Source: a bacterium
GTDB lineage: Bacteria > Bacteroidota > Ignavibacteria > UBA10030
DNA: 37,249 bases
Assembly (NCBI GenBank): GCA_007280275.1
Contig: QYQB01000335.1
Span: 1 to 37,249, forward strand
Direction of reading: 5' to 3'
Positions 1-37,249 of this stretch are shown in pieces; within the stretch, counting starts at the first letter, position 1; every line of letters starts with the position of its first letter. The translations under genes and the position numbers were made by a program. The notes below the pieces were generated by a model. It was given only the letters and a program-made list of their open reading frames with translations, did no database searches and was not told the DNA's origin.

Positions 1-369
1 ATCGACAACCGAGGCGGTTCTGGACGCCACGAACGATTGGTGATACTCGTCGCCTGCTGCGATGAAAATGATTACCAGGAGAGACAATGTAGCCCAACGC
101 AAAGCCCGCGACTCAAACGATCCGCTTCTAAACGCACGAAAGAGCAATAGTCCCGAGATGAAATACTCTGTCACATGGGCCGATTTGGGGAGGATCATAT
201 TGACCACCTCAAGTTGTCGATTCGAAATCGAGGGGGTCAGAAATCGTATAATTCGATCGAGAATCAAGGAGGTGTTATGTGCAGCGAACCGGTCCGTTGA
301 CATCAGGAATATGAATCCCATCCAAAGGACGACCGGAAACCAGTACTTTAGAATCACACGATACTTCAT
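1..369 (-). CDS. VanZ-family membrane protein (3' end cut by window edge)
   Basis: Open from ATG at 369 to the window edge without a stop (123 codons), so the C-terminus is missing. Three hydrophobic stretches are visible, near residues 7-22, 64-76 and 90-105. The VanZ hallmarks are present: a tryptophan-rich first helix followed by SxD, a conserved H-x-x-E-Y (AHVTEYFISG, about 81-90), and the DEYHQSF...R signature with its final Asp (about 106-123). VanZ was first named from a glycopeptide-resistance cluster, but members are common in exopolysaccharide loci, where their role is undefined. It is the last gene of the minus-strand series, about 690 nt beyond the end of the dehydratase gene, so it may be transcribed separately. 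Family call is firm; role is unknown. Confidence 0.82.
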   Translation of the reverse strand, partial: MKYRVILKYWFPVVLWMGFIFLMSTDRFAAHNTSLILDRIIRFLTPSISNRQLEVVNMILPKSAHVTEYFISGLLLFRAFRSGSFESRALRWATLSLLVIIFIAAGDEYHQSFVASRTASVVD

Positions 370-710
370 TTACATCCCCTTGTGGACCAATGCACTATGC
401 TGATCTCTGCAAATCGAATACACTTGCAGGATTTCTCGCCGGTGCTTATCATTGGGATAAGCGTCGGCGCTTCTCGTTGCACATATCATCCGAATTGAAC
501 ACTTCACATGCCTCGTTGGTTTCCTGCTACGCTTTTCAGAGACAAAGACTAATTGAGCTGCCTGCCGTTTGCCCTGCTTAATGGTCAATTGTGAACGATC
601 AATTGGCAATTATCCGTGACTTGTGATGCCTGTCATGCCCGGTGACGCCCAACAACACCTAACTCAACTGAAAGTGCTAGTTTGCTATCAGGTTCGAGGC
701 TGGATTCCCC
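370..710. other. Intergenic stretch, no gene recognised
   Basis: About 340 nt between the VanZ start and two tiny plus-strand ORFs. It contains a small imperfect repeat of the TCAATTG type (near 583-610), and otherwise I see nothing coding. The 63-79 codon frames here overlap each other on opposite strands and resemble no family. Confidence 0.5.
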
Positions 711-824
711 ATGTGCACGCGGATACTATCTGTCAAGGCACACATGACCACGCAAATCAAGGATGAAAGAGAATTGCGGTTGGCAGAAGCGGCTTTACGA
801 CAATCATCCGGAGGTGTCTCATGA
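711..824 (+). CDS. Tiny ORF upstream of and overlapping the next small ORF
   Basis: A 37-codon frame starts at ATG 711, with an internal in-frame ATG at 744 that would give 26 residues. The peptide from 744 is charged and helical-looking (MTTQIKDERELRLAEAALRQ at its start). Its TGA overlaps the ATG of the next ORF as ATGA (821-824), the usual sign of translational coupling. The GGAGGTG that serves as the next gene's ribosome-binding site lies inside its 3' end. It is on the opposite strand to everything else in the locus. I recognise no family; it could be chance or the tail of a decayed gene. Confidence 0.3.
   Translation: MCTRILSVKAHMTTQIKDERELRLAEAALRQSSGGVS
810..816 (+). promoter_or_regulatory. 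Strong Shine-Dalgarno site for the 52-aa ORF
   Basis: GGAGGTG sits 4 nt before ATG 821. It is one of the two best ribosome-binding sites in the window and the main reason to believe the short ORF that follows. Confidence 0.5.
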
Positions 825-979
825 TCTTCATTTATTTTGCGTTTGCGTTCCTCATCTTCGTTGCATTCATGATTCGGCATTTATTCGACGTTTTGCAACG
901 GCGGGATGAACAGATTTGCTCGTTGAGGATAGAAATCGCCCAACGACAGGAACGATTTCCCCGGATGAAAGCAGCTTGA
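821..979 (+). CDS. Small single-span membrane protein, 52 aa
   Basis: ATG 821 to TGA 979. Residues 1-18 are almost wholly hydrophobic (MIFIYFAFAFLIFVAFMI), followed by a positively charged segment and a polar tail rich in Arg, Gln and Glu that could form a short amphipathic helix. This fits an inner-membrane small protein with its C-terminus in the cytoplasm. A consensus Shine-Dalgarno precedes it, and its start overlaps the stop of the preceding tiny ORF. It points away from the polysaccharide genes and lies between the VanZ and dehydratase genes. No family is recognised and no function is proposed. Composition and the ribosome-binding site make it more credible than most ORFs of this size. 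Confidence 0.45.
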   Translation: MIFIYFAFAFLIFVAFMIRHLFDVLQRRDEQICSLRIEIAQRQERFPRMKAA

Positions 980-1061
980 CTGGAAATCGGTCGCTTGATT
1001 GCGAAGAAGAGGCTATATCAAAATCGGGGGACGACTGATCGCACAACGGAAGAGGAGTATG

Positions 1062-3035
1062 TCAAATCGAAATGTCCGGGACCTGATAGTGAAATTCCGG
1101 CACAAGTTTCTTCAAGCAGGGGCGAATCTCGTCTTTATTACCCTCAGCTGCATGATGTCGTAATAGCTCGAGGTATCCCTGCAGAGTTTTGATCGTATTG
1201 CCATTATTGGAAGCAGTACCCGAACCTGGCTTACCGTTCTTTAGGACGAAGATCTTTTCGTGATTCGTTCGGACAAAATGCTCATCATCGAGCAGGAGCT
1301 CTTCAAACAGTTTCTCGCCCTGACGCAATCCGGTGTACGTGATTTCGATGTCCTTGTGAATTTCCAATCCGCTGAGTCTTATCAAATCGGCGGCAAGGTC
1401 GGCAATTTTCACTGGCTCTCCCATGTCAAGCATGTAGACTCCGCCTGCAGCAGCCATCGATCCGGCCTGCAGCACCAATTGCACGGCCTCCGGTATCGTC
1501 ATGAAGTAACGTCTGACTTCAGGGTGCGTCAGCGTAATGGGGCCACCCCTCGCTATCTGTTCACGAAATATTGGTATGACACTTCCGCTGCTGCCCAGTA
1601 CATTCCCGAAACGAACCGCGACATATGCTTTCTGCGAGCGGTAAGCTACATCCTGAACAATTAGCTCGGCCACACGTTTCGTCGCTCCCATAACGCTTGT
1701 AGGATTGACTGCTTTGTCCGTCGAAATGAGGACAAAGCGCTCGACGTTATGCTCGCTGCTGACTTCAACAACATTTTGAGTCCCGACTATATTGTTCGTG
1801 ACAGCTTCGCTTGGGTTGAGTTCCATGAGCGAGACGTGCTTGTGGGCGGCGGCATGGAATACCAGCTCAGGTTTGTACCGTTTCATCATTACTGAGAGGC
1901 GTTGGCGGTCTCTTACGTCAGCGATGAAGGGTGAAAGTGCGATCTCCGAAGATGAATATGAAAGCTCATTTGCGATTGAGAAAATACTGTTCTCACCGTG
2001 ACCTAAGAGAATCAACTGCGCCGGACCAAAACGTGCGATCTGGCGGCAGAGCTCGCTTCCAATGGACCCGCCGGCTCCGGTCACAAGAACCCGCCTTCCC
2101 TCAATCTGGCCGCGGATACTCGTATCGTCAATACTGACTGCTTCCCGCCTAAGGAGGTCTTCGATCGCCACATTGCGCAGCTTGCTTATGTTGACTGAAC
2201 CATCAAGCAACTCAAATACGCCAGGTATGATACGAGTCTTGACTCCGGTCTGTTTGCAAATATCGTTGAGCTCACGAATGATTTTGCCGGATGCGGTGGG
2301 CATAGCAATAACAATCTGACCAATCTTGTGGTCGGTTACCAGCTCAACGATGTCGCTCCTATTTCCTAACACCTTGATCCCTCTGATTCTCATTCCTGCC
2401 TTATGGGGATCATCATCTACGAAGCCGATCGGTCTTAGTCCCATTTGGGGATTGGCCTGCATCTCTCCGGCGAGCATGACACCGGCGTCTCCCGCTCCGA
2501 CGACAAGGACTGAGGTACCGCTTCGCGTCCCGGAAGCGTTGGTACTCAACCGCTCGAAAACACGCACGCTAAAACGAAGTCCGCCGACGACCAGCAGCGT
2601 CAGGACCCCATCGATGAATGGGACAGACCGGGGAATCGAAGAAACCAGGGATGGGTGAACCATCATGAGCGCAGAATAAGATAGCACATTCCCACCGATC
2701 ACGAGCAGACCGAGAAGACCTATTTTGGCAAGCTCGTCCACGCTGGCATGCTGCCACATCTGCTGATAGAGACCGCCAACAAAAAACAGAAGGAGCTTGA
2801 CAGCGCCGAACATGAGTATGATCGTCACTAAATCAGCCTGAATCCGGGGGAAGTCTACTATCCAGTCATGCCGTATTGCCACCGCGAAAACTGGAGTGAG
2901 GGCAAATAGAAACAGATCAAGCAGAAAGAAGTATCGATTTCGTATGAGATACGAAACCTTTATAAGGCTGGGACTCGATTGATCCTCGATATTCATCCGA
3001 TTTCTCTTGAGATTACTGAGCAGATGTCTTCTCAT
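1062..3035 (-). CDS. pglF: Membrane-bound nucleotide-sugar 4,6-dehydratase (PglF/WbpM/CapD type)
   Basis: A 657-residue protein, normal for the long membrane-anchored UDP-GlcNAc 4,6-dehydratases. About four N-terminal membrane helices (35-160) are followed by a first Rossmann-like domain (VLVVGAGDAG, about 176-186) and the catalytic SDR domain, with VTGAGGSIGSE near 318-328. The active-site run STDKAVNPTSVMGATK (438-453) has Met449 in place of the usual SDR tyrosine and keeps Lys453. This substitution is typical of PglF/WbpM. The expected product is UDP-2-acetamido-2,6-dideoxy-hexos-4-ulose, the substrate for the PglE-like aminotransferase at 7054-8187. The start is ambiguous: ATG 3035 or ATG 2996, neither with a strong ribosome-binding site. 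Exact sugar specificity is inferred. Confidence 0.9.
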   Translation of the reverse strand: MRRHLLSNLKRNRMNIEDQSSPSLIKVSYLIRNRYFFLLDLFLFALTPVFAVAIRHDWIVDFPRIQADLVTIILMFGAVKLLLFFVGGLYQQMWQHASVDELAKIGLLGLLVIGGNVLSYSALMMVHPSLVSSIPRSVPFIDGVLTLLVVGGLRFSVRVFERLSTNASGTRSGTSVLVVGAGDAGVMLAGEMQANPQMGLRPIGFVDDDPHKAGMRIRGIKVLGNRSDIVELVTDHKIGQIVIAMPTASGKIIRELNDICKQTGVKTRIIPGVFELLDGSVNISKLRNVAIEDLLRREAVSIDDTSIRGQIEGRRVLVTGAGGSIGSELCRQIARFGPAQLILLGHGENSIFSIANELSYSSSEIALSPFIADVRDRQRLSVMMKRYKPELVFHAAAHKHVSLMELNPSEAVTNNIVGTQNVVEVSSEHNVERFVLISTDKAVNPTSVMGATKRVAELIVQDVAYRSQKAYVAVRFGNVLGSSGSVIPIFREQIARGGPITLTHPEVRRYFMTIPEAVQLVLQAGSMAAAGGVYMLDMGEPVKIADLAADLIRLSGLEIHKDIEITYTGLRQGEKLFEELLLDDEHFVRTNHEKIFVLKNGKPGSGTASNNGNTIKTLQGYLELLRHHAAEGNKDEIRPCLKKLVPEFHYQVPDISI

Positions 3036-3290
3036 ATTTCTTCAGCACGCCAATAGTTCCAAAGTTGCCCCCAATTCATCACCCTGAAAAGCTCTCTTGA
3101 GCCAATGGAATCATATTACAGGTATTTGCTTCAGTGTCAACGTCCGGGAAATGCGTACAAAACCGTGTCAGTACAAATACGTACAAGAACACTCGGAATA
3201 TTGCCGCAGAAATGCGGATTTGATGTGCAGATGTGTGGGGTATGCCCTCTCTGTTCGCGTTCATATCATAGGTATTCCTGTGACTACTCA

Positions 3291-3407
3291 GCCACAAAGT
3301 CACAAAGGCACGAAAGATTCAGAGAATAATCCTCTTGATACCTCTTTTGATGAGAGGGACATTGAATTGGTAATTCCACTTGTGCCTGCGTTTGTGCCTT
3401 TGCGCCT
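3291..3407. repeat. Inverted pair of CACAAAGGCAC-type repeats
   Basis: The left copy (CCACAAAGTCACAAAGGCAC, from 3291) and the reverse complement of the right copy (3383-3407) share a core that matches at about 13 of 16 positions (ACAAAGGCACGAAA versus GCAAAGGCACAAAC). Roughly 70 nt separate them. This could be a small decayed mobile or extragenic repeat element. No coding content is seen. Confidence 0.4.
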
Positions 3408-3409
3408 TG

Positions 3410-3440
3410 CCCGCCCGACAGCCTGACTCTGTCAGGCGGG
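3410..3440. repeat. GC-rich hairpin, 12-bp stem
   Basis: Arms CCCGCCCGACAG (3410-3421) and CTGTCAGGCGGG (3429-3440) pair with one mismatch around a 7-nt loop. No T-run follows on either strand, so an intrinsic terminator is not supported. It may be part of the adjacent repeat or an extragenic palindrome. Confidence 0.5.
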
Positions 3441-3567
3441 CGGGGTGGCTATTTGTATTCTCAAAACTAACTGAGCAGTTACGTATTCCTTACATTTGAG
3501 CCATTCCCCGCTCAGACATGGCGTGTCCTCCCTCCTACAGACCGATACAGGATCTGGGTCGGTGTGC

Positions 3568-5007
3568 TCAATCCCTCCTCGAAAGATGCCTCATCATGTT
3601 AATTAGCTCGGCTGGCTTCTGCGCAAGCCATCGCGGAACCATCTTCGCGAAAAAGAGAGGGTATTTCTTCGCCACCCTCCACGTCATGCCAGATCTATAA
3701 CGGTAGCTTTGTTCAATCTCGTCGCGCAAATCCCGTAAGGCTTCGGCCGAAAGGTGCTTGGTTCGTACGTTGGTGTGATAGCATGTGTATCTTGAGTAGT
3801 CGCGCTCGTTGGTGATGAGTCCCTGCTTCAGAAGCTCTTCGCGAATTGGCGTCTTTGGATACGGCGTAAGGATTTGGAAAAGAGGAATATCGACCTTGAT
3901 GTTCAGCGCGTAGTCGAGTGTCGACCGGAATGTTTGCTCGTCGTCTTCGGGATAGCCGAGAATAAAGCCACCAATGACCATGATGCCACGCTCCCTGAGC
4001 TCGCGCACGACATCTGCAGCATCGGTGCTGCTGTACTGCACATCCTTTCTCATCGCAGCCAGCATCTGATCGGACGCTCCTTCGATGCCGAGGAACACCC
4101 ACTTCACTCCCGATTCAGCCATGGCCTTAACAAGTCCGGGCGTCGATTTGATTCCACGGACGCTCGCTTGAACGCTATAGCAAATGGAGTTCAGCCTCGC
4201 ATCAACGATCGCATAGCAGATGTCCTTGTATCGGGAGCCATCGAGAGTAATGTTATCGTCCGTGATCATCAGGGCCCGAGCACCTCTACGCTTGGCGTCG
4301 CGAATGTCATTGAGAATCCTCTCAATCCCGAACGTGCGATAGGTCCTTCCGTACATCTGATTGATGCTGCAGAAATTGCAGTCATAGGTGCAGCCGCGAG
4401 ATGTCTCGATAACGTCGGCCGGTATGCCAAACGTGTGAAATCCCTTCCTGAGTATCCTCGCCTCCCGGTACGGTAGTGGAACTCGATAAAGATCGACTGG
4501 TTCGCGGCGGGGATTATGAAAAACCGAACCCTCGCTGCGATAGGAAATCCCAGGAACTTCAGAATACCCGGCTCCATCATTCCAGGCCCCCAGGAAATCG
4601 GCGAACGACCCCTCTCCTTCTCCCCTGACAATAAAATCAATGTAGCGCATGTCGTCACTCTCCACGATCTCGTCGAAAACAACCGTGGGATGGTACCCGC
4701 CGACCAGGGTCACCGTACTTGGATTCCACTTTTTCACAAGCTGGGCAAGGGCGAGCGCTTCTGCATACTGAAAAACCATACAGCTAATGCCCACGACCTC
4801 AGGTCTGAGCGAACAAAGCACGCGTTGAAAGTAGGCCCTCGCCTTTGTCCCCTTCAAAACAAGATCAACAACGCGGACGTTGAAGATGCTTCGATCCACG
4901 CATGCGGCCATGGAGCAAAGTCCAAGGTTGGGCACCCGCGCCAGGTGCGAGAAACCTAAAATGGTTTTTAAGTTACCAACGAGCAGGACTCGATGCTTCT
5001 GTTCCAT
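3568..5007 (-). CDS. B12-binding-type radical SAM protein
   Basis: An N-terminal cobalamin-binding-like Rossmann domain (about 5-140) precedes a radical SAM barrel with the cluster motif CTYDCNFC (Cys206, Cys210, Cys213). A GEGE motif (about 129-132) links the two, as in the large B12-radical-SAM family. The helper DxHxxG motif of true B12 binders reads DLVLKG (48-53), so the cobalt-ligating His is missing. The frame is open to 5133, but that would overlap the wzi 3' end. ATG 5007 starts directly before the conserved domain (MEQKHRVLLVGN) and leaves a 46-nt gap, so I chose it, giving 479 aa. Possible roles include methylation or oxidation of a sugar or lipid. The substrate cannot be read from sequence. 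Confidence 0.88.
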   Translation of the reverse strand: MEQKHRVLLVGNLKTILGFSHLARVPNLGLCSMAACVDRSIFNVRVVDLVLKGTKARAYFQRVLCSLRPEVVGISCMVFQYAEALALAQLVKKWNPSTVTLVGGYHPTVVFDEIVESDDMRYIDFIVRGEGEGSFADFLGAWNDGAGYSEVPGISYRSEGSVFHNPRREPVDLYRVPLPYREARILRKGFHTFGIPADVIETSRGCTYDCNFCSINQMYGRTYRTFGIERILNDIRDAKRRGARALMITDDNITLDGSRYKDICYAIVDARLNSICYSVQASVRGIKSTPGLVKAMAESGVKWVFLGIEGASDQMLAAMRKDVQYSSTDAADVVRELRERGIMVIGGFILGYPEDDEQTFRSTLDYALNIKVDIPLFQILTPYPKTPIREELLKQGLITNERDYSRYTCYHTNVRTKHLSAEALRDLRDEIEQSYRYRSGMTWRVAKKYPLFFAKMVPRWLAQKPAELINMMRHLSRRD

Positions 5008-5053
5008 AACCCATTCATGTCGGAATCGCGCTGGATCGTGCCAAAAGGAAAAA

Positions 5054-6625
5054 TCATTCGAACAAGTTGTATGAAATGCTGACGTCCACGAAGAACCTAT
5101 TCGAGAAAGAGGGATACCGATTCTCAACCTCATCGGTTTGGTCCAAAATGGAGAAATGCCAGTTGAGAAACAAATACCTGTAAACTTCGCATCGACCTTT
5201 CAGTCCCACTTGCGTTTGTTTGAACAGCGGTCCCTCTAGGAATTTCTGGGCCCAGGTCTGACCATAGTGCACCTCTGATGACCCCAATATTCCTTTTCTA
5301 ATCTTTTGAGCGTACAGATTCAGCGACAGGGATCGTATCCATCGATACTGAATCGATGCGTAGACGATATCGGCATTTTGCCCCAGCCAATGACCCAGTG
5401 TATAGCCACTGCTTATGTACGTAGTTGCTTCAAACTTATGAGTATAAACCCAAGGGTTGAGTTTTGTGTATTCAAGTGTACAATCGAAGTTGTTCCAGAA
5501 AACGTCGATAACTCTTCCTCCAATCGTCCACGCAATAATATTGGTGTTTTGGTCGCTGAACATCTTGTCAATATTGAGATCATCAATGAAAAGCGTACCG
5601 TAAAAAGTCCCGACAGTTGGGAAGGAATACCGAATTCCCGCGAACATTTGAGCATTGTCAGTGTCCCGATTCTGGTGTTCGGCTGATCGGAAAAAAGCCA
5701 ATGGGAGGAGATACACTGGCTGGAATCGATCGCTGAACACCATCGATTCACCGAGAGCAATATTGAGCGATGAGGTGGGCGCATACTCCAATACATGCGA
5801 GGCAAGGTATTTCGACCGGTACACCCTTCGGTAGGAATCAGACTGCTGATCCCTGTAGCTTTCTAGGGAATCAACGACATCCGAATAGAGAGACGCAAGA
5901 ACGTATGTGAACTTTAGACTCTTCGTAAGATTGACTGCCAGTCTAGCCTGGGGGTAACTGGGCGCTTTCTCCGATAAGACTACATTTCCGGTCTCGCCAT
6001 AACCCCATCGGTTTCTGAGCTTCTCAAGGAACACTTCGGTTCTGCCCCAGCGAAATCCTAGCTGGGCTTGCGCTTCATCGAAATCGAAGCCTTTATCGCC
6101 CTGGTCGTTGCTGATGACAAATCCATTTGTGGCTTCCATCTCCTTCTTCTTGTCCAGAATCTTTCCTCGCTCCAGATTATCGGCGGCTGACGCAAAGAAC
6201 ACCACATGATCGCCCAGATTCCCGAATAGTTTCAACCCGTTCGTCCGCCTAGTGAATCGCTGAGCCTCGTTGTCGGCAAAGATTTTGTATCCAAGGATCG
6301 GTTCGACCGCGACCGAGTTGCTCTCATCCGCGATCGATAGAGATACCGCGCTTATCCCTTGCATGAATCGAAAGTGCAGGTCGTCAGCGAAGACAGGATT
6401 AAAGCGTAGCTTTTCGAGTCCGACGCGAACGGCGTCAAAGGGGGAATAGTTACTTATGAAATCATGTACGCGTAACGAAGGATCGATAATGGCCAAACGC
6501 TCCAACGCTTTATTCCCGGGATAATGAAGGTCGGTATTGAATCGCACAGAGATGGAGTCACCATCGATCTGGGCTTGAGCGGCACTCCAAAGTAGGATGC
6601 AAAACAAGGTCACACGTTTTACCAT
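5054..6625 (-). CDS. wzi: Capsule assembly Wzi-family outer-membrane protein
   Basis: The frame is open from 6880, but a clean signal peptide begins at ATG 6625 (MVKRVTLFCILLWSAAQA, then QIDGD), so I take that start, giving 523 aa. The mature part has the alternating aromatic/polar strands of a beta-barrel and ends in YNLFE. Motifs match the capsule-assembly Wzi family, such as the HYPGNKALERL and SPFDAVRVGLEKL segments near the mature N-terminus and the FWNNFD strand later. Wzi proteins sit in the outer membrane and help attach or organise the exported polymer on the cell surface. It lies 46 nt upstream of the radical-SAM gene and is probably co-transcribed with it. Confidence 0.85.
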   Translation of the reverse strand: MVKRVTLFCILLWSAAQAQIDGDSISVRFNTDLHYPGNKALERLAIIDPSLRVHDFISNYSPFDAVRVGLEKLRFNPVFADDLHFRFMQGISAVSLSIADESNSVAVEPILGYKIFADNEAQRFTRRTNGLKLFGNLGDHVVFFASAADNLERGKILDKKKEMEATNGFVISNDQGDKGFDFDEAQAQLGFRWGRTEVFLEKLRNRWGYGETGNVVLSEKAPSYPQARLAVNLTKSLKFTYVLASLYSDVVDSLESYRDQQSDSYRRVYRSKYLASHVLEYAPTSSLNIALGESMVFSDRFQPVYLLPLAFFRSAEHQNRDTDNAQMFAGIRYSFPTVGTFYGTLFIDDLNIDKMFSDQNTNIIAWTIGGRVIDVFWNNFDCTLEYTKLNPWVYTHKFEATTYISSGYTLGHWLGQNADIVYASIQYRWIRSLSLNLYAQKIRKGILGSSEVHYGQTWAQKFLEGPLFKQTQVGLKGRCEVYRYLFLNWHFSILDQTDEVENRYPSFSNRFFVDVSISYNLFE

Positions 6626-7053
6626 CCGAGTTGACAACAATGCTATTTTCGTGTACTGCCGCGGTCTTGCGGATGAGCAGAAAATGGACTTAGAGTATAA
6701 TGTATTGGTATTCGATAGCATCTTGAGTAGCAAACGGAACAATAACGCGACGCACTTGGTACTATCAGCAATCATGCGGCATCGCTCAGAACCCACAAGG
6801 ATATTTGAGACTACTGAATTATCGAGGTTAGCTCTGATTGCTAAATGAGGGCCACAAGAACTCCCCGAGGGAGGACTCATGGTGGCAAGAATGGATGTGC
6901 CCGAAGAATTAATAACCTTGCCTTTGAAAGGATCGGAGGATCATCTGATCGAATAACGATTTCGCTCTGCTGCAACCGAAACACCTGTCTCAAAGATAGA
7001 ATCTAGATGTTTGAGCGATATTTATGAATGGTAAACTACTGCGCTTTGATACC
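6626..7053. other. Leader region of wzi, no gene recognised
   Basis: About 430 nt between the PglE-like aminotransferase gene and wzi. It is AT-rich near 6680-6720 and could hold the wzi promoter. A TATACT-like minus-strand -10 lies near 6694-6699, but no matching -35 is seen at the right distance. I see no coding sequence or terminator. Confidence 0.4.
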
Positions 7054-8187
7054 TTAACGCCTAAAAAGTGACGCCAGTGCTGCAATAATCTTCTCAAGAT
7101 CGGAGTCGCTCAGACTAGATCCCGATGGCAAACATAACCCGTCACGAAAAAGTTGTTCGGAAACACCATCTCCGTAGAACGGACAGCCAGCGAATACTGG
7201 CTGTAGGTGCATTGGCTTCCACAAAGGTCTGGATTCAATATTGTGAGATTCAAGCTTCAATCGAATGTCTTCGCGTGTCAGACCGCCCGTCTTCTTGGGA
7301 TCGACAACAATACAAGTCAGCCAGCGATTTGAGAAGCTATTGCTTGGTTCGTCAACAAACGTCACCCCTTCATACTGCATTAGCGCATTCCTATAGATAC
7401 GGTGGATTTCTCTTCGACGTGCAATCCTATCACTAAGGACTTTCATCTGACCTCTTCCTATGGCAGCACACACATTGCTCATCCTATAGTTGTATCCAAT
7501 ACTGGAGTGCTCATAATGAGGAGCCGGATCTCTTGCTTGAGTAGCGAGGAATCTTGCTTTGCGTACGAGCTCGTCGTTGTTGGATATGAGCGCCCCCCCA
7601 CCAGATGTCGTGATGATCTTGTTTCCGTTGAATGAGAGAATCCCCATGGCTCCGAAAGAGCCGACCTTCTTGCCATGATACATTGAGCCGAGAGATTCCG
7701 CCGCATCTTCAATCAAAGGGATTTCATATCGGTCTGCAATCTCGATTGATTCGTGCAAGGCAGCGGGTACACCGTAGAGATGGACTAGGATGATTGCCTT
7801 GGGTTTCTTGCCAGTAAGGATTCTGTGCTTAATAGCGCCCTCAAGATGCACAGGACTCATATTCCATGTAGACTTCTCGCTATCCACAAATATCGGAATT
7901 CCACCTTGATAAACGATCGGGTTTGCAGTAGCAGAAAAAGTGAATGATGAGCAAATCACCTCATCACCGCTTTCGACCCCACACAAGATCAAGGAAAGAT
8001 GAATCGCTGCGGTACCTGTGCTGAGCGCCGCTGCAGAACGGACGCTCATATAAGAGACCAAATCAGATTCGAATCCATCTACAGCGGGTCCCAGAGGGGC
8101 GATCCAATTTGACTTAAAAACATCCCTGATATATTCGAGCTCATGGCGCCCCATGTGCGGAGGAGACAGCCAGATTCTATTCTTCAT
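7054..8187 (-). CDS. pglE: PglE-like sugar-nucleotide aminotransferase (DegT/DnrJ/EryC1 family)
   Basis: A 377-residue fold-type I PLP enzyme of normal family length. Landmarks are the opening IWLSPPHMG...SNWIAPLGP typical of PglE, the phosphate-binding STGTAAIH (56-63), Asp161 in EDAAES, and the PLP-binding Lys190 in SFNGNKIITTSGGG. Family knowledge: PglE transfers an amino group from glutamate to C4 of UDP-4-keto-6-deoxy-GlcNAc. Substrate would come from the PglF-like enzyme at 1062-3035, and product would go to the PglD-like transferase at 10307-10969. Start ATG 8187 has only a weak ribosome-binding site (GGGATTG). Confidence 0.87.
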   Translation of the reverse strand: MKNRIWLSPPHMGRHELEYIRDVFKSNWIAPLGPAVDGFESDLVSYMSVRSAAALSTGTAAIHLSLILCGVESGDEVICSSFTFSATANPIVYQGGIPIFVDSEKSTWNMSPVHLEGAIKHRILTGKKPKAIILVHLYGVPAALHESIEIADRYEIPLIEDAAESLGSMYHGKKVGSFGAMGILSFNGNKIITTSGGGALISNNDELVRKARFLATQARDPAPHYEHSSIGYNYRMSNVCAAIGRGQMKVLSDRIARRREIHRIYRNALMQYEGVTFVDEPSNSFSNRWLTCIVVDPKKTGGLTREDIRLKLESHNIESRPLWKPMHLQPVFAGCPFYGDGVSEQLFRDGLCLPSGSSLSDSDLEKIIAALASLFRR

Positions 8188-8744
8188 TATTGCACAATCC
8201 CATCTTAATGTTACAGCAATTGTTTCAGTTGTCTAACATCGCAAATCCTAGACGTAGTCAAACCTCTCCATCCGCAAAGATCCATGATTTCTGTTAGTCT
8301 TAGCTGGTATCATGCTTGTTTCACCTGTTCTTCGACAATCCTTCCCGTAGGCAACACCGTGCCGTATCAGTGAACGAACACGAACCATCTTGCGGCGAGT
8401 TCGAGCATATCAAAGATCAAATGAAGATGAAACAAGCTATCGGCAGCGTGTCGCGTTTAAGCGCAGAATCGCACGTCTAGTTCGTGTCGGGATTTGTGAT
8501 GCTCGTTGCCTTGGCTCTGCAAGAGTGCCTTTTTCAGCGAGCGATGGCAGCAGGGTAGGCAAAATTGACGCCCTTCGCTATCCCGGAGCCCCAAGGGGTT
8601 GTCTCCGGTATGCATACTTCTTACCAACATGATGTCGTGGTTTGTAAGTCAAAGATGGCTCAAAGGCGATCTTTACGCCCTTGAGTCTGTGGCGAATCTT
8701 CCTCAATGGTCGGCCCTTGACAACCGGAGGTCCCGATCGGATCC
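8188..8744. other. Intergenic stretch between the two aminotransferase genes
   Basis: 557 nt without a recognisable gene. Just past the upstream aminotransferase stop the minus strand has a basic 50-60 codon open frame (to about 8580) without a start codon, possibly a decayed tail. An 80-codon plus-strand frame at 8390-8632 is arginine-rich and resembles no family. Confidence 0.4.
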
Positions 8745-9959
8745 CTAGATAGTCCCCATCCGTCCCCTTAATAGAATGTACTCGAGCGCCTTGCCTAAAC
8801 GGTTTGCCATTTCTTCCATATCCTCTTCGTCAAACATCTCATTGAAGGGGAGAAGAAATGATCTGGAAAGCAAGTCTTCAGCCTTCGGACAAGTCCCTCT
8901 AGGGTAAGATCTTTGAGTGTACATAAGTTGACGACCAAACTTCTTCGGATCTTCAAGTGCCGCAGCACACAGATACAATGGAACAGGATTCGCATAACCA
9001 TAGGCACATTCAACTCCGAAGTCCTTGGCCAGACAGGCAAGGAGTTCGTCTCTAAATCTCTCGTCCTTGGTAACATACGTCGCGAACGAGTAGTAGGAGT
9101 GCTTTGCTCCTTCAAGCACGCGATGGCACCGAACAAATTCAGAGTACGGCTTCAAACGCTCATAAAGGAAATCAGCTAATCGTCTCTTCTTGTTAAGGAT
9201 TCTGGAAACTCTTTTCAGCTGTGGTAATACTACAGCCGCTTGAATACCAGTGTAGCGATAATTCAGAGATAGGAATTCATATCGCCGGTCATGCAATCCT
9301 TTGTAGCGTGTCCATCCTTTGTCTACACTTAACTTGATTCTTTCATTAAGATCGGAATCATCAGTGAAGATGACGCCACCTTCGCCGCTGGAAATGTGTT
9401 TGCTCTGTTGAAGACTTGCGATGCCCACTTTCCCGAAGGATCCCACGCGCCGCCCCTTGTATTCTGCGCCATGAGCTTGTGAACAGTCTTCGATCAATGC
9501 CACATTGTGTCGCGCGGCAATTCTTGTTAATTCATCAAGCGCACATGGATTTCCGCCGAGATGGACAGCAATGATGGCACTGGTCTTTGGTGTGATCTTC
9601 TCCGCGACAGATTCTGGGTCGAAATTGAAGGTGGTATCATCTAGATCGGCAAAAACCGGGATCAGATTCTGGTAGATGATCGGCAAGACGACGCCTATGT
9701 CAGTCACCGGCGTTGTGATAACTTCGCTTCCAACCGGCAGGTCAAGTGCTATCAGGGCCGAATGAATCGCACCAGTACCGGAAGAACACGTAACGGCGAA
9801 TTTGGTTCCAAAAAACTCCGCCATGCTCTGCTCAAGTTCATCCGTGATCGAAGAGGTATATCGAGAAAGATTGCCGGATAGTACAAGTTCTTTGAGGACT
9901 TTGGACTCTTCTTCGTCTATTGGCTTAGGATACTGCAAACTGAACTTGTATTTCTTCAT
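8745..9959 (-). CDS. DegT-family aminotransferase of the inosose/AHBA-synthase-like subgroup
   Basis: A 404-residue PLP enzyme. It shows SSGTGAIH (59-66), a VHLGGNPCALD segment (132-142), EDCSQAHGAEYKG (157-169, Asp158) and the PLP lysine in LQQSKHISSGEGG (Lys187). The HLGG, SQAHGA and QQSKH-GEGG combination is characteristic of the subgroup holding scyllo-inosose aminotransferases, AHBA synthase and related sugar aminotransferases, and differs from the PglE-like neighbour. It therefore probably aminates a different keto-sugar or cyclitol. A good ribosome-binding site (AAAGGAA) precedes ATG 9959. The true substrate is unknown; C3 amination of a sugar nucleotide is an equally good guess. Confidence 0.85.
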   Translation of the reverse strand: MKKYKFSLQYPKPIDEEESKVLKELVLSGNLSRYTSSITDELEQSMAEFFGTKFAVTCSSGTGAIHSALIALDLPVGSEVITTPVTDIGVVLPIIYQNLIPVFADLDDTTFNFDPESVAEKITPKTSAIIAVHLGGNPCALDELTRIAARHNVALIEDCSQAHGAEYKGRRVGSFGKVGIASLQQSKHISSGEGGVIFTDDSDLNERIKLSVDKGWTRYKGLHDRRYEFLSLNYRYTGIQAAVVLPQLKRVSRILNKKRRLADFLYERLKPYSEFVRCHRVLEGAKHSYYSFATYVTKDERFRDELLACLAKDFGVECAYGYANPVPLYLCAAALEDPKKFGRQLMYTQRSYPRGTCPKAEDLLSRSFLLPFNEMFDEEDMEEMANRLGKALEYILLRGRMGTI

Positions 9960-10306
9960 ATGGTTCCTTTCGTAAATGGCTGTTCAGCAAAATCTGTGAC
10001 TTCATATGCATCGTGGGGCCGTACTAGAGCACCGTCACATCTACCGATCAACTGCTTGTCCTTGGCAATAGCTCCAAGGGAAGAACAGAACTGAAGGGAA
10101 CGACATTGCCTGTCAGCAATAAGTTATCAATTGGTAAAAGCTTGAGAAGCACACTCGAAGCCTGGCAAAATCGATCCGCAAGGTCTCACTTATTGGGACA
10201 GCAGGAGAAAGAACAATGCCCGCTTGTGCATCAACTCCGTACAACAAGAATCAATGTTAGGCTTGCCATCAAGCGCTGCATCACGACGATCAAGTTGGGC
10301 TGTTGC
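9960..10306. other. Intergenic stretch, no gene recognised
   Basis: 347 nt between the PglD-like gene and the second aminotransferase gene. Only the Shine-Dalgarno of the aminotransferase (about 9964-9970) stands out. Plus-strand frames here extend antisense into the acyltransferase gene and are rejected. Confidence 0.4.
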
Positions 10307-10969
10307 TTATGTTGCATCAGGGTCGAGGGTCCGAATAATGCGAGCCGGGACACCAGCGACAACAACATTGTCCGGTACATCCTTTACCACAGCCGCACCT
10401 ACCCCCACGATAACATTGGATCCGATAGCAATGTGTGGATGTATGGAAGCTCCAACTCCTATGAGCGTGTAAGAGCCAACGCGTACGCCGCCACCAAATG
10501 AAGCTCCACCAGACAGGATCGTAAAATCCCCGATAACGCAGTGGTGGGCGACGATTGCAGATGTCCCCATGAATACGCCGTCACCGATAGTCGCTCCTGC
10601 GTGAATTGCCGCGCCCATCTCAAAGATGCCACCCAAACCAATCCTCTCGGGAGAATTCACCATGACCTGTGGATGTATCGCGCGAACAAGTTCCAGTCCT
10701 GCTTCGCGAAGACGAGCGGTCATTCGCCCTCGCGTGTGATTGTGCCCAATGCCGACTATACCTCCTTGGACGCCGGCCTCCCTTATCAATTTCGGGATCG
10801 CATTCAGGTCCCCAAGAACAGGAAGACCGAGGTACTCTTTTCCGTGCTTTGCAGAGTTGTCATCCAAGAAGCCAAGAATTTCTATGTTGGTATCATGCCG
10901 AAGGCAGTGGAATGCCTGAAATCCATTCTCCCCACAGCCATATATGACGATCCTCATGGTGCTCTTCAT
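10307..10969 (-). CDS. pglD: PglD/NeuD-like sugar O/N-acyltransferase (left-handed beta-helix)
   Basis: A 220-residue protein, the usual PglD/NeuD length. The N-terminal Rossmann-like part (IVIYGCGENG, 7-16; GFLDDN, 33-38) binds the nucleotide sugar. The C-terminal hexapeptide repeats (about 112-205) form the acyl-CoA-binding beta-helix. SAIVAHHCVIGD (137-148) matches the PglD catalytic segment, with His142 aligned to the known base, and the end VVAGVPARIIR is typical. Expected role: N-acylation of the 4-amino sugar made by the PglE-like enzyme. With a CoA-transferase and an SDR just upstream, the acyl donor may not be acetyl-CoA. ATG 10957 (MRIVIYG) is an alternative start preceded by GAAGAG. 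Confidence 0.85.
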   Translation of the reverse strand: MKSTMRIVIYGCGENGFQAFHCLRHDTNIEILGFLDDNSAKHGKEYLGLPVLGDLNAIPKLIREAGVQGGIVGIGHNHTRGRMTARLREAGLELVRAIHPQVMVNSPERIGLGGIFEMGAAIHAGATIGDGVFMGTSAIVAHHCVIGDFTILSGGASFGGGVRVGSYTLIGVGASIHPHIAIGSNVIVGVGAAVVKDVPDNVVVAGVPARIIRTLDPDAT

Positions 10970-11317
10970 AGAAGTTGTTATTAACTATCCACACTAGGAA
11001 TTTGTTGGCTACAATACGAAACGGAGATGTGGTTGGAGACTTTTGGCCTTTTTGAGCCTCACCAGCGAGCAAATCCGACATGCACTTTTGCCAACTCAAC
11101 ACAAGATTCTGCGAGAAGTCCTAAATGGATCACTAGGGACCAGTGGGAGCGAAAACAGCCCCTGAGAGAATCAAAGTTCCGACGTTGAAGCACCTCGCTA
11201 GATCCATCGATGCGGATGTATGCTGCACAACCGCCGCGCTCTCCTTCGAATTCCTCTTGTCTGAGCGACTCTGGAAGATCTGCATATTGCGAATTACTTG
11301 CCATGCGGAATATGCTG
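10970..11317. other. Intergenic stretch, no gene supported
   Basis: 348 nt between the SDR and the PglD-like gene. A 108-codon minus-strand frame (11059-11385) overlaps the SDR 3' end, resembles nothing I know and is not called. No terminator hairpin is seen. Confidence 0.4.
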
Positions 11318-12118
11318 TCAGCGCCCTCCGGACTTTGCATGCCTATGAGCGAGTTGGGGAAACTGAACGGCGAATTTTCCTCCACTTATGTCTAGATGAG
11401 CACCGGTGATATAAGACGCTCTCTCTGAGGCGAGAAACATTACTAGTTGAGCAATATCCGAAGTTTCACCCCACCTTCGTATTGACAAAGAATCAAGCAG
11501 CCTTTCCTTGGTGGCGGGAGAAGCATCCGCGTAATGATTCAGCTCCGTTGGTATCATTCCGGGCGCATAAGCGTTCACTGTGATATTCCATGGCCCTAGC
11601 TCGGCTGCCATCACCTTGGTCAGCGCAACGACTGCAGCTTTTGACGCCGAATACGCGGACATCGAAATAGACGGAATAATTGCAGCGAATGAGGAACAGT
11701 TCAATATTCGGCCCCATTGTTGGTCCTTCATGATCGGAATCACGGCCTGGCTGCAGAGGAACGTACCCTTGAGATTGACATCAATATTGTCAGTCCAAGA
11801 ATCTTCTTCAAGTGATTCGACATAGCCGCCGGGGGCGACTCCCGCATTATTTACGAGGATATCTATTCGCCCGAATTTGTTCCTGGCTTCAGAGATACAG
11901 CCTGTGACATCTACTTTCGTTCTCACATCTCCTTCGAAAATGTGCACGAAGTCTCCCCTGTCCTTCATTTCTGTCCTTAAATTGCTCACCAATTCACTAT
12001 TGTTGTCCATGCACACAACTCTAGCACCTTCTGCGAGGAATGTGGAGGCAATCATATGTCCAATACCGCGTCCTGCACCTGTAACAACTGCGACTTTGTT
12101 CTTCAGGTTTATCTCCAT
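11318..12118 (-). CDS. Classical SDR oxidoreductase (FabG-like)
   Basis: A 266-residue short-chain dehydrogenase with every standard landmark: cofactor loop TGAGRGIG (13-20), VNNAG (89-93), Ser142/143, YSASK (Tyr156, Lys160) and the C-terminal ITGAHLDISGG. CMDNN after the second strand has an acidic residue, which favours NAD(H) over NADP(H). A good ribosome-binding site (GAGAGG) precedes ATG 12118. The gene lies 137 nt downstream of the CoA-transferase. That pairing suggests reduction of a ketoacyl-CoA or similar acyl substrate, although a sugar substrate is equally possible on sequence alone. Confidence 0.87.
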   Translation of the reverse strand: MEINLKNKVAVVTGAGRGIGHMIASTFLAEGARVVCMDNNSELVSNLRTEMKDRGDFVHIFEGDVRTKVDVTGCISEARNKFGRIDILVNNAGVAPGGYVESLEEDSWTDNIDVNLKGTFLCSQAVIPIMKDQQWGRILNCSSFAAIIPSISMSAYSASKAAVVALTKVMAAELGPWNITVNAYAPGMIPTELNHYADASPATKERLLDSLSIRRWGETSDIAQLVMFLASERASYITGAHLDISGGKFAVQFPQLAHRHAKSGGR

Positions 12119-12255
12119 TTTCTGCCTCTCTTTCGAGTATTCGTTACGTTTTCTTCTCTGGATTTCTCACCCTTAGCGACCACTGATTGCCGTAGTGAAG
12201 TCAGGTCTCAGCCCTGCCGACCTACCAAAATGTGGCTGAACAGCAACCTAAGCCT

Positions 12256-13800
12256 TCATTGAATCGGCATTTCCATCAGTGTGGAAGAGATAATAGGTAA
12301 AAACTCCATATGCGCTAGTATGTCTCGTGAGGGATCTACGCCGGGGGCCACTTCCGAAAGGAGTAGGCCTTCTCTTGTTAGCTCGAACACACATCTTTCC
12401 GTGATGTAAAGGACGCGTTTTCTCTGAAGGGTAGCCCTTCTTCCCGAGAAGGTGACATGCGACACCTTCTTTACAAACTTGGACACTTTACCCTCAGCAA
12501 TGATTTGTATGGAACCATCTTTGGACTCTCCGAGAGTCAGACCATGCGCAGTAAATGATCCACAAAATACTAAGGTATTTGTCGCTTGCACAATATCCAT
12601 GAATCCGCCCGACCCGAGATACTTGCCGGAGAACTTACTGACATTGACGTTTCCATGTTGATCGACCTCAGCGAATCCCAAAAAAGCGATGTCAAGTCCT
12701 CCGCCGTCATAGAACAGGAATTGATCCTCTTGTCTAAGTATGGAGGTGGGGTATGCAGAAATTCCGAAGTCAGGCACAGGATATGGAATTCCGCCGTTGA
12801 CGCCGCTTTCCAGGGTGAAGAAGAGCCTTTTTTTGTCACCACGTTTTTTGAGAATGGCTACTATATCAGTGGGTATTCCTTGACCAAGATTCACTACTTG
12901 ATTGTCCTCTAGCTCCAATGAAGCTCGGTGCGCAATCAATGACCTCGTCAAAGGCATCTGGTCAATGAAAGGTGACTCCAACTGGTCAGCAGCCGACTTC
13001 CCAATTGGCTCTCCACAATCGATTGGGTCATACACTTTTGAAACACTCTGACGATGTTGAGTCTCAACGTCGGTGCAAATGACAACATAGTCGACAAGAT
13101 GCGCTGGGATAACGACCCTCTGAGCAGGAATTGAACCACGAGGAACAATCCTTTTCACTTGGACTATCACCGTTCCGCCTGAATTCCTCGCAGCAATTGA
13201 TGAGGAGAGCCCTTCAACCGATGCCGCCTCTTCCTCGAAGGACACATTGCCCTCCTCATCAGCTGTGGATCCTCGAATGAACACCACGTCGACAGGAAAA
13301 GACTCGTACAACATCCATTCCTCATCTCTTATCTTGACAATCTGCAGATATCGATCGGGTGTAATTGAGTTGAGCCTACCACCCTCCTCACGCGGATCCA
13401 TGTAGGTTTCAATTCCGACCTTTGTCAAAACACCTGGGCTCCCTGAGGCGATTGCCCTGTATAGTGCGCTGATTTGACCTTGGGGAAAATTATACGCCTC
13501 GATCTTGTTTTCTAGCGCTAATCTCATCAACTGCGGTATTGTTCCCCAAAAACCTCCGATTACTCTTTTCAACAATCCTGGCACGCTCAAATGTTCTAGT
13601 CCATTTGGTTTTGAACTATCACCTTGCGCACTTGAAAAGACCAATGTCAGACCTTTTGGTGAGCCAGTTTCGTCGAATCTCTTTCTAAGCTCGGATAACA
13701 ATAGCTCGGGTGAAGATGCCCATCTGAATCCGGTACTTACCAAAACACTGTCATCTTTGATTTTCAATATGGCTTGTTTTGCGGTACAAACTTCGGCCAT
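12256..13800 (-). CDS. Family I acyl-CoA:carboxylate CoA-transferase
   Basis: A 514-residue protein in which the alpha and beta halves are joined in one chain, like the YdiF/propionate and acetate CoA-transferases. The N-terminal half has the VLVSTGFRWASSPELL opening. The C-terminal half has VNLGQGIPTDI (303-313) and the catalytic Glu331 in LESGVNGGIP, followed later by FLGFAEVD and GSGGFMDI. The enzyme moves CoA between short acyl-CoAs and free acids in the cytoplasm. This is normally fatty- or keto-acid metabolism, so its place inside a glycan locus, next to an SDR and an N-acyltransferase, is unusual. It may activate the acid used to acylate an amino sugar. ATG 13800 is clear. Confidence 0.88.
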   Translation of the reverse strand: MAEVCTAKQAILKIKDDSVLVSTGFRWASSPELLLSELRKRFDETGSPKGLTLVFSSAQGDSSKPNGLEHLSVPGLLKRVIGGFWGTIPQLMRLALENKIEAYNFPQGQISALYRAIASGSPGVLTKVGIETYMDPREEGGRLNSITPDRYLQIVKIRDEEWMLYESFPVDVVFIRGSTADEEGNVSFEEEAASVEGLSSSIAARNSGGTVIVQVKRIVPRGSIPAQRVVIPAHLVDYVVICTDVETQHRQSVSKVYDPIDCGEPIGKSAADQLESPFIDQMPLTRSLIAHRASLELEDNQVVNLGQGIPTDIVAILKKRGDKKRLFFTLESGVNGGIPYPVPDFGISAYPTSILRQEDQFLFYDGGGLDIAFLGFAEVDQHGNVNVSKFSGKYLGSGGFMDIVQATNTLVFCGSFTAHGLTLGESKDGSIQIIAEGKVSKFVKKVSHVTFSGRRATLQRKRVLYITERCVFELTREGLLLSEVAPGVDPSRDILAHMEFLPIISSTLMEMPIQ

Positions 13801-14036
13801 AGCCTAAGTCCTTTAGTTTGGTCTACATCAAGAGCTTCACTTGGATTCCCCGTATAATCATACTATCGGAAAGAGGCCTGGTCATCGCAGACCATGGGCA
13901 AAATCCCGTTGATCAACACTTCGAAAGCGCCACCGTTCTTGCGCTCTTCCGTAACATGTGTGGCAAATTCTCCTCCGTCGAACTCATTTTACCGTGACCG
14001 ACATGCACATGTTTGGTTTCTTCGTTTGACTCCAAC

Positions 14037-15956
14037 TCAAATACGCAATTTAACCTTTAAAAAAGTTTTTTCATCATGTGCGCGGTAAGCCTCTTTCCAA
14101 TTTTCAAAATCGAAGACATGCGCATCCAGGTGTTCAAAATTCAATTTGGGAGCTACTCGAAGAGCCTCCTCAAAATCCGAGTAGCTGCTTCCGACAGTCC
14201 CTATGATCGATTTGTCTAGGCATACCACGCTTTCGAGATTTGCCTGAGATTTTCCATAAGGCAATCCTACCAACAAAATGGATGTGCCGATTTTCGATTT
14301 ACTAATGACCTCATTCGCCAAATCTAGAACTCCTGTCGCTTCCACAACATAAGAGTAGCGGGCGAAGCTAGTGACAGTGTCACAATGTTCACAAGGAATA
14401 TCAGCCAGTAGTGCCATGCGTTCAGCATTCCTCTCAATGACTCCTACGCGATGCCCGAGATGATGAGCCAATTGCGCCGACAGATGACCGATAGGACCAG
14501 CACCGACAACAAGAACATTGCATACTCCGACCTCTTTTGAGTCTTTCAACCCGAGCCTTCTGAATCCCTTCATCACAACAGCCAGAGGTTCGATGCTCGA
14601 AGCACTAATTGGTCTAAGACCCGGGGGGATTTTGTGAACAAAACGCGACTCCAGAATCAGGTATTCTGCACAAGCTCCGTCATAGTTTATCACTCCTACT
14701 TCCCTTCGATTTGAGCATGCGGTGAAGTAGCCCTTCAGACAATCTTCACAGACACCGCATGATAGAATGCACTCCCCCACTACTCCATCTCCCACTTCCA
14801 CATTATCCACCTTTGGTCCCTTCCGGACTACGATTCCGGAGTACTCGTGACCCGGGACGATAGGATACTTTGCCCACCCCGATTTGTAGTATTCCAAATG
14901 ACCTCGCAGAACTTCAAGGTCGGTTGAACATATTCCGACAAAAGCGACTTTAATCAGGACTTCATTGGGCTTGACAGGATTCAAGGAGTGCACTTTCAAC
15001 GACGCTCTATTTTCAGATTCGATCTCAAGAACTTTGAATTCATCGTACCGGTAGTTCGAAGCGAAATCCTTCAAGTCCTTTTGTGGGACGGCGATAGACT
15101 TTAGATAAGCCTTGCTTGTGCTCCATCGATATCCTAATACATCTCTCGTCGAAACACTGGCTTTCCGCCTTCGAGCTAAAAAGTAATCCGCAGGGATTTT
15201 CACCAATTCTCCGACCGATCTCGTCAGAAGCTCTCCATTTCCCCACATCTCGATGTTTTTGGCTGCAATAGCCTCACGAAAACTCCTACGAAATATCTGA
15301 TCGTTTGTCTCTCGATGGAAATGATAGACCTCCGCTTCTGGCTGATACGCGACCCTGAAACCTTTCGCCATGAAGTGCTTCGTCCATTCAATGTCTTCAA
15401 GCCCCGTGAGTTCTTCATTGAACGGGTGATCACTCCACACGGTTCTAAGGATCATTGAATTCGCGTTGTTACTAAAAAAATCTTTGCCCGACTGGATGAG
15501 AAATCTGTCTTTGTACGTTCTCTCGAAATCAAGTAGTTCGCAGAAATGCGAATTGCCATCTCCCCTCTGCTTGCCATACACTTTGACGATTGCGCTCTCG
15601 CCATCGCGAATGTCGAATGCCTTTAAACAGGAAGCGATCCACCCATCGTTCACTGGTAAAGTGTGAGCAGATAGAATGCCTACATACTCGTGGCTTGCTT
15701 CCTTGATACCAAGGTTCAAGGCAAATCCAAATGTGAAAGCACGTTGATCGATCTGCAGTACTTTATCACAATATTTTCTCGCGATTTCAACCGTCCCATC
15801 AACCGATCCAGAATCAACCAGTATGATCTCGACATTCTTTACCGTTTGGGAGCGCAAAGCAACCAAGAGTTGTTCAATGTACTTCGACTCATTGAATGAT
15901 CGAATTATGATGCTGACTAATGGCGCTTGCTCATCAATAGAACAATCTATAGACAT
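14037..15956 (-). CDS. Fusion: GT2 glycosyltransferase + zinc-dependent medium-chain dehydrogenase
   Basis: A single 639-residue frame. Residues about 12-235 are a GT-A family 2 glycosyltransferase: VSIIIRSFNE (14-23), VDSGSVDGT (47-55), LSAHTLP (95-101) in place of a classic DxD, and a conserved EDIEW (187-191). Residues about 305-639 are a complete zinc alcohol dehydrogenase: catalytic zinc ligands Cys343 and His370-Glu371, structural zinc Cys400/403/406/414, and NAD loop VGAGPIG (484-490). No stop or frameshift separates the halves. This is a true fusion or a gene merger. The start overlaps the upstream gene by 23 nt, with AAGGGA before ATG 15956. A coupled oxidise-and-transfer (or make-and-transfer) job on one sugar is an inference. 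Confidence 0.88.
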   Translation of the reverse strand: MSIDCSIDEQAPLVSIIIRSFNESKYIEQLLVALRSQTVKNVEIILVDSGSVDGTVEIARKYCDKVLQIDQRAFTFGFALNLGIKEASHEYVGILSAHTLPVNDGWIASCLKAFDIRDGESAIVKVYGKQRGDGNSHFCELLDFERTYKDRFLIQSGKDFFSNNANSMILRTVWSDHPFNEELTGLEDIEWTKHFMAKGFRVAYQPEAEVYHFHRETNDQIFRRSFREAIAAKNIEMWGNGELLTRSVGELVKIPADYFLARRRKASVSTRDVLGYRWSTSKAYLKSIAVPQKDLKDFASNYRYDEFKVLEIESENRASLKVHSLNPVKPNEVLIKVAFVGICSTDLEVLRGHLEYYKSGWAKYPIVPGHEYSGIVVRKGPKVDNVEVGDGVVGECILSCGVCEDCLKGYFTACSNRREVGVINYDGACAEYLILESRFVHKIPPGLRPISASSIEPLAVVMKGFRRLGLKDSKEVGVCNVLVVGAGPIGHLSAQLAHHLGHRVGVIERNAERMALLADIPCEHCDTVTSFARYSYVVEATGVLDLANEVISKSKIGTSILLVGLPYGKSQANLESVVCLDKSIIGTVGSSYSDFEEALRVAPKLNFEHLDAHVFDFENWKEAYRAHDEKTFLKVKLRI

Positions 15957-16560
15957 GGTATTTCCCTTGGAACGATTCAGAGGCCTTCACGAATAGTTCT
16001 TCTTGATATTCTATGGTGGAAATAATCACAGAATCTACGGGATAGTTCGGAAGTCTTGAAGCGTCAACGACATCAACGCCATTCACTTTGTTTCCGTGCT
16101 TACTTACATCATCATCGATTATGCATTGAACGTGGAGGTCATTGTCCGCGAAGTATTTGAAAAATGACAATGTCGTATCACTCGCGCCATACAACGCTAT
16201 GTTTTCGCATCCAAATTGTTTGATTCGGGAGACTAGGTCTCTGAAGAAAAGCTCAGAATGCTTCTGAAGCGCGATCAACTCTAACTGATAGTCAATGTAA
16301 TGTTTTTTCAGACCGACCGCGCCATTCTTCGTAAGCACGAGTTTGTGATTTTCGCCCTCTATCAATTTTTGGATGAAATCCTTTTCAATCAATTCGTGAA
16401 TCGTTATCCTTTGCAGCAGAGTAGCCAAGTTCAAATCAGTTGACTCTAACGGCAGAGATATCTGCCGCAGCTCATCGAGCCTGGCTAGTAATTGAAATTC
16501 GTAGAAGCGCTTTGTATGTTCGAAGTACTTCCACCGTTGTGATTCATTGCTAGTTTTCAT
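15934..16560 (-). CDS. Uncharacterised protein with C-terminal Rossmann/PglD-N-like domain
   Basis: The frame is open to 16713, but that would overlap the hydrolase gene by over 100 nt. ATG 16560 leaves a 46-nt gap and has AGGAG about 10 nt upstream, giving 208 aa. The first half is helical and charged, without known motifs. The second half (from about 118) reads NIALYGASDTTLSFFKY (120-136), then CIIDDD and GVDVV, ending in VDSVIIST...: the beta-alpha-beta pattern of the nucleotide-sugar-binding domain in PglD/NeuD proteins and in the tails of some sugar methyltransferases, with no catalytic domain attached. It sits between the metallo-hydrolase and the GT2-dehydrogenase fusion, overlapping the latter by 23 nt. 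Function unknown. Confidence 0.75.
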   Translation of the reverse strand: MKTSNESQRWKYFEHTKRFYEFQLLARLDELRQISLPLESTDLNLATLLQRITIHELIEKDFIQKLIEGENHKLVLTKNGAVGLKKHYIDYQLELIALQKHSELFFRDLVSRIKQFGCENIALYGASDTTLSFFKYFADNDLHVQCIIDDDVSKHGNKVNGVDVVDASRLPNYPVDSVIISTIEYQEELFVKASESFQGKYHVYRLFY

Positions 16561-16606
16561 TAGGATAGAACTCCTCGCTTTCCGAACGGCATTTATGACA
16601 AAACAG

Positions 16607-17431
16607 TCAAGGACACTTTTTGAGGACGATGTTTTCTCCCGCTTGAAGAACAATAGCACGTTGATTGGGATTTTCTGTTGCGAGGTAATGGAGAAAATGG
16701 TTGGGGTTCTCACCGTTCACTGAGAATAGATCAAAGTGATTGGGTGACACGGTATCGATGTTAAGATATTTGGTAAGCTCAACGAGCTCTCTGCTGCCGA
16801 TACTGCCGACTATTCCCAACTTCTCACGAAACCAATCCCGGCCGTTGATCGGGGCAAAGAAATAATCAAATCGATATTTCCCCAAGTGGTCGATCAATCC
16901 TTCATACATAATTCCATCCCCCCAGAAGAACAAGGTGTGATCTCCATATTTGACCACATAAGACACACTGCACACTTTTTGTGTCTTTGGATCATATACG
17001 TCATAGTGCGCAGCTGGAATCGGTGTCACGCTGAAACCGCAAGTTTCGTAATTGTCGAACGGCTCTACTCGAATGACGGTTCGCATCTTTCCGCTAACTT
17101 TGTTTTGGTTCCAAGCTACCTCAGTGAGGAACAAATCAAATGGCCCAGGCAATGCTCCAAGAGTCCAAGGGTCCATGTGATCATTGTGACCGTGTGTAAT
17201 CAATACTGCTTCAACAAAACTGAGAGATGATGGGTCCAAGGGAGGAGGATATCTTCGCTTGGCGAATCTGTCGTTCAGGCCATTCTTATTCTCCACAAAG
17301 TCAGATAAATACGGATCAACAGCGATTACCGCGTCTCGAGATTTTATTAGATAGCCCGATTGGCCAAGAAACCATATGGCCAGTTCATCGCTTTCAAGCG
17401 AATACTGGGAAATGCTATTGCTCAGTGTCAT
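16607..17431 (-). CDS. UlaG-like metallo-beta-lactamase-fold hydrolase
   Basis: A 274-residue protein with the metal site HGHNDH (80-85), a downstream AHYD, FFWGDG (metal-bridging Asp) and PNHFD. This is the layout of the UlaG-type branch of the metallo-beta-lactamase fold, which includes the ascorbate-6-phosphate lactonase. Related proteins also cleave phosphodiesters. It would be a cytoplasmic hydrolase, since no signal peptide is seen. Its start overlaps the end of the PglC-like gene by 17 nt, so the two are likely translated together. In this setting it may open a sugar lactone or process a nucleotide-linked intermediate. The substrate is not predictable. Confidence 0.85.
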   Translation of the reverse strand: MTLSNSISQYSLESDELAIWFLGQSGYLIKSRDAVIAVDPYLSDFVENKNGLNDRFAKRRYPPPLDPSSLSFVEAVLITHGHNDHMDPWTLGALPGPFDLFLTEVAWNQNKVSGKMRTVIRVEPFDNYETCGFSVTPIPAAHYDVYDPKTQKVCSVSYVVKYGDHTLFFWGDGIMYEGLIDHLGKYRFDYFFAPINGRDWFREKLGIVGSIGSRELVELTKYLNIDTVSPNHFDLFSVNGENPNHFLHYLATENPNQRAIVLQAGENIVLKKCP

Positions 17432-18032
17432 TTTTCTTGTTTTGCGTTGGGAAGAACTCAGGCATTATTTTCTCTTTCTCAGGCGACACGCCTTTTCGCA
17501 TCACCACAGCGAGGATGGTGTGCGCAATTATCCGGACATCAAGAAGAATAGTATGATGTTCTGCGTACCATACGTCGAGATCAAGCCGTTCAGCCCAACT
17601 CAAAGAATTCCTTCCTTTTATTTGAGCCCAACCTGTGATACCTGGGTTGACATTAAGTCTTGTCAATTGCATCTGATCAAATCGGTCCTTGTATTGTAGC
17701 AAGAGTGGGCGGGGACCAACAACGCTCATCGATCCGCTCAGTACGTTGAAAAAATTCGGCAACTCGTCAATGCTGGTTGCGCGCAGAACATCCCCCAATT
17801 TTGTAATCCTGTCTTCTTCCTTTCTCGAATCACCATCAAATGTCTTTCTCATAGTCCTAAATTTGTACAGCGTGAACGGTTTGCCACTCTTGCCCAAACG
17901 TTCCTGCCTGAAGAAGACTGGCTTTCCATCCAATATAAGGATTAGACAAACAATTGTAAGCAATATCGGAGAACAAACAGTCAATCCTATAATCGAAAAG
18001 AATATGTCAAAAAGCCTTTTACCCATATTCAT
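17415..18032 (-). CDS. pglC: Initiating sugar-phosphate transferase (PglC-like phosphoglycosyltransferase)
   Basis: A 205-residue monotopic phosphoglycosyltransferase, the short PglC length rather than the long WcaJ/WbaP form. One N-terminal re-entrant helix (about 8-34) is followed by KFRTM (57-61), the catalytic dyad Asp89-Glu90 in TSIDELPNFFNVL, the VGPRP motif (105-109) and PGITGWAQI. The enzyme moves a sugar 1-phosphate from UDP-sugar to undecaprenyl phosphate at the inner membrane, which starts the repeat unit. With PglF-, PglE- and PglD-like genes in the same locus, the primer is probably a bacillosamine-type sugar. A second in-frame ATG lies at 18026. Confidence 0.9.
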   Translation of the reverse strand: MNMGKRLFDIFFSIIGLTVCSPILLTIVCLILILDGKPVFFRQERLGKSGKPFTLYKFRTMRKTFDGDSRKEEDRITKLGDVLRATSIDELPNFFNVLSGSMSVVGPRPLLLQYKDRFDQMQLTRLNVNPGITGWAQIKGRNSLSWAERLDLDVWYAEHHTILLDVRIIAHTILAVVMRKGVSPEKEKIMPEFFPTQNKKNDTEQ

Positions 18033-18041
18033 TGAATTCAG

Positions 18042-18857
18042 TTAAATGCGTTTGCGTCCAAGATAGTACACTCCAAAACAGAGAAATTTTGACTGTGGCT
18101 TCTTGATAAGAAACACATCAATGAATTTGAAGGCGAACATCAACCACCCCATTACGACTTTGGCCATCCAGTACCACAGTGCAGATCGGGATAGTACAGC
18201 AACGTACTCGGACAGCACGTCTGCTACAACCGCAGAAGGGCCGTATAGAACTCCACTTTCGACTTTTTCAAAAGCTCTCATCTCGTGGTCAAGTCCATCT
18301 GTCGTGTACCTACGTAGATCGATGGGATCACTATGAAAGTGCTGAAGAAAAGGTGCCTCGACATATACCACCCCTCCCGGAACAAGTACCCTTTCAATCT
18401 CCTGCAGCGCAGCGGCTGGATCGTATATGTGCTCCAGGACACCTTGGAACAATACTCCTGCCACGGAATTGTTCTTCAGCGGGATTCTCGCCACATCTGC
18501 TCTGAAATCAATGCCGGGTTGATGTATAAAGTCGAAACCAATCGTGCGATCCAAAATCCTATTTGACAGTCCTGATAGATTTCCGTCGTTCTTTGGACCA
18601 CTTCCAACATTGAGAACAAAACCATTGATTCGGAATTCTTCAATGATCTCGGAGAATCGCTTACGCTTCCCCGAGCCAACGAGGTCAAGCTTGAAATCCG
18701 GAGGACGGACTATCCCAAACACTCTAGATATCCATTTGTGGCTTTTGACTCTATGCTTCAAGGTTTCATGATGAGTCTCAGTCTTATCCCCCAATGGATC
18801 TCCCACCATTCTCGAGAATAGTCTTAGCAAGTTGCTTCGTGGAGATCGATCGATCAA
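18042..18857 (-). CDS. SAM-dependent methyltransferase (class I, type 11-like)
   Basis: A protein of up to 271 residues. Motif I reads VLNVGSGP (81-88), followed by an acidic residue after the second strand (IGFDF), DVARIPL, GVLEHIYDP and a GGVVYVEAP segment, all as in class I methyltransferases that act on small molecules or glycans. The C-terminal part (about 225-250) is hydrophobic and may associate with the membrane. The longest frame begins at TTG 18857 with AAGGGAG just upstream, overlapping the GT4 gene by 74 nt; ATG 18809 is an alternative with weaker signal. It lies 9 nt upstream of the PglC-like gene. Target sugar or lipid unknown. Confidence 0.8.
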   Translation of the reverse strand: MIDRSPRSNLLRLFSRMVGDPLGDKTETHHETLKHRVKSHKWISRVFGIVRPPDFKLDLVGSGKRKRFSEIIEEFRINGFVLNVGSGPKNDGNLSGLSNRILDRTIGFDFIHQPGIDFRADVARIPLKNNSVAGVLFQGVLEHIYDPAAALQEIERVLVPGGVVYVEAPFLQHFHSDPIDLRRYTTDGLDHEMRAFEKVESGVLYGPSAVVADVLSEYVAVLSRSALWYWMAKVVMGWLMFAFKFIDVFLIKKPQSKFLCFGVYYLGRKRI

Positions 18858-20019
18858 AATTCTCCCTTAGATATCTGAACGCACGCTCGCCCATCCTCTT
18901 TAGATTCTCTCTATCATTGACAACAGATTTTAGTATCGCAACCAGTTCAGCGGGATCGTTTGGATCAACGAAGAAGCCACACCCAGAGTCTTCCACAAGA
19001 GATCGTATCACACCATCAATCGCGACAATCGTCGGACGTCCACAAGCCATGTAGTCGAAGACTTTGTTCGGATATGTTGTCCTCAATTTTGGCGTGTCCA
19101 GCAATGTCGCGAGACCTACGTCTGAAGCTCTTATGTACCCTGCAAGATCTTTCTTTGGAACAGGTTCGAGAAAAATCGAATTAACGATCCCTTCCGATCG
19201 AGCTCTTTCTACAAGCATTTTCTTGTAGTTGCCGTCACCAACGAAGAGGAATTTGAATCTCTTGTCTGACACAAGGGCCTTGGCAGCATTCAGAATGTAG
19301 TCTAGGTTGTTGGCCCTTCCATGTGATCCAACGTAGATGCAAACGAGTTCATCCTTGATATCCAATCGCGATCGGATATCAGCGCTAACCTTATCAATGT
19401 TGAACTGATCCAGATTCACGCCGTTTGGAATGTAAATAATCTTCTCGCTGGGCACTCCAAGATCCTGAAGGAAAGGTGCGAATGCGGGGGAATTTGTAAC
19501 GATAACCCGAGAGGAGCTATATAGGAATCTCTCAGTCCACTTGATGGCATTGATCACGACACGGCTCCTTAGAAGACCCATCTCGACCGCGACGTCCGAC
19601 CAAAGGTCCCTCACCTCATAGATCAAGGGCACTTTGGCACGGCGAGACGCAAGAAACGCGGGGATGCCCAGGAAGAATGGAGGAGTACCAACAAAAACAA
19701 CATCATAACCTTTCAATCGAAATTGCCCAATGATCGAGCTAGCTATGAACGAAACAAACGCAATTGTTCTATGCGTATAGCTTTTGTGATAACCGTCGTA
19801 AGTCCAAGTCTTGATAACTCTGCATTTATCATCTCCCTCGATCGTGAATAGTCTCTTCTTATATTTGCCGTCAATTCTCCCAGTCAGATAGTTGTATGTA
19901 CTTGCCAGAATCTGGACGCTATGTCCCTCCGAGCAAAGATATGCCACGAGATCGTTCAGTCTTCCACTCCCATTGGAGTTGGTCAGTTCAAAATTGTTCG
20001 AGATGAAAAGTATGTTCAT
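18784..20019 (-). CDS. GT4 glycosyltransferase (WbuB-like)
   Basis: A 411-residue GT-B enzyme. The N-terminal domain begins MNILFISNNFE and has the GSGRLNDLVAYL loop. The donor-binding domain has YIPNGVNLDQF, YVGSHGRANNLDYIL and the family motif region PNKVFDYMACGRPTIV, in which Asp replaces the first Glu of the common EYMA form. This layout resembles WbuB and related nucleotide-GlcNAc/FucNAc transferases. It would act at the cytoplasmic face and add one of the inner sugars. It overlaps the methyltransferase gene at its 3' end. Donor and linkage are unknown. Confidence 0.87.
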   Translation of the reverse strand: MNILFISNNFELTNSNGSGRLNDLVAYLCSEGHSVQILASTYNYLTGRIDGKYKKRLFTIEGDDKCRVIKTWTYDGYHKSYTHRTIAFVSFIASSIIGQFRLKGYDVVFVGTPPFFLGIPAFLASRRAKVPLIYEVRDLWSDVAVEMGLLRSRVVINAIKWTERFLYSSSRVIVTNSPAFAPFLQDLGVPSEKIIYIPNGVNLDQFNIDKVSADIRSRLDIKDELVCIYVGSHGRANNLDYILNAAKALVSDKRFKFLFVGDGNYKKMLVERARSEGIVNSIFLEPVPKKDLAGYIRASDVGLATLLDTPKLRTTYPNKVFDYMACGRPTIVAIDGVIRSLVEDSGCGFFVDPNDPAELVAILKSVVNDRENLKRMGERAFRYLRENFDRSISTKQLAKTILENGGRSIGG

Positions 20020-20270
20020 TGGGCGTTACTCATTCGAATGTTCAGGCAGAACCACTCAATTTTCTAGTTCTGTTAAGACATACGCCGACAAAGCATTGGA
20101 GGCCGGTAACGGAATCAAACTGTTCTCAATTATAGGGAAATGATAAATCAAAAACAGTACCCGCATCGACCCTGGAACATCGTCAGGTGCTCATATTCAA
20201 TAATTTGGTTCTACGTGTACCAAGATCGTCTCAGAAATCGGGGGGAAGAATAGGGATCAGTTTCGGTCAA

Positions 20271-22514
20271 CTAAATTTTTAATTCGATAGTCTTTCCCGT
20301 TGATTCCTCAATAAGCTTAATTTTCGTGTTAGACACTGCAGAAAATGTATAGCGGTTGGCCGGCTGGAACATCGAGATAATTGCCGTATCCTTATAAAGA
20401 CTGCCCCGCAACCTCACGGAGGAGCATTCAGCCAGGCATCCGAAGTATCTCGACACGAGGCCATAAGGTTCCTGCGCTGTTCCTTTGTTGATCAATTCAA
20501 CGGCGACATTCTCGCCAGAGCTGAAGCCAAAAGACAGATGAATCGGATTATCGGCTGCGCCAATTTCGATTGATCGGTCATCGTGAAAGTATCTCGTGTC
20601 GGGAGTACTTATCAACCAATGCAGCGCGAAGTCATGTTGGCGGTCATCTGCTTCCAGGATATCGGCCACCACCCAACAATTTCCCGTGAGAGCCATAATT
20701 TTACGACGATGAAGCACACCAAGTCTCTGGTATCCATAATGCTCACCAAAACAGCAGAGTGAGGGAGCATCGAATTCTATTAGCTTCGCTTTGGTCATTC
20801 TCAACCACTTGAATTGACGCCAGAGAAGCATCTGGTCCTGGCCATCAATTGTCATTGTATTATGGGACCGCGTGCCCGCGAAGTACCTGTATCGTTCCCT
20901 CTCCTCATTGTACAAATACGAACCCCCATCGCAGGCTAGGTTTACTCCATCCATCCAAATGTCAGTATGTAATTGATCAGCCTGGCCAAATCTGTCTTTG
21001 AAGGAGCCACAGCGAAATGAAACAAAATTTTGGGCATCCACTCGGAGGATGTGTATGCCAGCGTCCAGGAATGAAACAGATCTTCGAGATTCTGGCGTTT
21101 TCGAAACCATCATCGCTGATGAGCCCCATAGCCACAAGAGCTCTTCATCCCAGGGTCCGGACTCGAAGATCTTTCGCCCTTGTGTGAGAAGGAACATCGA
21201 TGCAACTATGGGGCGAAAGTCCGAAAAGTCGCAGCCCGTCCATGGGGCTAGAAGAGCGCCATCATTGGCACCCCAATTCGGCAGTCTTCCATCCTCCAAG
21301 TTCATACTGGAGTACAGATATTTGGCCGAGGAATTCATCATGTCGTACAGATGATAACTAAAGGGCTCATTCAAGATTTCTGCGGCGCGCAAGACCCAAA
21401 GGTAGTATGACAAAGCGAGCCGATGGTAATTGTGGGAGTTTTGACAGTATCCGCCATCAACATAGAACTGGTTTGGACATTCTGTTGTTAGTATCTCTCG
21501 ACCTGTTTTCTTCCACTCGTCTGCTTCCTTCATCCAAGGCATATAGCAACCCACCAAGTAAAGCGCTGAGGCCTCCGCAATGAGATGATTATTGTGAACT
21601 GAGACACGCGAAAAACCTATGTTTTTGTTGATATGGAGAGCATGCAAATAGATCACCTTGCAAAACAGTTGCAAGGTCTCTTCTGAGCAGCGCCCCGAAT
21701 CTATCAATGTATAGAGACACAACAACCAGATGAAAACTCGAATTGCCAGTTCTTGACCGGAGCTCCAATTAACACCACGTCGAAAAGGATTAGCACGATA
21801 CCAGTGGCTTGTCTGGACAACAATCGCATCAAGGTACTTCACTTCGGATGTGATCGCGTAAGCGCGGAGGAAATCAAAAAAATGTGGCAGCCGATTTATC
21901 TCCCATACGTGCTTTACTTCGCCACACTCCTGTTTCAAATGAAGCGCCTTTGAATAATGGACATCCTTTGGCCAGACTACCCTGGACACTGGGTTCAAGT
22001 GCCACTCGACCGGATTCCCGTATGCTCCCTCCCATTTCGAGTAGCATCGAATTGTCCCTTCAATCGCCAGGTTTGCACGTCTGACGACAGAGAGCTTCTG
22101 TTCCTCAGATAGCAGATCACTCAGTCCTGATTGCAATTCTTTGATACTAGAAAGGAAGAATGGTTTTCTGTTTCGGGAAAAGAAATCAAGTGTCACTTTT
22201 TGATCGCCCCAAATCTCCATCTTGTCCGTCTCACTTGTAGTAGTACCGGGAGCCAGTACTTGCGTGAGACCCGAACGATTCCGTAATTCATACCAGAGCC
22301 TGTAGAGCGATCCATGAAAGCCAAGATCTCGAAGCTCCTCCCAATATAGCAAGGCTGTTTTCACTCGGTCCTCTGCACCAAAGTACCCCACGTTTATCAA
22401 ACCTGTTTCGATTCCGGGAATCGCATGGGGCGATACGTAATGGCAATGATCCAGAAGATCTGGATCGAGCGCTGTACTTCTTGGCAAGGGTTCTCTTCCT
22501 ATCGAAACTGACAA
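20271..22514 (-). CDS. Heparinase II/III-family protein, apparently cytoplasmic
   Basis: A 747-residue protein. An alpha/alpha toroid (about 50-450) contains the conserved HVWEINRLPHF (202-212), HNNH (307-310) and NSHNYHR (359-365) segments that hold the catalytic Asn, His and Tyr of the family. A C-terminal beta-sandwich (about 490-747) begins with FRCGSFKDRFGQADQLH and GTRSHNTMTIDG. No signal peptide is present. Such proteins occur repeatedly next to bi-domain oxidoreductases in polysaccharide loci, as here, and their role there is not settled. The start is uncertain: TTG 22514 is the first possible, while GTG 22364 (residue 51) has AGAGGA upstream and begins nearer the conserved region. 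Confidence 0.83.
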   Translation of the reverse strand: MSVSIGREPLPRSTALDPDLLDHCHYVSPHAIPGIETGLINVGYFGAEDRVKTALLYWEELRDLGFHGSLYRLWYELRNRSGLTQVLAPGTTTSETDKMEIWGDQKVTLDFFSRNRKPFFLSSIKELQSGLSDLLSEEQKLSVVRRANLAIEGTIRCYSKWEGAYGNPVEWHLNPVSRVVWPKDVHYSKALHLKQECGEVKHVWEINRLPHFFDFLRAYAITSEVKYLDAIVVQTSHWYRANPFRRGVNWSSGQELAIRVFIWLLCLYTLIDSGRCSEETLQLFCKVIYLHALHINKNIGFSRVSVHNNHLIAEASALYLVGCYMPWMKEADEWKKTGREILTTECPNQFYVDGGYCQNSHNYHRLALSYYLWVLRAAEILNEPFSYHLYDMMNSSAKYLYSSMNLEDGRLPNWGANDGALLAPWTGCDFSDFRPIVASMFLLTQGRKIFESGPWDEELLWLWGSSAMMVSKTPESRRSVSFLDAGIHILRVDAQNFVSFRCGSFKDRFGQADQLHTDIWMDGVNLACDGGSYLYNEERERYRYFAGTRSHNTMTIDGQDQMLLWRQFKWLRMTKAKLIEFDAPSLCCFGEHYGYQRLGVLHRRKIMALTGNCWVVADILEADDRQHDFALHWLISTPDTRYFHDDRSIEIGAADNPIHLSFGFSSGENVAVELINKGTAQEPYGLVSRYFGCLAECSSVRLRGSLYKDTAIISMFQPANRYTFSAVSNTKIKLIEESTGKTIELKI

Positions 22515-22767
22515 TTGCTCACTGGTTCAACTGATCGTCGGGGCAAGTGCGAGGGTCAGTACTTCCAAGGCATCGAACGTGCTCTTTCCCTGGGAATTGA
22601 TCAACTGTCTGAGTGTTCGATCTCCAATTTGAAGCATGCTAGTAGTTTCACTCAAGCTGGTCTTTTCAACAGCACACCATCCTAGGTTTTCAAATCCGAC
22701 CGCGAAAGCAAGACCAAGTTAAGATTCGCCAAATGATCCCAAATTAGGTGCGGACAAGCGTGAATTT

Positions 22768-24882
22768 CTACGACAGTTCAACCCATTCACCAGTTCTGAG
22801 GCTTTCTATGGCAGCAAAACTTGCGGCGGTTGTGTTTATGATATCATCAAATGGAATGAGTGGACTTCCGTCGTGACGCACAGCGTCAAGAAGCAATCGG
22901 AATTGTTCATTGTGTCCCTTATCCATTCGGGATTTCAGATGAGAAAATCCTTTGAATCCGTAGCCCGTGAGCTTTCGCCAATTATCAAGCACACAAACCC
23001 GACCTAGGGAAAATACCTCAATTCTCTCCTTCGGATAGCTCTTCGTGCCATTCGAGAAATAGTTTATCACCGCGTTGCTTCCATTGGCGTATTTTAACAG
23101 TATGGACGCATTGTCCGTGGTCTCCGCAGGTTCATTACCCATCGCATTCATGAATACTTTCGTGACCTTGCTTCGTGCGAGATAGGAACACAGATCGATG
23201 AAATGGCAAGCCTCACCAATGATCCGACCTCCACCGATGGTAAAGTCGTGCACCCATGCATTGTCTGGTATGTACCCTGCATTCATTGTCGCAACAACGT
23301 TCATCTGACCATCGCCTAACAAGATCCTCATCCTTTGCGCAAAGGGTGAGAATCTACGATTAAAACCAACGTTTATCGTTTTTCCAAATTGGCTCTTGGC
23401 TTCAATGATCTCCCGCAACTCTGACTCGTTGAGTGCTAACGGTTTTTCTACGAACACGTGTTTCCCTGCAGCCAAAGATTCCACAATCATGCGAGCATGA
23501 AGATTATGTCGAGTAGTAATCAATACCAAATCTACATCCGGGTCACTAAGAATTTCCTTGTAGTCGGATGTCGCATTGGCAATCCCGAATTTCTTAGCAA
23601 GGGTCACAGCTGTTACACCCCCGGCACTCGCAATGTATTTAACGTTCGGCTTGAGTTTTCTGAGCGCGGGCAAGAGAGTTGCACTTGTAAAGTTACCGGA
23701 TCCGATTATTCCCAAAACGCCTTTGGTTCCTCGAAATGAATCGGAAGCAAAGTTAACTGTTTTGTTTGCTCGTACATTTTTGTCGTAGACCAGAATCGAT
23801 CCGACTGAGCCACTCTCATTCATATTTTCGTAGATATTCCGAAAATCCTCGAGCGGCACACGTTCAGTGATGAGTGGTAATACGTCTATTTGCTTACGTG
23901 ATATTGCCTGAAGTACTGCCTCAAAGTTTCGTTTTTCCGTCCAACGTACAAATCCTATCGGGTAGTCATTTCCCTGCTCCTCGTAATTGCTGTCATACCT
24001 CCCAGGTCCGTAGGAACAGGACACACGGAAAGTAATTTCCTTTTCATAGAAGTCAGAGCGGTCTAAATGGAGACCCACCACACCTATCAGGATGATACGT
24101 CCACGCTTCCGAGTCATTTGTGCTGCCTGATGCATGAGAAGGTGGTCCTTTGATGACGCTGTAATGAGTACTCCGTCCACACCAATTCCGTTGGTTTCTT
24201 CCAGCATTCTCTTGACGGGATCGGATCCCGATTTCGGACTCATCGGAATAATCCCAAACTGTCGCGCGAGCTCTAGTTTCCCTACGTCCAGATCAAGACC
24301 AAATACCCTAGCACCGTTTGCCTTAAGCAACTGGGCTGTGAGCAAGCCAATCAGTCCAAGCCCTATCACGGCAAAACACTCCCCAAACGATGGTTCAGCG
24401 AGCCTAATGCCTTGTAATCCAATGGACCCCATCACCGTGAACGCTGCCTCTTCATCGGACACAACGTCAGGAACAATTGCGGTCAGGTTTTTGGGTACGC
24501 AAACAAATTCTGCATGAGGACCATTCGACGCCACACGATCACCCAGTTTGAATCCATGAACACCTGCCCCAACGGCTGCTACGGTTCCCACATTACAGTA
24601 ACCAAGAGGTAGTGGTTGGCCCAGCTTGTTGAAAACGGCGTCAAGAGTCGGCCTAATCCCGTCCGTGCCCATCTTATCAAACACCTCTTTCAATCTCTCC
24701 GGTTGCTGCCTGGCTTTGTTTATTAGGCTCGCTTTCCCAAATTCAACCAAGGTCCTCTCGGTCCCAAGTGAGACGAGCGTTCTTGAGGTTTGAATCAATA
24801 AAAAGCCCGGCTTCACCTGAGGCACAGGCACATTCTCGAGGATCGTTTGACCCGTTTTAAGCGACTGAATTAGCTGCTTCAT
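22768..24882 (-). CDS. Bi-domain oxidoreductase: zinc-type dehydrogenase + Gfo/Idh/MocA
   Basis: 704 residues from ATG 24882, chosen because GGAGAG lies immediately upstream and MKQLIQSLKTG is the usual family opening; the frame is open to 24933. Residues about 1-370 are a medium-chain dehydrogenase (GLGLIG, 174-179) that lacks the Cys-rich structural zinc lobe. Residues about 388-704 are a Gfo/Idh/MocA dehydrogenase with GSGNF (394-398) and the signature EKP (479-481). These bi-domain proteins are regularly found beside heparinase II/III genes in surface-glycan loci, as here. A role in redox editing of a sugar nucleotide or lipid-linked sugar is a reasonable inference. The substrate is unknown. 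Confidence 0.87.
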   Translation of the reverse strand: MKQLIQSLKTGQTILENVPVPQVKPGFLLIQTSRTLVSLGTERTLVEFGKASLINKARQQPERLKEVFDKMGTDGIRPTLDAVFNKLGQPLPLGYCNVGTVAAVGAGVHGFKLGDRVASNGPHAEFVCVPKNLTAIVPDVVSDEEAAFTVMGSIGLQGIRLAEPSFGECFAVIGLGLIGLLTAQLLKANGARVFGLDLDVGKLELARQFGIIPMSPKSGSDPVKRMLEETNGIGVDGVLITASSKDHLLMHQAAQMTRKRGRIILIGVVGLHLDRSDFYEKEITFRVSCSYGPGRYDSNYEEQGNDYPIGFVRWTEKRNFEAVLQAISRKQIDVLPLITERVPLEDFRNIYENMNESGSVGSILVYDKNVRANKTVNFASDSFRGTKGVLGIIGSGNFTSATLLPALRKLKPNVKYIASAGGVTAVTLAKKFGIANATSDYKEILSDPDVDLVLITTRHNLHARMIVESLAAGKHVFVEKPLALNESELREIIEAKSQFGKTINVGFNRRFSPFAQRMRILLGDGQMNVVATMNAGYIPDNAWVHDFTIGGGRIIGEACHFIDLCSYLARSKVTKVFMNAMGNEPAETTDNASILLKYANGSNAVINYFSNGTKSYPKERIEVFSLGRVCVLDNWRKLTGYGFKGFSHLKSRMDKGHNEQFRLLLDAVRHDGSPLIPFDDIINTTAASFAAIESLRTGEWVELS

Positions 24883-25608
24883 TCTCTCCGGACTCCAAGT
24901 GAATAATAGTGCACAGATCGAGCGGCGATCCACAGTCTGGGTGACAGATCCGTGCTTGGATGATTTCTTTGTGTAGATTCCCAGATGCCGAACAACAGTT
25001 ATTGATTAGTCTGCGACTGACTCCCGCTCTGCCGGCTATGTAGTGCTGCGAGCAATGAGGTCATGTGGCCCTTACACCCTCTGATATCACAGGACTTCTA
25101 CTCGGTCTTTAGGAAGCTCACTAGGATTTATCGCTCGACCTGCAAAACACCATATCAGCGCTCAAAGATGCAGCCGAAATGACAGATCTCACTGCAAACG
25201 GACTCGAAGAGGATCGTGCTCCAGGACGACCCTCGTATCTCTTTCGACAAGCCAAGAAGGCATAACCTCAGAGCATCTTCTAACCAAGGGATGGTTGGAA
25301 GACTCACTTGGTCACATCCTCCAGTTGTTCGGAAAGCGCGAGCAAGTTCCAACGAGCCTTCGGTTCGCCAATCAGACTCCGTTGCCATTTTGAATGCCGA
25401 TTTGACCCCGATCGGTATGTCTTTGTACCGTGCCCCACCACACCGCGCTTCGCGCACACCGTGGACAGCTGAGTCACATCGACCGAAACATTGCGAATCG
25501 ATCTTCCGCCGCGCCTTCTCTCCATCAATCAGGGCTAGAACCCTCCAGTCTACCACCCCATCGAGATGCAGAAACAACCAATCCGCTCACATAGACCGAT
25601 TTGGGATC
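24883..25608. other. Long gene-poor gap between hisF and the bi-domain oxidoreductase gene
   Basis: 726 nt. A 140-codon minus-strand frame (25155-25577) and two competing frames cover the same GC-richer stretch. None resembles a family, and none has a convincing ribosome-binding site. It could be a decayed gene. No repeat or RNA gene is seen. Confidence 0.4.
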
Positions 25609-26385
25609 TCACGGTAATGCCTGACGTGATAGTGCGCCTTTCTCTACACGGTTTGGATAATTTATTAATACCGCGCGGTAGGGGCCCTTAAACACAAACA
25701 GGCTACCAGCCGCAGCTCCAATAATTCCGAAAGACCGAAAGAGTTCCTCGATATCTTTTAGGCTACCAGCTCCTCCGATAACGGTCATTGGCAAACTAGT
25801 CGCGTTTCTGACCAGCGAAACAAGCTCAGAGTCATAACCCTTCCTGACGCCGTCGCAGTCGATGCTGTTAACCACTATCTCACCAGCTCCAAGCGTCTCC
25901 ATTCTCTTCGCAAATTCAGCGGGACCATGGCTGGTTGCTCTGGTCCCATTATTCGTGCAAAGCATAAAATCGCCGGGACTTCCTCCTTTTCTTACGTCCA
26001 TAACTACCACAACGCTCTGACTGCCAACCTTTTGAGAAGCCGCTGCTACTAACTCAGCATCATCGATTGCTGCAGAGCTGATGGCAACTTTCTCAACTCC
26101 CAGGCTTATCAACCGTTGGAACTGCTCTACGGTCTTGATTCCTCCCCCATAGCAGAGCGGCATGCGACACTCAGCGGCAAGGTTTCTGATTAGTTCATAG
26201 TCGGGCTCACGCTTCAGAGCGCTCGCGTCGATATCAAGCACAATGAGCTCATCGACTTCCTTTTCGTTGAATATCCGAACAGCATTGAGTGGGTCACCGA
26301 CATACTTTGGCTTGTCAAACTTGACGGTCTTAACTAATCCGCCGTTCTTCACCAGTAAACAAGGTGTAATCCGAGGTCTTAGCAT
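25609..26385 (-). CDS. hisF: HisF-like cyclase-family subunit dedicated to sugar amidination
   Basis: A 258-residue TIM barrel from ATG 26385, the usual HisF start; an ATG at 26427 would extend it into HisH. Phosphate-binding loops (YGGGIK near 77-82; IGGAGSL near 202-208) and the second catalytic aspartate (VVMDVRK, about 124-130) are kept. The first one is not: the normal PCLDV reads PCLLV, so Asp11 is Leu11. This change fits the glycan-dedicated HisF2 branch, where the barrel channels ammonia to a WbpG-type synthetase and does no histidine chemistry. The start overlaps the hisH stop by 7 nt. No other his genes are nearby. Confidence 0.88.
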   Translation of the reverse strand: MLRPRITPCLLVKNGGLVKTVKFDKPKYVGDPLNAVRIFNEKEVDELIVLDIDASALKREPDYELIRNLAAECRMPLCYGGGIKTVEQFQRLISLGVEKVAISSAAIDDAELVAAASQKVGSQSVVVVMDVRKGGSPGDFMLCTNNGTRATSHGPAEFAKRMETLGAGEIVVNSIDCDGVRKGYDSELVSLVRNATSLPMTVIGGAGSLKDIEELFRSFGIIGAAAGSLFVFKGPYRAVLINYPNRVEKGALSRQALP

Positions 26386-27002
26386 TGCTGGACTTCTGAA
26401 AAGTTCTTGAGGAGCCTGATGCCCCATTGGTGGCTTTTTTCTGGATGAAACTGAACACCAAACACGTTTTTAAAGCGCACCGCTGAAGCAAATATGCCGT
26501 TGTAGTCCGTGACTGCTAGAATATCGTCGCTACGCTTAGGATCGAAATAATACGAGTGCAGGAAATAGAAGCGAGCCTCCGACTCCATCCCCCGAAACAA
26601 AGACTGACCCTCTCGCGGTATCGTATCATTCCAGCCCATATGAGGAACACGGATTCGGTCTGCCACGTTCACACCCTTGAATCGCTTCACTTCGCCGTCG
26701 ATCCAGCCAAGACCTTCAAGCACACCCTCCTCACTTCGATTAGCCAACATCTGCATACCAACACAAATTCCCAAAATCGGTCTACGTTCGTCGACTACGA
26801 ATTTCTCGAGAGCTCCACGCATACCTGAATGATTCAAGCACGTGATGGCCCAATCGAACGCACCTACCCCTGGCAAGATAAATCTCTCCGCGGCGGCCAA
26901 CTCACCCGCAGAAGCAGCCAAGCAGACTCGGATATTCAAGCGTCTGTATATGTTGGCAATCGCCTGAACATTTCCGAGACCATAATTGACGATCGCTATC
27001 AC
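26379..27002 (-). CDS. hisH: HisH-like glutaminase subunit dedicated to sugar amidination
   Basis: A 207-residue class I glutamine amidotransferase. The nucleophile Cys80 lies in GICVGMQML, and the His186/Glu188 pair in QFHPEKS, so the triad is complete. The opening IAIVNYGLGNV is typical of HisH. It releases ammonia from glutamine and passes it to HisF. The start is GTG 27002, whose GTGA overlaps the stop of the wbpG-like gene, and the end overlaps hisF by 7 nt. The three genes form one tightly coupled unit. Confidence 0.9.
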   Translation of the reverse strand: MIAIVNYGLGNVQAIANIYRRLNIRVCLAASAGELAAAERFILPGVGAFDWAITCLNHSGMRGALEKFVVDERRPILGICVGMQMLANRSEEGVLEGLGWIDGEVKRFKGVNVADRIRVPHMGWNDTIPREGQSLFRGMESEARFYFLHSYYFDPKRSDDILAVTDYNGIFASAVRFKNVFGVQFHPEKSHQWGIRLLKNFSEVQQC

Positions 27003-28144
27003 CGTTTGCCTCCGATCTCCAACCCCATAGATTTCATGATCGTCGCCCCGAGCGAAAACAGTAATTCCTGATTCTTATAGTCTCGGTGGCTTTTATTCGG
27101 CGCATTGAAGTAGCCCAGCAACTCGTCGACAGAGATTCTGAGCTTCGCAGCCACATACTCAATATCGCGAGCGATTGTTTCTTCGTCGAATGCTGGCCGC
27201 TGCAGCTTCTTCAAAGCTTCTTCACGGGTCATCTGATTAGTGACGATCAAACTTGAATACTGGACCCTCCGCGTGTCATATCCAAATTTCAATGGCCACC
27301 AATATCCTTCGACAAATCTGGTGTACCGGGACTCGAAATGCTTTTGAGGGTATTTCTGCCAACCAAGCTTCTTCTCCAGCAGTTGCATCGCCTCCGCCTT
27401 CACGTACGGCATGTAGTTCAGGGGCCTTAGGGCGCGGATCCCCTTTATATGGGGCAGATAGACCTTGTGCCATAGGATGTGGTGGGTGACAGGAAAGCTA
27501 ACCAACGGCCTGGTGCCGAACTTGGAGTGAATCGCATGGAACTGTACCGTGTCCCCATAATATGACCATTCTACAGGGTTTCTTATGCACTCGGTGGACA
27601 AGTTGGCACCAGTAAGTATGTACTTTACTTTGTACTTGTCGGCGAACCTGTACATCGTGCCAAAGAAGGCAAAATCTTGTGGCGCGTCAATCTGGGGCAC
27701 TCCAGCCTTCAGATATGCCAACTGAAGATCACGCATCTCCTCCCAATCGATAACTTCCGTGTACAAGTCCAAATTCAACCCATCCACTAGCTTTTCAATA
27801 TTGTTCACTGCCTCCTGCGAATTCCATCCGGCGTCGACGTGGAATACCAGCGGACGCAACCCTAATTGCTCCTTTGCGAGATATGTCAGATAAGAGCTGT
27901 CTATGCCACCGCTCACTCCAAGCATACAATCGAAATCCCTTCCTCTTCCAGCGCGTCTCAGTTCAATGACCATTTCTTCGAGCTTATTACTAGCTAGATC
28001 CGCTTGCCATCTAGGCAAAGTCTTTCCATAAAAGGTGCGGCAATGGTCGCAAACACCTCTTGCATCAAACTTGATCATGGTGTCACTGGTGTCCATGACG
28101 CAGTTGGAACATATTCGATACATGCGCATTTCAGTATTTGACAT
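26999..28144 (-). CDS. wbpG: N-acetyl sugar amidotransferase (WbpG/PseA-like)
   Basis: A 381-residue protein from ATG 28144. The frame is open to 28258, but family members are about 375-385 aa and begin just before this point. It has two CxxC pairs (Cys12/Cys15 and Cys32/Cys35), which may bind a metal, and an ATP-pyrophosphatase PP-loop SGGIDS (78-83). Members convert an N-acetyl group on a diamino sugar into an acetamidino group, with ammonia delivered by HisH and HisF, both encoded directly downstream. The target sugar could be the primer or another diamino sugar. No strong ribosome-binding site marks the start. Confidence 0.9.
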   Translation of the reverse strand: MSNTEMRMYRICSNCVMDTSDTMIKFDARGVCDHCRTFYGKTLPRWQADLASNKLEEMVIELRRAGRGRDFDCMLGVSGGIDSSYLTYLAKEQLGLRPLVFHVDAGWNSQEAVNNIEKLVDGLNLDLYTEVIDWEEMRDLQLAYLKAGVPQIDAPQDFAFFGTMYRFADKYKVKYILTGANLSTECIRNPVEWSYYGDTVQFHAIHSKFGTRPLVSFPVTHHILWHKVYLPHIKGIRALRPLNYMPYVKAEAMQLLEKKLGWQKYPQKHFESRYTRFVEGYWWPLKFGYDTRRVQYSSLIVTNQMTREEALKKLQRPAFDEETIARDIEYVAAKLRISVDELLGYFNAPNKSHRDYKNQELLFSLGATIMKSMGLEIGGKR

Positions 28145-28404
28145 AGGCATCAATTGATCAAGTTCGGCGGCTCGCCAGAATCCAGTTTGATTAGCTACTT
28201 GTACTAGAACACCGAGATCTCTCGCCGGATCGCGCTGCGCATCGATTGCAGCATGCATCCAAAAGAGGTCAATGGGTTCTTCACGAGGCTACGAGCCACT
28301 TCCGGGGACGGCACTCCCATGAGATATACTTACCGCTGGCATTGCACTACCTCACGCCACACCTGTCGCTTCTGTGCGGACACCACGAGATAGTAGTCCC
28401 AGAT

Positions 28405-29253
28405 TCACTTAAAGAGTCGCACGATCTTGAATGGACTCTTCCGATATTTCCTGTACTCCTTGTGTGCTTCACGTCCCAATTCCCACTTCTTCCGACTAGG
28501 GAATCTGGACATGGTTGTTTTCGTGTGATGACTCACAGCTATGGATGGCTCGTATAAGGTTTTCAAACCTTTGCTCTCGAGTTGTTTGCTCAAGAATAAT
28601 TCTTCGTGATAGAAGAAAGTAGGAGCCCATAGAGTTTCGAAATACTTGAAAAACAAGGGGCCCACAATGTAGCACGCCCCATAACCTTGAGTTATTGTTT
28701 GGGCGACTCTGAATTGCTCCTCATCCTTCCTCTTCGTAATCTTTCGCGTTGCATCAGAAATGCGTCTAATTAAAGAAGCTACAAAGTAGTTTGAGTAATA
28801 CAAATCGTAAATTGATTCCCTGAATTTGCCAACGTCCTTGATGACGTGTGGATTCTGGTGTTCTCCATCCATGGTTACAATATCTGGGGCGATGACAGCA
28901 AAACGGTCAAGTTGGTCCTCATTACGATTCAACATTTCAATGAAATCAGTCGGGAATACTAAATCATTATTGCCGATAACCATATGTTCATAAGGCTGAT
29001 CGCAGCGCCTCAGATAGCTGATACCAAGATTCAGACCCCTGAAATAGCCAATGTTCGTGGGGTTACATATCAGGCTCACAATGCTGTTTTCTTCCGCGAT
29101 CTTCTCCAAAAGTGCGAGATTTTCTTGATTCGAACCATTGTCAACGATCACGATCTTAAGTTCATGTCGAGACTTGTCTCGGACGATTGATCGAACAGCC
29201 TCGCCCGTAATTTGGGCATCGTTGAAATTCGTAAACACAAATCCCACTCTCAT
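28405..29253 (-). CDS. GT2 glycosyltransferase
   Basis: A 282-residue GT-A family 2 enzyme. It opens with GFVFTNFND, continues with VIVDNGS and NPTNIGYFRGLNLGI, and has a GNNDLVF acidic motif in the metal-binding position. FFYHEELFLSKQLESKG follows, in the pattern of rhamnosyltransferase-like members. Start ATG 29253 is preceded by a consensus GGAGGTG. It would add a sugar to the lipid-linked repeat unit at the cytoplasmic face. The donor is unknown. Confidence 0.88.
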   Translation of the reverse strand: MRVGFVFTNFNDAQITGEAVRSIVRDKSRHELKIVIVDNGSNQENLALLEKIAEENSIVSLICNPTNIGYFRGLNLGISYLRRCDQPYEHMVIGNNDLVFPTDFIEMLNRNEDQLDRFAVIAPDIVTMDGEHQNPHVIKDVGKFRESIYDLYYSNYFVASLIRRISDATRKITKRKDEEQFRVAQTITQGYGACYIVGPLFFKYFETLWAPTFFYHEELFLSKQLESKGLKTLYEPSIAVSHHTKTTMSRFPSRKKWELGREAHKEYRKYRKSPFKIVRLFK

Positions 29254-29256
29254 TTC

Positions 29257-29263
29257 ACCTCCG
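29257..29263 (-). promoter_or_regulatory. Strong Shine-Dalgarno site for the GT2 gene
   Basis: GGAGGTG on the minus strand, 3 nt before ATG 29253. It fixes the start of this glycosyltransferase. Confidence 0.6.
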
Positions 29264-29349
29264 CAGATTCATTCTGTCTGTAGATGACTATTGCGATGCA
29301 TGCCGCTCGTGAAATTTCCTCGCCGGTATTCCGGCAAGGGAGATTGAGC

Positions 29350-30357
29350 TCAGAACAACTTGTCTTTCCAACTTCTTGGAGTTTTGTCGCTAAGGATTTC
29401 AATATCAAGATGGTATCTGAATGGTCTGGTACCGCGTTTCTTGATGTAATCAATCATCTCAACTAATCCGCGTTCCAAAGTATACTTCGTTCTGTAATTT
29501 AACATTCGTCTCGCCTTTTCGGCTGAGCAGCCTGCCAGTTTAACTTCCATCGGCCTGTCTTCCAAATATCTTGGCTTGAGATCAAAATTCAGTAACTTGG
29601 CAATAGTTTTGGCTAGTTCATTTATTGTAGTAAATTCTTCGTCAGGGCCGATATTGATTATCTCTCCAACCACATTATCCTGAAATGCTAGTTTCTCCAA
29701 ACAATCGATGTCATCTTGTATAAAACTAAACGACCTCTTCTGTTCTCCATCACCATAAATAATAGGCTGCTTACCTTGTAGCATCAGATTTATCATTATG
29801 GAGGCAACATTTCGATAGGGGTCATCATATTTTTGTCTGGGGCCAATGATATTGTGCGGGACTGCAATCACATATTCATAGTCATGCACCTTCGCTAAAG
29901 TCTGAATCGAAAGTTCTGCCGCATATTTTGCTATGCCATATGGATCCTGCGGCCTACATATTGCGTCTTCAACAAATGGAATCCGCTCTTGAGTGCCGTA
30001 TCTCGCCATACTCGAGCAAAATACAAAACGCCTCACCTTACTTTCAATTGCTGCACTTATTAGGGACAGAGTGATCTGATAGACGTTTTCAGTAATCAAA
30101 TGCGGCGAAAACACAGACAATCCTTCATACGGAGTTGCAGCACAATGGTAGACCACATCACATCCTCTTGTGATCTTCGCCATCGAGTTTCTGAATTTGC
30201 AGTCGTAGGAATAGAATTCAACCTGGGGATTTACATTGTCTTCGTACCCTCCAATCATATTGTCTGTACCGACAACTTGATGTCCCAATTCTATCATCCT
30301 GTCCGCCAGGTGACTCCCCAAGAATCCCGCAACACCCGAAATAAATACTTTAGCCAT
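29350..30357 (-). CDS. NAD-dependent nucleotide-sugar epimerase/dehydratase (extended SDR)
   Basis: A 335-residue extended SDR. The cofactor loop is SGVAGFLGSH (7-16), followed by GTDNM (30-34), YHCAA (70-74), the active-site Ser115/116 in CSSMARYG, and the YGIAK pair Tyr140/Lys144. HNIIGPRQKYDDPYRNVAS resembles UDP-hexose 4-epimerases and GDP-sugar enzymes. Start ATG 30357 has a G-rich ribosome-binding site (GGGGG). The 3' end stops 96 nt before the GT2 gene, which probably belongs to the same transcript. Epimerase versus dehydratase cannot be settled from the sequence. Confidence 0.87.
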   Translation of the reverse strand: MAKVFISGVAGFLGSHLADRMIELGHQVVGTDNMIGGYEDNVNPQVEFYSYDCKFRNSMAKITRGCDVVYHCAATPYEGLSVFSPHLITENVYQITLSLISAAIESKVRRFVFCSSMARYGTQERIPFVEDAICRPQDPYGIAKYAAELSIQTLAKVHDYEYVIAVPHNIIGPRQKYDDPYRNVASIMINLMLQGKQPIIYGDGEQKRSFSFIQDDIDCLEKLAFQDNVVGEIINIGPDEEFTTINELAKTIAKLLNFDLKPRYLEDRPMEVKLAGCSAEKARRMLNYRTKYTLERGLVEMIDYIKKRGTRPFRYHLDIEILSDKTPRSWKDKLF

Positions 30358-30682
30358 GACTATACCCCCGAATCGTTAGTTATCCGTCAATGAAGAAACC
30401 CTATGATGCTGGGATGATCATGTATATAGATCCCAATCGCGCAGAGTCAGCTTTTCATTTCCTGCACTATCTCGTGAGCCCTTCATACAAGCGTTCGTCC
30501 TCTGATACGCCGAACTGCTGGTTGCTCGTCCGCGGCTCCCAAATAAGGAGTTTCTGGCTTGAACGTGCATCGCCCATGAAGGTCGGATTGGAAATGCCAT
30601 TTTCGTGCATCCGTTTAGATCTTTCGATTCCACCCTTCTTGCGATTCGCCATCAAGTATACTTCCTCGTGGGTTGTGATGGT
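30358..30682. other. Intergenic stretch between wzy and the epimerase gene
   Basis: 325 nt. Two 60-70 codon minus-strand frames overlap here (30418-30633 and 30467-30655) without recognisable motifs. They may be remains of a lost gene. No terminator is seen. Confidence 0.4.
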
Positions 30683-32041
30683 CTATTCAACCATGGCACG
30701 GAGATTTCTGTAGTTGTTGGCAAAAAGAATCAGCCACAAGAATGCAAAGTATGGGTATGCAATATTATACGCAAAAAGGCTCCCAACATATGAATGCCAG
30801 AAATATCCAACCATAAGTATGAAAATGGATGCGGTCACAACTGGCTTGGCCCTGGATAACATGGCGTAGAAAGACAGATGAAGGCCGAAGCTGGTAATTC
30901 CGCAGTACGCAATGCATCCGAGCAAACCAAAATCCGTGATCAGGGAACGAAACATTGTGTATATATTAGTCACCAAAAAATCCCCGTGGGCGAAGGGTTC
31001 CTCGAACACACCTGAAGGAAGAATCCTAGTCGATCCGAAGAATTTGAATGCTGCCGCAAATGTATAGAAGCCATACGTATTCCCTGGATCAATGTAGGCA
31101 AGAGCAGACGGTGAGCCTGTCCAGAAGGAAAACCAATCCGAGAATGCGTACAGGCTGCCAAATATGTACGAGGCAAACATTGAAGCCAGACTCCAGCCAA
31201 TTTCGTAAACATCCGACGAACCGTATAGTCCTCTTGCCATAAATGAAATAGCCATCAATACCATTATCGAAGATCCAAAAACGACGAGCGGTCTGATTGC
31301 CTTCTTGGAAAAAATACTCATTTGCGCCGACTGTATACGGTTGACAAGTAATGCTCCGTAAAAAAAACCCAAAGACAAATACAGTCCACCTTTAGCTGAC
31401 TGAGTAAGCATGATAACTATCGAAGGGAGAAACGAAACAAGCACAATTGAGCGTCTTGGCCATCCTGGACGGGCATCAGGAAGCATTAGCCCACCGAGTG
31501 TAGCCCCAATGTAGGTGAGACCGAGACTTAGCTGGCCAAATATATTGGAGCGGATTTCTTCAGCGCCCCTCATCCTTGCGTATTCACTCGAACTTCCAAT
31601 GATATCACCCATCACCTCCTTTATTCTGAAACCACCTACAATCAGATTGAGGGCTGCGAAGATGATGGATAGTACGAAGATTGCATAAAATGTCTTTCTT
31701 AGAAACGCATTGTTGTAAGCTCTGTTTCGGGACATACGTTTTAATGTGTTTCGCTCTAGAGCAGCCTTCCAATCGAAAACCAGCCCGCATGCTGAAACTG
31801 AAAGAGAACAGATCAAGAGATACCCGATAGCAAATGGGTTGATGGGTACATTGTACAAAGCGACGAGCGGAATGAATGTATAGGCGAACCACAACAATCC
31901 AAAAATACACGCTGGAAACAGCCAGGTACCAACGATTTTTCGGACGACATAGGCTTGACCCAGCACCATCAAGCTCAAGAATATCGCCAGCCATTTTGCA
32001 GAGAGATCAGGCATTGCAAGCACGAATATAAGGAATGTCAT
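30683..32041 (-). CDS. wzy: O-antigen/oligosaccharide repeat-unit polymerase (Wzy-like)
   Basis: A 452-residue, very hydrophobic protein with about 11-12 membrane helices and one larger loop (roughly 270-345, including GLYGSSDVYEIG and SPSALAYIDPGNTYGFYTF). This layout fits the diverse Wzy polymerases that link repeat units at the periplasmic face of the inner membrane. It sits directly downstream of the wzx-like flippase, as expected. ATG 32041 has AAGG close upstream. Sequence conservation in this family is low, so the call rests on topology and context. Confidence 0.8.
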   Translation of the reverse strand: MTFLIFVLAMPDLSAKWLAIFLSLMVLGQAYVVRKIVGTWLFPACIFGLLWFAYTFIPLVALYNVPINPFAIGYLLICSLSVSACGLVFDWKAALERNTLKRMSRNRAYNNAFLRKTFYAIFVLSIIFAALNLIVGGFRIKEVMGDIIGSSSEYARMRGAEEIRSNIFGQLSLGLTYIGATLGGLMLPDARPGWPRRSIVLVSFLPSIVIMLTQSAKGGLYLSLGFFYGALLVNRIQSAQMSIFSKKAIRPLVVFGSSIMVLMAISFMARGLYGSSDVYEIGWSLASMFASYIFGSLYAFSDWFSFWTGSPSALAYIDPGNTYGFYTFAAAFKFFGSTRILPSGVFEEPFAHGDFLVTNIYTMFRSLITDFGLLGCIAYCGITSFGLHLSFYAMLSRAKPVVTASIFILMVGYFWHSYVGSLFAYNIAYPYFAFLWLILFANNYRNLRAMVE

Positions 32042-32104
32042 TTGCCTTGCTGAGAGATCGCAAGTCCTGGCTTTCAGTTCAACAACAACCAGGCCGCTAT
32101 TCTC

Positions 32105-33364
32105 TCAGTGAATATATTTTCTGACAACAAGGGCAGTGAGAAATGCCTCGGCGACCACAAAGCTGATCGCAGCACCAATTCCTCCAAATAAGGCAGCCAT
32201 TACCGCACAGACCATTACATTAGAAATGCCTGCCAGTAGTATCGATTTGAAATAGTAGACTCTTTCATTGAGGTGGTTCAGGCCTCCAGTGCCAAGCATG
32301 AAGTTTGTGACACCGAAGAACACAGACCAGATCATGACTGAGACAAATACTCCAATCTTGGAGATATTCGGAATGATCAGAAGAGTAGGGATGTGTGTCC
32401 AAAACAAAGCAAGAGAAATCCCTGCGACCAGCACAAATATCCCGAGCAAAGACAACTGTGGAATTGTCAATTTGAATATCTCTTTGAAGACCTGACGATT
32501 GGCCAAACTCGCATTACGGGTTATCACAAGTGCCCGAGGAAAGTAGAGCTGATTTAGCGGCCTAATCGCTGCTTGAACGCCCTTTACAATTTTTTCTGAT
32601 ATCGAGTAGGCGGCAATGTCAATTCCAGAGCCGCCCACGACGTTGATAAGGATAACATTTAAATCCCGGTAAAGGATGACGGAGGCAAGGCCGAAAAATA
32701 TCTCCTTCCCTGCAAAAAGCAATTCCTTCACACGTCCGAAAGGCACGTAGGACAATTTTATGCCAAACTCCCAAAGAGCGTAGCAGTAGGAGGCTATTCC
32801 ACCGCTAAGGTACAGTGCGCCAATTACCATCGGCATCCACAGGTAATCCGCCGGCGACTTCACTAACAAAACCACCAAAACGATTGCCAGTAATCTACTG
32901 ATGATCGTGCAGACGGCAAGAGGTGAATTCCGCTCAAGGCCTATATAAAGCCAAGTCGGTTGGAAAACGTAACTGAGTGGAATTAGCATCCAGGGCAACA
33001 CCGATGTTAGAGAATTAGAGGGAAGCAACGGACTGACAACCAATAACATAATCATGCAAGAAAGAAAAATTATAGATCGAGTTACAAATATCTCACTAAA
33101 TACTTGTGAGATATGCGCTCCGTCTTCGTCCATATCAAGTCCCGCTACTTTTCCTACCCCCTCAATGTCAAAACTAAATAGCACAAATGTTCCCACGATT
33201 ATCGCTACGGCTTCCGAAATCGCGATCCGCGTGTAGAGTCCCTCGCCCACCATCTTGAGAACATATGGAAAAACGAGCAAAGGGAGACCAGCATTTGATA
33301 TCTGGACGCTTGCCAATGCGAACAAATTGGCCACATCTTTTTTCCGAAGTGTGTTGCTCTGCAA
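32105..33364 (-). CDS. wzx: Wzx-type polysaccharide flippase
   Basis: A 419-residue protein with about 12 membrane helices across its length and the standard PST/MATE-like opening (KKDVANLFALASVQISNAGL). It would move the undecaprenyl-linked repeat unit across the inner membrane for Wzy. The frame starts at TTG 33364, and no ATG occurs near the expected N-terminus; GTG 33334 is a possible alternative. It ends 63 nt before wzy. Confidence 0.88.
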   Translation of the reverse strand: MQSNTLRKKDVANLFALASVQISNAGLPLLVFPYVLKMVGEGLYTRIAISEAVAIIVGTFVLFSFDIEGVGKVAGLDMDEDGAHISQVFSEIFVTRSIIFLSCMIMLLVVSPLLPSNSLTSVLPWMLIPLSYVFQPTWLYIGLERNSPLAVCTIISRLLAIVLVVLLVKSPADYLWMPMVIGALYLSGGIASYCYALWEFGIKLSYVPFGRVKELLFAGKEIFFGLASVILYRDLNVILINVVGGSGIDIAAYSISEKIVKGVQAAIRPLNQLYFPRALVITRNASLANRQVFKEIFKLTIPQLSLLGIFVLVAGISLALFWTHIPTLLIIPNISKIGVFVSVMIWSVFFGVTNFMLGTGGLNHLNERVYYFKSILLAGISNVMVCAVMAALFGGIGAAISFVVAEAFLTALVVRKYIH

Positions 33365-34216
33365 TCGATGTGCTATACTCAGAATGTATCCTCAAGAATC
33401 AATTCGGTTTATCTAATGTCATGAATAGGATCTGACGTTAAGCCCATATCTTTTTCAACGAGCAAACTAAATTTGGTATCCTATGAATCTACCAGCCCAG
33501 AACAGGGTTTGTCTGCAAAGATAAGCGTCAGATAATCTACTCCGACGGATGATCATTCGAATGAGCTTCGCGTCCATCACATTACTCCTCATCGCGTCTA
33601 GGGCCAATGGGACTGGAAAAAGATTCTCAGAGTGAACGCACAGGTGATCCGAACACCCTGAATGTGGGACTTTTGCGTCGCGAGCAACAGAGAGCAAATG
33701 ATTTTCCGGCTGTTTTCTCTTCTGATTTCGAACAAGATTTCTTCAGTTCTATCAAATTCTCGATTCACATTTTGAATCGTCTGTTCAGTGTCTGGACGCT
33801 CCGAGGGTGTCGGTGGCTTGCTTTGTACACGTTAACAGATCTCGCGGATCGCTTTTCCGTTCCAGGTGGCCAACAGGGAACCTCACCTCTTATGTCATGG
33901 CCGAGAATGGGGGGCCACGTTCAGGGATCCACATTTCCTTCGAGTGCGTGGTCAAGGTATCGCCGTGCCTTCAAGTAGACCAATTCAAAAGCCATAGCAG
34001 GGAATTAGTAGGGCGTGACCAAGTGAACAACCGTTGAAATCTCGATGCCTGAGGCTTGCCGATCAGAACACATGTTGTTTTGCCTTTGATATTGCGGAAT
34101 CCGAGTCTTGCCCACGGTTTCTCTGGTAGCCCGAGAATCCCTTCGTGACGGAGTGCAAGATGTGCATCTCTCAGATGCTGGAACTCAACTAGGATCTTTC
34201 TCGGGCATCGGTTAGC
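33365..34216. other. Large gap between wzz and wzx
   Basis: About 850 nt without a gene I can support. Directly after the wzz stop, the same reading frame stays open for 81 more codons (34216-33971) with no start codon. A 24-codon ATG frame follows at 33921-33995. A 123-codon plus-strand frame (33607-33978) has no recognisable features. This could be the remains of one or more lost genes. Confidence 0.45.
33971..34216 (-). pseudogene. Possible decayed gene remnant downstream of wzz
   Basis: Eighty-one codons plus a stop follow the wzz stop in the same frame, with balanced, protein-like composition (for example EGILGLPEKPWARLGF) but no start codon. It may be the tail of a lost gene. It may also be chance: an open run of this length is uncommon but not rare. 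Family not recognised. Confidence 0.25.
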
Positions 34217-35233
34217 TCAACCTCGGAGCTTCTTGTACGAGAGCCTGATCTGATGCAAGAATTCCCTTATCACGGGATTCACTGAGGCCGCTACAGCTAC
34301 TACCGAAGTACCGAGAGAAAGCAGGAACGCAAAGACTATATCTGCCAGTTTCTGCGGTGAGGAACTCGCGACCGGAACTCGGGCCGGATCGAGAACATTA
34401 ATGATTGGTACGTTCTTGATCTCTTCTATCTTAGCGATCTCGACCTGTTTCTTCAATTCGATGAAGATCGTTGAATTGATTTGAACGGCACGTTCAAGCC
34501 TTCCTTGCATCAAGACTAACTGGGGTGAATCAGCAACACGACGATTTTTCTCTCGGAAGCTTCGTAACGAGTCCTCCACGGACGCCAAGGCGGACGCAAC
34601 GTCCTTAAGCCTCATCTCAATGAATTCGCGTTGAGCCGTGACACTTGTCCGCTTCTTCGTTCTGGTATAGATATCAAGCTCGGAGGTCGCTCGATTTGCC
34701 ACATCCGCCGCGAGCCCAGGCTCCTCCATTGAAACCTTCAGACTCAGTGTGCCAAGCCTATTATCAAAGCTCACTTCCATTCTATCTCGCAATAGATCTA
34801 GCGCTTTCTCGAATTTCTCAGCTTCATTCCTCTTTTTTATTCCCCAAAACCTAATCAAATCAACCGAGTCAGGGAATTCGGAAGTTTTGTATTTCGTATA
34901 CAAGACCTCGCTGAGGATACGCGCGCTCTTAACCATCACTGGATAGAGCTTTGATACGGGTGCTTCACCGATGTTGAGGCCTGTAACGGCAGCAAGATCG
35001 GAAGCACCAGCAAGCCCTAGCAGTTTGTTTTTTTCTAGATCTGGCAATATTGACGTCTCGGCAGTGTATTGACTCGGAATGAGGAGAACTATCACTGTCG
35101 TCAGCACTGTCATTAGGCCGACACAAAGTATTATTTGCCTCCTTTTCGTCCAAATGTGAGGAATCGAGATAAGTAGGTATTCCAGGACCACATGCGAATT
35201 CGAAGCCGACGTCTGTTTCAAGGGCGAATCCAT
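34217..35233 (-). CDS. wzz: Wzz-type chain-length determinant protein
   Basis: A 338-residue protein with a short cytoplasmic N-terminus, a first membrane helix at about 33-52, a long periplasmic part with coiled-coil-prone helices (about 120-275), the conserved proline-rich stretch INVLDPARVPVASSSPQK (about 277-294) and a second helix (about 296-316). No C-terminal tyrosine kinase domain is attached. It sets polymer length in Wzy-dependent systems. ATG 35233 is clear. It lies 191 nt downstream of the SLBB fragment. Confidence 0.87.
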   Translation of the reverse strand: MDSPLKQTSASNSHVVLEYLLISIPHIWTKRRQIILCVGLMTVLTTVIVLLIPSQYTAETSILPDLEKNKLLGLAGASDLAAVTGLNIGEAPVSKLYPVMVKSARILSEVLYTKYKTSEFPDSVDLIRFWGIKKRNEAEKFEKALDLLRDRMEVSFDNRLGTLSLKVSMEEPGLAADVANRATSELDIYTRTKKRTSVTAQREFIEMRLKDVASALASVEDSLRSFREKNRRVADSPQLVLMQGRLERAVQINSTIFIELKKQVEIAKIEEIKNVPIINVLDPARVPVASSSPQKLADIVFAFLLSLGTSVVAVAASVNPVIREFLHQIRLSYKKLRG

Positions 35234-35424
35234 ATAAGTATGATATTATCCGAGCCGTGTCTAGCGTGAGAGTGTGAATTGTGGAAGTGAGCCCGACCCA
35301 CAAATCAAATCCGGGATCCCCTCACATGCCTCTCCAAGGCACGCGATTCAGAACTCCAATGACATTCAACGTAATACTGGCCGATCGAAAGATCCCGGTA
35401 AGCGGTGGATCTCACTTCGGCCGC

Positions 35425-35814
35425 TCACTTCTTGATTTGAGACACCAAGTAAATTATCGTGGCTGCGCTCGCCATAACTGCAAATGAATCCTTGATCGTC
35501 GCCGACCAATCTATCGGCTTGCTTTCAGACGGCGGAGGGGGTGGTTTTGAAGCCAATCGGGACACCGTGATCACAGATCCATCAGGAATAGTTGGATTCT
35601 TGCTAAACCAGCCTAAGCCCGTCTGAATCACATAGCCTTCGGGATAAGTGATCAATGCAACATCGGCGCTGTCTGTTTCTTCGCCCGCCCGTTCGATGTA
35701 GAAACTCTTGCTTTTCCCATTGACGAATGAATAGACTCCCGGATTGCGGACCTCCCCCTGGACGAGCACTGTGAAGGGCCTCTGAGGAATAGTCAACCGA
35801 TCCCCTGGCGGCAA
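35425..35814 (-). pseudogene. C-terminal SLBB-domain fragment of a Wza-like export protein
   Basis: 129 residues from a TTG codon. The first part (PPGDRLTIPQRPFTVLVQGEVRNPGVYSF) is the middle and end of a polysaccharide-export SLBB domain, including the VxGEVxxPGxY core. A proline-rich linker and a C-terminal membrane helix (about 106-125) follow. The homology continues a few codons upstream of the TTG (HRYLEDIIL), where no usable start exists, and the periplasmic N-terminal domain and lipoprotein signal of a true Wza are absent. I therefore call it a truncated gene. It could still make a small membrane-anchored SLBB protein. Confidence 0.7.
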
Positions 35815-35930
35815 GATGATATCTTCAAGATAGCGATGAGCTTTCTTTTTGCCCAGAGTTCTGGTATCAAAGTGAGAAAAGAGAATTCCGGGGTGTCGGG
35901 AGCCGGGGTTGGATGTTCTTCGTTGATCAT
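35793..35930 (-). pseudogene. Probable N-terminal remnant of a second wzz-like gene
   Basis: A 45-codon frame from ATG 35930. Residues 18-34 (FLTLIPELWAKRKLIAI) resemble the start of the intact Wzz here (LISIPHIWTKRRQIIL): an IP-x-x-W-x-K-R pattern just before the first membrane helix. The helix itself is missing, and the frame ends after running into the SLBB fragment in another frame. The apparent junction is near 35830. Best explained as a deletion that joined the start of a wzz-like gene to the end of a wza-like gene. Confidence 0.4.
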
Positions 35931-35939
35931 GCTAGTGTA

Positions 35940-36009
35940 AGTAAACAGTGAACGGTGAATAGTGAACAGTGAAGAGTGAACGGTGAATAGTGAACAGTGA
36001 ATAGTAAAG
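35940..36009. repeat. Heptamer tandem array, consensus AGTGAAC
   Basis: Ten consecutive 7-mers: AGTAAAC, AGTGAAC, GGTGAAT, AGTGAAC, AGTGAAG, AGTGAAC, GGTGAAT, AGTGAAC, AGTGAAT, AGTAAAG. Four of them form a 28-nt unit present twice (35947-35974 and 35975-36002) with one difference. It lies just upstream of the wzz/wza remnant. It has no spacers, so it is not a CRISPR. Confidence 0.85.
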
Positions 36010-36024
36010 AGTTGAAGAACCCCT

Positions 36025-36516
36025 TTACTGCTTCTTCAACAATTCCTTCAGGAACACTAAATCAAGCTGATCTTTTTCGCGTCGTGTCTGTTTGAGCTTC
36101 CACAACAACTCGGGACTAGCAAACGAAATTGTGACGCCTTTGATATCGACGAACATCACGTCCGCTTTTGCTTCTTCATATTCGATTCCACAAGCGGATT
36201 TCATCAAGTCAACAACGAACTCGTCCGCAACTCTAACCACGGAATACTTGTCTACATCATCTGAGGCCAGATCCCGCACGGCCTGGTCCGGGAGCAGCAT
36301 CAGTGCTCGTCGAACACGCTCTTGATTTCCCGCGGAAGGATCGATCAACAGGTCAATATCTTCTGTTGCTCTTACAAAACCGGCCTGCACCATTGCCATT
36401 CCGCCTATGACGATGTAGCTCGCTCCAGCGTCGTTGAGACCGCGGCAAAGCTTGAGGAGATCGGTCAAAGAAGGCGGTCTGGATTCTCTCGTCTGGCCAT
36501 CATTCGTATCGACCAT
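36025..36516 (-). CDS. Nucleotidyltransferase-fold protein (AbiEii-like)
   Basis: A 163-residue protein with the nucleotidyltransferase signature GGMA (38-41) and the acidic pair in ATEDIDLLID (Asp53, Asp55). The C-terminus has SPELLWKLKQTRREKDQLDLVFLKELL, typical of this small stand-alone group. Relatives include toxin-like and uncharacterised proteins. Its start overlaps the upstream small gene by 52 nt, in another frame, so the two are probably coupled. It does not belong to the polysaccharide pathway. A toxin-antitoxin role is only a possibility. Confidence 0.8.
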   Translation of the reverse strand: MVDTNDGQTRESRPPSLTDLLKLCRGLNDAGASYIVIGGMAMVQAGFVRATEDIDLLIDPSAGNQERVRRALMLLPDQAVRDLASDDVDKYSVVRVADEFVVDLMKSACGIEYEEAKADVMFVDIKGVTISFASPELLWKLKQTRREKDQLDLVFLKELLKKQ

Positions 36517-36689
36517 TGTTGACTCTCTTCAAAACTGGAGAAACGGTAGAGGCCCTTGGGAATGAAGGGCTTCGATCCACGTAACAATTGAGCAAGTTCC
36601 AGGAACGGAGCCGCCGTTGTCAGGTTCGCATTTCCCTTTTTCCTCTTCCCGACGATCTTTATTGATTCTTTTGGTGTCTCGTTATCCAT
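36465..36689 (-). CDS. Small partner protein of the nucleotidyltransferase, 74 aa
   Basis: The frame is open to 36764, but ATG 36689 (MDNETPKESIKIVGKRKK) removes an arginine-rich leader without support. The protein is basic, and its C-terminal GLYRFSSFEESQQWSIRMMARR matches a small protein commonly encoded just before such nucleotidyltransferases. It overlaps the following gene by 52 nt. This arrangement is like a two-gene toxin-antitoxin or accessory unit. No DNA-binding motif is obvious. Confidence 0.65.
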   Translation of the reverse strand: MDNETPKESIKIVGKRKKGNANLTTAAPFLELAQLLRGSKPFIPKGLYRFSSFEESQQWSIRMMARRENPDRLL

Positions 36690-36814
36690 ACAATCTTTCA
36701 ACAGAATAGCAACCAGCGGCCGGCCGTCAGTGAAAAGTAGACAGAGAACAGTCCGCCTACGCAATCGCGCTTCCGCCTACACAAGGATCGTTACGGCGGA
36801 CAGGTCGGTGGATA

Positions 36815-36838
36815 AATGAACAGTGAATAGTAAACAGT
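36815..36838. repeat. Short heptamer run related to AGTGAAC
   Basis: AATGAAC, AGTGAAT, AGTAAAC and a partial fourth unit, in the same phase and orientation as the array at 35940-36009. Confidence 0.7.
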
Positions 36839-36886
36839 TGTGATGGCGCTCCACATCAGTTGCTCTCGTCCGCTTGGATCCATAAC

Positions 36887-36918
36887 TGTGAACAGTTAAC
36901 GGTAAACAGTAAACAGTG
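36887..36918. repeat. Short heptamer run related to AGTGAAC
   Basis: TGTGAAC, AGTTAAC, GGTAAAC, AGTAAAC and a partial unit. It lies directly 3' of the truncated four-helix-bundle gene. Confidence 0.7.
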
Positions 36919-36928
36919 GGTCGATCAC

Positions 36929-37072
36929 TTAAGGCTTCGGGAAAGCCCACTGAGCAATCAGACCAAAGCCCCCTTTCGCAGGGAATGATTCCGTCATCTT
37001 GTAGATATCGGTCACGAGATCTATGGCTCTTTGCCAGAGAGTCAGTTTCTTGTGCGGCCTGGGGTTGATCAT
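36929..37072 (-). pseudogene. Truncated four-helix-bundle protein (23S rRNA intervening-sequence type)
   Basis: ATG 37072 to TAA 36929, 47 codons. The peptide matches the first helix of the four-helix-bundle family: PHKKLTLWQRAIDLVTDIYK (6-25), then MTESFPAKGGFGLIAQ. Intact members are about 115-125 residues and continue with three more helices (QMRRAAVSIPSNIAEG type). Here the frame ends after Gln41 plus six unrelated residues. Heptamer repeats flank it on both sides, which suggests the loss happened at or near them. Confidence 0.65.
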
Positions 37073-37079
37073 AGCAACA

Positions 37080-37107
37080 TTTCACGGTTCACTGTTGACT
37101 GTTTGCT
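37080..37107. repeat. Inverted heptamer run (reverse complement of AGTGAAC type)
   Basis: In phase: TTTCACG, GTTCACT, GTTGACT, GTTTGCT, i.e. the complement of CGTGAAA, AGTGAAC, AGTCAAC, AGCAAAC. It lies between the truncated four-helix-bundle gene and the terminal nucleotidyltransferase fragment, in the opposite orientation to the other three runs. Confidence 0.65.
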
Positions 37108-37114
37108 GCTTGTG

Positions 37115-37249
37115 TCATACGCGAACGCCATCTCTTTCGACGTTCATATGGAATGGCATCGCACGATACAACGGCGCGTCCCATTGTTGACGACTATACA
37201 CCATTGCTAAGAGGACTTTTCCCGTTTCCAGCTCTATAGGATACAGCTG
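37115..37249 (-). CDS. 3' end of a nucleotidyltransferase-domain protein (5' part beyond the window)
   Basis: Forty-four codons and a TGA stop at 37115. The tail reads ...VLLAMVYSRQQWDAPLYRAM and ends in NVERDGVRV, the usual ending of MNT-type nucleotidyltransferases (VYSxxEW ... PFxxNVxREG). The catalytic GS-DxD part would lie outside the window. It is one of two nucleotidyltransferase genes in this accessory patch. Confidence 0.65.
   Translation of the reverse strand, partial: QLYPIELETGKVLLAMVYSRQQWDAPLYRAMPFHMNVERDGVRV

Follow-up and report, generated by a model that had tools for sequence, protein, structure and literature searches.

A probable glycosyltransferase–zinc dehydrogenase fusion gene in a surface-polysaccharide cluster of an Ignavibacteria genome

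Results

A two-domain gene within a polysaccharide cluster

The window, the whole stretch of 37,249 nucleotides that was analyzed, carries a single gene encoding a GT2 glycosyltransferase followed by a zinc-binding medium-chain dehydrogenase (MDR), and its features are collected in Table 1 together with related loci. The other two reading frames at this position contain many stops, so that chance does not account for so long an open frame. Pfam analysis of the full-length protein returned Glycos_transf_2 at residues 15–171 (E 9e-22), ADH_N at 329–444 (E 4e-26), Glu_dehyd_C at 455–630 and ADH_zinc_N at 488–600, all above cut-off. The two halves are joined without a linker: the GT2 domain closes at Y304, and F307 already corresponds to MDR residue 2 or 3. 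An earlier note on this DNA had described a GT2 and a zinc dehydrogenase, both complete in one frame, and this description is borne out by the Pfam matches, the alignments and the intact motifs. A single-sequence structure model of the whole fusion protein reached a mean pLDDT of 33 and was unusable.

Table 1. Coordinates of the fusion gene, its neighbors and related loci
Feature	Position	Strand	Remarks
GT2–MDR fusion gene	14037..15956	-	639 aa, ATG start, no stop inside frame
GT2 (GT-A) domain, SAH subfamily	15045..15956	-	residues 1–304; Pfam and alignment A1
Zinc-binding medium-chain dehydrogenase (MDR)	14037..15038	-	residues 307–639 and stop codon; Pfam, NCBIfam, PDB matches, end-to-end alignment
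Junction	15025..15043	-	out-of-frame ATG 15043-15041, TGA 15027-15025
Upstream gene	15934..16560	-	208 aa from ATG 16560 (259 aa from GTG 16713); overlaps fusion gene by 23 nt
MBL-fold hydrolase (UlaG/PRK00685-like)	16607..17431	-	two genes upstream of fusion; Pfam/NCBIfam
Small polyprenyl-phosphate sugar-1-phosphate transferase (Bac_transf)	17415..18032	-	Pfam
CoA-transferase (FadX-like)	12256..13800	-	next downstream gene, 236-nt gap; Pfam/NCBIfam
SDR (FabG-like)	11318..12118	-	Pfam/NCBIfam
NeuD/PglD-type sugar acyltransferase	10307..10969	-	TIGR03570 above cut-off
MDR–Gfo/Idh/MocA two-domain oxidoreductase	22768-24933		721 aa; adjoins heparinase II/III-like gene; Pfam
MBL-fold hydrolase (N-terminal) fused to SAH-type GT2	L022:3248-4912	-	554 aa
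SAH/SSH-type GT2 fused to C-terminal CTP_transf_3 cytidylyltransferase	L039:739-2106	-	455 aa
GT2–cytidylyltransferase–2-hydroxyacid dehydrogenase–SDR cassette	L023:8568-12012		
The same cassette	L024:8511-12474		
The same cassette	L025:2142-5487	-	

The fusion gene sits in a Wzx/Wzy-type surface-polysaccharide cluster, in which Wzx and Wzy were assigned by inspection. The co-directional genes encode a FlaA1/CapD-type protein, two DegT aminotransferases, a methyltransferase, a heparinase II/III-like protein and a PP-loop ATPase; the FlaA1, GT4, HisF-, HisH-, Wzx-, Wzy- and Wzz-like genes and one of the two DegT genes were named by inspection. The two-domain oxidoreductase at 22768-24933, likewise co-directional, resembles the GT2–MDR gene in carrying a fused MDR-type domain within the same cluster; it differs in that its partner is an oxidoreductase and its ADH_N match is weak and partial.

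The gene immediately upstream of the fusion matched no Pfam or NCBIfam family and had no relative in five same-genus genomes; by eye, the C-terminal half of its product resembles the Rossmann domain of sugar acyltransferases and FlaA1. The CoA-transferase, FabG-like SDR and NeuD-type acyltransferase lying in a row (10307-13800) hint at an amino sugar that is acylated, perhaps with a 3-hydroxyacyl group. Toward the end of the window, positions 35425-35814 encode a 129-aa C-terminal remnant of a long SLBB-type export protein, with no N-terminal part upstream in any frame, which by eye resembles the last part of a 1009-aa ORF in locus L025. Short simple repeats of the TTCACTGTTCACTG type, recognized in translation (VHCSLFTVH), occur at about 35220-35330 and 36500-37249.

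The GT2 half belongs to a subfamily with an altered metal motif

Judged by its sequence, the GT2 half is a member of a rare GT2 subfamily in which SAH replaces DxD. Its match to PF00535 scored 78.2 bits against a gathering threshold of 23.3 and covered profile positions 1–161 of 168, with the motifs DSGS at residues 48–51, SAH at 96–98 and GLED at 185–188. No DxD-type metal motif is present, SAH standing in its place; the relatives that were read have SAH, SGH or SSH at this position, which marks the replacement as a subfamily trait and not decay. The ED catalytic-base motif is present as E187 D188 and is invariant across alignment A1, in which the GT2 half shares 32–37% identity with ten relatives across the whole domain. 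This alignment extends from the start of the GT2 half to the conserved C-terminal F-Y-P segment of stand-alone relatives. In the genomes searched, relatives of the GT2 half are separate genes with 41–45% identity over the best segment.

Stand-alone members of the subfamily (L013/L024, L014/L025, L017 and L019/L023, and the plasmid genes WP_074647158.1, WP_215507021.1 and WP_120352595.1) share with the fusion the domain over its length, the SAH or SGH motif, ED and the F-Y-P segment. They differ from it in being about 320 aa long and in having no dehydrogenase; several have genes for a cytidylyltransferase, a 2-hydroxyacid dehydrogenase and an SDR downstream, a set that the window lacks.

The MDR half is complete and falls outside the named substrate families

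The MDR half matched ADH_N (PF08240) with 91.6 bits against a cut-off of 23.5 and ADH_zinc_N (PF00107) with 37.2 against 31.8. Its motifs are GICSTD at 341–346, GHE at 369–371, EPL at 456–458 and the NAD loop GAGPIG (GxGxxG) at 485–490; the catalytic zinc ligands are C343, H370, E371 and E456, and the structural-zinc cysteines lie at 400, 403, 406 and 414. The Glu that ends the second Rossmann strand (VIERN) points to a probable preference for NAD. The motif positions given in the earlier note are essentially borne out, by DSGS and GLED in the GT2 half and by C343, GHE and GAGPIG in the MDR half; the one correction concerns the DxD position of the GT2, which reads SAH.

End-to-end alignment with stand-alone MDRs placed their Met1 at fusion residues 306–308. 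In the searched genomes, relatives of the MDR half are separate genes with 28–35% identity, and they come from different genomes than the relatives of the GT2 half. The closest PDB matches are zinc dehydrogenases acting on alcohols, polyols and threonine. None of the NCBIfam equivalogs (threonine, inosose and galactitol-phosphate dehydrogenases, among others) was reached, the best score being 129.5 bits against a cut-off of 450, and thus no specific substrate family is indicated. The nearest relatives within the class are stand-alone, several of them beside LacI-like regulators or sugar kinases (by eye), and for this reason look catabolic.

One further explanation bears directly on these scores: the MDR could be a captured passenger that folds and may act on some general polyol or alcohol, with no role in the glycan pathway. 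The large distance from every equivalog cut-off favors such an origin, whereas all zinc-ligand and NAD motifs are kept, as expected under selection for activity, and the surrounding glycan operon runs in the same direction as the gene. We regard a passenger as very improbable.

A single fused gene or two overlapping genes

The bases at the junction read TAC CGG TAC GAT GAA TTC AAA GTT CTT GAG. They hold an ATG in the +1 frame, at the site where MDR relatives start, and a TGA 13 bases on; one indel here would yield two genes overlapping by about 20 nt, and neighboring operon genes do overlap by a similar 17 and 23 nt. These observations, the missing linker, the failure to find another case and the origin of the contig in a fragmented MAG of 338 contigs all favor the alternative that a pair of ordinary genes with overlapping ends was merged by the loss or gain of a single base, either through an assembly error or through a recent frameshift in one strain. 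The GT2 would then end at the TGA and the MDR would start at the ATG listed in Table 1.

Against this alternative, ATGs in an alternative frame proved to be frequent: among the window's genes, 29% of nine-codon stretches contain one, the figure for three codons being 11%, and given the encoded residues, about 80% of synonymous versions should carry the junction ATG. The ATG was accordingly rejected as proof of a frameshift. The remaining genes of the contig have long intact frames, so that indel errors appear rare and an error exactly here is, by our estimate, unlikely a priori. We consider the joining of two genes by an indel unlikely, and by judgement, not by computation, we hold it likely that the fusion is real and not a sequence error.

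The combination was not found a second time

The fusion protein was searched in 100 relatives and in 98 order, 391 class and 395 phylum genomes, sets that overlap; in the class and phylum searches, which stayed within one phylum, scoring was confined to the best 3 candidates per genome, and the E-value limits were 1e-27 and 1e-35. Other phyla were sampled through plasmids, phages and short-peptide scans. A second GT2–MDR fusion was not found in the order, nor among the best 3 candidates per genome in the class and the phylum: among the genomes searched at these levels, the fusion is held by the window's own genome only. In tblastn searches of plasmids and phages, no record covered 80% of the fusion protein, and a locus search with the full protein returned just short GT2 matches in archaeal MAGs. 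Viral contigs held no relative of the full fusion protein, and three weak viral loci were obtained with the GT2 alignment as query. Narrow literature searches for a GT2–dehydrogenase fusion gave nothing relevant.

Recurrence of the architecture and conservation of its neighborhood had been put forward in the earlier note as its own tests, and neither turned out in its favor: the fusion did not recur in the order, class, phylum, plasmids or phages searched, and in the GT2 loci examined (L015, L016, L021-L025 and L027-L030) no MDR like that of the fusion lies beside the GT2. The same note had named as its refutation homologues always split into two genes and a copy traced to an assembly error. 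The related genomes do not show such a split either, since they lack the pair altogether; an assembly error keeps a minor probability after the junction analysis. The GT2–MDR combination appears new in the material searched; its parts are ordinary. It is a private instance, and a single MAG contig underlies the biological claim.

Other fusions and a recurrent cassette in the GT2 subfamily

Elsewhere, the gene order GT2–cytidylyltransferase–2-hydroxyacid dehydrogenase–SDR recurs in L022, L023, L024 and L025. The hydroxyacid dehydrogenase beside the GT2 in these four loci is a D-2-hydroxyacid dehydrogenase, an assignment based on Pfam for the L022 set, and L024 has a Putative-cyclase family gene inserted between the GT2 and the cytidylyltransferase. 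The cassette is also found, whole or in part, on three Rhodobacterales plasmids (L015, L016 and L027), where the GT2 and a cytidylyltransferase are accompanied by an oxidoreductase that carries the annotation phosphoglycerate or NAD(P)-dependent dehydrogenase; two of the plasmids also have an SDR nearby.

Two loci carry fusions like that of the window, in which the same GT2 type and another operon enzyme form one chain. These are the MBL–GT2 protein of L022, which adjoins cytidylyltransferase, D-2-hydroxyacid dehydrogenase, SDR and MptE-like genes and whose GT2 did not turn up in 97 further genomes of its order, and the GT2–cytidylyltransferase protein of L039. They differ from the window's fusion in the partner, which in L022 is N-terminal. 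Fusion to operon partners therefore recurs in the SAH GT2 subfamily.

The MBL-fold hydrolase upstream of the window's fusion shares 29% identity with the relative that is fused to the GT2 in L022. As a marker of a common module, this gene was rejected: its relatives in the phylum are mostly stand-alone hydrolases beside Gfo/Idh or other metabolic genes, so that the MBL–GT2 link draws its support from L022 only.

No cytidylyltransferase lies beside the GT2 among the window genes read, and a query with the L025 cytidylyltransferase, run without a positive control, gave no match in the window's own MAG, which is 84% complete. A CMP-sugar donor for the window's GT2, which the neighbors elsewhere had suggested, was dropped on this ground.

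Discussion

With moderate confidence, we explain the gene as a two-domain protein that arose by the joining of operon genes and whose GT2 and MDR serve the same glycan pathway. This explanation builds on the open frame, the completeness of both halves with intact motifs, the polysaccharide context, the other fusions and the recurrent cassette of the GT2 subfamily, and the long intact frames of the other genes on the contig. Counted against it are the failure to find the fusion elsewhere, the missing linker, a second possible start and stop at the junction that fit a lost base, the lack of a match to a cassette-type cytidylyltransferase in the same MAG, and the unusable structure model. The gene would have originated by linkerless head-to-tail joining of two neighboring genes in one polysaccharide operon. 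Its N-terminal GT2 would add a sugar to a growing lipid-linked repeat unit, and its C-terminal zinc MDR would use NAD(H) to oxidize or reduce a sugar- or polyol-type compound of that glycan pathway, most likely at a step preceding the transfer, in donor supply or tailoring. Two separate active sites per chain would mainly secure co-expression in a fixed ratio, and channelling is not implied. That both domains are active, what their substrates are and in which order the steps run, we infer.

A closer coupling, as the earlier note suggested, would have the MDR oxidize or reduce one intermediate and pass it for transfer to the GT2 on its own chain. Both active sites are complete by Pfam and motifs, and the fusions of SAH GT2s to other candidate donor-pathway enzymes make a functional link plausible. 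We nevertheless find such channelling improbable: the fusion was not found a second time, its halves are not adjacent in the loci read, the nearest class relatives of the MDR are stand-alone and look catabolic, and the fused reductase–cytidylyltransferase Bcs1, to judge from a title cited in PMC10299916, works without it. We rate just as low the idea that the zinc MDR makes or edits the sugar its own GT2 transfers, as part of a broader tendency of SAH GT2s to fuse with donor-pathway enzymes (MBL-fold hydrolase, cytidylyltransferase, dehydrogenase); if true, it would imply that bacterial surface glycans contain an activated sugar acid or polyol that has yet to be described.

If real, the fusion would connect one particular glycosyltransferase with a redox step, narrowing the possible contents of this uncharacterized polysaccharide. 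The broader value lies in the GT2 subfamily, whose three different fusion partners and repeated cassette offer clues to one glycan pathway.

Among known enzymes, zinc MDRs of the L-threonine 3-dehydrogenase, galactitol-1-phosphate 5-dehydrogenase and scyllo-inosose 3-dehydrogenase type share the full motifs and both zinc sites with the MDR half, which differs from them in scoring below all equivalog cut-offs and in bearing an N-terminal GT2. For the fusion as a whole, the nearest characterized analogue in logic is Bcs1 of Haemophilus influenzae b, described in PMC10299916 as a bifunctional CDP-ribitol synthase, a reductase–cytidylyltransferase that has been characterized biochemically; the 2001 study by Zolli et al., listed among the references of PMC10299916, describes it in its title as acting without substrate channelling. 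Bcs1 resembles the GT2–MDR protein in that a single chain unites a redox reaction and a further step in the making of a surface polysaccharide, and differs from it in that the partner of its reductase is a cytidylyltransferase and not a glycosyltransferase.
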